Of a stretch of DNA of 64,000 nt, positions 1 to 64,000 are shown piece by piece (the stretch's first letter is position 1; every line of letters begins with the position of its first letter). Under the pieces are notes generated by a model. That model was not told the DNA's origin. It saw only the letters and a list, made by a program, of their open reading frames with translations, and made no database searches. The DNA comes from Lachnospiraceae bacterium (lineage in GTDB: Bacteria; Bacillota; Clostridia; Lachnospirales; Lachnospiraceae): the NCBI GenBank assembly GCA_017476665.1, contig JAFUZJ010000014.1, positions 1-64,000 of the forward strand. The letters are read 5' to 3'. Made by a program: the position numbers and the translations under genes.

Positions 1-1
1 A

Positions 2-1012
2 CCGAGCATCCTGTCGTCCGTGATCGCACGTATTAAGATCATCGGCGGTATGGAGATCTCTGAGAAGAGAAAACCGCAGGATGGTCGTATCACACAGTTT
101 GTGGATCGCGTAGAATATGATATCCGTGTATCCATTCTGCCTACGGTTTATGGCGAGAAAGTCGTAATGCGTCTTGCTATGAAGGCAAACCTGAACAGAG
201 AAAAGAGCCAGCTGGGATTAAAGCCGTATGAAATGGCGCAGTTGGATCATATTTTGAAGAATCCGAATGGAATCATACTGGTAACCGGACCTACCGGATC
301 CGGCAAATCAACCACTCTGTATACCTGCTTGAGTGAGTTAAATACAGAAGATGTAAATATTATCACAGTAGAAGACCCTGTCGAGGCCAATATCGACGGA
401 ATCAATCAGGTGCAGACCAACAACAAAGCGGATTTGACTTTCGCATCGGCACTTCGATCCATTTTGCGTCAGGATCCTGACATTATTATGATCGGTGAGA
501 TCCGTGATGAGGAGACGGCGCGTATAGCGGTACAGGCTTCTATTACAGGACACCTGGTGGTGAGTACCCTGCATACAAACTCCACGGCTGCCACGGTCAC
601 TCGTTTGGAGGATATGGGGTTGGAATCTTATCTGATTGCCGATTCTGTGGTTGGAATCATTGCACAGAGATTAGTACGCCGGCTATGTACAGCATGTAAA
701 AAACCAAGACTGGCGGAAGCAGAAGAAAAACTTGCCATGGGCGTGCCCGAAGTGCAACCTCTCACGATCTACGAGCCGTGCGGGTGCCCGCAGTGCGGAA
801 ATACCGGATTCAAAGGTCGTATCGGTGTGTATGAGATTATGCAGATGAGCCCTAACCTGAAGCGTATCATCAGCAAACATGAGGGTATTGAGAAACTGAA
901 AGATACTGCTATGGAGGAAGGAATGCGTACATTGCGTATGAGCGCTTCGGCGTATGTGCAAGAGGGGATTACCTCGTTTAACGAGATGTTGCGCGTGTCC
1001 TTCGAAGAATAA
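2..1012 (+). CDS. pilB: Type IV pilus extension ATPase PilB/GspE family (5' end outside window)
   Basis: Hexameric cytoplasmic ATPase that powers pilin polymerisation at the inner face of the membrane. The reading frame is open from the left edge, so only the C-terminal 336 residues are present; this is a window cut, not a broken gene. Visible: Walker A GPTGSGKSTT (nt 287-316), Asp box with TVEDP, Walker B region DPDIIMIGEIRDEE (about nt 473-514), His box STLHTN, and a zinc-type tetracysteine CxxC...CxxC (codons near nt 686 and 785) typical of PilB/GspE and absent from the retraction ATPase PilT. It is followed 55 bp later by pilC, as in most pilus and type II secretion loci. Assignment to PilB rather than secretion GspE rests on the pilM/N/O genes downstream. 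Confidence 0.95.
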   Translation, partial: PSILSSVIARIKIIGGMEISEKRKPQDGRITQFVDRVEYDIRVSILPTVYGEKVVMRLAMKANLNREKSQLGLKPYEMAQLDHILKNPNGIILVTGPTGSGKSTTLYTCLSELNTEDVNIITVEDPVEANIDGINQVQTNNKADLTFASALRSILRQDPDIIMIGEIRDEETARIAVQASITGHLVVSTLHTNSTAATVTRLEDMGLESYLIADSVVGIIAQRLVRRLCTACKKPRLAEAEEKLAMGVPEVQPLTIYEPCGCPQCGNTGFKGRIGVYEIMQMSPNLKRIISKHEGIEKLKDTAMEEGMRTLRMSASAYVQEGITSFNEMLRVSFEE

Positions 1013-1067
1013 GGAATAGGTTGTCATAAGACGAAAATATAATGAGACAGAAGCAGGAGGATAAGAG

Positions 1068-2282
1068 ATGGCTTCATTCAGCTATGTTGCCGTGAACGCG
1101 GACGGCAAGGAAGTAAAGGGCTCAATAGAGGCGGATAATATTGAAAATGCGAGACAGGACGCCAAACGCAAGGGCTTGACGGTGGTCAGCATCAAACAGG
1201 CCGGAACGTTAGGAAAAGATTTAAATTTTGATTTCAGCAAGAAGCCCAATAACAGAGACCTGGGCGTTATGTGTAAGCAGTTTGTCAGCATGCAGCGCGC
1301 TGGCGTTACGATGATTGAGTGCTTAAAGATGCTCTCGGAACAGACGGAGAACAAGAAGCTGCAGGATGCTTTGCGCGATGTGCGTGTGAATGTGGAACGA
1401 GGCGACAGCCTTGCAGAAGCAATGGGAGCCCACAAGAATATTTTTCCGGAGATCATGATCAACATGGTTTCGGCAGGCGAGGCGTCCGGTAACCTGGACG
1501 TGGCGTTGGAACGTGTGGCCACTCAGCTGGATCGAAGCGCGAAGACACAGGCAATGGTGAAGAAAGCATTGATCTACCCGATCGCGGTGTTCATTGTTGC
1601 AATCGCGGTGTCGGTGGTTATGCTGGTAGTGGTAATCCCGACTTATTCGGAAATGTTTGAGGATTTGGGTACGGAGCTGCCGGGCATCACTAAGATGTAT
1701 GTGGCAATGAGTGATGTGCTGGTTCATTATTGGTTTATCATTGTTCCACTCATAGGTGCGGCTATATTCGGTATTATAAGCTTTTCACGAACGAAGTCGG
1801 GAAAATACTTCTTCGGAAAGATCGCGCTTCGGGCTCCGATCGTCAGCAACATGACTGTAAAATCCGCTTCGTCTTTGACTGCAAGAACGTTAAGTACATT
1901 GCTTGGTGCGGGCGTTCCCTTGATTGAAGCAGTAGATATTGTATCCGGCGTTGTGACGAATGTATATTTTCAGGATGCTTTGAAAGCCGCGAAAGATGAG
2001 ATCACAATCGGTATGCCGCTGTCCAGACCTCTTGAGGAGTGCGGATTGTTCCCACCAATGGTGTATCATATGATCCGCATCGGTGAGGAAGCGGGTAACA
2101 CGGAAGAAATGTTGGATAAATTAGCAGACTATTATGATGAAGAGGTAGAAATGGCGGTACAGTCTTTGATGGCTGCTATGGAGCCTATGATCATCGTTGT
2201 ATTGGCAGTTGTAGTCGGCGGTATGGTAGCAGCTTGTATGGCTCCTATGCTTACCATGTATCAGGCTCTGGATAATCTGTAA
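1068..2282 (+). CDS. pilC: Type IV pilus inner-membrane platform protein PilC/GspF family
   Basis: Polytopic platform protein that couples the PilB ATPase to pilin extraction from the membrane. 404 residues, the normal family length. Two repeated GspF cytoplasmic domains are seen (about residues 65-190 and 270-390), each with the FxxQ.../LGAGVP-type start. Membrane segments lie near residues 165-190, 220-240 and 370-395, the last ending in MAPMLTMYQAL, a typical GspF C-terminus. Start chosen at the ATG preceded by CAGGAGG. The order pilB-pilC-pilin-pilD supports the role. Confidence 0.95.
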   Translation: MASFSYVAVNADGKEVKGSIEADNIENARQDAKRKGLTVVSIKQAGTLGKDLNFDFSKKPNNRDLGVMCKQFVSMQRAGVTMIECLKMLSEQTENKKLQDALRDVRVNVERGDSLAEAMGAHKNIFPEIMINMVSAGEASGNLDVALERVATQLDRSAKTQAMVKKALIYPIAVFIVAIAVSVVMLVVVIPTYSEMFEDLGTELPGITKMYVAMSDVLVHYWFIIVPLIGAAIFGIISFSRTKSGKYFFGKIALRAPIVSNMTVKSASSLTARTLSTLLGAGVPLIEAVDIVSGVVTNVYFQDALKAAKDEITIGMPLSRPLEECGLFPPMVYHMIRIGEEAGNTEEMLDKLADYYDEEVEMAVQSLMAAMEPMIIVVLAVVVGGMVAACMAPMLTMYQALDNL

Positions 2283-2382
2283 AAAACAGAGGCTGACAAT
2301 GAAAATGAATTATCCACTTCGGGTAGGGACGGAGTGAATAAGATATAACAAATTAACAAACACAAAAAGGAGAGATGTTATT

Positions 2383-2823
2383 ATGAAAAAGATGAACAAC
2401 AAAGGTTTCTCGTTGGTTGAGCTGATCATCGTTATTGCGATCATGGCAGTTCTGGTTGGTGTGCTTGCGCCTCAGTTCCTGAGATACGTTGAGCAGTCCA
2501 GAGTACAGAAGGACGAGAGCGCTATGGGCGAAGTTAACAATGCAGTTAAGATCGCTTGCTCTGTTGAGAAAGTTTATGATGAGCTTCCTTCTTCTGGTAC
2601 TGTATCCGTTACTTATGGCGCATCTGAACTTACCTCTTGGTCCATTAGCTCTTACAGCGAGCTTTCTTCCGAGTTGAACAAGACTGTTCCTACCGTATCT
2701 GCTTTCGCTTCCAAGAAGTATAAGGGTGCTGATGCAACCACAACTATTTCCATCAATGCTACTGATGGTACTGTAGATGTTCAGACTCATCACAGTGCAA
2801 ATACTTCCCTTACCATTCGCTAA
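2383..2823 (+). CDS. Type IV major prepilin (class IIIP signal)
   Basis: Probable major pilin subunit. Short basic leader MKKMNNKG, then the prepilin peptidase site G|FSLVEL with Phe+1 and the invariant Glu+5, followed by a roughly 20-residue hydrophobic helix (IIVIAIMAVLVGVLAPQFL). The remaining ~100 residues are Ser/Thr-rich and look like a small globular pilin head; total 146 residues. A strong AAAAGGAGA ribosome site precedes the ATG. Position directly between pilC and pilD, and the small size compared with the four larger prepilins downstream, argue for the major pilin. I see no disulfide pair in the head: the only Cys is within the segment after the helix. Confidence 0.9.
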   Translation: MKKMNNKGFSLVELIIVIAIMAVLVGVLAPQFLRYVEQSRVQKDESAMGEVNNAVKIACSVEKVYDELPSSGTVSVTYGASELTSWSISSYSELSSELNKTVPTVSAFASKKYKGADATTTISINATDGTVDVQTHHSANTSLTIR

Positions 2824-2884
2824 TCAGCACAAGGCATAAGAGAAGCTTACAGCAATTAAATACATTTGAAAGGACACACCCTAC

Positions 2885-3643
2885 ATGTTTCCCGTAATCG
2901 CTCTTTATACTGTCATATTTTTATATGGGATTGTGATCGGTAGTTTCTTGAATGTAGTCATTTACAGAGCGCCGAAGAAAGAGAATATGGTTACCACCAG
3001 ATCCCACTGCATGAGTTGTGGATATCAGCTGGCATGGTTTGATCTCATTCCGTTGTTCAGTTGGCTGGCGCTGGGAGGCAAGTGTCGAAAATGTAAAGCA
3101 AGGATTTCCGTTCAGTACCCTCTGGTTGAGGGACTGAACGGGCTCCTGTATTTGGCGGTGTTTGCCAGATATGAATTAAGCATAGAATCCCTACTCTATT
3201 GCTTGTTGTTCAGTGCGCTTCTTGCATTGAGTGTAATTGATTTTAGGACTTTTGAGATCCCTGAGGGATTTAACTTTTTTATACTGACGCTGGGGCTGGT
3301 CAGGGTGCTGGCCGACAGAGGAAATTGGTTAGAGTATGTGATCGGCCTTATTAGCGTCAGTGCATTTCTCGCAATCCTCTATTATGCTTCCCATGGCGCA
3401 GCCATAGGGGGCGGAGATGTGAAACTGATGGCAGCAACAGGTTTGTTGCTCGGATGGAAGAAAAATTTATTTGCTTTTGTGTTGGGATGTATCTTGGGCT
3501 CCGTGATCCATCTGATCCGCATGAAGATTTCAAAGGAAGGACACCAGCTTGCAATGGGACCTTATCTTGCTGCAGGAGTGGCAATTGCTGCACTATGGGG
3601 GGATGAGCTTGTAAACTGGTATCTTCATATGATTGGGTTTTAA
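2885..3643 (+). CDS. pilD: Prepilin peptidase / N-methyltransferase (A24 family)
   Basis: Membrane aspartyl protease that cleaves prepilin leaders after Gly and N-methylates the new N-terminus. 252 residues. Features seen: N-terminal bacterial DiS_P_DiS domain with two CxxC pairs (C42/C45 and C67/C70) forming the zinc-type cytoplasmic loop, then several membrane helices with the two catalytic aspartates: D119 in VIDFRT and D178 in the GGGD motif. All key residues are intact, so it should process the five prepilins encoded around it. Bifunctional (methylating) activity is inferred from the presence of the CxxC domain. Confidence 0.95.
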   Translation: MFPVIALYTVIFLYGIVIGSFLNVVIYRAPKKENMVTTRSHCMSCGYQLAWFDLIPLFSWLALGGKCRKCKARISVQYPLVEGLNGLLYLAVFARYELSIESLLYCLLFSALLALSVIDFRTFEIPEGFNFFILTLGLVRVLADRGNWLEYVIGLISVSAFLAILYYASHGAAIGGGDVKLMAATGLLLGWKKNLFAFVLGCILGSVIHLIRMKISKEGHQLAMGPYLAAGVAIAALWGDELVNWYLHMIGF

Positions 3644-3738
3644 ACAGATTGATATATGAATTTGGAAAGTAGTTTTGTGAAAACAAAATGACTATAGATT
3701 TATCAAGTACCAAATACTTTTATGGAGGGCACATAAAA

Positions 3739-5433
3739 ATGGCGAAAATACTTACTATCGAGCTTGGACATTCCGTGATCAAGCTGTGCGAAATGGATTA
3801 CAAGACAAGTAATCCAAAGATTTACCAGTGTCAGGAGGCAATCACTCCTCCGGGAGCTGTAAATGACGGCTATATTATGGATGGCAAGATGAAAGATCTG
3901 GCTTATGCCATTAAGGAGACAATCGCGCGTAACGGTATTAAGACGAAAAAGGTTATCTTCACAGTGGCGTCTGCGAAGATTATTAACCGTGAGGTTGTAG
4001 TGCCTGATGTAAAAGAGAGTCAGATTGGTTCTGTAGTACAGGCGAATCTGTCGGATTATTTCCCTGTAAGTTTGGCTGATTATGAAGTAACACATTCTCT
4101 TGTGCAGACGATTCCGGAGGGACCGGATCAGGGTAAGCACAGAGTAACGATCTTTGCGGCTGAAAAAGGAATGCTGGAGTCTTACAGAAAGTTGGCTGCA
4201 GCCTGCGAATTGGATATTGTGAATGTCTGCTGTAGTGGTGCAACGATTATCGAGAGTGCAAGAAGACAAAATGCTCAGGGCGTGCAGGCGATCATTAAGA
4301 TGGAGGAAAAATACTCCATTATTAGTGTGTTCAAGAATGGTGTATTGTCGTTGCAGAGAAGTATTAACTATGGTGTGGGCGATGCGATGGGCGTAGTTGG
4401 CACACAGCCTACTTTTGCAGCCGGAGATACGTTGGGCGTATGGCGTCTGATTACCAGACAGAATTGTACAGCTGAGCAGGTTCCCAATATGAAGGAAGCT
4501 GGTCGTCCGGAAGCCCGTCAGATGGTTTCGGAAGCACTGACTCCTATGATCAATGGTATCCTGCGTGTGTTTGACTATTATAGTTCTCATTTCACAGGAG
4601 ATGAAATTGAAAATGTATCGATTGTCGGTTTGGGAGCCCAGTTTGTAGGCGTACCGGAACTTTTGGGTTCCGCATTGGGTATTGTATGCCGCAAGGCTGG
4701 TATGTTTCAGGATATTCAGGCTGTTGACACGGATGTAAAGCAGAAGAGTGACGCTTATTCATCCTGTATCGGAGCCGGACTTACCGCAGACGGTTTTCTG
4801 CATGATGAAGGAAAAGGTAAGCTTTCTAAGGAAATCAATTATACAGCTGTATCAATCCTTGCCTGTGTGCTTAGCTTGATCGTAGCGATTACATTGGTTC
4901 TGACTTCCGTGTTGCCGTATCGTGCAGCAAAAGAGGAAGAGAAGCGTCTGCAGGATCTGCTTGTGACATATGAGCAGGGTAAAGTGATCTATGATGAGTT
5001 TATGGCAACTACAAATGTAACCCAGGAAGTGCTCAAGGGATATGCTATGTCGAGACATTCCAATGACGGATTGATTGCGTTCCTAACGGAGTTGGAAGAG
5101 AAGATGCCTATGGAATCGGTGTTCAGCTCTTTCCTTTCCAATGATACCTCCTGTACGATCCAATTGACAGTCAATGATAAGTCAACGGCTGCGAAGGTAA
5201 TCGACACATTGAGAGATTTTGATTGCCTTGCTAACGTATATGTTACTGGTATTTCGGAGGTTCAGGTTGAAAGTGATGATGATAACGGTGACGCAGGTGA
5301 TGAGGAAGAGGGCGAACTTGTTATGACGGAAACAATGATTGAATATACATTGTTCTGCGTATACAAACCTGTGACCCTCGGTGTAGAGGTTCCGGAAGTT
5401 AAGACGGATGGCGCCGCAGCGGCGAATAATTGA
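3739..5433 (+). CDS. PilM-PilN fusion, pilus alignment subcomplex
   Basis: One 564-residue protein that appears to combine two usually separate pilus proteins. Residues 1 to about 350 are PilM-like: an actin-fold (FtsA-like) cytoplasmic ATPase starting MAKILTIELGHSVIKL, with IVGLGAQFVGVPEL later. Near residues 365-390 there is a single membrane helix followed by a charged coiled region and a PilN-type ferredoxin-like domain (LIAFLTELEEKMP... through CLANVYVTGI). The tail has a very acidic stretch (ESDDDNGDAGDEEEGE). Start: a frame-open ATG lies 51 bp upstream, but the ATG at 3739 has a well-placed GGAGGG (3725-3729 region) and gives the family N-terminus. The PilO-like gene follows 23 bp later. 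The fusion interpretation is inference from architecture. Confidence 0.85.
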   Translation: MAKILTIELGHSVIKLCEMDYKTSNPKIYQCQEAITPPGAVNDGYIMDGKMKDLAYAIKETIARNGIKTKKVIFTVASAKIINREVVVPDVKESQIGSVVQANLSDYFPVSLADYEVTHSLVQTIPEGPDQGKHRVTIFAAEKGMLESYRKLAAACELDIVNVCCSGATIIESARRQNAQGVQAIIKMEEKYSIISVFKNGVLSLQRSINYGVGDAMGVVGTQPTFAAGDTLGVWRLITRQNCTAEQVPNMKEAGRPEARQMVSEALTPMINGILRVFDYYSSHFTGDEIENVSIVGLGAQFVGVPELLGSALGIVCRKAGMFQDIQAVDTDVKQKSDAYSSCIGAGLTADGFLHDEGKGKLSKEINYTAVSILACVLSLIVAITLVLTSVLPYRAAKEEEKRLQDLLVTYEQGKVIYDEFMATTNVTQEVLKGYAMSRHSNDGLIAFLTELEEKMPMESVFSSFLSNDTSCTIQLTVNDKSTAAKVIDTLRDFDCLANVYVTGISEVQVESDDDNGDAGDEEEGELVMTETMIEYTLFCVYKPVTLGVEVPEVKTDGAAAANN

Positions 5434-5456
5434 GTGGAAGCAGGAGGACAGAAGCA

Positions 5457-6167
5457 ATGAAAAAGCTAAGTGCGAAAGAAATTTGTATGGCAATTGCGGT
5501 GGCGGGAGTCGCGCTCTGCCTGGTTATCTATATGTTAGTTTTCAGAAAATATCAGGAAGAAACAGATACATTGAAAGCAAGCAATCGCGAATTGGAGGCA
5601 CAGGTAAATGACCTGAAGCAGTATTATGACAATATTCCTCTATACCGCAAGAGTATTGAAGAAATGAAAGCTCTTGTGGCGGAGGTAACAGCTGATTACC
5701 CTGGGGATGCCCGTGAAGAAGATACAATCATGATGGCGGTACGCATGCAGCAGAATGCGATTGTGAATTTTGAGCAGATCAATATTTCCGGTCAGACAAC
5801 GATCCATTCTATTCCGCAGGATGTGGTGAAAGGATTGAATGACGAGACACTGCAGACAAACATTGAGTTCAAGCAGAGACAAGCGGCTTACAGCTGTCAA
5901 ACGAATTACTCGGAATTGAAGAAGATTATTTCATATATATATGATGATAAGTATCGTATTGCAATCAATTCGGTTTCTTTTGCAAAAGATAAAGAGGAAG
6001 ATAATAACATTAGCGGTGTGATTGATATTTCCTACTATAGTCTTGCCGGCATGAATAAGGAATATGTAAAGCCTGAAATGAAAGATTATTATCCGGGTCT
6101 GGCAGATGTATTCCACGCTACAGTAGACGAGGATGGAAATCGGATTGTTGTGTCAGCTGAGGAGTAG
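5457..6167 (+). CDS. PilO-like pilus alignment protein
   Basis: 236 residues: short basic N-terminus, one membrane helix (about residues 8-29), a coiled-coil segment (about 32-65: many Glu/Leu/Lys with heptad spacing), then a mixed alpha/beta domain. This is the PilO architecture, and its place immediately after PilM-PilN fits, since PilN and PilO pair through such domains on the outer face of the membrane. Sequence identity to PilO is weak by eye, so the call rests on architecture and context. Start chosen at the ATG 9 nt after CAGGAGG rather than an upstream TTG. Confidence 0.75.
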   Translation: MKKLSAKEICMAIAVAGVALCLVIYMLVFRKYQEETDTLKASNRELEAQVNDLKQYYDNIPLYRKSIEEMKALVAEVTADYPGDAREEDTIMMAVRMQQNAIVNFEQINISGQTTIHSIPQDVVKGLNDETLQTNIEFKQRQAAYSCQTNYSELKKIISYIYDDKYRIAINSVSFAKDKEEDNNISGVIDISYYSLAGMNKEYVKPEMKDYYPGLADVFHATVDEDGNRIVVSAEE

Positions 6168-6224
6168 CATAGTCACTGAAGTACGATTAATTTGAGATAT
6201 TTACATTTTGAAGGGTTGACGGGT

Positions 6225-7751
6225 ATGTTAAGAAGAATCTGTGCTATGAGAATGAGAAAACAGAATAATAAGGGAATGACCCTGATTGAAGTGTTGGTAG
6301 CGATGGCGATCCTTGCAGTTCTGGTGACACCTACACTTAGGATGTTTTCGACTTCTTCCGGCACGAACCTGAGGGCCAAATACAGACAGCGGGCGACCAC
6401 AGTCGGCGAGAGTGTAATGGAGAGTTTTAAGGCGTACACGATGGAAGAGTTGTGCTGTCAATTTACAGACAAGGACTTTAAAGGGGTTAACGGCACCAAT
6501 GATATGACAGTGAATGCTCATAATCTGGCACCTACAGTCGCAGATCCGGATGCGGTGTCTGCACCTTTCAATGCGTTACTTACGAACAATACGCTCAATA
6601 TGAATGCACAGCTTTATCGTTTTACCATCAAAGGTGCCAAAGCGGACGGAAGTTCCTATGACATTCAGATTGATGCAAAACCTCGCAAAGATACGAAGTA
6701 TGGTATCGATTCCTTGAGCTTTGAAGGAATCGATAAGTATTCGGATGCCATCATCAACATGCAGGAGACAATTGTCAGAAGTGAAAACGGGGAGCTGAGT
6801 GTATTCGCTGTATTAAGTGACTTGCGGGATCAGGCAGAAAATTCCTTTACAAGCAGTCATGGCGCTTCCTATACGTTTGTGGATGCAACGATCAAAAATC
6901 TGAAGCGTACTATTGACATTGATGTGGAGGATACAGATCTTGGGAGCGGCAAGCACTCGCAGACAGTAACTTTGGCAGTTACCTATACCTGCAAGGTGAA
7001 TGTCAGATACAATGAGACGATAGCAGACGGATCTATCGTGACTAATAAGAACTGGCCTGCAACTGACGGAAGCGGCGGTACCACGGAATATACCTACAAG
7101 GTGGAGTTTAATCCCAGCGAATCCGGGGATGCGAAGTATCTCTGCAAAATATATGATAATTCCGGTACACTTGCAGGACAGAATGTGGATGGCAAGAATT
7201 GTAAACTGAATAATGTATTCCTTTACTATTTCCCGGTTAATAAAGAGATGTACGGGGAGGGGTGTGAGGATGTCATTAATCTCAAAGCGGATCTACCCAA
7301 AGTGCTCTATGACCCGGACTCTGATCCCGATCCGAAGGGAAAGGGGCTTGAGCCTTTGAATGTTGTGATTGCAAAGCAGAAGCCCACTACATTGACAGAC
7401 GGACAAATTACAACGAATGATCCCTCTTATACTTATAAAGTGGTCGGAGATATCAGCAATGGTACCGAGAATGGCAAGGTTAATCTGTATCATAACTTTA
7501 ATCAGCCAACGATTGCCTCTTCGACACCCAGTTGGCCGGCCGGTCGCATTACCGGAGCGTTTTACAATTCGACTGAATTGAATGATACAAATGTGACGAC
7601 TACAAGTTCGACCAATCTGTTGAAGACATTTTTGACGGATGATGTTTATCTGATCTATGATCTGGATATCAAGATATATGAGGATAAAACAACAGGAACA
7701 TTTGACCGTTCGGAGCTGCTGGCAGAATTTAAGGGAAGCAAGAATGAATAA
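6225..7751 (+). CDS. Large minor prepilin, PilV/GspI-like
   Basis: 508-residue prepilin-type protein. Leader ends ...KQNNKG|MTLIEVLVAMAIL with Glu+5, followed by the hydrophobic helix; the next residues (TPTLRMF, then RATTVGESVMESFKAYTMEEL) resemble the GspI/PilV group of minor pilins. The body is ~450 residues, far larger than the usual 120-200, Thr/Asn/Asp-rich, and probably an exported beta-rich domain; I recognise no named domain in it. Start: ATG 6225 has GAAGGG 9 nt upstream; in-frame ATGs at 6246 and 6252 would give a shorter leader. Likely part of the pilus initiation/tip complex. Confidence 0.8.
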   Translation: MLRRICAMRMRKQNNKGMTLIEVLVAMAILAVLVTPTLRMFSTSSGTNLRAKYRQRATTVGESVMESFKAYTMEELCCQFTDKDFKGVNGTNDMTVNAHNLAPTVADPDAVSAPFNALLTNNTLNMNAQLYRFTIKGAKADGSSYDIQIDAKPRKDTKYGIDSLSFEGIDKYSDAIINMQETIVRSENGELSVFAVLSDLRDQAENSFTSSHGASYTFVDATIKNLKRTIDIDVEDTDLGSGKHSQTVTLAVTYTCKVNVRYNETIADGSIVTNKNWPATDGSGGTTEYTYKVEFNPSESGDAKYLCKIYDNSGTLAGQNVDGKNCKLNNVFLYYFPVNKEMYGEGCEDVINLKADLPKVLYDPDSDPDPKGKGLEPLNVVIAKQKPTTLTDGQITTNDPSYTYKVVGDISNGTENGKVNLYHNFNQPTIASSTPSWPAGRITGAFYNSTELNDTNVTTTSSTNLLKTFLTDDVYLIYDLDIKIYEDKTTGTFDRSELLAEFKGSKNE

Positions 7752-7778
7752 TGGGAACGGATGAAGAGGTGATGAACT

Positions 7779-8570
7779 GTGGAGAGATTAAAAAAGATGC
7801 AGAATAAACTGCTGGGAAAATTAAATGATAAGGGTTCTGCGTTGCTGACAGTTCTTCTGTTTGTAGCTTTTTTGACGATTCTTGCAACAACCCTTCTGTA
7901 TGTAACCGGTATGAATTTTCTCATTAAGCAGGCAGATTATCAAAACAAGAAGAATTTTTATACCAATGAAACGGCGTTGGAGGAGATCAAAGCACGCCTG
8001 ATGTCAGATGTGGTTGCTTATGCCGGTAAGGAAGCTTTCGCAAAGAGCAGTACAACGTTTGCCAGTGCCGGTAATACAAGTGATGCGGGAGAGATTCGTG
8101 CGCTGGAGTATAATGGGTATTTTACAGAGGAAGTATGCAAGAGATTGTATGCCGATATGACAGCAGGAGGATATACCGGTTGGACGGCATATTTGAGCAG
8201 TAAAAAAGAAGATGCCAAAGCTACAGTGACCATGCAAAAGGATACATTTACTCTTGTAAATACAGCAGACGGGAAGCCTAAGTTAGGGGATGAGTCTACG
8301 GTAACAGACGGTGTTGTGATTGTTGATGAGGTGAAAGGGATCGTCACGATCAAGGGGATAACCGTTTCTTATATCAATACGAAAAATGGTGTGGCCGGTG
8401 TGATCTCTACAGATTTAGAGATTCATGCGCCGGAGATTGACTGGAAAAATGTGACGAAATCAGAGACGGCTTTCCTGACAGAGGACACAGCTGATGGAAA
8501 GGACCCGAAAGATAAAAAGACAGTTGACATATCGAAATGCGTAAGATACACTAACTGGGAGAAGAAGTAA
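7779..8570 (+). CDS. Minor prepilin-like protein lacking Glu+5, PilX/GspK-like
   Basis: 263 residues with an N-terminal prepilin-type signal NDKG|SALLTVLLFVAFL. The residue at +5 is Thr, not the invariant Glu. Among pseudopilins the tip subunit GspK (and PilX N-termini of the 'GSALL' type) lacks Glu+5, so this is the likely tip subunit. The rest is a mixed domain of ~220 residues with Thr/Asp-rich stretches. Starts with GTG at 7779; AGAGGTGA lies 7 nt upstream. It sits between the GspI-like and GspH-like genes in a single operon. Confidence 0.72.
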   Translation: MERLKKMQNKLLGKLNDKGSALLTVLLFVAFLTILATTLLYVTGMNFLIKQADYQNKKNFYTNETALEEIKARLMSDVVAYAGKEAFAKSSTTFASAGNTSDAGEIRALEYNGYFTEEVCKRLYADMTAGGYTGWTAYLSSKKEDAKATVTMQKDTFTLVNTADGKPKLGDESTVTDGVVIVDEVKGIVTIKGITVSYINTKNGVAGVISTDLEIHAPEIDWKNVTKSETAFLTEDTADGKDPKDKKTVDISKCVRYTNWEKK

Positions 8571-8583
8571 AGGGGGAGCATGT

Positions 8584-9093
8584 ATGAGAAAGATAGATAA
8601 CAGAGGTCTCTCTCTTGCTGAAATCCTGGTGGTTCTGGCAATTATGGCTCTTGTTGCCACGGTAGGCATATGGGGAATCAATGCTGTATCCGGGAGACCG
8701 GCGCAGCAGTGTGCACAGAGGGTGATCTATTCTTTGGAACGTGCCAGAGTGACGGCTACAGGCAGGATGAATACTTATTATAAGCTTTACGTCGACAGTG
8801 CAACGGGAAAGGTAATGTGTGAGGAGGGTATCAGCAATGATACCGGAGCATCGGTAGTCTACAATATTACGACTTCAGAGATGGGAACCGCCAGAGTCAG
8901 ACTTTCCTATGTGCAGGCAGACGGAACCATCAAGACTATGGGAAGGGGTGAGTCTATCACGTATACATTTGATCCCGGAAGCGGGGGATTTAAGACTTAT
9001 CCCAGCAGTAAGCTCATTTTCATGAGCGGTGGAAGAGAGTACAAGGTGAAGTTGGTTCATTTAACTGGTAAAGTGTATTTGGATTTGGAGTAA
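8584..9093 (+). CDS. Minor prepilin, GspH/FimT-like
   Basis: 169 residues. Leader MRKIDNRG, then LSLAEILVVLAIMALVAT with Glu+5 and a hydrophobic helix. The following segment (CAQRVIYSLERARVTATGRM) matches the GspH/FimT pattern, in which an arginine-rich helix follows the N-terminal helix, and the small size also fits. AAAGGGGGAG precedes the ATG. It lies 13 bp after the GspK-like gene and 18 bp before the GspJ-like gene, so it belongs to the same transcript. Confidence 0.82.
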   Translation: MRKIDNRGLSLAEILVVLAIMALVATVGIWGINAVSGRPAQQCAQRVIYSLERARVTATGRMNTYYKLYVDSATGKVMCEEGISNDTGASVVYNITTSEMGTARVRLSYVQADGTIKTMGRGESITYTFDPGSGGFKTYPSSKLIFMSGGREYKVKLVHLTGKVYLDLE

Positions 9094-9111
9094 GGAAAGG
9101 GAGGAAAAAGT

Positions 9112-11553
9112 ATGATTGGTCACAAAATCCAAAAAGACAGACGAGGTCTATCCCTCATTGAGCTGGTCTGTGCACTTGCAATCCTGAGCATTATCACCGC
9201 TACAATTGGCGGAGCGATGGTGGTTGCAACACATTCCTACAGGCAGGGGACTGTGGAGTCTTCTCTGCAGCAGGAGGCACAGTTTACTGCGAACTTGATT
9301 GAGTCATTGATCGTTGATGCGACGAAGAGTGTCGTGGCGGAGCCCGGTATTACGGTTGACGAGACAACCCATACGGAGATTTTCCCGACGACCACAAAGC
9401 TGACGATTGAAAATGAGAACGATGTGAAGTATGTTATTCAGTATGATCCTTCCACACAGAAGATTACCTATACGGAATATCATGGGGAATCTGTTTTTGG
9501 TGAGGAAAATGAGTTATTAGCTGCCCATGTAAGCGATTTCAAAGTTGATGCAAGAAATTTTGCGGCACACCGCAATGTGCTTTTGAACATCACGATGAAA
9601 AACGAGGGCAGTGAATATGCGACATCGTATAATGTCACTTCCAGAAACAATCCGAATGGCGGAAATACAGGCCTTGTTGCGAAAGCTACGATTCATTGTG
9701 AGGATGCAATTGTGATGGAGCCCGGACAGACCTATATGATGGGTGTCAGCGTATCCGGTTCTACCAGTACTTATACGGCAGAATTTGTCGGCAATAACAG
9801 CACCGGTTCTACGGCGACGGTTGTGGCTGGTGGATTGGAACTGAAGCTGGGGACGGATGAGAGAGCAGGCGGTGTCAATGATCCGACTCATCAGCATAGT
9901 CCCGGATTTATGGTATTGCGCATCAAAGCAGGCACTTATGCGACAAAGGATGTCTATGTATATTTGAGATACGTGGATAATGTAAAAGGGAAAGAAATCA
10001 ATGGTAGTGGTGCTCCTTCTTCCACACCAATTACAGTGACATTGGATGACATTGGCTTTGCTAGTTCAGATGATCCAAATTTAGGAGTGGAAGAGTGTGT
10101 TAACGGATTCAACCTCTCTGCAAAAACTTATTTGAAATCCGATCAGGCAGAGTATGCATATGTAAATGCGAAAAATGTACGTTGGAAGCTGGCGACCGGT
10201 GCAGATGAATACATTTCTGTTAATTCGGATTGGGGTTCCATGCATGCCGATTCCATTTCCTTTACAATTACGCAGCAGTTGCCCAGCGGTACTTCCAGAT
10301 TATTTGAGATTTATGCACTTCATCCGAACGGAAGTGAGAAAGATGGTTCCAATTTTGACTATAAGACCAATAAGGATCAGGTTGCTTATGAGACAACAGA
10401 CAGTATTGTCGGTTATGTGACATATACTGTTCCCAGTACAAGTAAAGCAATCATGATGAGAGGCTGGGATAGCTTTTATCAGTATTTTGATGCATCATCC
10501 GGCTGCACTAGCGCTGCAGATTTTCTGAGAAAGCTGGATGCAGAGGGCAAAATCAGTTTGTCTTTGTCGGATCAGAGTTTAAAAACAGTTAAGACATTAT
10601 ACAGATTTAAGGCGAAGGATGATCCTGATGTTGACTTTTCGGAAGGCTATTATGACAATATGTGGTTTTCGTCTACTAAAACAATGGGTGGCGGTGTGTT
10701 GACGGGCAGCGCAGGATATGGTGAATTTGGTAAGTCTGACTTTTTACTTCCTGGAAGGTTCATGTATTTCATGAAGGGATATGATATTGAGGTCTGTACC
10801 GGTTTGCAGTACCAGGATGTGAATGGTGAGCTCAAGTGGTATCCTGATGAGCTGAATTCCTATGCAAATGTCGCATCTGCAGATAGGCTTACCAATTTTA
10901 CACCATCGGATATGATTGTCAGAACAGAAATGGCGCCGGTAAGTTTTGAATTTAAATCCGCAAAGCTTGCTGCATACAATGGGGGATACGGTGTAAGTTA
11001 TGACCATGAGCCTTGGTGGGAATGGGTTTCGGTTTCTTTTCCGGCACAAAACTTAGATATCAGCAGTTACACGGCAGCATCCGGCACTAAGGATGGACTG
11101 GGGAGTTCAACTTCTCCCATTCCAGTAAGTAAAATGAGAGGAGACTCATGGGTGTTTGAAGCGGAAGTCAAGGGTATGCCTGCATCTAATGCAACACCTA
11201 TAACATTTAATACTCATGAGAAAAATATTTCAGGGACAACAACCACACAGTATGGTACGTATTCCATGGTGTTTGATGAGTCATATGTGGAGGCTGTTGA
11301 CGATCCCAGTTTTACTACACAGTATGGGTTGATGCGGTGTTCGGCGCCTGATACAAACGTTGTTGTTGAAACCGCAACTGTTACAAATAATGTAGAGATC
11401 TGGTTTAACAATTGGAATAATGATCGGGATTTATTTACTGTAGGTAAGACATACAAGATAGTTCTCAATAAGTTTTATGGCAGAGGCTTTGAGAATTACA
11501 ATGTAGAAAACGAAGCTGGCGTTGGTGAGATTTATTTCAGAGTGGTTGATTAA
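9112..11553 (+). CDS. Very large minor prepilin, PilW/GspJ-like
   Basis: 813 residues, last gene of the pilus operon. Leader KDRRG|LSLIELVCALAILSII with Glu+5, then the helix and a segment (SYRQGTVESSLQQEAQFTANLIESLI) like the GspJ/PilW group. Typical members are 200-350 residues; here some 600 additional residues of Ser/Thr/Gly/Asn/Tyr-rich sequence follow, probably surface-exposed beta domains and a candidate adhesive tip. No LPxTG or other wall-anchor signal is seen at the C-terminus (ends ...GEIYFRVVD), consistent with incorporation into a pilus. No named domain recognised in the extension. Confidence 0.8.
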   Translation: MIGHKIQKDRRGLSLIELVCALAILSIITATIGGAMVVATHSYRQGTVESSLQQEAQFTANLIESLIVDATKSVVAEPGITVDETTHTEIFPTTTKLTIENENDVKYVIQYDPSTQKITYTEYHGESVFGEENELLAAHVSDFKVDARNFAAHRNVLLNITMKNEGSEYATSYNVTSRNNPNGGNTGLVAKATIHCEDAIVMEPGQTYMMGVSVSGSTSTYTAEFVGNNSTGSTATVVAGGLELKLGTDERAGGVNDPTHQHSPGFMVLRIKAGTYATKDVYVYLRYVDNVKGKEINGSGAPSSTPITVTLDDIGFASSDDPNLGVEECVNGFNLSAKTYLKSDQAEYAYVNAKNVRWKLATGADEYISVNSDWGSMHADSISFTITQQLPSGTSRLFEIYALHPNGSEKDGSNFDYKTNKDQVAYETTDSIVGYVTYTVPSTSKAIMMRGWDSFYQYFDASSGCTSAADFLRKLDAEGKISLSLSDQSLKTVKTLYRFKAKDDPDVDFSEGYYDNMWFSSTKTMGGGVLTGSAGYGEFGKSDFLLPGRFMYFMKGYDIEVCTGLQYQDVNGELKWYPDELNSYANVASADRLTNFTPSDMIVRTEMAPVSFEFKSAKLAAYNGGYGVSYDHEPWWEWVSVSFPAQNLDISSYTAASGTKDGLGSSTSPIPVSKMRGDSWVFEAEVKGMPASNATPITFNTHEKNISGTTTTQYGTYSMVFDESYVEAVDDPSFTTQYGLMRCSAPDTNVVVETATVTNNVEIWFNNWNNDRDLFTVGKTYKIVLNKFYGRGFENYNVENEAGVGEIYFRVVD

Positions 11554-11580
11554 GTTTCGTATCTAAAAGACAAATAATAA

Positions 11581-11633
11581 AAATATAATACAGGAATTTG
11601 TCTGAACAGACAGATTCCTGTATTATATTTTTA
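11581..11633 (+). terminator. Rho-independent terminator of the pilus operon
   Basis: 24-bp stem (11581-11604 with 11607-11630; one G.U wobble pair, otherwise perfect) with a 2-nt spacer. The stem begins with an A-run and ends in a T-run (TATTATATTTTT). It lies 28 bp after the stop of the last prepilin gene. It is also U-rich on the opposite strand, but no minus-strand gene needs it. Confidence 0.9.
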
Positions 11634-11672
11634 GGAATATGTAAAGTATGTATAAAAGTGGAGAATGTTGGT

Positions 11673-14297
11673 ATGGCAGCAAAGATACAGGGCAGTAAGG
11701 ACAAATATAAATTTAATATGATGATACAAAAGCACAGTGCAGGCTGCATGGCTTTTTTGTCATTCTTTCTTCCTGCCTGGATTTTGTTTTCGGCTTTTTA
11801 TATCAGTGCGGTTTTTCCCTTTGGGGATTCCACTTTCATGCGTTCTGATATGGCAGCGCAATATGTACCTTTTTTTGCCGAGTTCATGAGAAAACTGAGG
11901 AGCGGAGAGGGACTTTTTTACTCTTGGAATATTGGACTGGGAACAAATTTTTGGGCTTTATATGGGTATTATCTTGCAAGTCCGTTTTATTGGTTTGGAA
12001 TTCTGGTGCCGGAAGAATACTATGTTGAGTTTGTAAGTTATCTGGTTATTGGGAAAGTTTCTTTTTGTGGACTGACAGCATATGAATATCTGTATACAAG
12101 AGAGAAGAGATTATATGACAGATCCGAGAAAGGAAAGGGGACAGGAGGACGACCGGGAGAATCTGAGTTATGCCGTCAAGGCTTAGCGCTTTTCTTTTCG
12201 CTGGGATACTCTATGTCGGGATTTGTGGCTGCATATAATTGGAATGTGATGTGGTTAGACTGTGTTGCCTTGTTGCCTGTTGTGTTGATGGGATTGGAGC
12301 AGCTGGTGTTGGAAGATCGCCCTTTTTTGTATTGGCTGTCGCTTTCCGCATCTATTTTATTTAATTTCTATCTTTCTATTATGATTTGTATCTTTTTGGT
12401 TTTATATTTTGCGTGTCTATGCTGCGAGAGATGTAAGGGAACCATTATTAGGAATTTTATTGTATATTCTCTTTTAGCGGGTGGAGCTGCGGCAATATTG
12501 CTGGTTCCGGAGGCATGTGCACTCCTGCAATCTGATTATGCGATAGCTGAAGTTGGAGGAAGACCATCCTACTATTTCTCAATTTTAGATATGCTGGCCA
12601 GACACTGTATGATCGTAAAGACAGAATTAGGAAGACCGGACAGTTTTTGGCCCAATATTTATTGCGGCGTTTTTGTATTCTTGGGAATCCCCCTATATGC
12701 GGTCAACAATAAGATTGCAATGCGGAGACGGGCAGTCATTTTGATATTAGTCTTTTTCTTAATAATCAGTTTTAATACAGCAAAACTGGATTATTTCTGG
12801 CATGGTATGAATTATACGGATGGATTGCCTGCACGGGAGTCTTTTATTTATATCCTGTTGGTGTTGACCATATGTCATGAAGGCGTAATCCGTATGGATT
12901 TTAGCGACAGAGCACAGCAAAAGAAGATTTTGTACCTTTATCTTGCGGTGGTGTGCATGTTGCTGTTTTGGGAGAAATTTTCAACACAGAGAGATATTGT
13001 ACAGGGAGCGATATGGTTGTCATTGTTGTTTGTAACTGTTTATGCAGCGATGCTCTATCTCGCTGTCTCATTTTATAGCAGGGATATGCATAAGTTATTG
13101 CTGTTACTGTCGGTCCTTGCAATGTTGGTGGAAGTTCATATTAATATGCAGATGACCAGTGTGATCTGTGAGGACAGGGAAGATTACTTTATTAATATGG
13201 AAGCGTACCAGACGCTTTATGGAAGAATCAGGGAAACAGATCGGAATTTTTACCGATTGGAGATAAAGGAAGGGGATTATTCAAATAATGGTGCACGGAT
13301 TGGATATCCATCTGCATCGGTATATTCTTCTACAATGAATGCAAAGGTGAAGAATATGTACAGACAGCTGGGGATGAGGGGAAGCAGGATGTTCTATGCA
13401 TTGGAGGGAAGTACTGCTTTTACAGAGGCGCTTATGAATGTAAGATATCGACTAGGTGGTGCAGATACATATGAGGAAGAATGGTATACAGTGGTAGATA
13501 CGTGGACCGGAAATGACGGGGAAAGCAGTGTGCTCTATCAGTGCAATGCGTATTTGCCCTTTGGATATGTGGCTCCAAGCGGATGGAATTTGGAGGATAT
13601 AGGCGAAGAGAACGGGTTGGAAAGACAAAACCAACTGGTCAGGGATTTGGGGATAAGGGATCCTTTATTCGAACCTTGCCATACAGAATCAACAGGGGAA
13701 AAGAGTAGTCAGATCATCTGCGATAAAGACGGAATATATTATGGAGTGATACAGAATGATTCCGTCAGAGATGTATATGTATCCGGTGGGGCAATGTCTC
13801 AGGGAGCGATCTATCTAAAAAAAGGACTTGTGTTCAAGGTGGGTAATTTACACAAGGGACAGAGTGCAAATGTTACCATACAGTCGTTGACCAGTGACTC
13901 TGCGCTTCAGCTGAATGAAACTTGGATGAGAGGTTATCGATTGAACGGATCTGTGTTGGAAGAGGCATTTTCAATATTATCAAGGCAGCATTTGGAAAAT
14001 GTGACATATGACAGCACGCATATCAATGGGGACATTAGCTTGGATAGTGCCGGGCGCCTGATCTTAAGTGTACCTTATGAAAAAGGGTGGCAGATCAGGC
14101 TGAATGGTGAGCGTGTGGAACCTGCGACCTTTGGAGGGGCTTTGATCGCATTGGATTTGCAGCCCGGAACATATCATTTGGAGATGAAGTATGTGCCTTA
14201 TGGGTTTGAGATGGGGTTGGGAATCAGTATAGCCAGTTTAGTGATCGTGTTGGTGTTTTGGCGCCAACGACGTTGCAAGGAAAGAATAGCGTCCTAG
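11673..14297 (+). CDS. YfhO-family polytopic membrane protein (GT-C-type glycosyltransferase-like), copy 1
   Basis: 874 residues with about a dozen membrane helices in the first ~500 and a C-terminal extracellular-type domain ending in one more helix. The N-terminal hallmark is PFGDSTFMRSDMAAQYVPFF, the YfhO signature region with acidic residues in the first loop. B. subtilis YfhO has been linked to glycosylation of lipoteichoic acid, so a role in decorating a cell-envelope polymer with sugars is a reasonable inference; donor and acceptor cannot be read from sequence. ATG 11673 is preceded by GTGGAG and aligns with the start of the paralogue at 16430; an upstream TTG lies inside the terminator and was rejected. 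Codon use is visibly A/T-richer than in topA next door. Confidence 0.85.
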   Translation: MAAKIQGSKDKYKFNMMIQKHSAGCMAFLSFFLPAWILFSAFYISAVFPFGDSTFMRSDMAAQYVPFFAEFMRKLRSGEGLFYSWNIGLGTNFWALYGYYLASPFYWFGILVPEEYYVEFVSYLVIGKVSFCGLTAYEYLYTREKRLYDRSEKGKGTGGRPGESELCRQGLALFFSLGYSMSGFVAAYNWNVMWLDCVALLPVVLMGLEQLVLEDRPFLYWLSLSASILFNFYLSIMICIFLVLYFACLCCERCKGTIIRNFIVYSLLAGGAAAILLVPEACALLQSDYAIAEVGGRPSYYFSILDMLARHCMIVKTELGRPDSFWPNIYCGVFVFLGIPLYAVNNKIAMRRRAVILILVFFLIISFNTAKLDYFWHGMNYTDGLPARESFIYILLVLTICHEGVIRMDFSDRAQQKKILYLYLAVVCMLLFWEKFSTQRDIVQGAIWLSLLFVTVYAAMLYLAVSFYSRDMHKLLLLLSVLAMLVEVHINMQMTSVICEDREDYFINMEAYQTLYGRIRETDRNFYRLEIKEGDYSNNGARIGYPSASVYSSTMNAKVKNMYRQLGMRGSRMFYALEGSTAFTEALMNVRYRLGGADTYEEEWYTVVDTWTGNDGESSVLYQCNAYLPFGYVAPSGWNLEDIGEENGLERQNQLVRDLGIRDPLFEPCHTESTGEKSSQIICDKDGIYYGVIQNDSVRDVYVSGGAMSQGAIYLKKGLVFKVGNLHKGQSANVTIQSLTSDSALQLNETWMRGYRLNGSVLEEAFSILSRQHLENVTYDSTHINGDISLDSAGRLILSVPYEKGWQIRLNGERVEPATFGGALIALDLQPGTYHLEMKYVPYGFEMGLGISIASLVIVLVFWRQRRCKERIAS

Positions 14298-14321
14298 AAT
14301 TTTAAAAAATTCATAAAAACC

Positions 14322-14350
14322 TTGCGCCCTGCAAAATTTTGGTGTATAGT
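14322..14350 (+). promoter_or_regulatory. Candidate sigma-A promoter for topA
   Basis: -35 TTGCGC (14322-14327), 17-nt spacer, -10 TATAGT (14345-14350), 53 nt before the topA ATG. The -10 is good and the -35 weak (3/6). Confidence 0.5.
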
Positions 14351-14403
14351 GGTTCACGATTGCATAAACTTATTTCATCATACTGTTTTAGGAGTGAAGA
14401 GGA

Positions 14404-16461
14404 ATGGCAAAGTATCTTGTTATCGTGGAGTCACCGGCCAAGGTGAAGACTATCAAGAAGTTTCTGGGGGCTAATTATGAAGTTGTGGCGAGCAACGGTC
14501 ATGTGCGGGATATGCCGAAGAGCCAGTTGGGGATCGATGTGGAGCACGATTATGAGCCGAAATATATTACAATCCGTGGAAAAGGGGATATCCTTGCGAT
14601 GCTGCGCAAGGAGGTGAAGAAAGCCGAGAAGATCTATCTGGCGACTGACCCGGATCGGGAGGGAGAGGCAATCTCCTGGCATCTGTACCATGCTTTAAAG
14701 CTGGAGAATAAAAAGGTATATCGTATCACCTTCAACGAGATCACGAAAAACGCAGTGAAGGAGTCCCTGAAGAATGCCAGGGATATCAATATGCAGCTGG
14801 TGGATGCACAGCAGGCGAGACGTGTGCTGGATCGTATGGTGGGATATCGGATCTCCCCGCTCCTCTGGGCAAAGATCAAGCGTGGCTTGAGCGCGGGGCG
14901 TGTGCAGTCGGTTGCGCTGCGGATCATCTGTGACAGAGAAGATGAGATCAACGCCTTTATTCCGGAGGAGTATTGGAGTCTGGATGCAATCTTTAACGTG
15001 AAGGGAGAGAAAAAGCCCATCACGGCGAAATATTCCGGGAAAATAGCGAACAAGGCAGAAGCGGATGCCATCATGAAATCCCTGAAAGGTGCCACCTATC
15101 GGGTGACAGAAGTCAAGAAAGGGGAGCGCATGAAAAAGGCGCCATTACCCTTTACAACGTCCACCTTGCAGCAGGAAGCCAGCAAGGTGCTGAATTTTTC
15201 CACCCAGAAGACAATGCGGTTGGCGCAGCAGCTGTATGAAGGCGTGGAGATCAAGGGCGAGGGAACCATCGGTCTGATCACCTATCTGCGTACGGACTCT
15301 ACCCGTGTGTCGGAAGAAGCCCAGGTGATGGCTCATGATTTTATTGAAAAGAATTATGGTGCAGCTTATCAGGCGGAGGATATAAAGGAGAAAAAGAGCG
15401 CTCAGAAGATTCAGGACGCCCATGAGGCGATCCGTCCCACCGATCCTGCCAGAATCCCGGTGGCGATCAAGGAGCAGCTGCCCAGAGACCTGTTCCGGCT
15501 GTATCAGCTGATCTGGAAGCGCTTTGTGGCAAGCCGCATGAGTGCTGCGAAATATGAGACGACCTCCGTAAAGATCACGGCAGGGAAGCATCTGTTCACG
15601 TTGTCGGCCTCCAAGGTGGTGTTTGACGGATTTATGGCAGTTTATGTTCAGGAGGACGACAAGGAGGCGGAGAATAAGCTGAGCAATACTCTGACAAAGG
15701 AAAGCGAGCTTTCTTTTGTGGAGTTTGACGCAAAGCAGCATTTTACCCAGCCCCCCGCACATTATACGGAGGCAAGCCTGGTGCGCGCGCTGGAGGAACT
15801 GGGGATCGGCCGTCCGTCCACCTATGCGCCCACGATCACGACCATCATGGCTCGTCGCTATGTGGCCAAAGAGAATAAGAATCTTTATGTGACGGATCTG
15901 GGCGAAGTGGTCAATAATATGATGAAGGAAGCATTTCCTTCCATTGTAGATGTAAATTTCACCGCTAACATGGAGGCGCTGTTGGACGGCGTGGAAGCAG
16001 GGGATGTAAAGTGGAAGACCATCGTTTCCAATTTCTATCCCGATCTGGACGAGGCGGTGAAAGCTGCGGAGAAGGAACTGCCGGAGGTGGAGATCGCCGA
16101 TGAGGTCTCGGATGAAATCTGTGAAAACTGTGGCCGCAACATGGTGATCAAATACGGTCCGCACGGCAAATTCCTGGCCTGCCCGGGATTCCCGGAGTGC
16201 CGGAATACCAAGCCGTATTATGAGAAGATCGGCGTGGAATGCCCGAAGTGCGGAAAGGATCTGGTCATCAAGATGACCCGCAAGGGCAGACGGTATTTTG
16301 GCTGCATCGGTTATCCGGACTGCGATTTCATGGTATGGGATAAGCCGGTACAGGAGAAGTGCCCCGAGTGCGGCGGTATGATGGTGCAGAAGGGGAGTAA
16401 GTTAGTGTGCATGAACGGAGAATGCGGACATGTGGAACCAAAAGCAAAGCAGGAAGCATAG
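14404..16461 (+). CDS. topA: DNA topoisomerase I (type IA)
   Basis: Relaxes negative supercoils by transient single-strand cleavage through a 5'-phosphotyrosine link. 685 residues, close to the Bacillus enzyme. Toprim domain at the N-terminus with E9 (VIVESPAKV) and the DPDREGE motif (D82, D84, E86); catalytic Tyr294 in GLITYLRTDSTR; then three C-terminal four-cysteine zinc ribbons (about residues 571-680; CENCG..., CPKCG..., CPECGG...). Start ATG follows GGAGTGAAGAGGA. Its last 32 bp overlap the start of the second yfhO-like gene. In Bacillus topA also lies upstream of codY and the fla/che operon. Confidence 0.98.
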   Translation: MAKYLVIVESPAKVKTIKKFLGANYEVVASNGHVRDMPKSQLGIDVEHDYEPKYITIRGKGDILAMLRKEVKKAEKIYLATDPDREGEAISWHLYHALKLENKKVYRITFNEITKNAVKESLKNARDINMQLVDAQQARRVLDRMVGYRISPLLWAKIKRGLSAGRVQSVALRIICDREDEINAFIPEEYWSLDAIFNVKGEKKPITAKYSGKIANKAEADAIMKSLKGATYRVTEVKKGERMKKAPLPFTTSTLQQEASKVLNFSTQKTMRLAQQLYEGVEIKGEGTIGLITYLRTDSTRVSEEAQVMAHDFIEKNYGAAYQAEDIKEKKSAQKIQDAHEAIRPTDPARIPVAIKEQLPRDLFRLYQLIWKRFVASRMSAAKYETTSVKITAGKHLFTLSASKVVFDGFMAVYVQEDDKEAENKLSNTLTKESELSFVEFDAKQHFTQPPAHYTEASLVRALEELGIGRPSTYAPTITTIMARRYVAKENKNLYVTDLGEVVNNMMKEAFPSIVDVNFTANMEALLDGVEAGDVKWKTIVSNFYPDLDEAVKAAEKELPEVEIADEVSDEICENCGRNMVIKYGPHGKFLACPGFPECRNTKPYYEKIGVECPKCGKDLVIKMTRKGRRYFGCIGYPDCDFMVWDKPVQEKCPECGGMMVQKGSKLVCMNGECGHVEPKAKQEA

Positions 16462-19003
16462 AATTGAAGGCAAGTGGTTTGTAGAACATAGCGGCATCTG
16501 TATGGGGGCATTATCATTTTTGCTGCCTATATGGATCATGTTGGTTGCCTTTTATATCAGTGCAATTTTTCCGTTTGGGGATTCTACATTTATGCGCAGC
16601 GATATGTCTGCACAATATGTTCCTTTCTTTTCCGAATTTATGAGACTGCTCAAAGCAGGAAATGGAATCGGATATTCTTGGAATGTAGGGTTGGGAACAA
16701 ATTTTCTGGCATTGTACGGTTATTATCTGGCGAGTCCGTTCTATTGGCTGGGAGTGTTGGTGCCGGAGACATATTATATTGAATTTGTAAGCTATCTGGT
16801 GATATTGAAAATAGGATTTTGCGGTCTTACGGCATATCGGTATCTGTATACCAGACCGCAGAGAATGTGCCCGGAGGATCTTCGAAAAGATCGACAGGGA
16901 ATTTACTGGCAAGGAATTGCGCTCTTTTTTGCTCTGGGGTATGCGTTGTCCGGGTTCCTGGCGGCATATAGCTGGAATGTAATGTGGCTGGATTCAGTAG
17001 CTCTATTTCCACTTATCTTAATTGGACTCGAAAAACTGGTATTGGAAGGCAAGCCTTTTTTGTATTGCCTGACATTGGCAGCATCTATTCTGTTCAATTT
17101 CTATCTGTCTATTATGATCTGCATTTTTCTTGTGCTGTATTTCGGATACTTGTTTTTGGCAGAACGGAAGCGGAAAGCATTCAGAAATTTTGTCTTATTT
17201 TCATTGTTGGCCGGAGGGATCGCAGCAGTATTATTGATCCCTGAAGCCTGTGCGCTTTTGGAGAGTGATTTTGGAACAGCCGAATCCGCGGGGGAGACCA
17301 CGAGCTATTTCGCTGTTCTTGATGTGCTTTCCAGACATTGTGTGCTGGTCAAAGCAGAACAGGGATCTGTAGACAGCTTTTGGCCAAACATATATTGTGG
17401 TGTCTGTGTTTTTCTGCTTGTGCCATTATATGCGGTCAACGAGCGTATCCCCATGCGCAGACGGTTCGGAATGTTGGCTATGGCAGGATTTATGCTCGTG
17501 AGCTTTTGCACATCTTCGTTGGATTATATCTGGCATGGAATGAACTATCCAGACGGATTGCCCGCAAGACAATCGTTTATCTATATCCTGCTGTTGTTGG
17601 CGTTATGTCATGAGGGTATTGTCTTTTGGGATTTCCAAGACAAAAAGCAGTGTAGCAGAATTCTGCATGTATATTTATTTTCTGTTTTTATTATATTGTT
17701 TTTTGAAAAATTTGCGTATCACGAAAATTTAATGCCGGGGGCGGAATGGCTTACACTGTTATTTTTGACGATCTATGCATTGTTGCTCTATCTGGCATTC
17801 TCAAGACCGGACAGGGAAATCCGCAATGTCTTGCTGCTGTTGGCTGTCCTTACAATGACGGTGGAAGTACATATCAATACACAGGCGACAAGTGTGATCT
17901 GCGGAGACAGGGAAGATTATTTCCTGGACATGGAAGAGTATCAGAATCTTTATAACCGGATTTCAGAGAAGGATAAGGGATTTTATCGGTTGGAACTGCT
18001 GGGGGGGAATTATAGAAATGAGGGAAGCAGAATTGGGTTTCCGGCAGCGTCTGTTTTTTCTTCCACTATGAATTCGAAAGTGAAAAATATGTATACGCGG
18101 CTGGGGCTGCATGGGACGAAAGTAAATTATGCTTTTGACGGGAATACGGCATTCACGGGAGCTTTGTTAAACGTGAAATATATGTTACATAATACAGGTC
18201 AATATACCAACTCGCTGCATGAGATCGCAGACCAATATGATGAGAAACATTGGCTGTATCAAAACAATGTGGTGCTGCCGTTTGGATATGTGGCTTCAAT
18301 GGGATGGGATCTGGATCATGATGGCGGATTATCCGGCATTGAATTGCAGAACCGGTTGACATACGATCTGAATGTGCAGGGAAAGTTGTTTGAGCTCTGT
18401 GATACGGAGCCGGTGGAGGGTGGAGTGATAAAATTCACCGCACAAGAGGAAGGGATTTATTATGGAATTTTGTTAAATGAAAATATTGGGAATGTGGCTG
18501 TGTCAGGAGTAGATGCAAACCGGGAATGGGGATATATGAAAAAGGGCTTTGTTTTCGGTCTGGAGCATATGGACGCAGGGCAGAGTGCTTATATTACAGG
18601 CAAGTCTGAAGGAACACAGGCGGAGATTTCTGTTTTAGTATATCGGTTAAATGAAGATGTATTGACGCAGGCGATCTCTGCGTTGTCGGAGCAACATTTG
18701 GAGGATGTGCGTTATGACAATACGCATATCAGCGGCAGCCTGCATTTGGAGAAGGAAGGCCGCCTGATCCTAAGCATTCCCTATGAGAAAGGGTGGCATA
18801 TCCGGTTGAACGGTGAGCGGGTTGAGCCGGAGACGTTCGGCGGCGCTTTGATCGCACTGGATCTGCAGCCGGGAGAATATCAGTTGGAGATGAATTATGT
18901 TCCCTACGGACTCGGGGCAGGAATTTTGGTAAGTATCATCAGTGCATTGACAGTATTGTTCCTGGGAATCCGATGTAAGCGAAAGCAGACCCAACCAGTG
19001 TAA
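16430..19003 (+). CDS. YfhO-family polytopic membrane protein, copy 2
   Basis: 857 residues, closely related along its whole length to the protein at 11673 (shared PFGDSTFMRSDM, QYVPFF, FWPNIYCGV, WHGMNYPDGLPAR and PYEKGWHIRLNGERVEP blocks). About a dozen membrane helices, then an extracellular-type domain. ATG 16430 lies inside topA with GGAG 9 nt upstream, and its N-terminus lines up residue for residue with that of copy 1, which supports this start despite the 32-bp overlap. Function inferred as for copy 1 (envelope polymer glycosylation); the divergence may reflect a different substrate. Probably co-transcribed with topA. Confidence 0.85.
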   Translation: MWNQKQSRKHRIEGKWFVEHSGICMGALSFLLPIWIMLVAFYISAIFPFGDSTFMRSDMSAQYVPFFSEFMRLLKAGNGIGYSWNVGLGTNFLALYGYYLASPFYWLGVLVPETYYIEFVSYLVILKIGFCGLTAYRYLYTRPQRMCPEDLRKDRQGIYWQGIALFFALGYALSGFLAAYSWNVMWLDSVALFPLILIGLEKLVLEGKPFLYCLTLAASILFNFYLSIMICIFLVLYFGYLFLAERKRKAFRNFVLFSLLAGGIAAVLLIPEACALLESDFGTAESAGETTSYFAVLDVLSRHCVLVKAEQGSVDSFWPNIYCGVCVFLLVPLYAVNERIPMRRRFGMLAMAGFMLVSFCTSSLDYIWHGMNYPDGLPARQSFIYILLLLALCHEGIVFWDFQDKKQCSRILHVYLFSVFIILFFEKFAYHENLMPGAEWLTLLFLTIYALLLYLAFSRPDREIRNVLLLLAVLTMTVEVHINTQATSVICGDREDYFLDMEEYQNLYNRISEKDKGFYRLELLGGNYRNEGSRIGFPAASVFSSTMNSKVKNMYTRLGLHGTKVNYAFDGNTAFTGALLNVKYMLHNTGQYTNSLHEIADQYDEKHWLYQNNVVLPFGYVASMGWDLDHDGGLSGIELQNRLTYDLNVQGKLFELCDTEPVEGGVIKFTAQEEGIYYGILLNENIGNVAVSGVDANREWGYMKKGFVFGLEHMDAGQSAYITGKSEGTQAEISVLVYRLNEDVLTQAISALSEQHLEDVRYDNTHISGSLHLEKEGRLILSIPYEKGWHIRLNGERVEPETFGGALIALDLQPGEYQLEMNYVPYGLGAGILVSIISALTVLFLGIRCKRKQTQPV

Positions 19004-19012
19004 CCCGCAGGG

Positions 19013-19027
19013 TATTTTCAGAATTGT
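19013..19027 (+). promoter_or_regulatory. Weak CodY-box-like sequence upstream of codY
   Basis: TATTTTCAGAATTGT matches 11 of 15 positions of the CodY box AATTTTCWGAAAATT. It lies about 40 bp upstream of the codY -35 box. Boxes with this many mismatches occur by chance in A/T-rich DNA, so it is only a candidate autoregulatory site. Confidence 0.25.
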
Positions 19028-19068
19028 CAAACGAATTAACATAAAAAATAGAAATAAACTGTTTTTCC

Positions 19069-19097
19069 TTGAAATTTCTCTTGTCTTATGTTAAAAT
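19069..19097 (+). promoter_or_regulatory. Sigma-A promoter of codY
   Basis: -35 TTGAAA (19069-19074), 17-nt spacer, -10 TAAAAT (19092-19097); ATG 64 nt downstream. A short GAAAG/CTTTC hairpin lies in the leader. Confidence 0.65.
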
Positions 19098-19160
19098 ATA
19101 TCTGTATCTGGTGAAAGACTTTCTTTCGCTGAGGGGGGAACTCACGAACGGAGGGACAAT

Positions 19161-19958
19161 ATGAGCAGTGTACAGTTATTGGATAAGACCAGAAAGATCG
19201 GGAAACTTTTGCACAACAATAATTCCAGCAAGGTTGTGTTTAACGATATCTGCAAGGTAATGCGAGAAATATTGAATTCCAATGTCCTGGTGATCAGTAG
19301 AAAGGGCAAGGTTCTGGGTGTGGGGGAAGCGGAAGGCGTGGAGACCATCAATGAGCTGATCAATGAAGGGGTGGGCGGTTTTATCGATCCCATGCTGAAT
19401 GAGAGGCTGCTGGGCGTGTTGTCCACCAAGGAGAATGTGAATCTGGAGACGCTGGGATTCGAGGGCGAGGATATCAGGAAGTTTCAGGCGACGATCGCAC
19501 CCATCGAGATCGCGGCCGAGAGACTGGGGACCTTGTTTATCTACAAATGTGATGCGCAGTATGATATTGACGATATCATTCTCTGCGAGTACGGTACCAC
19601 GGTGGTGGGGCTGGAGATGTTGCGCGCCGTCAATGAGGAGAACGCCGAGGAGAATCGGAAGATCGCAGTGGTGAAGTCGGCGATCAGCACGCTGTCTTTT
19701 TCGGAGATGGAGGCAATCACACATATTTTCGACGAGTTAAACGGCATGGAAGGCATCCTGGTAGCCAGCAAGATCGCAGACCGGGTAGGGATCACTAGGT
19801 CAGTGATTGTCAATGCGCTGCGCAAGTTTGAGAGCGCGGGCGTGATCGAGTCCAGGTCTTCGGGCATGAAGGGGACCTATATCAAGGTGCTGAACGATGT
19901 GGTGTTTGACGAGATCGAGGAGCTGAAGCGGAAGAATCAGCGTACATCGCAGAAATGA
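19161..19958 (+). CDS. codY: GTP- and branched-chain-amino-acid-sensing global regulator CodY
   Basis: Dimeric DNA-binding protein that represses or activates stationary-phase genes according to GTP and Ile/Leu/Val levels. 265 residues, normal length. N-terminal GAF domain begins LLDKTRKIGKLLH, with NSNVLVISRKGKVLG; the C-terminal winged helix-turn-helix shows the nearly invariant VASKIADRVGITRSVIVNAL followed by RKFESAGVIESRS. Preceded by CGGAGGG. It is a monocistronic unit between the topA-yfhO pair and the flagellar cluster. In Bacillus, CodY directly represses the fla/che promoter, so its adjacency here is functionally suggestive. Confidence 0.97.
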   Translation: MSSVQLLDKTRKIGKLLHNNNSSKVVFNDICKVMREILNSNVLVISRKGKVLGVGEAEGVETINELINEGVGGFIDPMLNERLLGVLSTKENVNLETLGFEGEDIRKFQATIAPIEIAAERLGTLFIYKCDAQYDIDDIILCEYGTTVVGLEMLRAVNEENAEENRKIAVVKSAISTLSFSEMEAITHIFDELNGMEGILVASKIADRVGITRSVIVNALRKFESAGVIESRSSGMKGTYIKVLNDVVFDEIEELKRKNQRTSQK

Positions 19959-20042
19959 AAATGATCGCGGAATAATAAGCGATCGTGGATGTTCCATCAA
20001 AAATCAAATAAGAGCAAAGCGGGACGGATTCCCACTTGGGGT

Positions 20043-20077
20043 AAAAGGATTTATCAAAAACTGATAAATCCTTTTTT
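20043..20077 (+). terminator. Rho-independent terminator of codY
   Basis: Perfect 14-bp stem: AAAAGGATTTATCA (20043-20056) pairs with TGATAAATCCTTTT (20062-20075), loop AAAAC, then a T-run. 84 bp after the codY stop. Confidence 0.92.
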
Positions 20078-20085
20078 GAGCTTCG

Positions 20086-20099
20086 TGAAAACGCTTTCA
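20086..20099 (+). promoter_or_regulatory. cre-like operator (CcpA/LacI family)
   Basis: TGAAAACGCTTTCA matches the catabolite-responsive-element consensus TGWNANCGNTNWCA at every fixed position and extends to a 16-bp near-palindrome (GTGAAA/TTTCAC arms). It lies just after the codY terminator, about 95 bp upstream of the putative flgB -35 box. CcpA binding, and whether it activates or represses the flagellar operon, are inference. Confidence 0.6.
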
Positions 20100-20119
20100 C
20101 AGCCGGGACACAGCCGGGA
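20098..20119 (+). repeat. Perfect 11-bp tandem duplication next to the cre-like site
   Basis: CACAGCCGGGA occurs twice in direct succession (20098-20108 and 20109-20119), beginning within the cre-like operator. The rest of the gap 19959-20261 holds the codY terminator, an A-rich tract and the flgB promoter; no gene is seen in it. Confidence 0.8.
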
Positions 20120-20193
20120 AAAACGAAAATCCGTCCGGGAAAAATTGGTAAAACCACAATATCATGTATTTGTCAAAAAAAAAGAAAAAGATG

Positions 20194-20221
20194 TTGTGTT
20201 TTTATAGAAATTATTTATAAT
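20194..20221 (+). promoter_or_regulatory. Candidate sigma-A promoter of the fla/che operon
   Basis: TTGTGT (20194-20199), 16-nt spacer, TATAAT (20216-20221), in a very A/T-rich stretch 41 nt before the flgB ATG. The -10 is consensus and the -35 matches TTG only. Confidence 0.55.
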
Positions 20222-20261
20222 AAAATAGAGTGGGTGTATTATACTCTGAAAGGAGCCGTAT

Positions 20262-20651
20262 ATGATCAACACAAATGCTTTTGACTATATCAATGTGCTG
20301 GACAAGGCGATGGACGCCAGCTGGCTTAGAAACGAGGCTATTGCCAACAATATCGCGAATGTGGACACGCCCAATTACAAGCGCCAGGATGTGGCGTTTG
20401 AGGCGGAGTTGAAGAAAGCATTAGGATATAACAGATATCAGTCCATGGACGACAAGGTGAGCAATCTGACCGTCAGGCAGCTCAGACCTCAGGTATATAC
20501 GGATTATGCGAATTTTTCTTATCGTCTGGATGGCAATAATGTGGATATTGAGAACGAGAACGTGATGATGGCGGAAAATCAGTTGAAGTATCAGGGACTG
20601 AGAGAAAGTATAAACCAGGAGTTTCAGAATTTAAAGGCGGTGATTAAATAA
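20262..20651 (+). CDS. flgB: Flagellar proximal rod protein FlgB
   Basis: First gene of the fla/che cluster. 129 residues; builds the proximal rod after export through the flagellar type III apparatus. The N-terminal rod/hook motif (LRNEAIANNIANVDTPNYKR) is clear, and the C-terminal helix (NVMMAENQLKYQGLRESI) is typical of FlgB. AAGGAG ribosome site 8 nt upstream. Stop codon overlaps the flgC start (TAATG). Confidence 0.95.
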   Translation: MINTNAFDYINVLDKAMDASWLRNEAIANNIANVDTPNYKRQDVAFEAELKKALGYNRYQSMDDKVSNLTVRQLRPQVYTDYANFSYRLDGNNVDIENENVMMAENQLKYQGLRESINQEFQNLKAVIK

Positions 20652-21115
20652 TGGGAATGTTTTCATCTTTTAACATTAATGCATCCGGACTTACGGCGCA
20701 GCGGCTCAGAATGGACACAATCTCCGAAAACGTGGCGAATGCCAATACCACCCGCACGGAGGACGGTTCTCCCTATGTGAGGAAAATCGTTACCTTTGCC
20801 ACCAAGGGGGCAGAGCGTCCGTTGACCGCGGGAACGTTTCACAAAGTCCTGAAGGGGGCTACCGCGGCTTATGTGGGACAGGGCGTGAAAGTGAACGGTA
20901 TATATGAGGACAAGGAGACGGAGGGCAATCTGGTGTATGATCCGTCCCATCCGGATGCAGACGAGAACGGATATGTGCTGTATCCAAACGTGAATATCAT
21001 TACAGAGATGACGAACCTGATCGACGCCAGCCGGGCTTATGAGGCCAATGCGACGGCTTTCAATGCGAGCAAGTCCATCGCCCAGCAGGGGCTGCAGATC
21101 GGGCAGCAGTCCTGA
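20651..21115 (+). CDS. flgC: Flagellar rod protein FlgC
   Basis: 154-residue proximal rod protein. N-terminal SGLTAQRLRMDTISENVANANT, and the C-terminal block NVNIITEMTNLIDASRAYEA with NATAFNASKS, are diagnostic. The start overlaps the flgB stop by one base, indicating translational coupling; a second in-frame ATG lies two codons in. Assembles with FlgB on the MS ring. Confidence 0.95.
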   Translation: MGMFSSFNINASGLTAQRLRMDTISENVANANTTRTEDGSPYVRKIVTFATKGAERPLTAGTFHKVLKGATAAYVGQGVKVNGIYEDKETEGNLVYDPSHPDADENGYVLYPNVNIITEMTNLIDASRAYEANATAFNASKSIAQQGLQIGQQS

Positions 21116-21143
21116 TCGGGAAGGTAAGAGGAGAGTGTAAAGT

Positions 21144-21491
21144 ATGGATATGTCGATGTTTTCAACGCTCAGCGGGCTCAGCGGCACAAGCGGTGCCAAT
21201 AATGTGCAGAAGATGCCGTATTTAACAGGAGCACTCACGGAGAAGACCGATACGGCGGACGGTAATATGTTCAGTGCGATCCTGGGGACTGCGATTGACA
21301 ATATCAAGGCGACCAACAGTTATCTGTCGGATGCGGAGAATGAGGAGATCCGGTTTGCCCTGGGCGAGACGGACAATACCCACGATCTTTCCATTGCGTT
21401 GAGTAAAGCATCTACAGCGCTGCAGTATACGGTGGCCATCCGGGACAGGCTCATGGATGCCTATAAAGAATTGATGCAAATTCAAATTTAA
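21144..21491 (+). CDS. fliE: Flagellar hook-basal body adaptor FliE
   Basis: 115 residues; joins the MS ring to the rod. The C-terminal half (FALGETDNTHDLSIALSKAS, AIRDRLMDAYKELMQIQI) is the FliE family signature; the first ~45 residues are a variable Ser/Gly/Thr-rich segment. Preceded by AGAGGAGAG. 28 bp after flgC and 20 bp before fliF. Confidence 0.93.
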   Translation: MDMSMFSTLSGLSGTSGANNVQKMPYLTGALTEKTDTADGNMFSAILGTAIDNIKATNSYLSDAENEEIRFALGETDNTHDLSIALSKASTALQYTVAIRDRLMDAYKELMQIQI

Positions 21492-21511
21492 GTACGAAAC
21501 GGAGAAGTACC

Positions 21512-23110
21512 ATGCCGGAGAGAATCAAAGAAATTCTGCAAAAGGTATTGGACTGGTGGAATAAGTTTACCTCCCGTCAGAAGACGATCATTGTCGGACT
21601 GGCGGCTACCGTCATTTTTGCCTTTGCAATTGTAATTTATGTGTCAACACAACCGAAATATGTGGATCTGACCACTGCCGAGAATGCCGCCAGGGCTGCG
21701 GAGGTGGAGGAACTGCTCACCAGTGCCGGTATCCAGCACAAGGCTTCTCCGGACGGATTGCGGTTCAGCGTGGAGCAGAGTCAGTATCAGACCGCAGTCT
21801 GGACGTTAGGCGCCAACGGGTACGGCGCGGATGAGTATACCATACAGCAGGCATTGAGCGGCAGTATCTCCACCACGGCCTCCGACAAGGAGAAGCTGAC
21901 GGTGGCGGCTTATCAGAGCAAGCTGGAGAAACTGTTGACAGGCTATGCTAATATCAAAAAAGCGACTGTCATTCTGAATATTCCTGCGGATACGGGAACT
22001 CTTGTCAGAGAGAGACAGGAGGCCAGTGCATTTATCACGCTGGAACTGGACGGTACTTTCACATCGGCAAACGCTGCTAATGTGGCGAGAGGTGTGTCGA
22101 CCTGGCTGGGTAATAAGACGACTTCCAATATCACGATCCTGGATTCGGAGTCGAACCTGTTGTTTGCGGGCGGCGACGACTATTCCACCACAGGGACTGC
22201 AAGTTCGATCCAGGACCTGCAGAGTCAGTGGCAGGCCATGATCAACCACCAGGTAAAGACGGTGCTGTTGGGGTCCAAACAGTTTGACAATGCGGAAGTG
22301 GCGTGTATCCTGGATCTGGATATGTCCAGCAGAGAGGGTGCGGATCATACCTATACGGCGCCGGACGGGCATGAGCAGGGATATTATTTACATACGCAGG
22401 ATTATAGTTCCATCGGCGAGAACAGCGGTTCCTATGTACCCGGTACGGATTCCAATGATGAGACGGTTTATGTCAGCCCGGACAGCAACAATTCGTCCTC
22501 GGAGCAGACGGAGACGCTGCGGGATTATATTTTGAATGAACATATGGAAAATTATTCCACGCCGGCGGGATCGGTGCGGTACAATACCTCGCATATGTCG
22601 GTGTCCCTGATCCGCTATCATGAGTATCATGAGGAGGATGTGAGAAGACAGGGACTGTTGGACGGATCCTCCTGGGAGGAATTCCAGGATCAGCACAAGG
22701 AGAATATCAAGCTGGAGGTGGATCCGGATTATTACAGCATGGTGCAGAATTCTTCCAAGATCCCCATGGAGAATATCATGATCACAGCCTATGAACTGCC
22801 TGTTTTTGTGGACAAAGAGGGATTGTCCAGCTCGGATTATACGAATATCGTAAGTCTGATCCTGCTGGTGGTGATCCTGGGGCTGTTGGCGTTCGTGATT
22901 CTGCGCAGCATGGGCAGCAGGGCGAAGGTGGCAACGGAGGAGGAAGAGCTTTCCGTGGAGAGTCTGTTACAGTCTACGCCTGAGGCAGAGCTGGAAGACA
23001 TTGATGTGGAAGGGAAGTCCGAGACCCGCAAGATGATCGAGAAATTTGTGGATGAGAATCCTGAGGCAGCGGCGGCATTGCTCAGAAACTGGCTCAGTGA
23101 GGATTGGTAA
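21512..23110 (+). CDS. fliF: Flagellar MS-ring protein FliF
   Basis: 532 residues. Forms the membrane ring on which the basal body and switch assemble. Two membrane helices bracket an extracytoplasmic region: residues ~24-44 and ~445-468. The YscJ/FliF ring-building motif region follows the first helix (YVDLTTAENAARAAEVEELL...). The short cytoplasmic tail contains the FliG-binding end (KMIEKFVDENPEAAAALLRNWLS). Slightly shorter than Bacillus FliF (536). CGGAGAAG precedes the ATG. Confidence 0.96.
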   Translation: MPERIKEILQKVLDWWNKFTSRQKTIIVGLAATVIFAFAIVIYVSTQPKYVDLTTAENAARAAEVEELLTSAGIQHKASPDGLRFSVEQSQYQTAVWTLGANGYGADEYTIQQALSGSISTTASDKEKLTVAAYQSKLEKLLTGYANIKKATVILNIPADTGTLVRERQEASAFITLELDGTFTSANAANVARGVSTWLGNKTTSNITILDSESNLLFAGGDDYSTTGTASSIQDLQSQWQAMINHQVKTVLLGSKQFDNAEVACILDLDMSSREGADHTYTAPDGHEQGYYLHTQDYSSIGENSGSYVPGTDSNDETVYVSPDSNNSSSEQTETLRDYILNEHMENYSTPAGSVRYNTSHMSVSLIRYHEYHEEDVRRQGLLDGSSWEEFQDQHKENIKLEVDPDYYSMVQNSSKIPMENIMITAYELPVFVDKEGLSSSDYTNIVSLILLVVILGLLAFVILRSMGSRAKVATEEEELSVESLLQSTPEAELEDIDVEGKSETRKMIEKFVDENPEAAAALLRNWLSEDW

Positions 23111-23137
23111 TGGATTTTATGTGAAGGAGTGAACGGT

Positions 23138-24160
23138 ATGCCGAGAGCAATGAGCGGAGAGCAGGAGATCACCGGAATCCAGAAGGCGGCAATTTTGCTG
23201 ATCACCTTGGGACCGGAACGTTCTGCCGGGTTGTTTAAACATCTGAAGGAGGAGGAGATCGAGGATCTGACTCTGGAGATTGCCAATACAAGAAGCGTGA
23301 CCCCCCAGGTAAAAGATGAAGTGATCAATGAGTTTTATGAAGTCTGCCTGGCGCAGCAGTATATCGCGGAGGGCGGTATCGGTTACGCAAAGGAACTTCT
23401 GGACAAGGCGCTGGGTTCCGAGAAAGCGCTGGAAGTGATCGGAAAGCTGACTGCATCCCTGCAGGTAAAGCCTTTCGAGTTCGTGCGGAAAACGGAGGCT
23501 TCCCAGCTGTTGAACTTTATTCAGGACGAGCATCCGCAGACCATTGCGTTGATCCTGTCCTATCTGTCGCCGGGACAGTCGGCGCAGATTGTTTCCGCAC
23601 TTCCGCCGGAGCGACAGGCGGATGTGGCAAGGCGTATTGCAATGATGGACCGCACCAGCCCCGATGTCATCAAGGAGGTGGAGAAGGTGCTGGAGTCGAA
23701 ACTGGCAAGTCTGGTAAACCAGGATTACACCGTGATCGGCGGCGTGGACGCTGTGGTGGAGATTTTGAACACGGTAGACCGCGGTACCGAGAAACATATC
23801 ATGGAGACGTTGGAGATCGAGGAGCCGGAATTGGCGGAGGAGATCCGGAAGAAGATGTTCGTGTTCGAGGATATCCTGCTTCTGGACGACCGTGCGATCC
23901 AGCGTGTGCTGCGTGACGTGGACAACAACGATCTGGAGATCGCCCTGAAGGGTGCCAACGAGCAGGTACAGGGCGCAATCTTCAACAACCTGTCCAAGCG
24001 TCTGGCGACCATGATCAAGGAGGATATGGACTTCATGGGACCTGTCCGTATGAAGGACGTGGAGGAAGCACAGCAGAAGATCGTAAATATTATCCGGAAA
24101 CTGGAGGATGCAGGCGAGATCGTAATCTCCAGAGGCGGAGGTGACGAGATCGTTGTCTAG
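23138..24160 (+). CDS. fliG: Flagellar motor switch protein FliG
   Basis: 340 residues; the rotor protein that meets the MotA stator. N-terminal domain binds FliF, the middle domain carries the EHPQTIALIL motif that binds FliM, and the C-terminal domain contains the charged torque helix (RVLRDVDNNDLEIALKGA). The ATG at 23138 lies 8 nt after AAGGAG; a GTG nine bases earlier overlaps that ribosome site and was rejected. Confidence 0.96.
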   Translation: MPRAMSGEQEITGIQKAAILLITLGPERSAGLFKHLKEEEIEDLTLEIANTRSVTPQVKDEVINEFYEVCLAQQYIAEGGIGYAKELLDKALGSEKALEVIGKLTASLQVKPFEFVRKTEASQLLNFIQDEHPQTIALILSYLSPGQSAQIVSALPPERQADVARRIAMMDRTSPDVIKEVEKVLESKLASLVNQDYTVIGGVDAVVEILNTVDRGTEKHIMETLEIEEPELAEEIRKKMFVFEDILLLDDRAIQRVLRDVDNNDLEIALKGANEQVQGAIFNNLSKRLATMIKEDMDFMGPVRMKDVEEAQQKIVNIIRKLEDAGEIVISRGGGDEIVV

Positions 24161-25070
24161 TTCAGGAAATCTTTTAAAAATGGGTTTTATGACCCAGGGG
24201 TCCGAAAAGCGTATGATCAACAGCAATGAGCTGGTTGCAAAGCGCATGGAGGAATGGGCGCAGAAGGCAGCGCCGCGGGATGAAAGGGCAGCAGAGGACG
24301 AATCCGGTTTTTCTGCAGGGCTTTCCGTCGAGCAGGTGGAAGGTCTGTTGGGTGATGTGGATTTTGCGGACGGATTGTCCGGCAATGTGATCAAAGCGGG
24401 GGCTGCGGAGGATGCAGAGGCGGCCAGGGAAGCCGAGCGAGAGCAGCTTCTGGCCGAGACCAAAGGGGCTGCGGACGCGTTCCTGGCGGATGCCCAGGAA
24501 AAGGCAAAGCAGGAGGCGGATCATCTGCTGGAGGCGGCGAGGGAGCAGATCGCCGCAGAGCGGGAGGAAGCGCTGACCCAGGCGAGAGAGCAGGGGTATC
24601 AGGAGGGCTTCCACAAGGCGGAACAGGAATTCGCGGCAAAGGAAAGGCACCTTGCAGAGAAAGAAAAGCAGCTGGAGGCAGAATACAATGAGATGTTGAG
24701 CCAGCTGGAGCCGAAGCTGGTGGAGACGATCGGAGATGCCTATGAGTACCTGATCGGGGTGGAAATGGCCTCCTACAAGGATATTCTGGTGTATATGATC
24801 TCCTCCGCGGTGCGCAGGATTGAAAGCGGGAAAACCTTTACCGTGCATATCTCCGGTGAGGACTACCCTTATGTCAGTATGGAAAAAAAGAAGCTGGAGG
24901 CGGCGTTGTCCTCTCCCAGCGCCACATTGGAATTGGTTGAGGATACTACGCTTAGTCACAATGAATGTATGATTGAGACCGAGGGCGGTATTTTTGATTG
25001 CGGACTGGGGACACAGCTGCGGGAGCTGGCGAAGCGGCTGAAGCTGCTGTCGTATGAGAAGCAGGATTAA
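24153..25070 (+). CDS. fliH: Flagellar export regulator FliH
   Basis: 305 residues; negative regulator/stator of the export ATPase FliI. Long Glu/Ala/Lys/Gln-rich coiled region (about 80-190), then the FliH C-terminal domain (VETIGDAYEYLIGVEMASYKDILVYMI). Start: no ATG fits the family N-terminus. TTG at 24153 lies 8 nt after a perfect GGAGGTGA inside the end of fliG, and I prefer it to the GTG at 24141 that overlaps the ribosome site. It overlaps fliG by 8 bp. Start uncertain by a few residues. Confidence 0.85.
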   Translation: MSSSGNLLKMGFMTQGSEKRMINSNELVAKRMEEWAQKAAPRDERAAEDESGFSAGLSVEQVEGLLGDVDFADGLSGNVIKAGAAEDAEAAREAEREQLLAETKGAADAFLADAQEKAKQEADHLLEAAREQIAAEREEALTQAREQGYQEGFHKAEQEFAAKERHLAEKEKQLEAEYNEMLSQLEPKLVETIGDAYEYLIGVEMASYKDILVYMISSAVRRIESGKTFTVHISGEDYPYVSMEKKKLEAALSSPSATLELVEDTTLSHNECMIETEGGIFDCGLGTQLRELAKRLKLLSYEKQD

Positions 25071-25072
25071 TC

Positions 25073-25190
25073 TGCTGCATGTTCCATTGCATGCATAGCA
25101 TATTCTGCAAGCGGCACGCTTGCGCTACGTGAAAAGCGTAGCAGGTGCCTTTTTGCAGAATATGCTATACATGCAGTGCGTATTGCAGCA
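25073..25190 (+). repeat. Dispersed palindromic element, copy 1 (short form) between fliH and fliI
   Basis: Fills the 139-bp fliH-fliI gap. Outer arms: TGCTGCA...TGCAGCA at the ends, an ~8-nt unpaired stretch, then a ~22-bp stem ending CATATTCTGCAA / TTGCAGAATATG. The core has GGCAC...GTGCC enclosing hairpin A (GCTACG-TGAAAAG-CGTAGC). Hairpin A and its flank (GGCACGCT) match copy 2 at 41529; hairpin B found in copies 2 and 3 is missing. No coding capacity. Confidence 0.75.
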
Positions 25191-25209
25191 TGATATAGGA
25201 GGAGAGAGA

Positions 25210-26526
25210 ATGCAGGCTCCGAATATAGATTTTACGAAGTATGCGCGATTGACGGAGAGAGCTTATTTCCGCAGGTTGGGCAAGGTGGTCAATGTGGTCG
25301 GGCTGACCATTGAGTCGGCCGGACCGGATGCGAAGATGGGGGATCTGTGCCGTATTTTGCCGGAGGCGGACTCCGGATATCCGCCGATCCAGGCGGAGGT
25401 GGTGGGATTCAAAAACGGAAGAACCCTGCTGATGCCCTATGATAACGTGGAGGGCATCGGACTCGGATGTATTGTGGAGAATACGGGATATCCGCTGACG
25501 GTGACTGTGAGCGACGCACTGTTGGGCAAGACGTTAAACGGTCTCGGCAGACCCACGGACGGCACTGTGATCACGGGGGCGGAGTATCCGGTAGACCAGA
25601 ACCCGCCGGATCCCATGGATCGCGCGATCATCGATCAGATCCTGTCTCTTGGGGTGCGGGCAGTGGACGGTCTGATCACCATCGGAAAAGGACAGCGAAT
25701 CGGAATTTTTGCCGGATCCGGTGTGGGCAAGTCCACCCTGATGGGCATGTTTGCAAGGAATACCAAGGCGGACATCAATGTTATTGCACTGATCGGAGAG
25801 CGTGGCAGAGAGGTGCGCGAATTCATAGAGAGAGACCTGGGCGAGGAAGGTGTGAAGCGTTCCGTTGTGGTGGTCGCGACTTCGGACAGGCCGGCATTGG
25901 AACGTAAAATGGCGGCCATGACGGCGACGGCCATCGCGGAATATTTCAGGGATCAGGGGAAGGATGTCCTTCTGATGATGGATTCCCTGACCCGTTTTTC
26001 CATGGCGCAGCGGGAGATCGGGCTTGCCAGCGGTGAGCCGCCGGTGACCAGAGGATATCCGCCCAGCATGTATGCGACGATGCCCAGGCTTTTGGAGCGG
26101 GCTGGAAGAGATGCGAAAGGTTCCATTACGGGACTTTATACCGTGCTTGTGGACGGCGACGACTTCAACGAGCCGATTACAGATACGGCGCGAAGCATTC
26201 TGGACGGACATATCATGCTGAACCGGAAACTGGCACACAAAAACCATTATCCGGCTATCGATGTGCTGCAGAGCATTTCCCGATGCATGAGCCAGGTGGC
26301 GGACAAGGAGCATAAGGCGGCTGCGGGTAAGCTGCGCAATATTCTGGCAACCTACAATGACGCGGAGGATCTGATCAACATCGGTGCCTACAAGAAAGGC
26401 AGCAATCCGTCCATCGATTATGCCATGAGCAAGATTGACGAGGTGAACGACTTCCTGTGCCAGAGCACGGAGGAAAAAGTGGATTTTGAAGAGAGCTCGC
26501 GCCGGATGAAGGAGATGTTCGGGTAA
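25210..26526 (+). CDS. fliI: Flagellum-specific export ATPase FliI
   Basis: 438 residues, F1-beta-like hexameric ATPase that energises export of flagellar subunits. Walker A AGSGVGKST at residues 168-176; Walker B region VLLMMDSLTRFSMAQREIGL; then the family block GEPPVTRGYPPSMYATMPRL. Start ATG 25210 follows AGGAGGAGAG; a longer frame runs back into the palindromic element and is not supported. FliJ follows with TAATG overlap. Confidence 0.97.
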   Translation: MQAPNIDFTKYARLTERAYFRRLGKVVNVVGLTIESAGPDAKMGDLCRILPEADSGYPPIQAEVVGFKNGRTLLMPYDNVEGIGLGCIVENTGYPLTVTVSDALLGKTLNGLGRPTDGTVITGAEYPVDQNPPDPMDRAIIDQILSLGVRAVDGLITIGKGQRIGIFAGSGVGKSTLMGMFARNTKADINVIALIGERGREVREFIERDLGEEGVKRSVVVVATSDRPALERKMAAMTATAIAEYFRDQGKDVLLMMDSLTRFSMAQREIGLASGEPPVTRGYPPSMYATMPRLLERAGRDAKGSITGLYTVLVDGDDFNEPITDTARSILDGHIMLNRKLAHKNHYPAIDVLQSISRCMSQVADKEHKAAAGKLRNILATYNDAEDLINIGAYKKGSNPSIDYAMSKIDEVNDFLCQSTEEKVDFEESSRRMKEMFG

Positions 26527-26975
26527 TGGCAAAATTTATCTATAAGCTGCAGAATGTGCTGAATCTGAAGCTGAAGATGGAAGGACAGGCGAAGGAAGCG
26601 TTTTCCGCAGCGCGTATGGCGTTAGATGAGGAAGAGGAGAAGCTGCAGGCGCTGAAGGACAGAAAACGGGGTTATGAGGAGCATGCCAGGGAGCTTTTGA
26701 ACGGCACGCTGAATATGTTGGAGATTGAGAGCAATCAGAATGCGATTACGGTGATGGACGGTCTGATCGCGGCGCAGGCGCTGCAGGTGCAGAAGGCGGA
26801 GCAGAATCTGGAGCGGGCGAGAGTGGAGATGACCGTGGCAATGCAGGAGCGAAAAACCCAGGAGATTTTGAGAGAGAGGGCTTTTGAGGAATTCCTGCAG
26901 GAAGAAAACCGCGCAGAGAGTAAGGCAATAGACGAACTGACCAGCTATACCTACGGTCAGAAGCAGGGAGTGTAG
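26526..26975 (+). CDS. fliJ: Flagellar export chaperone/ATPase stalk FliJ
   Basis: 149 residues, almost entirely helical coiled coil (Glu/Lys/Ala/Gln-rich), as expected for FliJ, which inserts in the FliI ring like the gamma subunit of F1. Start is coupled to the fliI stop (TAATG). Identity to FliJ is low by eye, but size, composition and position between fliI and the MotE-like gene make the call firm. Confidence 0.9.
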   Translation: MAKFIYKLQNVLNLKLKMEGQAKEAFSAARMALDEEEEKLQALKDRKRGYEEHARELLNGTLNMLEIESNQNAITVMDGLIAAQALQVQKAEQNLERARVEMTVAMQERKTQEILRERAFEEFLQEENRAESKAIDELTSYTYGQKQGV

Positions 26976-26979
26976 AGAG

Positions 26980-27855
26980 ATGGCAAGAGAGAAGACGCCA
27001 CAGGAGATTGCAGCTGCCGAGGAGAAGAAAAAGATCCAGGCGGAGAAGAAGCAGTTAAAAAATGACCAGAAGGCTCAGAAGAAAGAGGCGAAGCGCAGAG
27101 CCAAGGAGATTGCCAAGAAAGAGGATGCGCTGGATGATGAAGGAGAAGGCGGCGGAATCGGTACTTTCTTTGTGACGATCTTTATTGTGCTGCTGTGGCT
27201 GGCCGTGATCTGTGTTGTGATCAAAATGGACGTGGGCGGCTTCGGGAGTTCGGTATTGGCGCCGATCTTAAAAGATGTGCCGGTGGTCAGCAAGATCCTG
27301 CCCAAGAACGCGCAGACGGAAGCCCTGGATGGAGAAAGCTACGGCGGATACACCAGCCTGCGGGAGGCGGTGGATCAGATCACTCTGCTGGAGAAGCAGC
27401 TGGAGCAGGCACAGAATTCCAATAAAATCAAGGATACGGAGCTGGAAACCCTGAAAGCGGAGGTGCTCAGGCTGCAGCCCTTTGAAGAGCGGCAGGTGGA
27501 GTTCCAGAGGATCCGCCAGGAGTTTTATGAGGAAGTGATCTATGCGGAGAACGGTCCGGGGGTGGAGGAATATCAGAAATATTATGAGTCCATGGATCCC
27601 ACCACGGCGGAATATCTCTATAAGCAGGTGCTGGCACAGCAGCAGGCGGATCAGGAAATCAAGGATTATGTGGCCGGGTTTGAGCAGATGAAGCCCAAGG
27701 CAGCTGCGGCGATGTTCGAGAAAATGTCGGGGGATATGCAGCTTGTGGCCAATATCCTGCAGGAGATGAATTCGGACAGCCGGGCGAAGATCATGGATGC
27801 CATGAGTCCGGACTTCGCGGCGAAAATCACAAAAATTATGAATCCGGAATCTTAA
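26980..27855 (+). CDS. MotE/FlbB-like flagellar protein (position of Bacillus ylxF)
   Basis: 291 residues. Highly charged Lys/Glu N-terminus (1-45), one membrane helix (about 62-85), a coiled coil (about 125-165), and a C-terminal MgtE-N-like domain (YVAGFEQMKPKAAAAMFEKM, MSPDFAAKITKIM). This architecture matches the MotE/FlbB/YlxF group encoded between fliJ and fliK in Firmicutes; related proteins stabilise or position the motor. 4 bp after fliJ. The exact function in this organism is unknown. Confidence 0.82.
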   Translation: MAREKTPQEIAAAEEKKKIQAEKKQLKNDQKAQKKEAKRRAKEIAKKEDALDDEGEGGGIGTFFVTIFIVLLWLAVICVVIKMDVGGFGSSVLAPILKDVPVVSKILPKNAQTEALDGESYGGYTSLREAVDQITLLEKQLEQAQNSNKIKDTELETLKAEVLRLQPFEERQVEFQRIRQEFYEEVIYAENGPGVEEYQKYYESMDPTTAEYLYKQVLAQQQADQEIKDYVAGFEQMKPKAAAAMFEKMSGDMQLVANILQEMNSDSRAKIMDAMSPDFAAKITKIMNPES

Positions 27856-27879
27856 GTCCCGGGCGGCTTGAACCGATAT
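27853..27879 (+). promoter_or_regulatory. Candidate sigma-28 (FliA) promoter upstream of fliK
   Basis: TAAG (27853-27856), exactly 15 nt, then ACCGATAT (27872-27879), against the sigma-D/28 consensus TAAA-N15-GCCGATAT: 10 of 12 positions with perfect spacing. Lies 40 nt before the fliK start; the -35 overlaps the stop codon of the preceding gene. Confidence 0.5.
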
Positions 27880-27918
27880 AATAATTGATATTTAAAAATG
27901 CAGAAAGGAGGAATGCAG

Positions 27919-29283
27919 ATGGCGACAACACCCATCAAGGACGTAGGCAGTGTGATGAATCTGCAGGCTGCGATGAGCAATATGGCAGCAGGTGCGGCAA
28001 AGAACGCAGGGGACAGTTTTCAGTCTGTTCTGAACAATCAGACCGGTGCGGGAAAACAGGATGTCACAAAGAGCCAGCCGGTGAAAAACGCCGATAACAA
28101 GGCGAAACCCGGGGATGATCTGAGGGCGAAAGAGCATGCACGCAAGGATGTCCGGGCACAGAAGCCGCAGGAGGAATTGTCCAAGGAAGATCTGGAGAAG
28201 GCGGCGGAAGTCGTGGCGGCGGCAGCAAATGAGCTGATCGGGCAGATTGCGGATACCTTTGATGTACCTGTGGAGGAATTGCAGGAGCTGATGGTGCAGA
28301 TGGATCTGGAGCCGGCGGATCTGTTGAATCCGGAGAATCTGAACGCGTTTCTGCTTCAGGCAGGCGGCGTGGAAGACTCCATGGCGTTACTGACCAATGA
28401 AGAGATGTACGGCGATTTTCAGATGCTGATGGATCAGGCGGGAGAGCTGGCCGATTCGGTTGCCGGGGAACTGGCGGCGTTGCCGGACAGGACATTTGCG
28501 GCGGACGTGGAAGCAGAACCGGTTGATGCGGCGGACATGGAAGCGGAACCGGAGGAGGAAGAACCGATGCCTGATATGACCGGAAAGGCAGACAGAGCGG
28601 AGTTCGGCGAGCAGCCCGGACAGGTACGGACGCCCAAAGCGGAGGAGCATAAGCCGGATGCCGGCACAAACGCGGGTCATGCAAAACCGGAGAGAGACGG
28701 CGTAAAGCACGACGCACACGCAGGGGAAGGCAACCTGGTATTACAGACTATCCGAAATGAGGAGTTTGCCCCCGAACTGGAGGCGGTTCCGATGAGTGCA
28801 GGCAGCGAGGTTGATACACAGGACATCATGCGCCAGATCATGGATTACATGCGGGTGCAGATCAGACTGGATGAGACCAGCATGGAGATGCAGCTTCATC
28901 CCGCGAGCCTGGGTACGCTGCAGATCCAGGTGGAAGCCAAGGGCGGCGTGCTGACAGCGAATTTCATCACACAGAATGAGGCGGTGAAAGCGGCGCTGGA
29001 GAGCCAGATGGTGCAGCTGCAGGAGAATCTGGAGCAGCAGGGTCTCAAGGTGGAAGAAATCGAAGTGACCGTGGCGACTCATCAGTTCGAACAGAATCTG
29101 GATCAGCAGGGCAGAGACGGCGAGCAGTCCGGAGAGGCACAGGAAGCCAGACGCCCCAGAGTCAGAAGACTTCATCTGGGTGGGCCGGATGAGATGATCC
29201 CGCCGGAGGAGATGACGGAGGAAGACCGAATCACGGCAGAGATGATGGCGGCAAACGGCGGCACGGTGGACTACACCGCTTAA
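27919..29283 (+). CDS. fliK: Flagellar hook-length control protein FliK
   Basis: 454 residues. The first ~330 are low-complexity, rich in Glu/Ala/Asp/Met, the unstructured ruler part. The C-terminal Flg_hook domain is clear (LHPASLGTLQIQVEAKGGVL, FITQNEAVKAALESQMVQL, LEQQGLKVEEIEVTV); it signals the export switch through FlhB. Start ATG 27919 lies 7 nt after AAAGGAGG; ATGs at 27898 and 27913 are too far upstream of, or too close to, that site. Confidence 0.92.
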   Translation: MATTPIKDVGSVMNLQAAMSNMAAGAAKNAGDSFQSVLNNQTGAGKQDVTKSQPVKNADNKAKPGDDLRAKEHARKDVRAQKPQEELSKEDLEKAAEVVAAAANELIGQIADTFDVPVEELQELMVQMDLEPADLLNPENLNAFLLQAGGVEDSMALLTNEEMYGDFQMLMDQAGELADSVAGELAALPDRTFAADVEAEPVDAADMEAEPEEEEPMPDMTGKADRAEFGEQPGQVRTPKAEEHKPDAGTNAGHAKPERDGVKHDAHAGEGNLVLQTIRNEEFAPELEAVPMSAGSEVDTQDIMRQIMDYMRVQIRLDETSMEMQLHPASLGTLQIQVEAKGGVLTANFITQNEAVKAALESQMVQLQENLEQQGLKVEEIEVTVATHQFEQNLDQQGRDGEQSGEAQEARRPRVRRLHLGGPDEMIPPEEMTEEDRITAEMMAANGGTVDYTA

Positions 29284-29330
29284 GGAAGAACAATCAGAAA
29301 AGAGCAATCAGAAAAAGAAAGGAGAGAGCG

Positions 29331-30038
29331 ATGGCATCATTAGGAGCAATCATTGAGAACGGAAAGATTGTGGAGAGTGCTTCCCAGAGTTCGTTGAGTA
29401 AGAGCAAAGAAGCGTCTGCAAACAACGGCATGGATAAAGATGCTTTCCTGCAGCTTCTGGTAGCGCAGATGAAGTATCAGGATCCCATGGAGCCCACCTC
29501 CAACACAGAGTACATTGCGCAGTATGCGCAGTTTTCCCAGGTGGAGCAGATACAGAATATGGCATCCAGCATGAATCTGCAGCGTGCCAGCCAGCTGGTC
29601 GGGCAGGAGGTGCGCATGAAGACCACCACATCTTCGGGGGACACCAAATATGTGGAGGGCAGAGTAGATTACGTTTCTTACGAAGGAAACAAAGCGTATC
29701 TGTCGATCGATGAGTCCCTGTATTCCATCGATGATCTGGACACGGTGGTCGACGGTACATACAAAAATGCTTATGATCAGGCTATGAATTTTGTGATCGC
29801 AGTCAATAAGCTTCCTGCAATTGCAAACATTTCCGGTTCGGATCTGGATGCGGTTGATAATCTGAAAGCATTCTACGACGGCATGAGTGATTATGAGAAG
29901 TCTTATGTGGCAAAAGATGTGGTTGCAACACTGAACAAATATGTGGAAAAGGCTGCAGAGATCAGAAAAGCCGAGGAAGAGCAGTCGCAGGAGAATTCCG
30001 ATTCAGATGAAACCACAGATGCTGTAGATACGGAATAA
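29331..30038 (+). CDS. flgD: Flagellar hook capping/scaffold protein FlgD with extra C-terminal module
   Basis: 235 residues. N-terminal FlgD signature (DKDAFLQLLVAQMKYQDPME, then PTSNTEYIAQYAQFSQVEQI) at residues 35-75 and a short beta domain to ~143. Unusual: residues ~150-212 form an added helical module (LPAIANISGSDLDAV..., YDGMSDYEKSYV...) resembling three-helix repeats of Firmicute surface proteins, followed by an acidic tail (EEEQSQENSDSDETT). FlgD caps the growing hook, so the module would sit at the hook tip during assembly. AAAGGAGAGAG precedes the ATG. Confidence 0.92.
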   Translation: MASLGAIIENGKIVESASQSSLSKSKEASANNGMDKDAFLQLLVAQMKYQDPMEPTSNTEYIAQYAQFSQVEQIQNMASSMNLQRASQLVGQEVRMKTTTSSGDTKYVEGRVDYVSYEGNKAYLSIDESLYSIDDLDTVVDGTYKNAYDQAMNFVIAVNKLPAIANISGSDLDAVDNLKAFYDGMSDYEKSYVAKDVVATLNKYVEKAAEIRKAEEEQSQENSDSDETTDAVDTE

Positions 30039-30072
30039 ACTGCGGAATGATACGGGGTGAAAGGAGGAAATG

Positions 30073-30489
30073 ATGAGTCATATCAACATTCAGAATCAGA
30101 ATTTCCTTTCGATCGAGCAGCTGACGGACAGATATTTCAATCAGACCGGAAAGGCAGAGGGGCAGTCAGATCAGACAGAGCTTTCCTTTCAGGACGTTCT
30201 GAAGCAGAAAACCTTGGAGGAGACTTCACCGGAACAGGAACTCAGATTTTCAAAGCACGCTTCGGGAAGATTGAACGAGCGGGGGATTGAACTGAGCGAC
30301 GGACAGTTGGAGAGGCTCGAGGACGGAGTCCGCAGGGCAGGACAGAAGGGAATCAAGGATTCACTGGTCATTGTGGATGATCTGGCATTTATCGTAAATG
30401 TGCCGAATAACACCGTGGTGACCGCTATGGACAGTACACAGACAACCGAAAATGTTTTTACAAATATCAACGGAGCAGTGATCATGTAA
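30073..30489 (+). CDS. Conserved flagellar operon protein (TIGR02530-like)
   Basis: 138 residues between flgD and flgE. The block RFSKHASGRLNERGIELSDG, then RRAGQKGIKDSLVIVDD and AFIVNVPNNTVVTAMD, matches the conserved 'flagellar operon protein' family found at this position in Clostridia and Bacillus relatives. Its biochemical role is not established to my knowledge. Two adjacent ATGs at 30070 and 30073; the second has better spacing (5 nt) to AAGGAGG. Confidence 0.8.
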   Translation: MSHINIQNQNFLSIEQLTDRYFNQTGKAEGQSDQTELSFQDVLKQKTLEETSPEQELRFSKHASGRLNERGIELSDGQLERLEDGVRRAGQKGIKDSLVIVDDLAFIVNVPNNTVVTAMDSTQTTENVFTNINGAVIM

Positions 30490-30587
30490 GCCGGACCTCA
30501 CAAGGAAGTTTACAGGACAGGTTACAAGAAGACATTCCTGAATGACAGAGGGAATGCGGCTCCGGGAAAATAGGAGGAACAAGCACT

Positions 30588-32321
30588 ATGATGAGATCAT
30601 TGTATGCCGGCGTATCCGGCTTAAAGACCCACCAGACCAAGATGGACGTTATCGGTAACAACATCGCGAACGTAAATACAACTGCATATAAGTCAAGCTC
30701 CATCACCTTCAGCGAGCTGATGAGCCAGACCACACAGAGCGCCAGCGGTCCCAACGCGACCACCGGTGTGGGCGGTATCAATGCGAGACAGGTCGGTCTG
30801 GGCGTAAAGGCAGGCGCTATTAACTTAAACATTACCGGACAGGGTGCCAGCCAGTCCACCGGAAATCCTTTCGATATCATGATCAACGGGGAGAATTTCT
30901 TCGTGGTATCCAACGGACAGGAGAATTTCTTCACCAGAGAGGGTTCGTTCTATGTGGATGGTGCCGGAAACCTTGCCATGACCAGTAACGGTTACAACGT
31001 TATGGGGTGGCAGGTGGATGACTACACCGGCGCAATCAAGCAGGATACCGTGAGCGCGCTGCGCATCATGAGCGCCGCAAATATGACATATCCGCCCGAG
31101 GCGACTTCCAAGGCGTATATTTCCGGTATTTTGGATAAAAACGATACGGATGTGACCAGTGCCAACGGTAAGGTTGTGAATCTGAACATCTATGACAATC
31201 TGGGTTACAGCTATACTGCAAGAATGATCTTCAGACAGTCTTCCGATCCCAATGTTTATGGGTTGGAGTTTAATAAACTGCTGGATTCCAAGGGCAATGA
31301 AGTGGAGATGACCGAAGCCCAGAGACAGGCGGCGTTCGGCGGCGCAGAGACCATGGAGAAAGAGACTAATATTGAGTTGGGCAAGAGTTATGCATGGGAC
31401 GCTTCCGGAAACCTGTCCGTCAACGGTGAGACCATTGTGTATGCTACCGGCAATACAGATTATCCTTACAGTACGGTTTCGAACTTTGCGGATCTGACCG
31501 ATGAGCAGAAAGCGGCGCAGAATGAAAAGGCGATCTCGCTGATCGCAAAAGCCTACGGCTATGAAGGATCCGAAAATGAATTCCTCAATCTGAAAATTCC
31601 CGTAGCGGTGGGGGATGATACCCAGAATTACAGCATTCAGCAGATCATCAGTCAGTCGGTGGAAGCGCTGTCCGGCAAAACGCTGGCGAACACGCTCGGC
31701 TCCGGTGCTGTATCCCCGGGACGCGCGTATTACGGATTTGAAGTGCAGTTCAATCCGGACAACGGTGAAATTGCCAAAGTCGGTGCCAGCGGTACCAACT
31801 TTGTGACGAATCTGAAGTTAGCTGACATGGGAGAGGAATTCACCAATTTCTCCAACATTGAGATCGACCTTTCGGAGATTTCCATGTTTGATAACAAGGG
31901 AACTTCCACAGTGGCGGCGACCAGCGGTGACTTTGATGGCGTAGGTACCGGAAGACGCCTGGGAGATATGATCGGCGTGTCCGTTCAGAACAACGGTATG
32001 ATCTATGCCAGCTACGATAACGGTATGACCAAGCTGTTAGGGCAGATCGCCACGGCGGCATTTGCCAACGCTTCCGGTCTGGAGAGAGCGGGAGATAATC
32101 TGTACTCTGCAACCCTGAACTCCGGCGTATTTGACGGCGTGGGTGTGGATATTACCGCAAACGGCGGCTATATGTCCACCGGTATGTTGGAGATGAGTAA
32201 TGTGGATCTGTCCTCCGAGTTTACGGAGATGATCACCACACAGAGAGGCTTCCAGGCAAACAGCCGTATCATCACAGTATCCGATACGCTTCTGGAGGAA
32301 CTGACCAATCTGAAGAGATAA
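30588..32321 (+). CDS. flgE: Flagellar hook protein FlgE
   Basis: 577 residues, exported and polymerised into the hook. N-terminal LYAGVSGLKTHQTKMDVIGN and NIANVNTTAYKS; the C-terminal D0 helix (SNVDLSSEFTEMITTQRGFQ, ANSRIITVSDTLLEEL) is the axial-protein signature. The large middle part makes it a hook rather than a rod (FlgF/FlgG) protein. Longer than many FlgE (400-450), suggesting an enlarged surface domain. Followed by two hairpins that look like a transcription stop. Confidence 0.93.
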   Translation: MMRSLYAGVSGLKTHQTKMDVIGNNIANVNTTAYKSSSITFSELMSQTTQSASGPNATTGVGGINARQVGLGVKAGAINLNITGQGASQSTGNPFDIMINGENFFVVSNGQENFFTREGSFYVDGAGNLAMTSNGYNVMGWQVDDYTGAIKQDTVSALRIMSAANMTYPPEATSKAYISGILDKNDTDVTSANGKVVNLNIYDNLGYSYTARMIFRQSSDPNVYGLEFNKLLDSKGNEVEMTEAQRQAAFGGAETMEKETNIELGKSYAWDASGNLSVNGETIVYATGNTDYPYSTVSNFADLTDEQKAAQNEKAISLIAKAYGYEGSENEFLNLKIPVAVGDDTQNYSIQQIISQSVEALSGKTLANTLGSGAVSPGRAYYGFEVQFNPDNGEIAKVGASGTNFVTNLKLADMGEEFTNFSNIEIDLSEISMFDNKGTSTVAATSGDFDGVGTGRRLGDMIGVSVQNNGMIYASYDNGMTKLLGQIATAAFANASGLERAGDNLYSATLNSGVFDGVGVDITANGGYMSTGMLEMSNVDLSSEFTEMITTQRGFQANSRIITVSDTLLEELTNLKR

Positions 32322-32323
32322 AA

Positions 32324-32352
32324 GGATGAAAAATTCATAGAATTTTTCATCC
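32324..32352 (+). terminator. Hairpin 1 after flgE
   Basis: Perfect 13-bp stem GGATGAAAAATTC / GAATTTTTCATCC with loop ATA, 2 bp after the flgE stop. No T-run follows; it may be an mRNA 3'-end stabiliser working with the next hairpin. Confidence 0.6.
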
Positions 32353-32354
32353 GC

Positions 32355-32386
32355 GAAAACGCCGCTTAGCGGCGTTTTCCGTTCTT
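32355..32386 (+). terminator. Terminator-like hairpin 2 after flgE
   Basis: Perfect 11-bp GC-rich stem GAAAACGCCGC (32355-32365) / GCGGCGTTTTC (32369-32379), loop TTA, with T-rich sequence in and after the right arm (TTTTCCGTTCTT). Likely a partial or full transcription stop that divides the cluster between flgE and flbD. Confidence 0.7.
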
Positions 32387-32432
32387 ATATATCCGGTGAT
32401 ATAGCTGTGATGCAAGGCAATTTCGCAGGTGC

Positions 32433-32574
32433 ACCCGGCTATATGATATACTTCACAAGCAGGGGCGTTTGAGGACGCCGGCACTTAGGCAGCGCATTTT
32501 GCTGCCTTAGTGTTCGTTGCGTCCGAAATCGAACGAGAGGTGTACCCTGCGGTGAAGTATATCATAGGCCGGGT
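32433..32574 (-). repeat. Dispersed palindromic element, copy 3 (inverted) between flgE and flbD
   Basis: Read on the minus strand it aligns over its length with copy 2 (41529): shared TATACTTCACCGCA, ACACTAA.GCAGCA, CGCTGC.TAAGTGCCG.CGT and TGAAGTATA. Outer arms ACCCGGC... pair with each other and differ from those of copy 2. Hairpin A here is TCGTTCG / CGCAACGA, changed on both sides relative to copy 2; hairpin B is GGCAGC / GCTGCC. With the terminator hairpins it accounts for most of the 282-bp gap 32322-32603; no gene seen. Confidence 0.8.
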
Positions 32575-32603
32575 TGGCTGCTGATAAAGCGGGAGGATAA
32601 GAC

Positions 32604-32789
32604 ATGATCGAGGTTACAAAACTGAACGGCGTGAAAATACTGGTAAATCCCCATTTATTGGAAATTGTGGAAGAAACGCCGGATACAGTGCTTACTTTGA
32701 CCACAGGCAAAAAAATAATTGTAAAAGAAAGTAGACAAGAGATTAAAAATCTAGTAAAATTGTATCGAAAGGATATTCTGGCAGATTAG
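32604..32789 (+). CDS. flbD: Flagellar protein FlbD/SwrD family
   Basis: 61 residues: MIEVTKLNGVKILVNPHLLE, then TPDTVLTLTTGKKIIVKES, the FlbD/SwrD family pattern (C-terminal part VKLYRKDIL). In B. subtilis SwrD raises motor torque, possibly acting on the stator; its position just before motA/motB fits that. Strong GGGAGGA ribosome site. First gene after the flgE terminators and palindromic element, so it may start a transcription unit, though I see no clear promoter. Confidence 0.9.
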   Translation: MIEVTKLNGVKILVNPHLLEIVEETPDTVLTLTTGKKIIVKESRQEIKNLVKLYRKDILAD

Positions 32790-32849
32790 ATTCCGTTAGA
32801 GATAAATCCTTTGCGGATTAATATATACAGAAGGTTTAGGTGGAGTTAG

Positions 32850-33638
32850 GTGGATATTGCATCACTGGTAGGTTTCCTTTTTTGTTTTGCCATGTTGATA
32901 TTCGGTATTTTGAGTAGTGCAGGCTTGACGGGTATTATACGTTACCTGGATCTGCCTTCGGCCATCATCACGTTCGGTGGTGCGCTGGGGGCTACTTTGT
33001 GTTCTTTCACGATGGCTGATTTTGTGGCCGGGCTGAAGACATTTACCCTGATCTTTAAGATGCCGGCACTGGATACCTCCGAAATGATCAAAAAAATCAT
33101 AGATTTGTCCAATGTAGCCCGGAAAGAGGGCCTTTTGTCGTTGGAGGAAGCGGCCTCCGATCTGGACGAGCCTTTTCTGAAAAAGGGCATCCTGCTGATC
33201 GTAGACGGTACGGATCCCGATCTGGTCAGAGGAATCCTGGAGACGGAGCTGGTCAATGCAGAGGGCAGACACAAGAATCTGATCGGATTCTGGGATGCGC
33301 TTGGCGCCATGGGACCCGCGTGGGGTATGATCGGTACCCTGATCGGTCTGGTAAATATGCTTTACAACATGTCGGACGCGAGTTCTATTGGACCTTCCAT
33401 GGCCGTGGCATTGATCACCACATTGTACGGTTCCCTGCTGGCAAACTGGATCTGCGGACCTGTAGCCAATAAGCTGAAGGCGGACAATGCGACAGAGATG
33501 ACGCAGAAAGAAGTTATGATCGAGGGACTTCTGTCGATACAGGCAGGCGAAAATCCCCGTGTCATTGAGGAAAAGTTAAAATCGTTCCTTGCACCTAAGG
33601 ACAGAACGAGTTCTGAGGAAGCAGGAGGTGAGGAGTAA
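32850..33638 (+). CDS. motA: Flagellar motor stator subunit MotA
   Basis: 262 residues, proton (or sodium) channel subunit with four membrane helices (near 5-25, 32-52, 150-170, 180-200) and a charged cytoplasmic loop that touches FliG. The block MGPAWGMIGTLIGLVNML carries the conserved Pro of helix 3. Starts with GTG; GGTGGAG lies just upstream. Whether protons or sodium drive it cannot be read with confidence. Confidence 0.95.
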   Translation: MDIASLVGFLFCFAMLIFGILSSAGLTGIIRYLDLPSAIITFGGALGATLCSFTMADFVAGLKTFTLIFKMPALDTSEMIKKIIDLSNVARKEGLLSLEEAASDLDEPFLKKGILLIVDGTDPDLVRGILETELVNAEGRHKNLIGFWDALGAMGPAWGMIGTLIGLVNMLYNMSDASSIGPSMAVALITTLYGSLLANWICGPVANKLKADNATEMTQKEVMIEGLLSIQAGENPRVIEEKLKSFLAPKDRTSSEEAGGEE

Positions 33639-34463
33639 GTGGCAAAGAGAAAACCTGAAGATCCGCCAGCCGGGTCCCCGGCGTGGATGGCGACTTTCAG
33701 TGATTTGATGAACCTTTTGCTTTGTTTCTTTGTGCTCCTTTTTTCCATGTCATCGATTGAAGAAGCAAAGTGGATCGCATTCGTAACGGCGGTAAACAAT
33801 AGCATCAGCGTGTTCAGCGGCGGCGCAACATCAATCGGCGACGGAATTCTGGTCAGCAACGGCGTGAGCCAGCTGAATGAGTTGAGCGACTATATGAACA
33901 GTACAGGAAAGCTGGCTGATTCCGATTCGGCTGAAAATAAACTGGAAGAGTATCAGAAGAGCGGCGATATCGAGATGCTGCAGGAGGCTTTGGAGGAACA
34001 ACAGCTGCAGAATAATGAGGAACTGGCGGAATTGGTGGATGAGGCCATCAATGAGGGGAAGCTTTCAGACCAGATCGATGTGACGTTTACGGCGCAGTAT
34101 GTCCAGCTCACCATGAAAGGTGCGATCCTGTTTGATTCCGGAAGCGCGGAACTGAGGGAGGAATCATACCCGGTGCTGGATAAGGTCGGCGTGATTCTGG
34201 AGCGCTACGCCAAGGGTGAGATCGAGATTGAAGGTCATACGGACAATGTGCCCATCAACAGTGCCAGATATGCCAGCAATGAGGAGCTTTCCAGCGCCAG
34301 GGCGCTGACGGTATTTTATTATCTGTCACAGAATACATATCTTGACATCACCAATCTGAAACATGCAGGTATGGGTGAGAGGATACCGATTGCGGACAAT
34401 TCCACAGCGGAGGGCAGAAGCAAGAACCGGCGCGTGGAAATCCGGATGTATAATCCGTCCTGA
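33639..34463 (+). CDS. motB: Flagellar motor stator subunit MotB
   Basis: 274 residues. Short cytoplasmic N-terminus (PPAGSPAWMATF), a single membrane helix with the ion-carrying Asp22 (FSDLMNLLLCFFVLLFSM), a plug/linker, and a C-terminal OmpA-type peptidoglycan-binding domain (IEIEGHTDNVPINSARYASN, EGRSKNRRVEI). GTG start directly abuts the motA stop, with GGAGGTGAGGAG inside the motA end, so the stator subunits are translationally coupled. Confidence 0.96.
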   Translation: MAKRKPEDPPAGSPAWMATFSDLMNLLLCFFVLLFSMSSIEEAKWIAFVTAVNNSISVFSGGATSIGDGILVSNGVSQLNELSDYMNSTGKLADSDSAENKLEEYQKSGDIEMLQEALEEQQLQNNEELAELVDEAINEGKLSDQIDVTFTAQYVQLTMKGAILFDSGSAELREESYPVLDKVGVILERYAKGEIEIEGHTDNVPINSARYASNEELSSARALTVFYYLSQNTYLDITNLKHAGMGERIPIADNSTAEGRSKNRRVEIRMYNPS

Positions 34464-34516
34464 GACAGGAAGTCTGTTAAATTAAGAATTTGAAGTGAGA
34501 GAGGTTAGGACCTGTA

Positions 34517-35074
34517 ATGAAAAAGAATTTGCTGTCCGTTATTATTTTGGCGTTATTGATCGTAAATATCGCGCTGACCGCTGTGATGATGTTTAATGTG
34601 ACCAGCACCAACAAGAAGGTGGCAAACCTGATCGGGAACATTGCAACCGTGATGAATCTGGAACTCACGACACCGGGGGAGGCGGAGCAGAAGCCGGAAA
34701 TCTCGCCGGCGGATACAGAAGTTTATTCCGTTGCGGGTTCCATGACTTTGGCGCTGGCGCCGGAGACGACTGTGGATTCCAACGGAAAGTCTGTCACAAA
34801 GCAGAATTATCTGATGTGCAACGTTTCGTTTTCTGTGAACACCAAGCATGAAGATTATAAGACGTACGGTTCCGCAGAGGCATTGGCCAACAGAGAAGCT
34901 TTGATCAAGGATGCGATCAGTTCTGTGGTCAGCAAGCATACGTTGAGTGAACTGCAGGCAGATCCCGGTATGGAAGGTCTGAAAGCGGAGATTCTGCAGG
35001 CGGTACAGGGAATTTATCAGAGTGATTTTATCTATAAAGTTTTAGTCAGTGATGTGAAGTTCGCTGCGCAATAA
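34517..35074 (+). CDS. fliL: Flagellar basal body-associated protein FliL
   Basis: 185 residues with one N-terminal membrane helix (about 5-28) and an extracytoplasmic domain with the FliL pattern (LMCNVSFSVNTKHEDY, EALIKDAISSVVSKHT, FIYKVLVSDVKF). FliL rings around stators and supports torque. Somewhat longer than Bacillus FliL (140). Placed between motB and fliM as in many Clostridia. Confidence 0.88.
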   Translation: MKKNLLSVIILALLIVNIALTAVMMFNVTSTNKKVANLIGNIATVMNLELTTPGEAEQKPEISPADTEVYSVAGSMTLALAPETTVDSNGKSVTKQNYLMCNVSFSVNTKHEDYKTYGSAEALANREALIKDAISSVVSKHTLSELQADPGMEGLKAEILQAVQGIYQSDFIYKVLVSDVKFAAQ

Positions 35075-35148
35075 AGCAGTCTTGAGCGGATGAGACAAGG
35101 CTTTACGCCGTTTATTGCGGAGTAGGGCAAATGAGGAGGTGAGGACTT

Positions 35149-36129
35149 GTGGGCGAGGTTCTATCGCAAAGTGAAATAGACAACTTACTTGCGGCATTGT
35201 CTACCGGAGAGTTGGATGTAGACAACATCCAACCGGGTGACGAGAAACAAGTAAAAAATTACGATTTCAGCCGCCCGACCAAGTTCTCAAAAGAGCATTT
35301 AAGGACGTTAGAGATTATCTACGAGCATTACGGACGTCTGGTTTCCACGAATCTGCCGGTATATCTGCGCAAGAATGTGCAGGTCACGGTGGCCAGTTCG
35401 GAGACAGTTACATTCAGCGAATTTACCAATGCGTTGTCCAACCCGAGTATTTTGGGGATTATTAATTTTACGCCCCTGAACGGCACGATCATCATCGATC
35501 TGGCCACCAATCTGGCGTATGCCATGTTAGACAGGATGCTGGGGGGCATGGGAATCCCGTTGGAGAAGAAGCGGGAGTTTTCCGAGATAGAATTATCCAT
35601 TATTCAGAAAATATTGATCATGTTGACGCAGCTTTTGCGGGAGCCATGGAAAAATGTACTGGATATTGCACCGGTTCTGAGCAGAGTGGAGACGAATCCG
35701 CAGTTTGCCCAGGTGATCGCGCCGAATGACATGATCGCGATCATTACACTGAACATTAAGATCGGGGACGTGGAAGGATTTATCAATTTCTGTCTGCCGT
35801 TCTTTACGCTTGAGGACGTGATGGACCGACTGAATACGAAGTACTGGTTTGCGTCCATGCAGGAGAATCACGACGAGAATTACGAAGAATATATTGAAAC
35901 GCTTGTGCGGAAGGTGGATGTGCCCATCAAGGCAGTGCTTGGAAAGAGTTATATATCTGTCAGCGATTTCCTGAATCTGCAGGTCGGCGACTGCATCAGA
36001 CTGGATGCAAAAGTTGAGAATGATATGGAAGTATATGTTGGAAATATCAGAAAGTTTACCGCTCTGCCCGGCGCAAATAACGATGCTTATGCTGTGCGGA
36101 TCACATCGGTAATCAGAGAGGAGGACTAG
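35149..36129 (+). CDS. fliM: Flagellar motor switch protein FliM
   Basis: 326 residues. N-terminal CheY-P-binding peptide LSQSEIDNLLAAL (residues 5-17), middle CheC-like domain (FSRPTKFSKEHLRTLEIIYE, then the GGMG region), and a C-terminal SpoA domain. GTG start with GAGGAGGTGA upstream. Works with FliG and FliY as the C-ring that changes rotation sense. Confidence 0.96.
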   Translation: MGEVLSQSEIDNLLAALSTGELDVDNIQPGDEKQVKNYDFSRPTKFSKEHLRTLEIIYEHYGRLVSTNLPVYLRKNVQVTVASSETVTFSEFTNALSNPSILGIINFTPLNGTIIIDLATNLAYAMLDRMLGGMGIPLEKKREFSEIELSIIQKILIMLTQLLREPWKNVLDIAPVLSRVETNPQFAQVIAPNDMIAIITLNIKIGDVEGFINFCLPFFTLEDVMDRLNTKYWFASMQENHDENYEEYIETLVRKVDVPIKAVLGKSYISVSDFLNLQVGDCIRLDAKVENDMEVYVGNIRKFTALPGANNDAYAVRITSVIREED

Positions 36130-36132
36130 AAA

Positions 36133-37584
36133 ATGGATGGAATGCTTTCTCAGGACGAGATCAATGCCCTGTTAAGCGGAATGGATCTGTCGGGCGACAC
36201 GCCTCCGGAGATACCGGAAGATATGATCGCTGCAGATACCTCCCAGAGTTCCATGCCTTCCAATAACGGGTATTTTGCCGGAGCGGGTGCGAGCACAAGC
36301 GGCGACGAGACATTGTCGGATGTGGAAAAAGATGCCATCGGAGAAGTGGCAAACATCAGCATGGGATCTTCGGCAACCACACTGTATTCGCTGGTTAATA
36401 AAAAAGTTGATATCACGACTCCTGTTGTGGAACTGGCAACCTGGGACAGTTTGCTGGTGGATTATGAGAAGCCGTGCGTATTTACCCAGATCAAGTATAC
36501 GGTGGGACTTGACGGCTCCAACATCATGGTCTTAAAGGAACAGGATGTAAAGATTATCACGGACCTGATGATGGGCGGTGACGGTACAAATATAGACGGG
36601 GAGATTACGGATCTGCATCTGAGTGCGATCTCGGAGGCTATGAACCAGATGATGGGTTCCGCTGCCACATCGCTTTCCACAATGTTGAATTCGGTGATCG
36701 ATATCAGCCCGCCGATTTCATCCCTGCTGGATCTGACAACCGTGAAAGCGGCGGAGGAGATCGCTCCGTTTCTGGGCGGAGTTTTTGTTAAGATTTCTTT
36801 CCGCATGCAGATTGATACGTTGGTAAATTCCACGATCATGCAGCTGTACCCGATCGATTTTGCAAAAAAGCTGGTAGAGACTTTCATCGATACGCAGATG
36901 GGCGGAGCCGGAATGGGAGGAAGCTCCTCCACACCGGAGCCTGTACCGGAGCCTGCACCGACACAGGCTCCTTCCGCAGGAGACATGAGCGGCGGCATGC
37001 AGAGCATGCCGGGTATGGGGATGCCTATGGGCGGTATGCAAGGCATGCCCGGTATGGATATGAGCGGTATGGGCGGCATGCCGGGTATGGGGATGCCTAT
37101 GGGTGGTATGCAAGGCATGGGCGGCATGCAGGGCATGCCTGGGATGCCTATGGGCGGCATGCAGGGCATGGGCGGAATGCCTATGGGCGGTATGCCGGGT
37201 ATGGGGATGCCTATGGGCGGCATGCAGGGTATGAACGGCATGCAGAGTATGCCTGGGATGCCCATGGGCGGCGCGCCGATGCAGCAGAATGTCAACGTCC
37301 AGCCGGCACAATTCCAGAGCTTTTCCGGGGATATGACCGGGGGGGCCGGCCAGGAGAATATCGGCCTGATCAAGGATGTTCCGTTGGAAGTTACCGTAGA
37401 ACTGGGACGGACGACGAAGTCTATCTCGGAAATATTGGATTTTTCACCGGGAACCATTATCGAACTGGATCGTATCGCGGGTGAGCCCATTGATGTGCTG
37501 GTCAACGGCAAGTTCGTGGCGAAGGGTGAAGTGGTTGTAATTGAGGAAAGTTTTGGTATCAGAGTAACAGAAATTATTAAATAA
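36133..37584 (+). CDS. fliY: FliY: switch protein with CheC-type phosphatase domain and FliN domain
   Basis: 483 residues. Order: N-terminal CheY-P-binding motif MLSQDEINALLSGM; CheC-like phosphatase domain with both active sites intact (D67xxxE71xxN74 and S164xxxE168xxN171); a ~98-residue Met/Gly/Pro-rich linker (about residues 285-382, roughly every third residue Met); and a C-terminal SpoA/FliN domain (VPLEVTVELGRTTKSISEIL, FGIRVTEII). It should both dephosphorylate CheY-P at the switch and form the C-ring base. The linker is far more Met-rich than ordinary FliY linkers. Starts 3 bp after fliM. Confidence 0.95.
   Translation: MDGMLSQDEINALLSGMDLSGDTPPEIPEDMIAADTSQSSMPSNNGYFAGAGASTSGDETLSDVEKDAIGEVANISMGSSATTLYSLVNKKVDITTPVVELATWDSLLVDYEKPCVFTQIKYTVGLDGSNIMVLKEQDVKIITDLMMGGDGTNIDGEITDLHLSAISEAMNQMMGSAATSLSTMLNSVIDISPPISSLLDLTTVKAAEEIAPFLGGVFVKISFRMQIDTLVNSTIMQLYPIDFAKKLVETFIDTQMGGAGMGGSSSTPEPVPEPAPTQAPSAGDMSGGMQSMPGMGMPMGGMQGMPGMDMSGMGGMPGMGMPMGGMQGMGGMQGMPGMPMGGMQGMGGMPMGGMPGMGMPMGGMQGMNGMQSMPGMPMGGAPMQQNVNVQPAQFQSFSGDMTGGAGQENIGLIKDVPLEVTVELGRTTKSISEILDFSPGTIIELDRIAGEPIDVLVNGKFVAKGEVVVIEESFGIRVTEIIK
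36982..37281 (+). repeat. Repetitive Met/Gly/Pro-coding tract inside fliY
   Basis: About 300 bp of degenerate short repeats around GGCATGCAGGGCATG and GGTATGGGGATGCCTATGGG units, coding GMQGMPGMPMGGM-like peptide repeats in frame. The repeats are prone to slipped-strand length change in multiples of 3. Confidence 0.85.
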
Positions 37585-37586
37585 TA

Positions 37587-37616
37587 GTGACAAAACGGTC
37601 TGCTTTATGGTATACT
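37587..37616 (+). promoter_or_regulatory. Candidate sigma-A promoter for cheY
   Basis: GTGACA (37587-37592), 18-nt spacer, TATACT (37611-37616), 32 nt before the cheY ATG and right after the fliY stop. Confidence 0.5.
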
Positions 37617-37648
37617 GAAACCAGTGTCATAGTAATGGAGGAAAAAAC

Positions 37649-38011
37649 ATGGCAAAGAATATTTTGATCTGTGATGATGCAGCATTTATGAGAATGATGA
37701 TCAAGGACATCCTGACCAAGAATGGCTACAACGTTGCAGGTGAGGCTGAAAATGGCTTAAAGGCTGTGGAGAAGTACAAGGAGGTAAGCCCCGATCTGGT
37801 GCTCATGGACATTACCATGCCTGAGATGGACGGTATCCAGGCTTTGAAGGAGATCAAGAAGCTGGATGCAGGTGCGCGTGTGATCATGTGTTCCGCAATG
37901 GGACAGCAGGCGATGGTAATTGAATCCATTCAGGCCGGCGCAAAGGATTTCATCGTGAAACCGTTCCAGGCTGACCGTGTCATTGAGGCAGTGAAGAAGG
38001 TTGTAGGATAA
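37649..38011 (+). CDS. cheY: Chemotaxis response regulator CheY
   Basis: 120-residue single receiver domain. Acidic pocket D9/D10, phospho-acceptor D54 in VLMDITMPEMDG, S82 in place of the usual Thr/Ser switch residue, and K104 in FIVKPF. Phosphorylated by CheA; binds FliM and FliY; dephosphorylated by CheC and FliY. TGGAGGA ribosome site. Lies between fliY and fliO exactly as in Bacillus. Confidence 0.96.
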   Translation: MAKNILICDDAAFMRMMIKDILTKNGYNVAGEAENGLKAVEKYKEVSPDLVLMDITMPEMDGIQALKEIKKLDAGARVIMCSAMGQQAMVIESIQAGAKDFIVKPFQADRVIEAVKKVVG

Positions 38012-38025
38012 GAGGGCTTGATGGA

Positions 38026-38382
38026 ATGAGTGTTCTCCTTTCGGCGGGCAGTTTTGCGCAGTTTTTAACTGTACTTGTCATTTTTATTGCTGTTTTGGGC
38101 GTCACTGCATGGGCGACCAGGTGGATGGCGAACTATCAGAAGCAGCAGAATGAAAATGGGAATATCGAGATCCTGGAGACGGTCCGGATTACGAACAGCA
38201 AATACATTCAGCTCGTGCGGGTAGGAGCAACCTATATGGCGATCGCGGTCTGTAAGGATACAGTCACGATGCTGGGTGAAGTGCCTGCCTCGCAGCTTGT
38301 CTTTCGCGATGCAGCGGAAGGCGGGACTAATTTTCAAAAACTATTTGAGAAGACACTGAAAAGAAGTGACAAAGACGAATGA
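38026..38382 (+). CDS. fliO: Flagellar export-gate assembly factor FliO (FliZ of Bacillus)
   Basis: 118 residues: one membrane helix near the N-terminus (FAQFLTVLVIFIAVLGVTAW), then a small cytoplasmic domain with the FliO pattern (NIEILETVRITNSKYIQLVR...). FliO helps FliP pentamers form. Stop overlaps the fliP start (ATGA). The call rests mainly on this position and architecture. Confidence 0.88.
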   Translation: MSVLLSAGSFAQFLTVLVIFIAVLGVTAWATRWMANYQKQQNENGNIEILETVRITNSKYIQLVRVGATYMAIAVCKDTVTMLGEVPASQLVFRDAAEGGTNFQKLFEKTLKRSDKDE

Positions 38383-39260
38383 ATAAGTCCGAACATAAGC
38401 TCATAAAAAGAAAACTGATCAAAATATGCCTGCTGGTTACGGTGGGCATATTGTATATTCACAAATTTTTTTTCCAGTCTTTGGTAGTTTACGCGGCGGA
38501 AGAGCGCCCGATCACCGGAGATACCACCGTGACCACAGTCATTCGTCCCACGGGGACAACGGAGACCATGGATGAACTCATGGAACCCAATATGACGAAT
38601 TCCATAACGATCAGGCTGAATGAGGATAACGGGCAGCTGAACGGTGCGTTACGTATCCTGCTGACTTTGACGCTGATCTCGCTTGCGCCGATCCTGATCA
38701 TTATGATGACCTCGTTTACGAGGATCCTGATCGTACTGCATTTCACCAGAGCTGCATTAAATACGCAGACAGCGCCTCCGAACCAGATCCTGATCGGGTT
38801 GGCGTTGATCCTTACATTTTTTATCATGGAGCCCACATTCAATCAGATCAATGAACAGGCGATCAAACCGTTTAACGAGGGTGAGATCGATCAGGAGGAG
38901 GCCTTTGATCTGGCGATGAAGCCGCTCAGAGAATTCATGTATCCGCAGACGCAGTTGAAGGATGCGGAGATGTTCATGGAAATTGCGGGACAGGAGTGGG
39001 ACGGAGAGATCGAGAGTATTCCCAATACCGTGCTGGTGCCCAGCTTCATGATCAGTGAGCTGCGGACTGCGTTTTGGATCGGTTTCATGATCTATATTCC
39101 GTTTATCGTAATTGACATGGTTGTAGCGTCTACATTGATGAGTATGGGTATGATGATGCTGCCGCCCACGACGATTTCCATGCCGTTTAAGATATTATTG
39201 TTTGTTATGGCGGATGGATGGGCGCTGATCATCGGGCAGCTTGTCCGAACCTTTTACTGA
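38379..39260 (+). CDS. fliP: Flagellar export gate protein FliP
   Basis: 293 residues. N-terminal signal peptide (basic residues, then a hydrophobic stretch, cleavage plausible near residue 40 after VVYAA), a ~45-residue linker, then the FliP core with four helices (ILLTLTLISLAPILIIMMTSF, FTRILIVLHFTRAAL, the PPNQIL motif, MGMMMLPPTTISMPFKILLF). Forms the FliP5Q4R1 export gate. ATGA overlap with fliO. Confidence 0.96.
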   Translation: MNKSEHKLIKRKLIKICLLVTVGILYIHKFFFQSLVVYAAEERPITGDTTVTTVIRPTGTTETMDELMEPNMTNSITIRLNEDNGQLNGALRILLTLTLISLAPILIIMMTSFTRILIVLHFTRAALNTQTAPPNQILIGLALILTFFIMEPTFNQINEQAIKPFNEGEIDQEEAFDLAMKPLREFMYPQTQLKDAEMFMEIAGQEWDGEIESIPNTVLVPSFMISELRTAFWIGFMIYIPFIVIDMVVASTLMSMGMMMLPPTTISMPFKILLFVMADGWALIIGQLVRTFY

Positions 39261-39298
39261 GTCTGACGGTTTGAAAAGGGTTATGCGGAGGGATTGAA

Positions 39299-39571
39299 AT
39301 GACGATAGATGCAGTTACCGAAATGACAAACAGCGCTCTGTTTTTGATCATTCAGGTGGCATTGGTACCGCTCCTGGTTTCACTGGTGATCGGTCTGTTA
39401 GTCAGTATTTTTCAGACGGCGACGTCCATTCAGGAGCAGACCCTGACTTTTGTGCCGAAGATCATCGGCGTGTTTTTGACGATCGCTTTGATCGGTGGTT
39501 GGATGATGACGAAGATGGTGGAGTATACCACGGATCTGTGGCAGAATTTTTCTCTTTATATTCACCGATAG
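39299..39571 (+). CDS. fliQ: Flagellar export gate protein FliQ
   Basis: 90 residues, two membrane helices, with LVSLVIGLLVSIFQTATSIQ and EQTLTFVPKIIGVF typical of FliQ. Small size and place between fliP and fliR are diagnostic. GGAGGGA ribosome site. Confidence 0.95.
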   Translation: MTIDAVTEMTNSALFLIIQVALVPLLVSLVIGLLVSIFQTATSIQEQTLTFVPKIIGVFLTIALIGGWMMTKMVEYTTDLWQNFSLYIHR

Positions 39572-39592
39572 AAGGAGAAGAGAAGGAATTTT

Positions 39593-40378
39593 ATGATAGA
39601 TTTATCTTTTTCCATCTATGATCTGGAATATTTTCTTCTGATCCTGGTTCGGGTGTCCTGTTTTGTTTTTATAGCTCCTTTTTTCAGTATGAGCAATGTT
39701 CCGAGAAGATTCCGAGTCGGATTGAGTATTTTTATCGCGGCTTTGCTGTATCAGGTGACGACACCGGCCGAATTCGGAATTTATGAAACGGTGTTGGATT
39801 ATGCGATCCTGGTAATGAAAGAGGCCATCGCAGGACTGCTGATCGGTTTCGGTTCCAATATCTGTATGGCTATTCTGAATTTTGCCGGCACGATCGCGGA
39901 TATGGAGACGGGACTTTCCATGGTCACGCTGATGGACCCGAATACCAGACAGCAGACCAGTTTTACCGGCGTGTTATATCAATACGCTTTTACGATGATG
40001 CTGATCGCATCGGGCATGTACAGATATCTGCTGGGAGCCATAGCGGATTCTTTTATCCTGATCCCGGTGGGAGGCGCGGTATTCCGGCCGGAGCTGATGC
40101 TGTCCACGATCATCCAGTTTCTGAGTGATTATGTCATTTTGGGATTTCGGATCGTACTGCCGATTTTTTGTGTGATCTTACTGTTGAATGCAGTGCTTGG
40201 TATCATGGCGAAGGTATCTCCGCAGATGAATATGTTTGCGGTGGGTATGCAGCTCAAGGTTCTGGTGGGGCTGGGGATATTGTTCCTTACCACTTATATG
40301 ATGCCGGGAGCGGCGGATTTTATTTTTCAGGAAATGAAGACGGTGACAGTGGCTTTTGTGGAGGCGATCCGTCCGTAG
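39593..40378 (+). CDS. fliR: Flagellar export gate protein FliR
   Basis: 261 residues, six hydrophobic helices; block RVSCFVFIAPFFSMSNVPRR near the N-terminus and GFGSNICMAILNFAGTIADM are family hallmarks. Single-copy component closing the FliPQR gate. GAAGGAG upstream; 21 bp after fliQ. Confidence 0.95.
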   Translation: MIDLSFSIYDLEYFLLILVRVSCFVFIAPFFSMSNVPRRFRVGLSIFIAALLYQVTTPAEFGIYETVLDYAILVMKEAIAGLLIGFGSNICMAILNFAGTIADMETGLSMVTLMDPNTRQQTSFTGVLYQYAFTMMLIASGMYRYLLGAIADSFILIPVGGAVFRPELMLSTIIQFLSDYVILGFRIVLPIFCVILLLNAVLGIMAKVSPQMNMFAVGMQLKVLVGLGILFLTTYMMPGAADFIFQEMKTVTVAFVEAIRP

Positions 40379-40422
40379 TTTGGATAGAAGTTTTGGATGG
40401 AACCCCTGGGAGATGAGCGGAT

Positions 40423-41529
40423 ATGTTGAAATATAATCTGCAGTTCTTTGCAGAGGGGCAGGGCGGCGAGAAGACCGAACCTGCTACTGAGAAAAAGCTG
40501 AGCGATGCGAGAAAAGAGGGACAGGTAGCCAAGAGCCGTGAGATTGCAAACGGTGTGGGGATCATGGCGTTGTTTTTGATCCTGCGTTTCTGGGTGCCGA
40601 CCATGGGCAGACAGCTGCTGCAGATATTTTCCGTGTTTTACGGGAGAATCGCGGACCTGGTGATCTTTTGGCGGGGCTATATGCCCCAGACCGACACAAG
40701 AATTGTTTTCAGAAATCTGTTATTGCAAAGTATTATCATTATGGGACCAATTTTGCTGATTGGTCTCCTTATTGCGTTCTTGTGCGATGTGGTGCAGGTG
40801 GGCTGGAAACCGACCATGAAGCCGATGCAGCCCAAGCTGAGTAAATTTAATCCGTTGTCCGGCTTGAAAAAGATCATTTCGGTCAACTCATTGGTAGAAC
40901 TTGTCAAAGCGATCGCGAAGATTGGCGTGATTGCATATATGTGTTATAATTATCTGAAGGACAAATGGAATCTGCTCTTTATCCTGTATGATATGCCGCT
41001 TACCCAGGCGCTGAATCTGCTGTTGACCACTGTTACGGATCTGGGGATCCGCATCGCGGCGGTCTATATGGTGATTGCGTTTGCGGATTTTGCCTATCAG
41101 AAGTGGAAATTTGCGAAGGATATGCGAATGACCAAGCAGGAGATCAAGGACGAGTACAAGCAATCCGAAGGAGATCCCCAGATCAAGGGACGGATCAGGC
41201 AGAAGATGCGGGAAGCGTCCCAGCGCCGTATGATGCAGGATCTGCCGAAGGCGGATGTGGTCATCACCAACCCGACGCATTATGCCGTGGCGATCAAATA
41301 TGATCCGGAGGTGGCGGAGGCCCCCACGGTGCTGGCCAAAGGAGAAGATTATCTGGCGCAGCGCATCAAGGAGATCGCCCGGGAAAACAACGTGGAGATC
41401 GTGGAAAACAAGCCCCTTGCCCGTATGCTGTATGCAAATGTGGAGGTAGGGGAGGCTGTGCCGCCGGAGTTGTATCAGGCGGTGGCGGAAGTGCTGGCGT
41501 TTGTGTATCATTTGCAGGGACGGGTATAA
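40423..41529 (+). CDS. flhB: Flagellar export switch protein FlhB
   Basis: 368 residues. N-terminus EKTEPATEKKLSDARKEGQV is the family signature, then four membrane helices, and a cytoplasmic domain with the self-cleaving NPTH site at residues 283-286 (VVITNPTHYAVAIKY). Cleavage switches export from rod/hook to filament substrates in response to FliK. A palindromic element begins at its stop codon. Confidence 0.97.
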   Translation: MLKYNLQFFAEGQGGEKTEPATEKKLSDARKEGQVAKSREIANGVGIMALFLILRFWVPTMGRQLLQIFSVFYGRIADLVIFWRGYMPQTDTRIVFRNLLLQSIIIMGPILLIGLLIAFLCDVVQVGWKPTMKPMQPKLSKFNPLSGLKKIISVNSLVELVKAIAKIGVIAYMCYNYLKDKWNLLFILYDMPLTQALNLLLTTVTDLGIRIAAVYMVIAFADFAYQKWKFAKDMRMTKQEIKDEYKQSEGDPQIKGRIRQKMREASQRRMMQDLPKADVVITNPTHYAVAIKYDPEVAEAPTVLAKGEDYLAQRIKEIARENNVEIVENKPLARMLYANVEVGEAVPPELYQAVAEVLAFVYHLQGRV

Positions 41530-41701
41530 AAATCGCATTGGTGTCATGGTGTCGGCGGTATACTTCACCGCAAGGCACGCTGTCGCTACATGAAAAACGT
41601 AGCGGACACTAATGCAGCAGAGTACGCTGCATAAGTGCCGACGTTTTTCAACTGCCTTGCTCATGAAGTATACCGCCGACACCATTCGGAATTGCGATTT
41701 T
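41529..41701 (+). repeat. Dispersed palindromic element, copy 2 (full-length) between flhB and flhA
   Basis: 173 bp. Outer arms AAAATCGCA / TGCGATTTT, an ~8-nt internal loop, then an about 22-bp perfect stem (ATGGTGTCGGCGG... / ...CCGCCGACACCAT) continuing into TATACTTCA / TGAAGTATA. Inside are hairpin A (CGCTAC-ATGAAAAAC-GTAGCG) and hairpin B (TGCAGC-AGAGTAC-GCTGCA). It has no coding potential and occupies most of the 224-bp flhB-flhA gap. Related elements are at 25073 and 32433. Confidence 0.82.
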
Positions 41702-41753
41702 AGATAGAGCGTATACAAAACATAGATAGGATCACGGAAAGGAGGAACGGCGC

Positions 41754-43799
41754 ATGAGTACAAAACTGCAGAGAACAGACGCGATGGTCGCAATCTATAT
41801 GCTGGTCGCGTTTATCATGTTCATCGTCCCTCTTGATTCCTGGATTCTTGATATATTTATGGCATTCAATATTGCCATGGGATTCACCATTCTTTTTGTG
41901 AGCATGTTTGTCAAGGAAGTACTGGATATTTCTTTTTATCCGACCATTTTGCTGTTTACGACCATTTTCCGCCTTGGACTGAACGTATCTTCCACGAGAC
42001 TGATCCTGTCTACGGGAGATTCCGGAAACGTCGTAAAGACATTCGGTGCGTTTGTCGGCGGCGGTGATATCATCATCGGTGCCATCGTATTCATCATCAT
42101 GATCCTGGTGCAGTTTCTGGTGATCAACAAAGGTTCCGAACGTGTGGCTGAGGTAACGGCGAGATTTACATTGGATGCCATGCCCGGTAAGCAGATGGCC
42201 ATCGATGCCGATCTGAATACGGGGACGATCGATGATAAGGAGGCAAAGCGCCGCCGTGACAAGATCCAGGAGGAGTCCAGCTTCTTCGGTTCCATGGATG
42301 GTGCGGTGAAATATGTAAAGGGAGATGCCACAGCCGGCCTGATCCTGACCGCGCTGAACTTTGTCGGCGGAATTGCCATGGGTGTGCTTCGGAGCGGCAT
42401 GGATGTCAGCACGGCGCTTCAAAACTACGGCATTCTGACCATCGGTGACGGTCTGGTGAGCCAGATCCCTTCCCTTCTGATCTCTCTGTCCACCGGTATT
42501 CTGGTGACGAAGGGCGGGAAAGAAGTAGAGTTCGGCGGAGAGATCATCAAGCAGCTTTTCGGCATTCCCAAAGTCATGTATCTGGTGGGAGGGACGTTGG
42601 CCTTCTTGGGTGTGGCCACGGAGCTGAACACGATCCTGTTCGTGGGAATGGGTATGCTGTTCGTTGTGGGAGGCAGGATGATCGCCGGCAACCTGGAGAC
42701 GGCGCAGATCGAACAGGAGGTGGACACCGAGGAGGTGGAGGCCGAGGAGATCAGGCAGCCGGAGAATGTGAACAGTCTGCTGCAGGTGGATCCCATCGAG
42801 CTGGAGTTTGGTTACGGTATTATTCCTTTAGCCGATGTAAACCAGGGCGGTGACCTGTTGGACCGCGTGGTCATGATCAGAAGACAGATCGCATTGGAAC
42901 TTGGTACCGTCGTGCCGATTATTCGTCTGCGCGACAATATTCAGTTGAATCCGAATCAGTATATTATTAAAATAAAAGGGATACAGGTCAGCGAGGGCGA
43001 GATCCTGTTTGACCACTATATGGCCATGAATCCCGGTTATGTGGAGGAAGAGATCACGGGTATTCCGACCTTCGAGCCGTCCTTCCACCTGCCGGCTACC
43101 TGGATCACCGAAGGTCAGAGGGAACGGGCGGAGAGTCTGGGCTACACGGTGGTGGATCCGCCGTCTATCATCGCGACCCATCTGACGGAGATCATCCGCC
43201 AGTACATAGCGGAACTGCTGACCCGCCAGGATGTGCAGAATCTGATCAATAATCTGAAGGAGACCAACCCGTCTCTGGTGGACGAGCTGGTTCCGAAGCT
43301 GTTGGGCTTGGGCGAGATCCAGAAAGTATTGCAGAATCTTTTGCGGGAAGGAATTTCCATACGAGATCTGCTGACGATCATGGAAACGTTGGCGGACTAT
43401 GCGACGACGACAAGGGATACCGATATTCTGACAGAGTATGTGCGTCAGAGCCTGAAGCGTGCCATTTCCACCAAATTTTTCCTTGCCCATGAAGCTACCA
43501 GCGTGGCCACGCTGGATCCGAAGGTAGAGCAGGAGATCATGGGCAGTGTGAAGCAGACGGAGAACGGTGCCTTTATCAATCTGGATCCCTCCAGGGCGCG
43601 GGCGATCATCGACGCTGTGGGCGCGGAGATCAAGAAGCTGGAAAACCTCGGAAAAGCGCCGATCATCATTACCTCTCCAATCGTGCGGATTTATTTTAAA
43701 CGTCTGACCGAGGAATATTACAGGGATCTGGTGGTCGTGTCATATAATGAAGTGGAATCAAATGTTGAATTACAGTCAGTTGGGATGGTGACAGCATAA
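41754..43799 (+). CDS. flhA: Flagellar export apparatus protein FlhA
   Basis: 681 residues. Eight membrane helices in the first ~310, with the conserved cytoplasmic loop (FVINKGSERVAEVTARFTLD, AMPGKQMAIDADLNTG) between them, then the large cytoplasmic domain that forms the nonameric chaperone-docking ring. AAAGGAGGAACG ribosome site. Stop overlaps the flhF start (TAATG). Confidence 0.97.
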   Translation: MSTKLQRTDAMVAIYMLVAFIMFIVPLDSWILDIFMAFNIAMGFTILFVSMFVKEVLDISFYPTILLFTTIFRLGLNVSSTRLILSTGDSGNVVKTFGAFVGGGDIIIGAIVFIIMILVQFLVINKGSERVAEVTARFTLDAMPGKQMAIDADLNTGTIDDKEAKRRRDKIQEESSFFGSMDGAVKYVKGDATAGLILTALNFVGGIAMGVLRSGMDVSTALQNYGILTIGDGLVSQIPSLLISLSTGILVTKGGKEVEFGGEIIKQLFGIPKVMYLVGGTLAFLGVATELNTILFVGMGMLFVVGGRMIAGNLETAQIEQEVDTEEVEAEEIRQPENVNSLLQVDPIELEFGYGIIPLADVNQGGDLLDRVVMIRRQIALELGTVVPIIRLRDNIQLNPNQYIIKIKGIQVSEGEILFDHYMAMNPGYVEEEITGIPTFEPSFHLPATWITEGQRERAESLGYTVVDPPSIIATHLTEIIRQYIAELLTRQDVQNLINNLKETNPSLVDELVPKLLGLGEIQKVLQNLLREGISIRDLLTIMETLADYATTTRDTDILTEYVRQSLKRAISTKFFLAHEATSVATLDPKVEQEIMGSVKQTENGAFINLDPSRARAIIDAVGAEIKKLENLGKAPIIITSPIVRIYFKRLTEEYYRDLVVVSYNEVESNVELQSVGMVTA

Positions 43800-45064
43800 T
43801 GGTTATCAAAAAGTTTGTAGGAAAAACAGAAGAGGAAGCGACTGCGGCAGCAAAGAAAGAGCTGGGGGAGAACGTTGTCATTATGAATGTGAGGCAGGTG
43901 AATCCCACCGGGCTTTTTGCGTTCCTGAAAGAGAAGCAGACGGAGGTCACAGTGGCGTTGGAAGAGGAGCGGGAGAAGGTCCGGCTGGAGCGCGGAGAAG
44001 CGGAGCGGAAAGCTGTGCAGCAGGTGGCCAAGGTTGTGGAGCAAAAAGGACTGATCCTGAATGCACAGAATAGTGCCAGCAGCATTGAGCAGAAGCTGGA
44101 CAGTCTGCAGACCCTCTTAGAGAAACAGTTACAGAAAAACGAGACGGAAGAGCGGAGCAAGCAGAAAAAAGAAATGTCTGCCGGGGACCGCAAAGATGTT
44201 CCCGGCGAGGAGGCGCAGGCGCCGGAACTGGACGCCAAGGCCGAGGAAGAACTGAAAAAGAGCAAGGAACAGGAGAAATTTATCCGATTGTTATACAATA
44301 CCATGATTGAAAACGAGGTGGATGAAAAGTATGCCAACCAGATCCTGGAGGAAGTGGACAAGAGCAGAAAGCCCAACACGCCGTTTGACTATATACTCGC
44401 CAATATCTATCAGAAGATTGTTCTGAATTTCGGCAAATCGGAGGGCATCCTGCCCGCCCAGAACAGACCCAGAGTCGTATTTTTTATCGGGCCTACCGGC
44501 GTGGGGAAGACGACCACGATCGCGAAGCTGGCCTCCAGCTTTGTAGTGGGAGAAAAGAAAAAGGTGGCTTTGCTCACTGCGGATACCTACCGGATCGCGG
44601 CGGCGGAACAGCTGAGAACCTATGCGCAGATCCTGGAAGTGCCGTTTCAGGTGATTTACAGTCCGGAGGAGCTGGCGGAGGCCATAGCGGGTTTTGCGGA
44701 TTATGATTATGTGCTGGTGGATACATCGGGACATTCCCACAGAAACGAGGAACAGTTAAACCGCATGCGGGAATATCTGGATGTGATGAGGGAAAAGGCG
44801 GAGACCCAGGCATTTTTGGTGATGAGTGCGAATACCAAGTATAAGGATCTGCTGAAGATCGCTGACAATTATAAAGAGATCGCAGATTATCAGTTGATCT
44901 TTACGAAGATTGATGAGACAACGACTTTGGGAAATCTTTTGAATGTGAAGCTTCACATGGATACGCCGATTGCCTATGTCACATATGGGCAGAATGTGCC
45001 GAATGACATAGAATGTTTCAATCCTCAGAAGACGGTAAAACAGCTTTTAGGCGGCAAGGCATAA
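43799..45064 (+). CDS. flhF: Flagellar placement SRP-type GTPase FlhF
   Basis: 421 residues. Short N-terminal B domain (KKFVGKTEEEATAAAKKELG), a charged coiled N/G linker (about 55-160), then the SRP GTPase domain with G1 GPTGVGKTTTIAKL (~231), DTYRIAAAEQLRTYA, DTSGHSHRN and a TKID (FTKIDETTTLG) motif. Sets the number and place of flagella with FlhG. Coupled to flhA by TAATG. Confidence 0.95.
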   Translation: MVIKKFVGKTEEEATAAAKKELGENVVIMNVRQVNPTGLFAFLKEKQTEVTVALEEEREKVRLERGEAERKAVQQVAKVVEQKGLILNAQNSASSIEQKLDSLQTLLEKQLQKNETEERSKQKKEMSAGDRKDVPGEEAQAPELDAKAEEELKKSKEQEKFIRLLYNTMIENEVDEKYANQILEEVDKSRKPNTPFDYILANIYQKIVLNFGKSEGILPAQNRPRVVFFIGPTGVGKTTTIAKLASSFVVGEKKKVALLTADTYRIAAAEQLRTYAQILEVPFQVIYSPEELAEAIAGFADYDYVLVDTSGHSHRNEEQLNRMREYLDVMREKAETQAFLVMSANTKYKDLLKIADNYKEIADYQLIFTKIDETTTLGNLLNVKLHMDTPIAYVTYGQNVPNDIECFNPQKTVKQLLGGKA

Positions 45065-45117
45065 AAAGCGCAGACCTGGCGGGCTGTGCGGAAGTTGGCT
45101 AAGGAGGGTCATATACA

Positions 45118-45987
45118 ATGGATCAGGCAGAACAATTGCGAATTATAAAGGCGAATCAGCAGGTCAGACCGCTTGCGCGAGTGATCACCGTCACCAGCGG
45201 AAAAGGCGGCGTGGGAAAATCCAATACATCCATCAATCTTGCGATCCAGTTCCGAAAACTGGGGAAACGGGTCATTATCCTGGATGCGGATTTCGGGCTT
45301 GCCAATATAGAGATCATGTTTGGTGCGGTGCCGCGTCACAATTTATATGATCTGATCTATCAGGGAAAGAATATCAAGGATATCATCACCTGGGGACCGA
45401 TGGAAGTGGGATTTATTTCCGGCGGCTCCGGAATTGCCGGCATGGCGAATCTGAGCCGTGATTATCTGAATTATATCATCAAAAATCTGGTGGAACTGGA
45501 CGCGCTGGCGGATGTGATCATTATTGATACCGGCGCGGGTATCTCGGATGCGGTGCTGGAATTTCTGGTGGCCAGCGGGGAAATCCTGCTTGTGACCACT
45601 CCGGAACCCACATCGATCACGGATTCCTATTCGCTGTTGAAGGCGTTGTACAGACATCCCCGCTTTAAGGCGGAGGATACAAAGGTGAAGATGCTTGCCA
45701 ACCGGGTGGAGAAGGAATCGGAAGGGCAGGTGCTCTTTAACAAGCTGAATTCCGTGGTGATGCGGTATCTGAAGATTCCCATGACTTATCTGGGATGTGT
45801 ACCGCAGGATTCCCAACTGACCAAGGCGGTGATGCAGCAGATGCCGGTGTCTCTTCAGAATCCGAATGCGAAATCTTCCCAGGCTTATGAGAGGATCGCA
45901 CTGAGGCTGTTGGAGAAAGAGGAGGCGGAACGCCAGCCGAAACGGGGAATGGCCGCATTCTTTTCCCATATGATCTCAAGGATGTAG
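45118..45987 (+). CDS. flhG: Flagellar number regulator FlhG (MinD-type ATPase, YlxH)
   Basis: 289 residues. Deviant Walker A SGKGGVGKSNTSINLA (about 27-42), ILDADFGLANIEIMFG switch region, and a C-terminal part with basic/amphipathic residues (AAFFSHMISRM) for membrane contact. FlhG activates FlhF GTPase through its N-terminus (here MDQAEQLRIIKANQQ, close to the DQAxxLR motif of that activator helix). AAGGAGGG ribosome site. Confidence 0.95.
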   Translation: MDQAEQLRIIKANQQVRPLARVITVTSGKGGVGKSNTSINLAIQFRKLGKRVIILDADFGLANIEIMFGAVPRHNLYDLIYQGKNIKDIITWGPMEVGFISGGSGIAGMANLSRDYLNYIIKNLVELDALADVIIIDTGAGISDAVLEFLVASGEILLVTTPEPTSITDSYSLLKALYRHPRFKAEDTKVKMLANRVEKESEGQVLFNKLNSVVMRYLKIPMTYLGCVPQDSQLTKAVMQQMPVSLQNPNAKSSQAYERIALRLLEKEEAERQPKRGMAAFFSHMISRM

Positions 45988-46002
45988 ATAAGGAGAAAAA
46001 CT

Positions 46003-46722
46003 ATGCTATCTAAGTTTATAACGCTGGGCGACAGGATCGAACTGACGGCGGTAGGGCGCGTGAAACTGTCCGAGGAGGAAGAAAGAAAAGTATATCAGAG
46101 CAAGGTGTATGAGATCCTGACGGACGATACACTGGAAATCACCATGCCCATGGAGAAGACGAAACTGATCCTGCTCCCTGTGGACGGCGAGTACGATATG
46201 ATCTTTTATACCGACACGGGATTGTATCAGTGTTTTGCCCGGATCGTGGACCGATACAAGAGCAATAATGTCTACATCCTGCGGGTTGAACTTACCAGCA
46301 ATCTCAGAAAGTATCAGCGCCGTGAGTATTACCGCTTCAGCTGTGCCCTGGAGATGTGTTCCAGAAATCTGGAGGAGGAAGAACAGCAGGCAGTGGAGGA
46401 GAAGAAGCCTTATATCCTGCAGCCCGGGCTTCCGCTGAAAAAGAGCGTGATCGTGGATATCAGCGGAGGCGGGATCCGCTTTCTTTCCACACAGAAGTAC
46501 GAATCCGGCAGCTTATTATATTGCAGCTATCATCTGGTCAAGAATGGCGTGAGCAAACAGTACGAGGTGATCGGCAAGGTGCTCTCCGTAAAGGATGTGG
46601 AAAACCGTCCCGGCACCTACGAACACAGAGTGCAGTACTACAATATGGATACGGCGACCAGGGAGGAGATCATCAAATTTATTTTTGAGGAAGAACGAAA
46701 GAGTCGTCAGACAAAAAAATAA
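46003..46722 (+). CDS. PilZ-domain c-di-GMP-binding flagellar regulator (YcgR/YpfA type)
   Basis: 239 residues: N-terminal YcgR-type beta-barrel (about 1-95, LGDRIELTAVGR...), then a PilZ domain with the c-di-GMP motifs RxxxR (YQRREYYRF near residue 105) and DISGGGIRF (D/NxSxxG, near 150). Both binding motifs are intact, so it should slow or reprogramme the motor when c-di-GMP rises. Sits between flhG and cheB, as related genes do in Clostridia. Confidence 0.9.
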   Translation: MLSKFITLGDRIELTAVGRVKLSEEEERKVYQSKVYEILTDDTLEITMPMEKTKLILLPVDGEYDMIFYTDTGLYQCFARIVDRYKSNNVYILRVELTSNLRKYQRREYYRFSCALEMCSRNLEEEEQQAVEEKKPYILQPGLPLKKSVIVDISGGGIRFLSTQKYESGSLLYCSYHLVKNGVSKQYEVIGKVLSVKDVENRPGTYEHRVQYYNMDTATREEIIKFIFEEERKSRQTKK

Positions 46723-46771
46723 AAAGTTGAAGCGAATTTGGTTATTATGCACTCATGAGAAGAGGGAGATG

Positions 46772-46780
46772 TGATATAAT
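46772..46780 (+). promoter_or_regulatory. Candidate extended -10 promoter before cheB
   Basis: TGATATAAT, i.e. TG-N-TATAAT, 24 nt before the cheB GTG; no good -35 at normal distance. Could start a separate che-fliA transcript. Confidence 0.4.
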
Positions 46781-46803
46781 AGATCCGAAAAGAGGGTAAA
46801 AAC

Positions 46804-47400
46804 GTGAATTCAAAAATTGTAGCAATCGCAAGTTCGACAGGAGGTCCCAGAGCGCTTCACACGGTGATGGAAGGGATACCGAAGGGATTTGAGCCGCCTG
46901 TTCTGATCGTACAGCATATGCCTCATGGTTTCACGGCTTCTTTGGCAGACCGTTTGAATGATATCTGCGGGATCCATGTGAAAGAAGCGGAAGAAGGAGA
47001 GGTCGTCAAAGGGGGGACAGTATATCTCGCCATGGGTGGCTTACATATGACTGTGAAACGGGAGAAGGCAAGCGGAAAGCATGTGATCCGGTACCAGGAC
47101 GGTCCCACCAGAGAGGGTGTGAAGCCTTGTGCCAATTATATGTTTGAGTCTCTTGTGGAGTGCGGATACGATCAGGTGGTGTGCGCTGTCCTGACAGGCA
47201 TGGGAGCTGATGGAACCGAAGGGGTGGCGGCTCTGAAAAAAGCGAAGCCTAACACCTATGTCATCGCACAGAACAAAGAGACATCCACGGTTTATGGGAT
47301 GCCGAAGAATATTGTACAGCATGGCCTGGCTGATATAGAAGTGCCGCTGGATCATGTTGCACAGGAGATCGTACACCGGGTAAATATGCATTCGTTTTGA
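46804..47400 (+). CDS. cheB: Chemotaxis methylesterase CheB lacking the receiver domain
   Basis: Removes methyl groups (and deamidates Gln) on chemoreceptors. 198 residues, only the catalytic domain: Ser11 in ASSTGGP, His38 in VQHMP, Asp136 in GMGADGTEG form the triad. Ordinary CheB is ~350 residues with an N-terminal phospho-receiver; here the preceding 80 bp are non-coding with a promoter-like sequence and then the PilZ gene, so the receiver is truly absent rather than missed. GTG start after AGAGGGTAAAAAC. How its activity is controlled is unknown. Confidence 0.92.
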   Translation: MNSKIVAIASSTGGPRALHTVMEGIPKGFEPPVLIVQHMPHGFTASLADRLNDICGIHVKEAEEGEVVKGGTVYLAMGGLHMTVKREKASGKHVIRYQDGPTREGVKPCANYMFESLVECGYDQVVCAVLTGMGADGTEGVAALKKAKPNTYVIAQNKETSTVYGMPKNIVQHGLADIEVPLDHVAQEIVHRVNMHSF

Positions 47401-47444
47401 GAGATCAGTAAGAAAATGCCCAATGCGGCGGAATGGAGGAACAT

Positions 47445-49556
47445 ATGGACGTAAGTCAATATCTTGAGATTTTCCTGGATGAGACCAAGGAACACTTACA
47501 GAATCTGAACACACAAATTCTGGATCTGGAAGCGGATTCGGAAAACATGGACACCATCAATGAGATTTTCCGTGCGGCACATTCCCTGAAAGGTATGGCC
47601 GGCACCATGGGATACAAGAGAATGCAGAATCTGACCCATGATATGGAGAATGTTTTCTCAGAGGTGCGCAACGGCAATATCAAGGTTCAGCCCGAGATGA
47701 TCGATGTCCTGTTCCAGTGTCTGGACGCATTGGAGGAATATACCAACAATATTCAGCAGACTGCTGATGAGGGTACCAATGACAATGAGCCGCTCATCAA
47801 GATGCTGAATGATATTCTGAATAAGGAGAGCGGCAAGAAGGAGGAGGCTCCCGCAGCGGCCGAAAAGCCCCAGGAAGCGTCTGCAGGCGGTGCGGAAGGC
47901 GACAAGAAGTGGAACGAGATCGCACTGGACGATTCCCAGATTCATGTGATCGAAGAAGCCAAGAAAGGCGGTCAGAAGGTTTACGGTCTGAACGTTACGA
48001 TCCAGGAGAGCTGTATCCTGAAGGCAGCGCGCGCGTTCCTGGTATTCAAGGCAATCGAGGAGAACGGTGAGATTATTGTTTCAAATCCCAGCGCCCAGGA
48101 TGTGGAAGATGAGAAGTTTGACAGAGACTTTACGCTGATCGTGATCAGCGAACTGGAGCTGAATGATGTGATCAAGCTTGCCACGGATGTGTCCGAGATT
48201 GAGAGTGTTGTCGGAGAGCAGCTGGTATTGGAGAATACAAAGAACTACCGTCCGCTGGAGGAAGAGGAACCGGCAGAAGCAGCCGCAGAAGCAGAGGAAA
48301 AAGCAAAACCGGTTGTTGTGGAGGAGAAAAAAGCACAGCAGACAACTACCGCACCTGCTGCAAAGAGTGGCGGAAATGATAAGAAACCGGCGTCCGGCAA
48401 GCCCGTGGTAAACCGTACGGTGCGTGTGGACATTGAAAAACTGGATGTGCTGATGAATCTGGTCAGCGAGCTGATCATTGCAAAGAACTCCTTAGTGTCC
48501 GCCTCCGGATTGGAGCAGAACAACAGCTCAGGCTTTAACGAGCAGATTGAATATCTGGAGAGTGTGACCACGAATCTGCATGAATCCGTGATGAAGGTTC
48601 GAATGGTTCCCATTGAGAGCGTAGTGAACAAGTTCCCTCGTATGATCCGTGATCTTTCCAAGACGTTAAATAAGAAGATGGAGCTGTACATGACCGGTGA
48701 GGAGACAGAGCTTGACCGTACCGTGGTGGATGAGATCGGAGATCCTTTGATGCATTTGCTGCGCAATTCTGCAGACCATGGTCTGGAGGACGCGGAGCTC
48801 CGTAAGCAGAGAGGCAAGAATCCGGTGGGCTCCATTTTCCTGGATGCATATCAGGACGGTAACAATGTCGTGATTGAAGTTCGCGATGACGGTAACGGTA
48901 TCGACACGGAAGCTGTAAAGCAGAAAGCTATCGAGCGCGGCACGATCACCGCGGAGCAGGCGGAGAATATGAGCGAGAAGGAGATCATCGATCTTCTGTT
49001 CCTGCCCAGCTTCTCCACAGCCAAGAAAGTGACCGACGTCTCCGGTCGAGGCGTAGGCCTGGATGTGGTAAAATCCAAGATCGAGTCTCTGTCCGGAGAA
49101 GTGGAAGTGAAGTCCAAGCTCGGTGAGGGTAGTACCTGGACCATCAGACTTCCTCTGACATTGGCGATTATCCAGACGCTGATGGTAGTTGTGGGCGGTG
49201 AGAAGTATGCTATTTCCCTTGGCTCAATCCAGACGATTGAGAATGTAATGGCATCCGACATCAAGCTTGTGGAGAATAAGGAAGTGATCAACCTCCGCGG
49301 TATGGTCATTCCGCTGATCCGTATGAATGAACTTCTGGATATTGAGAGCAAGAACACGGACGACAGCCTGATCGTTGTCATCGTGAAGAAGGGCGATAAG
49401 ACAGCTGGTCTGATCGTAGATGATCTGATCGGGCAGCAGGAGATCGTTATCAAATCTCTCGGTTCCTACATCAAACAGTGTAAGTTCATCAGCGGCGCAA
49501 CCATTCTGGGAGACGGCGAAGTTGCCCTGATCCTGGATGCAAATGCGTTGCTGTAG
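47445..49556 (+). CDS. cheA: Chemotaxis histidine kinase CheA
   Basis: 703 residues. P1 HPt domain with phospho-accepting H46 (AAHSLKGMAGTMG), a P2-like region (about 165-270) flanked by Ala/Glu/Pro-rich linkers, P3 dimerisation helix (VRVDIEKLDVLMNLVSELII), P4 kinase with the N box (HLLRNSADHGLED), DDGNGID and GRGVGLDVV, and the P5 CheW-like regulatory domain. ATG 47445 is 5 nt after GGAGG; the ATG at 47433 overlaps that site. Confidence 0.97.
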   Translation: MDVSQYLEIFLDETKEHLQNLNTQILDLEADSENMDTINEIFRAAHSLKGMAGTMGYKRMQNLTHDMENVFSEVRNGNIKVQPEMIDVLFQCLDALEEYTNNIQQTADEGTNDNEPLIKMLNDILNKESGKKEEAPAAAEKPQEASAGGAEGDKKWNEIALDDSQIHVIEEAKKGGQKVYGLNVTIQESCILKAARAFLVFKAIEENGEIIVSNPSAQDVEDEKFDRDFTLIVISELELNDVIKLATDVSEIESVVGEQLVLENTKNYRPLEEEEPAEAAAEAEEKAKPVVVEEKKAQQTTTAPAAKSGGNDKKPASGKPVVNRTVRVDIEKLDVLMNLVSELIIAKNSLVSASGLEQNNSSGFNEQIEYLESVTTNLHESVMKVRMVPIESVVNKFPRMIRDLSKTLNKKMELYMTGEETELDRTVVDEIGDPLMHLLRNSADHGLEDAELRKQRGKNPVGSIFLDAYQDGNNVVIEVRDDGNGIDTEAVKQKAIERGTITAEQAENMSEKEIIDLLFLPSFSTAKKVTDVSGRGVGLDVVKSKIESLSGEVEVKSKLGEGSTWTIRLPLTLAIIQTLMVVVGGEKYAISLGSIQTIENVMASDIKLVENKEVINLRGMVIPLIRMNELLDIESKNTDDSLIVVIVKKGDKTAGLIVDDLIGQQEIVIKSLGSYIKQCKFISGATILGDGEVALILDANALL

Positions 49557-49589
49557 TGGATTGACGAGGATAGAAAGGAGTGTCAGAAT

Positions 49590-50081
49590 ATGGATCAAGT
49601 GGCAGTATCAAGTGGTGAAGTGAAGAGCAGCAAGAGAAATGTCCCGGCTGCAGTGCGTTTGCAATATATTGTGATCAAAATGGGAGATGAGCAGTACGGT
49701 ATTGATATCCGGTACGTGGATAATATCGTAAGAATGCAGAACATTACCAGAGTACCGAAAGTACAGGCCTATCTGAAGGGTGTGATCAATCTTCGCGGCG
49801 AGGTGATTCCTGTAGTCAGTCTCAGACTGAAGATGGGGCTGCCTGCGGATGAATATACCAAGAATACAAGGATCATCATCCTGAAGACAGAGACCGGCAA
49901 TCTCGGAATTATTGTAGATGAAGTGAGAGAGGTTGTCACACTCGGGGAGGAGAGTATCGAGAAGATGGCACATGAGCCGAAAGACAGCAAGGCAAGCTTC
50001 GTGAACGGTATCGGTAAGAACGGTGGAGAACTGATCTCACTCTTAGACCGGAATGCCATCACGCTGGAGTCGAATGTATAG
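49590..50081 (+). CDS. cheW: Chemotaxis coupling protein CheW
   Basis: 163 residues; couples CheA to receptors. Block LQYIVIKMGDEQYGIDIRYV and the signature YLKGVINLRGEVIPVVSLRL are typical. The N-terminal ~20 residues (VSSGEVKSSKRN) are an extra flexible stretch. AAAGGAG ribosome site; 33 bp after cheA. Confidence 0.96.
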   Translation: MDQVAVSSGEVKSSKRNVPAAVRLQYIVIKMGDEQYGIDIRYVDNIVRMQNITRVPKVQAYLKGVINLRGEVIPVVSLRLKMGLPADEYTKNTRIIILKTETGNLGIIVDEVREVVTLGEESIEKMAHEPKDSKASFVNGIGKNGGELISLLDRNAITLESNV

Positions 50082-50104
50082 CATACCCGAAAAGGAGAAA
50101 CTGT

Positions 50105-50728
50105 ATGGGCAAAATGAGTCTTGAAAATATATCCGATAGCTACATGGATGTGTTGAAGGAATTGGGAAATATCGGTGCAGGAAACGCCATGACGGCGCTT
50201 TCCCAGATGCTGAACTGTAAAGTGGATATGCGGGTGCCGCAGATCAAACTCATGGAGTTTAGTGAGATCGGTGCTATGCTGGGCGGAGAGGAACAGCTGA
50301 TGGTAGGAGTGTTTCTCGGTGTAGAAGGAGATATCGACGGCAGTATGATGTTTCTCCTGGAGAAAAACAGTGCAAAGCATCTGATCAATAAACTGATGAT
50401 GGGCATGGCATCTGAAGGGGATGAATTTAATGAGATGGAATTGTCCGCGATGAAAGAGGTGGGCAATATCATTACCGGAGCCTATCTGAATTCACTTGCC
50501 GTGATCACGAATATGAAGATCCAGCCGACACCGCCGGAGTTGACGGTGGATATGGCAGGCGCTATCCTGAGTGTTCCCGCGATTGAGTTCGGTATCATGG
50601 GCGATAACATCCTTTTGATCCAGTCGCAGTTTTTTGATGAAGTGGAAATTGACGGTTACTTTATTCTCATACCGGATCTTGACTCTTATGCAAAGATTCT
50701 TGGTTCACTGGGAATGCCGGTAGAATGA
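50105..50728 (+). CDS. cheC: CheY-P phosphatase CheC
   Basis: 207 residues with two phosphatase motifs, both complete: D15xxxE19xxN22 and S114xxxE118xxN121. Removes phosphate from CheY-P; interacts with CheD. With FliY this gives two CheC-type phosphatases in the cluster, one free and one at the switch. AAAAGGAG ribosome site. Confidence 0.95.
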   Translation: MGKMSLENISDSYMDVLKELGNIGAGNAMTALSQMLNCKVDMRVPQIKLMEFSEIGAMLGGEEQLMVGVFLGVEGDIDGSMMFLLEKNSAKHLINKLMMGMASEGDEFNEMELSAMKEVGNIITGAYLNSLAVITNMKIQPTPPELTVDMAGAILSVPAIEFGIMGDNILLIQSQFFDEVEIDGYFILIPDLDSYAKILGSLGMPVE

Positions 50729-50751
50729 GTGATTGAGGGTGAAAAGAAGGT

Positions 50752-51240
50752 ATGGCTGAAATTTTGAAAGTAGGAATGGCAGATCTCAAGGTCTGTACTG
50801 CACCGGATGGTTTGACAACGCTGGGGCTCGGCTCCTGTATCGGAATCGCCGTGCGTGATCCGATGTCCAAAATAGGCGGTTTGGCGCATATCATGCTTCC
50901 TGATTCTACGGCAATGCGTGCCGCAACTACAAACAAAGCGAAATTTGCGGATACGGGAATTGAGGAGTTGGTACGTCAGATGGAAGCAAAGGGAGCCCGC
51001 AGAAGCCGCATGGTGGCCAAGATAGCAGGCGGTGCCACTATGTTTGCGTTCCAGGGAAAAGCGGATATGGTGCAGGTAGGTTTGCGCAATGCGGAAGCAT
51101 GCGTAACAAAACTGAAAGAACTCGGTATTCCGATCCTTGCCCGGGACACGGGAGAAAATTACGGGCGCACGGTCATTTTTTATCCCGAGACGGGAGATTA
51201 TGTGGTTCGTGCCGTCGGAAAACCGGAAAAAACAATATAA
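50752..51240 (+). CDS. cheD: Chemoreceptor glutamine deamidase CheD
   Basis: 162 residues. Catalytic Cys29 in LGLGSCIGIAVRD and His46 in GGLAHIMLPDS, the CheD pair. Converts receptor Gln to Glu and activates CheC. The final part (NYGRTVIFYPETGDYVVRAV) is family-typical. Directly follows cheC. Confidence 0.95.
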   Translation: MAEILKVGMADLKVCTAPDGLTTLGLGSCIGIAVRDPMSKIGGLAHIMLPDSTAMRAATTNKAKFADTGIEELVRQMEAKGARRSRMVAKIAGGATMFAFQGKADMVQVGLRNAEACVTKLKELGIPILARDTGENYGRTVIFYPETGDYVVRAVGKPEKTI

Positions 51241-51251
51241 TTGAGGTTTTT

Positions 51252-51512
51252 ATGAACAGAAAGAATTTGCCTCTGATTCTGATGCTGATAGCCGGGGCAG
51301 TAACCTGCGTGATCAATCTGATCCGCCAATATTCCATCATAAGCCAGCTGACAGTGCTGCTCATCGTGTTAGTTTTGTTCTACGCGCTGGGCAGTCTGAT
51401 AAAATGGACGCTGGATTATTTTGATGAGCAGAATGAGAACTTTTTTTCCGGTGAAGGTGAAGTCATAGAGAAGGAATCGGAGCAGATGGGAGGTGACGGT
51501 TCCGATGGATGA
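51252..51512 (+). CDS. Small two-helix membrane protein between cheD and fliA
   Basis: 86 residues: a basic start MNRKNLPLI, two hydrophobic helices (about 6-24 and 32-55), then an acidic tail (DEQNENFFSGEGEVIEKESE). 11 bp after cheD; its 3' end overlaps the fliA start by 8 bp and carries the fliA ribosome site GGGAGGTGA, so fliA translation is probably coupled to it. I do not recognise a family; B. subtilis has no gene here. Likely a lineage-specific motility or membrane accessory. Confidence 0.75.
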   Translation: MNRKNLPLILMLIAGAVTCVINLIRQYSIISQLTVLLIVLVLFYALGSLIKWTLDYFDEQNENFFSGEGEVIEKESEQMGGDGSDG

Positions 51513-52275
51513 AGCAGGCAGGAAAAAACTGCTGGAGGATTATGCGAAGTCAAAAACTCCGGAGCTGCGGGAAAAAATAATATTGGAATACGCACCTTTG
51601 GTCAAAGTGGTAGCAGGGCGTTTAAGCATGTACCTGGGCTACAATGTGGAGTATGAGGATCTGGTCAGTTACGGGATCTTCGGGTTGATTGATGCCATTG
51701 ATAAGTTCGATTACATGAAAGAGGTAAAGTTTGAGACCTACGCGAGTCTGCGTATTCGGGGCTCTATTCTGGATCAGATCCGAAAAATGGACTGGATTCC
51801 GAGGACAATCCGCCAGAAACAAAAAAAGATAGAGAGCTGTATCCGGGAGATCGAACAGGCAACCGGACATGCGGCATCGGATGAGGAGATTGCAAAGGCT
51901 CTGGGCATTACCGACGATGAGTTCCTGGAATGGCAGTCGCAGATGAAGATCACCGGACTTGTCTCCCTGAATGAATTTATGGAGCAGGGCAGCGATGTAT
52001 CTCAGGATTACAGCAGACATACCACATCTCAGTTTGCCGGACCGGAGGAAAGCATTGAGAAAGCGGAACTGGCAAAGATGTTGGGAGAGGCCTTGGAACT
52101 TCTCACAGAGAAGGAACAGAAAGTGATCACATTGTATTATTATGAGGATCTGACGTTGAAAGAAATCAGTAACATTTTGGAGGTATCGGAGTCCAGAATT
52201 TCGCAGTTACATACCAGGGCGCTTCAGAAGATGAGGACAAAGATGGGTGCCTACATGGGATTATTGAAGGACTGA
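51505..52275 (+). CDS. fliA: RNA polymerase sigma factor for flagellar/motility genes (sigma-28, SigD/FliA/WhiG)
   Basis: 256 residues. Region 2 (NVEYEDLVSYGIFGLIDAID, FETYASLRIRGSILDQIRKM, DWIPR) and region 4 helix-turn-helix (LTLKEISNILEVSESRISQL) are complete; the DWIPR motif is typical of the FliA/SigD/WhiG group. Should read late flagellar and chemotaxis promoters of the TAAA-N15-GCCGATAT type; a good candidate is upstream of fliK. ATG 51505 follows GGGAGGTGA by 8 nt; an upstream GTG overlaps that site. Confidence 0.95.
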   Translation: MDEAGRKKLLEDYAKSKTPELREKIILEYAPLVKVVAGRLSMYLGYNVEYEDLVSYGIFGLIDAIDKFDYMKEVKFETYASLRIRGSILDQIRKMDWIPRTIRQKQKKIESCIREIEQATGHAASDEEIAKALGITDDEFLEWQSQMKITGLVSLNEFMEQGSDVSQDYSRHTTSQFAGPEESIEKAELAKMLGEALELLTEKEQKVITLYYYEDLTLKEISNILEVSESRISQLHTRALQKMRTKMGAYMGLLKD

Positions 52276-52309
52276 GATTCTACGGACATTCGGGCAGGCA
52301 GGAGGAAAT

Positions 52310-53905
52310 ATGGAGAACGGATACTTTCAACTGATCAATGTAGCCCCCAGCGGGTTCGGCATCAAATTTTTCCCGCCGAAGGATGGGGGGGAGCCGCTTC
52401 AGATCGCAGAACTGACGGAGTGGCTTGAATTTCAGAGAATTCCATATGATATCAAAGTGCTGAATCAGTTCCTGGCATCCGGCCGCGAGATTGCCTGCCA
52501 GGTCGGAATCGGCGGATGTCCCGCCGTCAGGGAGACTTATAAACTGACTGTTTCGCCCGATGGCATGCAGGCAGTCGTGCGCTTTTATCCGCCTTCGGAG
52601 AACGGCGTGCGCATGAACCTGAATGAGTTGATGACGGATCTGAAATATAAAAATATTGTCTCCGGCATCCAGATGCAGGAGGTGCAGGGACACTTCCAGA
52701 CTGCCGGAAAGTATTGCACAGATATCGTGGTCGCAAAAGGAAAGGAACCCCGTCATGGCACGGATGCGAAAATCCAGTATTTCTTTAACACAGATCTGAA
52801 GATTCAGCCTACGATGCGGGAGGACGGAAGCGTAGATTATTTCCATCTGAATATGATCAATCCCTGCCATGTGGGCGATGTGCTGGCAAAGATCATACCG
52901 GAGGATGTGGGGGAAGAAGGCGTCACTATTTTCGGAAGCCGTGTGAAACCCAGAGAGGTGAAAAGGGCCGTTCTGAAATACGGACACCATGTGGAGCTGA
53001 CTCCGGATAAGCTGGCCATCAAATCTCTGGTGGAAGGTCATGTGATGCTGGTGGAGGACAAGGTGTTTGTGTCCGATGTCTATACCGTGGAAAATGTGGA
53101 TCTTTCTACCGGAAACATTGATTTCAGCGGCAGCGTACAGATCAACGGCAATGTATCCGCAAATTATGTTGTGCGTTCCGGCGGCAACGTGGTGATCAAC
53201 GGTGTGGTGGAAGGCGCTCATATATATGCCCAGGGAAACATCGTGATCGCGCGCGGCATGAACGGAATGGGAAAGGGAACGCTGGATGCGGGCGGCAATG
53301 TCATCGCAAAGTTTATTGAAGGTGCCACTGTATCTGCGGAAAACGGCTATGTCAATACAGAGTCCATCATGCACAGCGATGTGTCGGCTGGAGATGAGAT
53401 TGTGGTGAACGGCAAGAAGGGGCTGATCACAGGCGGTCATATCCAGGCGGCGCGCAAGGTGACGGCAAAGACACTGGGCGCTGAGATGGGCGCACATACG
53501 ATCATTGAGGTCGGTGTGAATCCTGCATTGAAGAAGGAATATATCAATATCCAGAAAGAGATGGCGGAGCTGACCAAGAACGTCCGGAATGCGCAGCCGG
53601 TTCTGGCGAATTTTACGGAGAAGCGCGCCAAAGGGGTTAACTTTACCCAGGAGCAGATGAAGTATGTCAAATCCGTGGCAGCGGAACTGGAGCAAAATAA
53701 GACTCAGTTGATTGAACTGAACGCAAAAATGGCGGAACTGGAGCGGCAGATGGATGATCAGAAGAAAGCATCCGTGGAAGTGACCGGGGAGGTATATCCC
53801 GGAACCACGATTGTAATCGGTGAGAGCTCCATGGTAGTGCAGAGCGGTTTTAAATTCTGTAAATTTGAACGGGTAAACGGCGAAGTGAAGATGATGCCGC
53901 TTTAA
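52310..53905 (+). CDS. DUF342 / FapA-family protein
   Basis: 531 residues. N-terminal mixed domain, a central right-handed beta-helix-like stretch with regular Gly/Asn/Val repeats (GSVQINGNVSANYVVRSGGN, VVINGVVEGAHIYAQGN), and a C-terminal coiled coil (about 405-490) followed by a short beta tail. This is the DUF342 architecture, called 'flagellar assembly protein A' and common after sigma-28 genes in Clostridia. Vibrio FapA affects flagellar biosynthesis and glucose-linked control; the role here is not established. Cytoplasmic: no signal or membrane helix. Confidence 0.85.
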   Translation: MENGYFQLINVAPSGFGIKFFPPKDGGEPLQIAELTEWLEFQRIPYDIKVLNQFLASGREIACQVGIGGCPAVRETYKLTVSPDGMQAVVRFYPPSENGVRMNLNELMTDLKYKNIVSGIQMQEVQGHFQTAGKYCTDIVVAKGKEPRHGTDAKIQYFFNTDLKIQPTMREDGSVDYFHLNMINPCHVGDVLAKIIPEDVGEEGVTIFGSRVKPREVKRAVLKYGHHVELTPDKLAIKSLVEGHVMLVEDKVFVSDVYTVENVDLSTGNIDFSGSVQINGNVSANYVVRSGGNVVINGVVEGAHIYAQGNIVIARGMNGMGKGTLDAGGNVIAKFIEGATVSAENGYVNTESIMHSDVSAGDEIVVNGKKGLITGGHIQAARKVTAKTLGAEMGAHTIIEVGVNPALKKEYINIQKEMAELTKNVRNAQPVLANFTEKRAKGVNFTQEQMKYVKSVAAELEQNKTQLIELNAKMAELERQMDDQKKASVEVTGEVYPGTTIVIGESSMVVQSGFKFCKFERVNGEVKMMPL

Positions 53906-53925
53906 GATCGGCAGGAGGTGCAGGG

Positions 53926-54234
53926 ATGGCGATTGGCGGAATAGATCTGACGACGATCAGTCGTACGCAGGATTATACAACGATCAAGCAGAATGAAGAC
54001 AATAAAAGCATGATGGATCAAAACAATCTTATCCATCAGGAGCAGAAGAATGAGACAGCCAAGGCTACCACCGTGGTTGACAGTGACAATGCTGACTGGC
54101 ATAATAAGAAACAGGACGCCAGAGAGAAAGGCAGCAATGAATACGCCGGTGACGGCGGGAAAAAAAGAGACAAGAGAGAAAGTCAGGATCGCGTGATCGT
54201 AAAGGGCCGCGGAGGATTTGACCTGAAGATCTGA
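53926..54234 (+). CDS. Small hydrophilic protein of unknown function
   Basis: 102 residues, no membrane helix or signal. N-terminus MAIGGIDLTTISRTQDYTTI, then a strongly charged Lys/Asp/Asn/Glu-rich middle, and a C-terminal end DRVIVKGRGGFDLKI. Predicted mostly disordered. I recognise no family. AGGAGGTG ribosome site and a 21-bp gap to the DUF342 gene place it in the same transcript; possibly a partner of the neighbouring proteins. Confidence 0.7.
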   Translation: MAIGGIDLTTISRTQDYTTIKQNEDNKSMMDQNNLIHQEQKNETAKATTVVDSDNADWHNKKQDAREKGSNEYAGDGGKKRDKRESQDRVIVKGRGGFDLKI

Positions 54235-54244
54235 GGAGAACAGA

Positions 54245-54973
54245 ATGGGAATTTTGGAGATAGTACTTCTTTTGGCCGGGGCAGCGGTGGCAATCGTCAG
54301 TTTTGTGATCCCCTCTCAAAAAGAAGAGATGCCGAAAGAATCGAAAAAAATGGCACAGGACGAAGTTCGGGCGATCATAGACAAGGAGATGGATCTGATC
54401 CGTCAGCATGTGGATGATGTGGTGGATGAGTCCATCGAGTATGCGGTGGAGAAGACGGAGCGTTCCCTGGAGCGGCTGACCAACGAAAAGATTATGGCGG
54501 TCAATGAGTATTCGGATACGGTTTTACGGGAGATCCATAAGAATCATGAGGAAGCCATGTTTCTGTATGATATGCTGAATGCAAAGCATACAAATATCAA
54601 GAATACGGTGTCGGAGGTGAACCGTACCGTAAAGGAAGCGGCTGAGAGAAAGCAGGAAGCGGAAGCTGAGGCGGATGCGTTCCGTCAGTTAAAACCGGAA
54701 CCGGTTGCGGAAGCGGTGAAGACTGTGGAAGCGGTACCGGCTCAGAATGCGCAGGTCGTTTCTCCAGTTGTGATGGATTTCATGACTTCCGGACAAAAAG
54801 CCGGCGTAGCCAACAATAACGGACGGATTCTGGAACTGCATAAGCAGGGAATGTCCAAAACGGCGATTGCAAAAGAGCTGGGACTTGGTGTGGGGGAGGT
54901 CAAGCTGGTGATCGACCTCTACAATAATTTATTTATCCGGGAAGATGCCGCAGAGTCAGGAGCAGAAAGTTAA
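54245..54973 (+). CDS. DUF6115-like membrane-anchored coiled-coil protein, possible SwrB analogue
   Basis: 242 residues: one N-terminal membrane helix (ILEIVLLLAGAAVAIVSFVI), a long coiled coil (about 30-150), a Pro/Val/Ala linker, and a C-terminal helix-turn-helix-like segment (NGRILELHKQGMSKTAIAKE, LGLGVGEVKLVIDL). The same layout (one helix, coil, short terminal domain) and position after the sigma-28 gene are seen for SwrB of B. subtilis, which promotes export-gate assembly. The analogy is inference from architecture and synteny. Confidence 0.72.
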   Translation: MGILEIVLLLAGAAVAIVSFVIPSQKEEMPKESKKMAQDEVRAIIDKEMDLIRQHVDDVVDESIEYAVEKTERSLERLTNEKIMAVNEYSDTVLREIHKNHEEAMFLYDMLNAKHTNIKNTVSEVNRTVKEAAERKQEAEAEADAFRQLKPEPVAEAVKTVEAVPAQNAQVVSPVVMDFMTSGQKAGVANNNGRILELHKQGMSKTAIAKELGLGVGEVKLVIDLYNNLFIREDAAESGAES

Positions 54974-54975
54974 AA

Positions 54976-55629
54976 ATGAAATTGAAATATTATTTGCGCG
55001 GATTGGCCACAGGACTTGTGATCGCCACGCTTATCCTTACAATTGCAAACAGAGATAACAAGCCGCTCACCGACTCGCAGATCAGACAGCGCGCAGCCGA
55101 GCTGGGAATGATAGACGGCGACAGCCTGAAGCTGTCTGCATTGCAGAGCAGTGCACCGCAGGCAGAACCTGGCGGTACAGCAGAACCTGGTGGTTCTGCG
55201 GAGTCGAGTACTGCAGCGGAGTCAAGCAGTGTTGCAGAGCCAAGCAGTGCAACAGAACCTGGCGGTACAGCAGAACCTGGTGGTTCTGCGGAGTCAAGTG
55301 CTGCAGCGGAGTCAAGCAGTGTTGCGGAACCCAGCAGTATAGCAGAATCCAGCAGTGCAGCAGAATCCAGCAGCACAGCAGAGCCCGGCAGTTCGGAAAC
55401 GCCCAGCCGGCCTGTGGGTACGGACGGTGCAGTCACGATCGTTATTTCCGGCGGCGCAACTTCCTACACGGTCAGCAAGGATCTGGCAGCTGCTGGATTG
55501 GTGGAAGATGCCAAAGCATATGATGCATTTCTGTGTGACAACGGCTATGCGCATACGATCCGCGTGGGAACCTATGAGATCCTTCCCGGTACAAGCGGGG
55601 AAGAAATCGCAAAAATGATCGCACGATAA
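54976..55629 (+). CDS. Membrane-anchored protein with Ser/Ala/Glu/Pro repeats and MltG-like C-terminal domain
   Basis: 217 residues: N-terminal membrane helix (GLATGLVIATLILTIA), a ~80-residue low-complexity linker built of EPGGS, AESS and SSVAEP units (two 30-residue tandem copies), and a ~65-residue C-terminal domain (VTIVISGGATSYTVSKDLAA... VGTYEILPGTSGEEIAKMIA) like the LysM-like N-terminal subdomain of YceG/MltG. The MltG catalytic domain is absent, so it probably binds the wall without cutting it. Last gene before the cluster terminator; starts 3 bp after its neighbour. Confidence 0.75.
   Translation: MKLKYYLRGLATGLVIATLILTIANRDNKPLTDSQIRQRAAELGMIDGDSLKLSALQSSAPQAEPGGTAEPGGSAESSTAAESSSVAEPSSATEPGGTAEPGGSAESSAAAESSSVAEPSSIAESSSAAESSSTAEPGSSETPSRPVGTDGAVTIVISGGATSYTVSKDLAAAGLVEDAKAYDAFLCDNGYAHTIRVGTYEILPGTSGEEIAKMIAR
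55163..55342 (+). repeat. Two 90-bp tandem repeats in the linker of the MltG-like gene
   Basis: Copies 55163-55252 and 55253-55342, both starting CAGAACCTGGCGGTACAGCA; nearly identical, 30 codons each, so copy number change keeps the frame. Confidence 0.9.
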
Positions 55630-55630
55630 A

Positions 55631-55655
55631 AAAACCCCTTGCATAGGGGTTTTTC
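55631..55655 (+). terminator. Rho-independent terminator of the fla/che cluster
   Basis: AAAACCCC (55631-55638) pairs with GGGGTTTT (55646-55653), 7-nt loop TTGCATA, followed by T. 2 bp after the last stop codon. Confidence 0.9.
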
Positions 55656-55667
55656 TTATGCTATAAT
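55639..55667 (+). promoter_or_regulatory. Candidate rpsB promoter overlapping the terminator
   Basis: TTGCAT (55639-55644, the terminator loop), 17-nt spacer, TATAAT (55662-55667). The leader to the rpsB ATG is about 155 nt. Confidence 0.5.
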
Positions 55668-55674
55668 TTAGGAG

Positions 55675-55815
55675 TTGTGACTATAAAACACGCTTTTTCG
55701 ATTTGTCGGCGGTGTTCCTAAGGGCGGCAGTAACGCTGGCCTATGGAATCTCCGGCAGAGAGAACCGGGCTTTAACGCAGCCCAGGCGGAAAAGAAAGAG
55801 CGGAAGAATCTAACC
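55675..55815 (+). promoter_or_regulatory. Structured rpsB 5' leader, possible autoregulatory region
   Basis: G/C-rich leader with short stems, e.g. GGGCT (55767-55771) / AGCCC (55779-55783). S2 autoregulates rpsB-tsf in E. coli; whether this leader binds S2 is only a suggestion. Confidence 0.3.
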
Positions 55816-55831
55816 AAATGGAGGGAAAGAC

Positions 55832-56587
55832 ATGAGCGTTATTTCTATGAAACAGTTACTTGAAGCAGGTGTTCATTTCGGACATCAGACCAGAAGATGG
55901 AACCCTAAGATGGCTCCTTACATCTTCACCGAGAGAAACGGTATCCACATCATCGATCTGCAGAAGTCTGTAGTGAAGGTTGACGAGGCATATCGTGCAA
56001 TCTCCGAGATCGCAGCACAGGGCGGCACCATCCTGTTCGTCGGTACCAAGAAGCAGGCACAGGATGCTGTGAAGACCGAGGCTGAGCGCTGCGGTATGTA
56101 CTATGTAAATGAGAGATGGTTGGGCGGTATGCTCACCAACTTCAGAACCATCCAGTCCCGTATCGAGAGACTGCACAAGATCGAGACCATGTCCGAGGAC
56201 GGTACTTTCGATGTGCTGCCCAAGAAAGAGGTTATCGCACTGAAAAAAGAGTGGGAGAAGCTGGAGAAGAACTTGGGCGGTATCAAGAATATGACCAGAA
56301 TTCCCGATGCTATCTTTGTAGTAGACCCCAAGAAGGAGAGAATCTGTGTACAGGAGGCTCATTCCCTTGGCATTACTTTGATCGGTATCGGCGATACCAA
56401 CTGTGATCCCGAGGAGCTGGATTACATCATACCCGGTAACGATGATGCTATCAGAGCCGTAAAACTGATTGTTTCCAAGATGGCAGATGCTGTGATCGAA
56501 GCAAATCAGGGTGAGGCTGTTTACACCGAGGCTGATACTGCTGTGGAGAATGCAGAGGATATCGAAGAGGTTGCAGACGCTGAATAA
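55832..56587 (+). CDS. rpsB: 30S ribosomal protein S2
   Basis: 251 residues. N-terminal [20 protein letters not shown], then [20 protein letters not shown], and [20 protein letters not shown] are invariant-type S2 blocks; a short acidic C-terminal tail follows. AATGGAGGGA ribosome site. Followed 44 bp later by tsf. In Bacillus rpsB-tsf also lie directly after the fla/che operon. Confidence 0.98.
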
Positions 56588-56631
56588 CAGCATGAAATAG
56601 AATGACTAAGTATATCAGGAGGAAGACAGAC

Positions 56632-57714
56632 ATGGCAAATATTACAGCAGCTATGGTAAAAGAGCTGAGAGAGTCTACCGGTGCCGGCATGATGGAGTGC
56701 AAGAAGGCGCTGACCGAGACCGACGGCGATATGGAAGCAGCTGTGGAAGTGCTCAGAAAGAGCGGCGCAGCGAAAGCAGAGAAGAAGGCAAGCAGAATTG
56801 CAGCAGAGGGTATTACCCGTGTTGCGATCAATGGCAATACTGCAGTGGTTGTTGAAGTAAACTCCGAGACAGACTTCGTGGCAAAGAATGAAGTATTCCA
56901 GAATTTTGTACAGTCTGTTGCGGATCAGGCACTTGCTTCTGACTTAAACGGCGGCAAGAACGGCGAGGATGTGGAAGCACTGCTTTCACAGAACGGTCTG
57001 AAGGATGCGCTGGTTGAGAAGACTGCTACCATCGGTGAGAAGCTTTCCATCCGAAGATTTGAGAAGGTTTCCGCAGAGGCGGTTGCTTCTTACATTCATG
57101 CAGGCGGCAAGATCGGTGTTCTGGTTGCGGCAGACGGAGATGCTTCCGATGCGACAAAAGAAGCGCTGACCAATGTGGCAATGCAGGTTGCTGCGATGAA
57201 TCCTCAGTACATTGACGAGAAGGATATTCCCGCAGCAGAGATGGATAAGATGAAGGAGATCACTGTTGACAGTTCCCTGAATGATCCTTTGACCCTTCCG
57301 ATGCCGATCCTGAACAAGCTGATTGACAGAGCAAAGAATGAGAAGAAGTGGAGCGATGAGGATATCGCTGTTTACGAAGAAAAGAAGAGCAATATGAAGT
57401 TCCTGGGCAACTTCCTTTCCGATGCGGCGAAGGCAGCTTTGGCAGCTTTGGCTATGGAGGATAAGGCGAACATCTCCGCAGAGAAGATGTTTGCAGGCGC
57501 TGTTGACGGACGTGTGAAGAAGCAGATCAAGGAGATCTGCCTGCTTCAGCAGACCTATGTAAAGGCTGAGGACGGCAAACAGGCTGTAGCGCAGTACCTT
57601 GCTTCCGTGAATAAGGCGATTGTGATCAAGCAGATTGTCCGTTTCGAAGTAGGCGAGGGCATGGAGAAGAAGAACGAGGATTTTGCGGCAGAGGTTGCAG
57701 CGCAGCTCGGCTAA
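56632..57714 (+). CDS. tsf: Translation elongation factor EF-Ts, with an internal insertion
   Basis: GDP/GTP exchange factor for EF-Tu. 360 residues versus about 290 in Bacillus. N-terminal UBA-like domain with VKELRESTGAGMMECKKAL, core with VVEVNSETDFVAKNEVF and IHAGGKIGVLV, and the end ICLLQQTYVKAEDGKQAVAQ are normal. Between about residues 212 and 290 the usual short 'QALNEGKPE...' segment is replaced by a longer helical stretch (NKLIDRAKNEKKWSDEDIAV, FLSDAAKAALAALAM). ATG 56632 follows TCAGGAGGA; an ATG 30 bp earlier lacks a ribosome site. Confidence 0.96.
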   Translation: MANITAAMVKELRESTGAGMMECKKALTETDGDMEAAVEVLRKSGAAKAEKKASRIAAEGITRVAINGNTAVVVEVNSETDFVAKNEVFQNFVQSVADQALASDLNGGKNGEDVEALLSQNGLKDALVEKTATIGEKLSIRRFEKVSAEAVASYIHAGGKIGVLVAADGDASDATKEALTNVAMQVAAMNPQYIDEKDIPAAEMDKMKEITVDSSLNDPLTLPMPILNKLIDRAKNEKKWSDEDIAVYEEKKSNMKFLGNFLSDAAKAALAALAMEDKANISAEKMFAGAVDGRVKKQIKEICLLQQTYVKAEDGKQAVAQYLASVNKAIVIKQIVRFEVGEGMEKKNEDFAAEVAAQLG

Positions 57715-57806
57715 GATGGGCGAACAGTTTCCGTTTGAAGCAGACAGGACGGCATAGCATAGGCAGAATATTAAAACTTCAGATTGGAACGTGTTGAAAA
57801 TTATGA

Positions 57807-57839
57807 ACAGGGGCAGAGTGATAAAAGCCCCTGTTTTTC
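57807..57839 (+). terminator. Rho-independent terminator of rpsB-tsf
   Basis: ACAGGGGC (57807-57814) pairs with GCCCCTGT (57827-57834), 12-nt loop, then TTTTTCT. Lies upstream of the chemoreceptor ATG, separating it from tsf. Confidence 0.88.
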
Positions 57840-57888
57840 TGACCTCTATGTGAAAAATATATCAAAGCAAAGAAGGGAGCATTTTACT

Positions 57889-59652
57889 ATGAAAAAAGCT
57901 ATCAGCAACATGAGTATCAAAATTAAATTATTACTGTTGACCATTCCTCTGATTGCCTGCATTGTGATCGCTGTGGTCTTTGCGGCCATTGAGATCAATG
58001 ATACAGAAGAAAAAGTCACAGAAGTCTATTATGACACTTTATACAAGGTAAACAGTGAACTGACCAATGCGGACAGGGATTTCTATCAGGCCATGCTGGG
58101 AGCCACCCAGTATTATGATCTGATCAATGGCTACGGGGATATGCCGGAGAATCTGATGGCACAGTATCTGCCGGAGAAGCTGAGCGATTATACGACCAAC
58201 AAGCAGCAGGTTCTGGACAATGTGGATGCGGCTGTTGAGATTGCCAGGACCAATGAGGAGCTTTACAGAAATCTGAAGGCGGAGGATGGAAGTTCCTTTG
58301 AGGATGCGGTTGCCGCATTCAAAAAGGATTTCGCAGAGTGGGAAAAACTCTTTGATGTGGAGAAGAATACAGGTGACTGGGGAAGCTTCAACGATGAATT
58401 CACTTTGACCAGAACGACCCTGAATGATATGCAGAATGTTACCGAGCAGTGGGCGTTGGAGGAGCATGCACTTCTGGCAAAGGAGAATGCTGCGACGATC
58501 CGCAATTCGGCGATTGTATTTGCCCTGATCATTATTGTTCTGTCCGTATTTGCTGTGATGATCGTATTGCAGATCACCGGAGGAATTACGGTTGTGACCG
58601 GCAACCTGGATGAACTGGCAAAGGGAAATCTGGCTCAGAATTTCCCGGAGGATGCCCAGATCGGAAAGGATGAGGTCGGTCAGATTCAAAAGAGTGCAAA
58701 GCAGTTGGCGGAGAAGCTGCGCAATGTGATTGAGCAGACGAAGCAGATGGCAGAGAAATTAAGCGATGCCGGATCCAATCTCTCGGATTCCGCATCCCAG
58801 GCCGCACAGGCTTCCGGACAGGTGACCGATGCGGTAAACGAGATTTCCAAGGGGGCCGTATCCCAGGCAGAGAGTGTGGAGAGTGCTGCCGGGGATACCG
58901 ATGAAATGGGCAACAATATTGAAACCATTGCCTCAAACGTGATCGAGATGGATCAGTATGCAAATGAGATGAAGCAGGCCTGCGACACCGCTATGGATGC
59001 ACTGAACAGTCTGATTCGTCAGAGTGAGGATGTGACCCTCTCTGTGAAGGATATCGGTGACAGCATTGTTTCCACCAATGAATCCGTAAAAATGATCTCT
59101 GAGTTCACGCAGGCAATCACGGATATTGCGGAGCAGACCAACCTGCTGTCCCTGAATGCCTCTATCGAGGCGGCCAGAGCGGGAGAAGCCGGACGCGGCT
59201 TTGCGGTGGTGGCGGATGAGATCCGTCAGCTGGCAGATCAGTCCAGCACCAGCGCCGACAAGATCCGCGGCATTGTGGATAATTTGCTGGCAAATTCCGA
59301 GGAGTCCGTGGTGGAACTGAAGAAGCTGAATGAGAGTTTTGCAGTGCAGGCGAAACAGTTGGATTCCACCAAGACCGATATGGAGACCATGTCCTCAAAT
59401 GTGGGAAGTGTAAGCAATACAGCCGGTAATATCTCCGGCAAGATCTCCTCACTGACAGACTCCAAGAACGGATTGACCGAGGTGATCTCCGATCTGTCCG
59501 CGATCTCTGAGGAGAATGCGGCGGCAACAGAGGAGACCAATGCGTCCATGCAGGAGCTGAATGCGACTTTCACTTTGATCAGTGATTCCGCATCCAGACT
59601 GCAGGAGCTGGCGAAAGAACTGGAGCAGACCATCGCTTACTTCAAGGTGTGA
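57889..59652 (+). CDS. Methyl-accepting chemotaxis protein
   Basis: 587-residue transmembrane chemoreceptor. First helix ~12-33, extracellular ligand domain ~34-200 (four-helix-bundle type, helical and acidic), second helix ~204-226, HAMP (~227-280), and a cytoplasmic signalling bundle whose hairpin tip ([20 protein letters not shown], then [18 protein letters not shown]) is at about 415-450. Ligand unknown. ATG 57889 follows AAGGGAG; the longer frame upstream runs through the tsf terminator and was rejected. Should feed the CheA/CheW/CheD/CheB set encoded upstream. Confidence 0.95.
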
Positions 59653-59681
59653 TAGGGTAAGCAGGGTTTCTTTGCAAGTGA

Positions 59682-59715
59682 CGCCCGGCATATGAATCGT
59701 ATCATATGCCGGGCG
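59682..59715. other. Strong hairpin between convergent genes
   Basis: Perfect 14-bp stem CGCCCGGCATATGA / TCATATGCCGGGCG with a 6-nt loop between the chemoreceptor gene and the minus-strand VanZ gene. No T-run on either strand, so it may be a bidirectional transcript end stabiliser rather than a classical terminator. Confidence 0.5.
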
Positions 59716-59741
59716 CAGTACTGTAATCCATTCAGAAAATA

Positions 59742-60365
59742 TTAAAATTCATATAACAATTTTGCCAATCCCATATCATCAAATAGGAAAAAGCGACCGA
59801 AAAACAGGAGCAGGATACTGATCGGCAGGATTGTGAGAGGAATCTCTTTTTGCTGATATTTGGATTTTGTCATCCTGTCAAATACCTGATATAATGCAAA
59901 GCCGATAACTGTGCCTGCGGTATTCAGGATCAGATCATCCACATCCGTCGCCCGGAAATTCAGGAGCTGGCTCCCCTCGATGAAAAGTGAAAAAGCTACG
60001 CCGATCCCTGTCATGCAGAGCAGGCTGTGTATCTGCTCCCAGAGCAACGGTACCAAGATTCCCAAAGGAAGAAACAATAAAATATTTAACAGGTATCCCA
60101 CAAGATCAATATCATTGGAAAAAGGGACCACATTCAGGTTGTTCCGGAACTCCCACTGATTCCGTAATCCTTCGTAAAGCGTTCCGGCACCGGTAAAGTG
60201 ATACACACCCATAATATAGATCACAAAGAGAAGTAATAGAAAGTCGGAAAGCTTCTTGTTGGTTAATCCGGATTTTTTCCGAAAATGTTTCCATGTTACA
60301 AACAAGAGAAAAAAAGGCAGAAATTCTGACAAAAATTCATATCCATAAAAGAGGTATGTGTCCAT
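59742..60365 (-). CDS. VanZ-family membrane protein
   Basis: 207 residues, four to five membrane helices. VanZ-like features: VYHFTGAGTLYEGL, NNLNVVPF, NILLFLPLGILVPLL and the FIEGSQLLNFRATDVDDLIL block with its conserved EGxQ and R..DVDDL residues. VanZ family members are linked to teicoplanin resistance or other envelope functions, usually without known chemistry. Last gene of the minus-strand operon, 2 bp after the ABC permease; AAAGGGA ribosome site. Confidence 0.88.
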   Translation of the reverse strand: MDTYLFYGYEFLSEFLPFFLLFVTWKHFRKKSGLTNKKLSDFLLLLFVIYIMGVYHFTGAGTLYEGLRNQWEFRNNLNVVPFSNDIDLVGYLLNILLFLPLGILVPLLWEQIHSLLCMTGIGVAFSLFIEGSQLLNFRATDVDDLILNTAGTVIGFALYQVFDRMTKSKYQQKEIPLTILPISILLLFFGRFFLFDDMGLAKLLYEF

Positions 60366-60367
60366 TT

Positions 60368-62686
60368 TTAATCCCTTTCATTCGCACCGTCAGCATAAAT
60401 CTTTGCAAAAAGTTCCTGCGGCATTTTGCCCAGCTCCAGATAGCACCGATAGTTTTCTTCGCCGTTTACGGTATTCACATAGGCATGTCCGATATACACA
60501 TGGTCCTTGTCATAATAGAGTCCGGTAGAAGCAAAGCACAGATAGGGACGCAGGTCAGACAGATCCGGTTGCTGCAAAGTCAGCACATAGCGGATATTTT
60601 GTGCTTCTGCGTAGTAACGGTGGTCATCTGCGTGATCTTGCAGCTCATAGGCAGTCTGCACATTACCGTTCGCATTCTGTGTAAGTCCCAGATATTCCGC
60701 TAACGGAAAGCCTTCCGGCAGCAAAAGATAGAGCTCCAGTCTGGAGATATCTAAATCTTTCCCGCGCCAGATATATTCCGGATACCATTCCTGCAAGAGG
60801 GCGGTCGTCCGGTCGAAGTTATCCCACATGTTCAGATCAATGCCGAAGGAAGGTTCCTGTTTCCTGTGATAGTAAAAATGGACAGAATACAGGTAGCCAA
60901 AGAAACGGGAGTAATAGGGATGCCAGGAGGCATATTGTTCTTTGAAATCTTCCGTATAGGCCTGGTAAAGCTCACGGATGCGTTCTTTGTCGGTGAGTAC
61001 AAGCGCTTTTTGCTGCAGATCTGTCAATGCAATCTGGTCAGGGTCGGGAAATTGTCCTGTATTAGCAGGGTAAAAGGTATCTCTGTAAGTCTCGCTATGC
61101 AGAATGGGAGAAAGTGCCTCCATCTCCGCCGGTCCCAGACCGGCATAGGTGCGGAAATAGGAGCCGTGCTTTGTATCTACCCGCACATTTACCGTAAGAG
61201 TCAGTGTGCCGCGCTGCACAAAGGAATGCGGATCAGATGTATTCCCGGCAGAGGAAGAATCATTCGTCTGTGCAGCGGCTAAGGTGCTCAGGATATTGTG
61301 GATCAGCGCGGGATCGGTGGAAAAAGTCTGCGTCCGCAGCGGTTCTTCCACATCCCTGTCCATATCCGTAAAATTACCGTCTGCGTCAAAGCTAAGCCTG
61401 TAGGAGAGACCTATATTTCCGTATGTGACTAAGGAGATACCGGTGATGTCAGATTCCTTTGGCACATAGGTGTCATACCCCAGGGCGTCATAGCGCGTGA
61501 TGAGGGCAATACAGCACACAGTAACAACAGACAAAAGCATTTGGATTTTATGGGCAAACAATGCCTTAAAGTTTGCGTGGTAAACTACATTCATGGCACA
61601 GAAGGTAATCACACTTCCCAGTATGCCGCCGAAAGCGATCCAGGGCGCCTGGGGGCTACTGGCATTTTTGACCAGATGGCTGAATAACAGTGCCATCACC
61701 AGACCACAGAGCAGGCTGATGACAAAGCGGAACAATATGCGCAGCAGGCGTGAGTCCATACCGCCTTCCGCCGCCTCGCTCCTGCGTTTGTGGTGCAGGA
61801 ACATAGCGAGAGCAAAATTGACCAGGCATAGAGCGCCGCTGCACAAAAGCAGGAGACGCTGGTCTGGCGTAGTCCACGTCCCATCAGACAGGAATTTGCA
61901 AAATGCCGCAGGGGTAAGCAGGGGGGTGAAGCCGATCAGGGTGCCGTATACCCCTTCTTTTGGGAACTCTACAAATGTGTCCAGGAAGCGGTTCCCATAC
62001 AGGTAGCGCAGGAAATATACCATGCCCGCAAAAAGACCGGACAGCAGGAGATTGGCAATGGCGTTGAACACGTTGCCGCTGAGCATCACAGCCAACAGAG
62101 CCAGATGGTACACGATCAGAAAGCCCAGGATGCAAAGAAACGTCGTTTTCAGCCAGAATACTGCGTATTCTCCCGCAATGGAGGGTATGGGGGTTCCTGC
62201 ACAACGGATGCAGCCTCCGATAAGCACAATCAGATCACCGGTCAAAAAAGGTACAAACCAGATCAGAAAGCCGGCGAGATACTGTGCCAGAAACTGTCTG
62301 TCCCTGGTGACCGGCACGCTGTGATACAGATCCGTCATGCGCCTGTTGAACAGATGCCGAAAACCCACAAAAGCGACTAACACAGCCCCTGCCATTAAAA
62401 CAGCCGTATGGCAGACCTGATGTCCCCGCAGGCAGCTGAGCATCAGGGCAAGAAGCTCGCGGGACTGCCGCTCTGATGGGATCGCATCCACACCTTTTTG
62501 CAGTAGATTCGTATATTGGATATTTCTGGTACCCAGATAATACAGATAATATACCGGCGATGCCAGAAAGCTTCCCAGAACGGACAGGATCATCAGGACA
62601 GACTGACGTCTGAGCGCCTCTTTCAGAAGACTGCCAAAGCCGGGTGCCATGCTTTCGGGATTATTGATAGAGTTCTTTGAAGTCAT
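60368..62686 (-). CDS. ABC transporter permease (ABC-2-like) with large C-terminal extracellular-type domain
   Basis: 772 residues. N-terminal ~400: several membrane helices (e.g. VLMILSVLGSFLASPVYYLY, AVLMAGAVLVAFVGFRHLF, FLIWFVPFLTGDLIVLIGG) with the family motif RRMTDLYHSVPVTRDRQFLA; the C-terminal ~350 residues form a soluble domain (from about YDALGYDTYVPKESD), like the DUF6449-type permeases of Clostridia. ATG is preceded by GGAGGT 8 nt upstream and overlaps the ATPase gene by 26 bp. Substrate unknown; the GntR/ATPase context resembles ytrABCD of B. subtilis. Confidence 0.82.
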   Translation of the reverse strand: MTSKNSINNPESMAPGFGSLLKEALRRQSVLMILSVLGSFLASPVYYLYYLGTRNIQYTNLLQKGVDAIPSERQSRELLALMLSCLRGHQVCHTAVLMAGAVLVAFVGFRHLFNRRMTDLYHSVPVTRDRQFLAQYLAGFLIWFVPFLTGDLIVLIGGCIRCAGTPIPSIAGEYAVFWLKTTFLCILGFLIVYHLALLAVMLSGNVFNAIANLLLSGLFAGMVYFLRYLYGNRFLDTFVEFPKEGVYGTLIGFTPLLTPAAFCKFLSDGTWTTPDQRLLLLCSGALCLVNFALAMFLHHKRRSEAAEGGMDSRLLRILFRFVISLLCGLVMALLFSHLVKNASSPQAPWIAFGGILGSVITFCAMNVVYHANFKALFAHKIQMLLSVVTVCCIALITRYDALGYDTYVPKESDITGISLVTYGNIGLSYRLSFDADGNFTDMDRDVEEPLRTQTFSTDPALIHNILSTLAAAQTNDSSSAGNTSDPHSFVQRGTLTLTVNVRVDTKHGSYFRTYAGLGPAEMEALSPILHSETYRDTFYPANTGQFPDPDQIALTDLQQKALVLTDKERIRELYQAYTEDFKEQYASWHPYYSRFFGYLYSVHFYYHRKQEPSFGIDLNMWDNFDRTTALLQEWYPEYIWRGKDLDISRLELYLLLPEGFPLAEYLGLTQNANGNVQTAYELQDHADDHRYYAEAQNIRYVLTLQQPDLSDLRPYLCFASTGLYYDKDHVYIGHAYVNTVNGEENYRCYLELGKMPQELFAKIYADGANERD

Positions 62687-63560
62687 ACCCTTGTACCTCC
62701 GTTTCGCTGATAAAAATCTCTTCTAATGTCAGGGGCAGAAGCTCCCAGAATGCGGGGGCAAGTTCTGTCATGAGTCCTCTGATATCTTCGCTGTTGCCCC
62801 GCAGAGTGAGGGTATACAGCGTGCCCCGTTTTTCCTTTTGCAGAATGGGGAAGTGTTCCCCGATTCCGGTCAATTCCTCTTCGTCCCGCAATACGCATTG
62901 GAGCTTGAAAATACCTAATTTCATATCATCCAGATCCTTGGTAAACAGGATGCCGCCTTTGTGCAGCAGTCCCACGTGGTCACAGATATCTTCCAGTTCA
63001 CGCAGATTGTGGGAGGCAATGATGGGAGTCATGCCGTTTCCATCCATTTCCTGTAAAAACAGCCGCTTGATGGCCTGGCGTACCACCGGGTCCAATCCGT
63101 CAAAGGTTTCGTCGCAGAGCAGATATTTGGTGCGGGAGCAGATTCCTAACAGGACGGAGAGCTGTTTTTTCATTCCTTTGGAAAAGGTGTTGATTTTCCG
63201 GCCCGGATCTAATTTCAGGGCGGTCATGAGTTTGTCAAACCGTTCTGCGTCAAAGGCAGGATAGTAGGTCTGATAATACCGGACCATATCCATGGGTGTA
63301 CCATTGAAAAAATACTGGTCATCCGAGATGTAAAATACCTTCGCTTTGGCAGCGGGATTTTCATAGACCAGGTCGCCGTCAATGCTTACCTGCCCCTTCT
63401 CGGGCTGATAGACGCCGCAGATGCAGCGCAGCAGCGTGCTTTTTCCGGCCCCGTTGGTGCCGATGAGACCGAAGACCTGACCCTCCTCTATGGCGGCGGA
63501 TACATCGGACAGGGCAGTGATGTCGTCAAAACGCTTTGTGACAGTTTGTATTTCAATCAT
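62661..63560 (-). CDS. ABC transporter ATP-binding protein (YtrB-like)
   Basis: 299 residues. Walker A GTNGAGKST (34-42), Q-loop region, signature FSKGMKKQ (126-133; the LSGGQ equivalent in this group), Walker B YLLCDETFDGLDP with D150/E151, and His184 switch (ASHNLRE). The remaining ~90 residues are a C-terminal extension common to ABC-2 exporters. Start overlaps the gntR stop by 8 bp, with AAGGAGG upstream. Works with the permease just downstream. Confidence 0.94.
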   Translation of the reverse strand: MIEIQTVTKRFDDITALSDVSAAIEEGQVFGLIGTNGAGKSTLLRCICGVYQPEKGQVSIDGDLVYENPAAKAKVFYISDDQYFFNGTPMDMVRYYQTYYPAFDAERFDKLMTALKLDPGRKINTFSKGMKKQLSVLLGICSRTKYLLCDETFDGLDPVVRQAIKRLFLQEMDGNGMTPIIASHNLRELEDICDHVGLLHKGGILFTKDLDDMKLGIFKLQCVLRDEEELTGIGEHFPILQKEKRGTLYTLTLRGNSEDIRGLMTELAPAFWELLPLTLEEIFISETEVQGYDFKELYQ

Positions 63561-63948
63561 GCTTCGATTCCTCCTTCATTTGTTCCTGGGCGCCGTAGAC
63601 GCGTTCGATCATACGCAGCATGGTTTCCCGGTCCAGGCCGGCATCCTTCGCCTTGGTCATCTGTTCCGCCAGTTCGCCCTCTATCGCTTTCAGTCTTCCG
63701 GACAGCCATTCTTTGGCGTCGGTCACAAAATTGCCCCGACCCACTACCGTATAAATGTAACCTTCCTGCTCCAACAGGACATAGGCCCGTTGGATTGTGT
63801 TCGGATTGATGGACAGATCCATGGCAAGAGAGCGGACGGAGGGAAGCTTGCTGTTTGGGGGCAGGGCACCGCAGATGATCAGATGTTTCAGTTTTTCGCT
63901 GACCTGTTCGTAGAGCGGGTGCTTGTCCCGGTAATCCAATACGATCAT
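63553..63948 (-). CDS. GntR-family regulator, YtrA subfamily
   Basis: 131 residues. N-terminal winged helix-turn-helix: PLYEQVSEKLKHLIICGALP, then LPSVRSLAMDLSINPNTIQR and YVLLEQEGYIYTVVGRGNFV; only a short ~55-residue C-terminal helical part follows, the YtrA type that controls adjacent ABC genes. ATG at 63948 lies 5 nt after AAGGAGG (minus strand); a frame-open ATG five codons earlier overlaps that site. First gene of the operon; a perfect palindrome upstream is its probable operator. Confidence 0.93.
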   Translation of the reverse strand: MIVLDYRDKHPLYEQVSEKLKHLIICGALPPNSKLPSVRSLAMDLSINPNTIQRAYVLLEQEGYIYTVVGRGNFVTDAKEWLSGRLKAIEGELAEQMTKAKDAGLDRETMLRMIERVYGAQEQMKEESKHD

Positions 63949-63979
63949 GGAATCCTCCTTCATTTTTTTAAAAATTGAG

Positions 63980-64000
63980 TGTATTAAGCGAATTAATACA
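63980..64000 (-). promoter_or_regulatory. Probable GntR/YtrA operator
   Basis: Perfect inverted repeat TGTATTAA-N5-TTAATACA, 32 bp upstream of the gntR start codon. Palindromes of the TGTA...TACA type suit YtrA-like dimers, so autorepression is likely. The promoter -35 may lie beyond the window. Confidence 0.6.

Follow-up and report, generated by a model that had tools for sequence, protein, structure and literature searches.

Putative miniature mobile elements with a predicted branched core in the flagellar gene cluster and other intergenic regions of Lachnospiraceae genomes

Palindromic elements between flagellar genes

The window analyzed in this study, a stretch of 64,000 nucleotides from a Lachnospiraceae genome, carries flagellar genes with palindromic elements in the gaps between them. 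The element named copy 2 occupies the flhB–flhA gap at 41529..41701, where the open reading frame (ORF) of flhB ends at 41529 and that of flhA starts at 41754; its core strand is the minus strand, and its fold pairs 41529 to 41701. Copy 3, delimited by its fold and the neighboring genes, spans 32433..32574 between a FlgE/F/G-type gene (ending at 32321) and flbD (starting at 32604), with the plus strand as core strand, and the two copies are oppositely oriented relative to the flagellar genes. Both palindromic structures named in the original prediction are present: the minimum free energy is −97.1 kcal/mol for 41520–41710 (copy 2; z −11.9) and −77.1 kcal/mol for 32425–32580 (copy 3; z −8.7), and none of 200 shuffles equalled either fold. 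Their proposed kinship was also confirmed. The two copies are homologous because blastn of the own genome with copy 2 recovers copy 3 (73% identity, E 1.1e-11), and a covariance model built from 27 sequences, both full window copies included, matches copy 2 at 41550..41675 on the minus strand (106 bits, E 1.7e-30) and copy 3 at 32444..32570 on the plus strand (97.5 bits, E 7.8e-28), each sequence being part of the model.

The same model recovers a deleted copy that is absent from it, lacks the apical hairpin, and lies at 25073..25190 (minus strand; core match 25090–25167, 40.7 bits). We take this element to be the "copy 1" that had been mentioned without definition. It is situated 3′ of fliH (ending at 25070) and 5′ of a fliI-like ATPase gene, the listed ORF of which starts with TTG at 25120, inside the copy, with an ATG at 25210. 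Elsewhere in the window, a tandem repeat of GGCATG/GGTATG units at 36996–37272 is perhaps coding (Met-Gly-rich), and eighteen-base tandem repeats at 55163–55414 perhaps represent a Ser/Pro-rich coding repeat.

Distribution of the family

The family was first noticed in the flagellar cluster and is not confined to it: its copies are dispersed elsewhere in the genome and share no common neighbor gene. Dispersed copies in the own genome were recovered by blast with copy 2 and then with a better-preserved copy (L011), and matches were found in 14 of 61 same-genus genomes, the own genome included. With the covariance model, the own genome gave 26 rows corresponding to 20 distinct places, six rows being opposite-strand repeats; three of the 20 places score only about 39–41 bits. 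The family was detected by the model in 127 of 299 sampled Lachnospiraceae genomes, representing 126 of 298 sampled genera, and all 11 positives among the 391 genomes of a class-wide sample were Lachnospiraceae. Copy numbers from scans of more than 40 genomes are lower bounds, since these scans used stricter filters and scored only 9–11 candidates per genome. A pattern scan of named genomes yielded at least 118 stretches, mostly titled Lachnospiraceae or genera of that family; a few titles among the matches listed (e.g., Muribaculum, Gastranaerophilales) lie outside this range, perhaps because the bins carry a wrong label. These named loci come from an exact pattern, so that a perfect hairpin foot is over-represented among them, whereas the GNRA loop and stem P1 lie outside the pattern. 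Some places were entered twice via overlapping genome sets (e.g., L089/L140, L091/L251, L118/L184, and L125/L231). As judged from these searches, the range of the element is so far Lachnospiraceae alone, a dominant family of gut bacteria. The covariance-model search of the genome and its relatives, proposed along with the original prediction, thus returned further copies and covariation above background rather than an absence of either.

Gene context was counted for 200 of the 215 listed cores, those of at least 60 bits, and 192 of the 200 lie outside ORFs of at least 200 aa. Neither of two patterns matched any viral contig, no plasmid matched one query copy, and one query copy gave a single weak match among phage records, to an unannotated 4-kb record; a phage or plasmid origin was rejected on these results. 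No Rfam family matches the element at the gathering threshold in the window or at 20 loci, and permissive scans with two copies gave only matches far below the gathering scores, which led us to reject a known RNA family. The repeat family apparently is undescribed: our literature searches showed no account of it among the matches listed, and the candidate set of PMC8040213, which comprises thousands of microbiome RNA candidates, may include it.

Predicted structure of the core

The core is modeled as a three-way junction formed by a long outer stem (P1), an arm (P2), and a short GNRA-capped hairpin. Along the core strand, the 5′ side of P1 is followed by P2, a CT or TT bulge, the short hairpin AGC-GNRA-GCG, and the 3′ side of P1. 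The hairpin at the top of P2 reads GGTACTTAG-stem-GTAYTTT-stem-CTTA(T)GTACC and contains a T.T mismatch and the GTAYTTT loop. In copy 2, the sequence and the 27-sequence alignment place this apical hairpin, with its conserved mismatch and loop, at 41604..41639 (minus strand); it is the hairpin B noticed earlier, which proved real and constitutes the tip of P2 in the conserved fold. The short hairpin of copy 2 lies at 41579..41586 (minus strand), and its loop, a GNRA cap in most copies, is GACA here and GAAA in the orthologue of genome G780. The other stem proposed from the window, hairpin A (CGCTAC/GTAGCG), is complete in just 3 of 27 sequences and represents a local alternative pairing, not a conserved stem.

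Among 134 copies retained after thinning of 227 rows, T occupies the mismatch 131 times on its 5′ side and 133 times on its 3′ side, and the apical loop is GTAYTTT in 100. The short hairpin has a GNRA loop in 118 of 125 four-base loops, and of 120 GNNA loops, 118 have a purine (A or G) as their third base. In the 27-sequence alignment, 93.3% of the cells of a named 44-pair structure are paired, vs. 74.7% when shuffled and 29–44% when slid. Both sides change in 35 of the 44 pairs, and none of 500 shuffles reaches any of five measures, which bears out the early observation of arms that differ yet stay complementary. RNAalifold alone proposed 40 pairs, 34 of them with double change. Model-based alignments are biased toward structure, and a strand-neutral alignment (111 of 182 copies kept) that avoids this bias was used for the comparison of G.U and A.C pairs below.

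Ends, target duplications, and a candidate partner

An automatic scan of the 186 copies with sufficient flank identified terminal inverted repeats plus a target duplication in 33, against 1 of 372 swapped-flank controls; the other 153 show no clean ends plus duplication, and among them are the window copies, which have only degenerate ends. Eighteen of the positives are of the TAGG type, with TAGGYAATTGCGAAAC-like ends and a duplication of 10–14 bp (13 copies) or 5–9 bp (five copies). Ten have GTGTCAAAAG-like ends, with a duplication of 7 bp in seven and 5–6 bp in three; two copies, both from one Butyrivibrio bin, carry a third end type, and three of the 33 positives (L038, L153, and L189) are off-register or doubtful. 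The first two end types are well supported, and the third is known from its two copies. Near-identical copies exist within genome G225 and within genome G169, which suggests transposition. All six near-identical copies read in G225 have GRTTCGGGTGTCAAAAGCCC ends and 7-bp duplications, and the motif GTGTCAAAAGCCC occurs 72 times in G225 and 98 times in G169 (0 and 2 for the reversed control).

These elements are short, non-coding, and dispersed in multiple copies (20 places in the own genome, and cores mostly outside long ORFs), they have inverted ends and target duplications in the 33 copies above, and for the TAGG type only they have an autonomous partner with the same ends. On these grounds we consider the family, with high confidence, to consist of miniature non-autonomous transposable elements of about 200–260 bp. 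Among the options raised at the outset, a MITE-like mobile element is the one that the many copies, their ends and duplications, and the partner insertion sequence (IS) speak for.

The partner lies in the own genome outside the window (G000:C23:82821-84589; L265:822-2590) and was found by an end search of four genomes as two facing TAGG-type ends, the commonest kind, 1.77 kb apart. It is an intact IS with a 13-bp target duplication, ATTTTGTAGCCCC, it encodes a 490-aa transposase ORF, and the core is absent from it; the genes around it resemble ATP-synthase subunits by eye. The transposase matches DUF772 (PF05598) with 49.2 bits (cut-off 23.1, E 5.3e-13) and gives a partial match to the NCBIfam IS1182 model NF033551 (72.9 bits, E 2.4e-20), and because the latter score is far below the cut-off of 270, we call it IS1182-like and not a certified member. 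Among 16 genomes tested, it is intact in the own genome only; in G048 there is a fragment, and the match in G171 is partial (34% identity). Ends shared with this IS make it likely that TAGG-type elements are moved in trans by an IS1182-like transposase.

For the 7-bp type no partner was found, and neither G225 nor G359, both of which hold copies with 7-bp duplications, has a DUF772 gene. An autonomous IS with GGTTCGGG-type ends was also sought and rejected, given the same lack of a DUF772 gene and no kb-scale facing pair among the matches listed for G225 and G169. G169 has an IS1182-like IS that adjoins a copy and has an 8-bp duplication, and its ends, GATGTTGGGGTCAAATAGCCCC, resemble the second and third end types; scanned in the same way, the surroundings of the IS1182-like gene in G017 show no matching ends. 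Clustering of 682 neighboring proteins revealed, by eye, only common families, with apparent ABC transporters at 21 loci and apparent response regulators at 10 as the largest clusters, and a linked partner gene was rejected.

Close pairs of cores show a single inverted order: 12 pairs are inverted with the 5′ ends of the core strands facing (L137, L173, L156, L200, L151, L182, L227, L250, L088, L114, L115, and L043), none have the opposite inverted order, and seven run in the same direction. Extragenic palindromes with inverted pairs are reportedly characteristic of REP/REPIN sequences and their RAYT transposases, and inverted ends with target duplications are not known as REP features. We therefore weighed whether the apical hairpin could be a REP-type sequence mobilized by a RAYT (tyrosine) transposase. 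In addition to the inverted pairs, the palindrome foot carries GTAG on the reverse strand and often CGTC on the core strand, and GTAG and CGTC tags and oppositely oriented dimers are REP features in PMC3733652. The foot is CTACG in 16 of 27 alignment sequences by eye, though these bases are part of stem P2 and the bulge. Such an origin is nevertheless extremely improbable, as the inverted ends and duplications do not fit it, the units here are larger (200–260 bp), and Y1_Tnp (PF01797) is absent from seven of 13 family-bearing genomes, including the own genome and G225 (present in six; the E. coli control was positive), on which ground the RAYT/REP origin was rejected.

Probable constraint on the core

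A MITE is expected to conserve its ends while its interior drifts. Here the interior is kept and the ends differ, which suggests that usefulness resides in the folded core. The GNRA rule of the short hairpin is of RNA type as compared with DNA loops. In the strand-neutral alignment (111 thinned copies), P1 contains 62 G.U vs. 27 A.C pairs (p 0.0003), whereas the outer ends contain 32 G.U vs. 29 A.C (p 0.8). The closest copies differ by 31 single and three double changes (24 comparisons) and distant copies mostly by double changes; in the bin of 9–14 differences, single changes to A.C (331) exceed those to G.U (287), these copy-against-copy counts being all-against-all among 193 distinct rows and non-independent. 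Together with the slow evolution of one orthologous site described below, the GNRA rule, the surplus of G.U over A.C pairs that P1 shows and the outer ends lack, and the succession of single and then double changes indicate that the core probably is under RNA-level constraint.

Several features would suit a core that instead acts as DNA, as a cruciform or single-strand hairpin for transposition or host-protein binding, with changes that preserve a DNA palindrome. The stems are nearly all Watson–Crick (5258 cells vs. 156 G.U, or about 3% G.U among the 5414 standard pairs), and RNA families usually have a higher G.U share. Among the 134 thinned copies, one base pair occurs as C-G (102 copies) or T-A (32 copies) with no intermediates, and close inverted pairs occur in one order only (12 vs. 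0). Orientation to genes is random: of the 168 cores (among 200) with a gene on both sides, 57 are sense and 65 antisense, with 26 and 20 mixed, and this randomness also weakens a strand-specific cis role. Neither the G.U excess confined to P1 nor the preference for A or G at the third position of GNNA loops is what a DNA palindrome would predict, and the autonomous IS is coreless and so requires no core for its own transposition. We regard action as DNA as rather unlikely.

The compensatory changes could also stem from quasi-palindrome correction during replication, in which case the fold would be functionless and the elements simply selfish MITEs. Some close pairs of copies do lack single changes altogether and are set apart by one to four double changes, and in the strand-neutral alignment the outermost ends are also largely complementary. 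The predominance of single changes in the closest pairs does not fit correction, nor do the double changes in six inspected pairs, which are scattered and form no tracts. Correction would moreover erase the mismatch, bulge, and loops that are conserved here, and the orthologous inner core at flhB–flhA differs at only two of 95 positions. Correction as the full explanation is thus quite unlikely, while arm correction in replication may contribute.

A third possibility is that adjacent genes are regulated in cis by the core, as a leader or attenuator, as might be thought from its position outside long ORFs and, in the window, ahead of flhA, flbD, and the fliI-like gene. It was rejected on the absence of a sense bias (57 sense vs. 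65 antisense) and is highly unlikely; no downstream gene is shared by the copies in general, and no Rfam family matched at threshold.

The flhB–flhA copy in relatives

Among 30 same-genus flhB–flhA loci, a full core is found only in the own genome and G780, one other locus having a hairpin-only match; of the 29 loci besides the own one, 20 have an estimated gap below 100 bp. The own genome and G780, its closest relative at flhB–flhA, differ at 2 of 95 positions in the inner core (41568–41662, a stretch picked after viewing the alignment) and at 9 of 124 in the wider region 41557–41680. In flhA, by comparison, 25 first, 9 second, and 207 third positions differ among 682 codons (30% at the third). 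The slow evolution of the core is seen in this one orthologous pair, where the inner core seems to have stayed nearly constant as the surrounding genes diverged. In P1, one A-T pair has become G-C, and two pairs now read as G.U when taken on the strand of the flagellar mRNA and as A.C on the core strand; these three events are a hint that the mRNA strand matters at flhB–flhA. For copy 3, the G780 contig ends at the locus.

The earlier suggestion of selection on a folded RNA or a cruciform is accordingly upheld for the core: compensatory change, GNRA loops, the G.U excess that is confined to P1 and absent from the outer ends, and the slow orthologous inner core speak for selection on the folded core, while pairing as RNA and pairing as DNA are incompletely separated. 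In the flhB–flhA gap of G055, the stretch L298:1390-1490 has TTTGCGAAAC / GTTTCGCAATTACC ends and no core match, and by eye it resembles a derivative without the core, in the gap that copy 2 occupies in the own genome.

Possible role and comparison with known repeats

The explanation that best accounts for the whole, and which we hold to be reasonably probable, is a non-autonomous mobile element whose core folds as RNA and acts in transcripts. Mobility of the element has good support and constraint at the RNA level is probable; for the role of the core we infer the following. The element would insert into intergenic gaps, the main end type presumably being moved in trans by the IS1182-like transposase, and would be co-transcribed with the neighboring genes as a very stable hairpin. 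Once transcribed, the core might act as a folded RNA that insulates or that serves in the processing or stability of the mRNA. A function in mRNA processing or stability is reported for Correia elements (PMC10969869), which in mRNA are RNase III sites. By this analogy, mRNA processing or stability is the likeliest role of the core, to be taken as tentative. Selection could retain the core for the spread of the element and, at sites such as flhB–flhA, perhaps for the host.

A bolder reading, to which we give somewhat less than an even chance, is that the core is a functional structured RNA of a new class, in effect an RNA module that transposes, with one branched GNRA fold across Lachnospiraceae, the ends of which have been swapped (at least one set being IS1182-like) and single insertions of which, such as that at flhB–flhA, have been adopted by the host under strong purifying selection. 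With its many insertions, one end type that has a likely transposase partner, and one locus where the inner core seems slow, the family is a natural system in which to ask whether mobile elements of bacteria carry preformed RNA structures into operons.

ERIC, Correia/NEMIS, and BOX elements are imperfect palindromes of roughly 100–200 bp in transcribed gaps, as here; to our knowledge they have no branched GNRA core, and we set them apart by description. Prokaryotic MITEs as described in PMC10969869 resemble the present elements in being short and intergenic, with direct repeats, inverted ends that are similar to the ends of an IS in the same genome, and transcripts predicted to fold strongly; the single conserved branched core under different end types differs from those described there, a comparison that covers some of the described MITEs. 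The bcr1–bcr18 repeats of the Bacillus cereus group are likewise intergenic and, according to PMC3446304, about half are transcribed, some are MITE-like, and some have conserved RNA structure. There the MITE-like (bcr1–3) and conserved-structure (bcr10 and bcr18) repeats are separate families in another host group, whereas here, compared by description, both features occur in one element. REP/REPIN sequences with RAYT share the extragenic palindromes, the inverted pairs, and perhaps the GTAG/CGTC foot (PMC3733652) but differ from the present elements, which have inverted ends with duplications and a larger size and of whose 13 hosts seven have no Y1_Tnp. The IS1182-like IS of the own genome agrees with the element in its ends and is similar in its duplication; only the IS encodes a transposase, and only the element has a core. 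Both MITEs and intergenic repeats with structure are already known (PMC10969869, PMC3446304, and PMC3733652), and the distinguishing feature here is the conserved branched core under differing ends.

Related arrangements

In L022, L044, and L061, a second palindrome is inserted in the apical hairpin, as though this hairpin were an insertion target. Four cores form a head-to-tail tandem array with steps of 177–178 bp at L184:4439-5098 (Anaerobium acetethylicum). Copies are numerous in strain GluBS11 of this species, a cultured host. Several G055 contigs begin within the element (L058 and blast rows), the assembly probably having been broken by it. The apical hairpin alone (CTTAG-stem-GTACTTT-stem-CTTAG, the loop sometimes GTTCTTT) recurs in other palindromes of same-genus genomes (L042, L045, L046, L048, L053, L060, and L307:2139-2177), one of them near flhB–flhA, and may be a separate recognized module.
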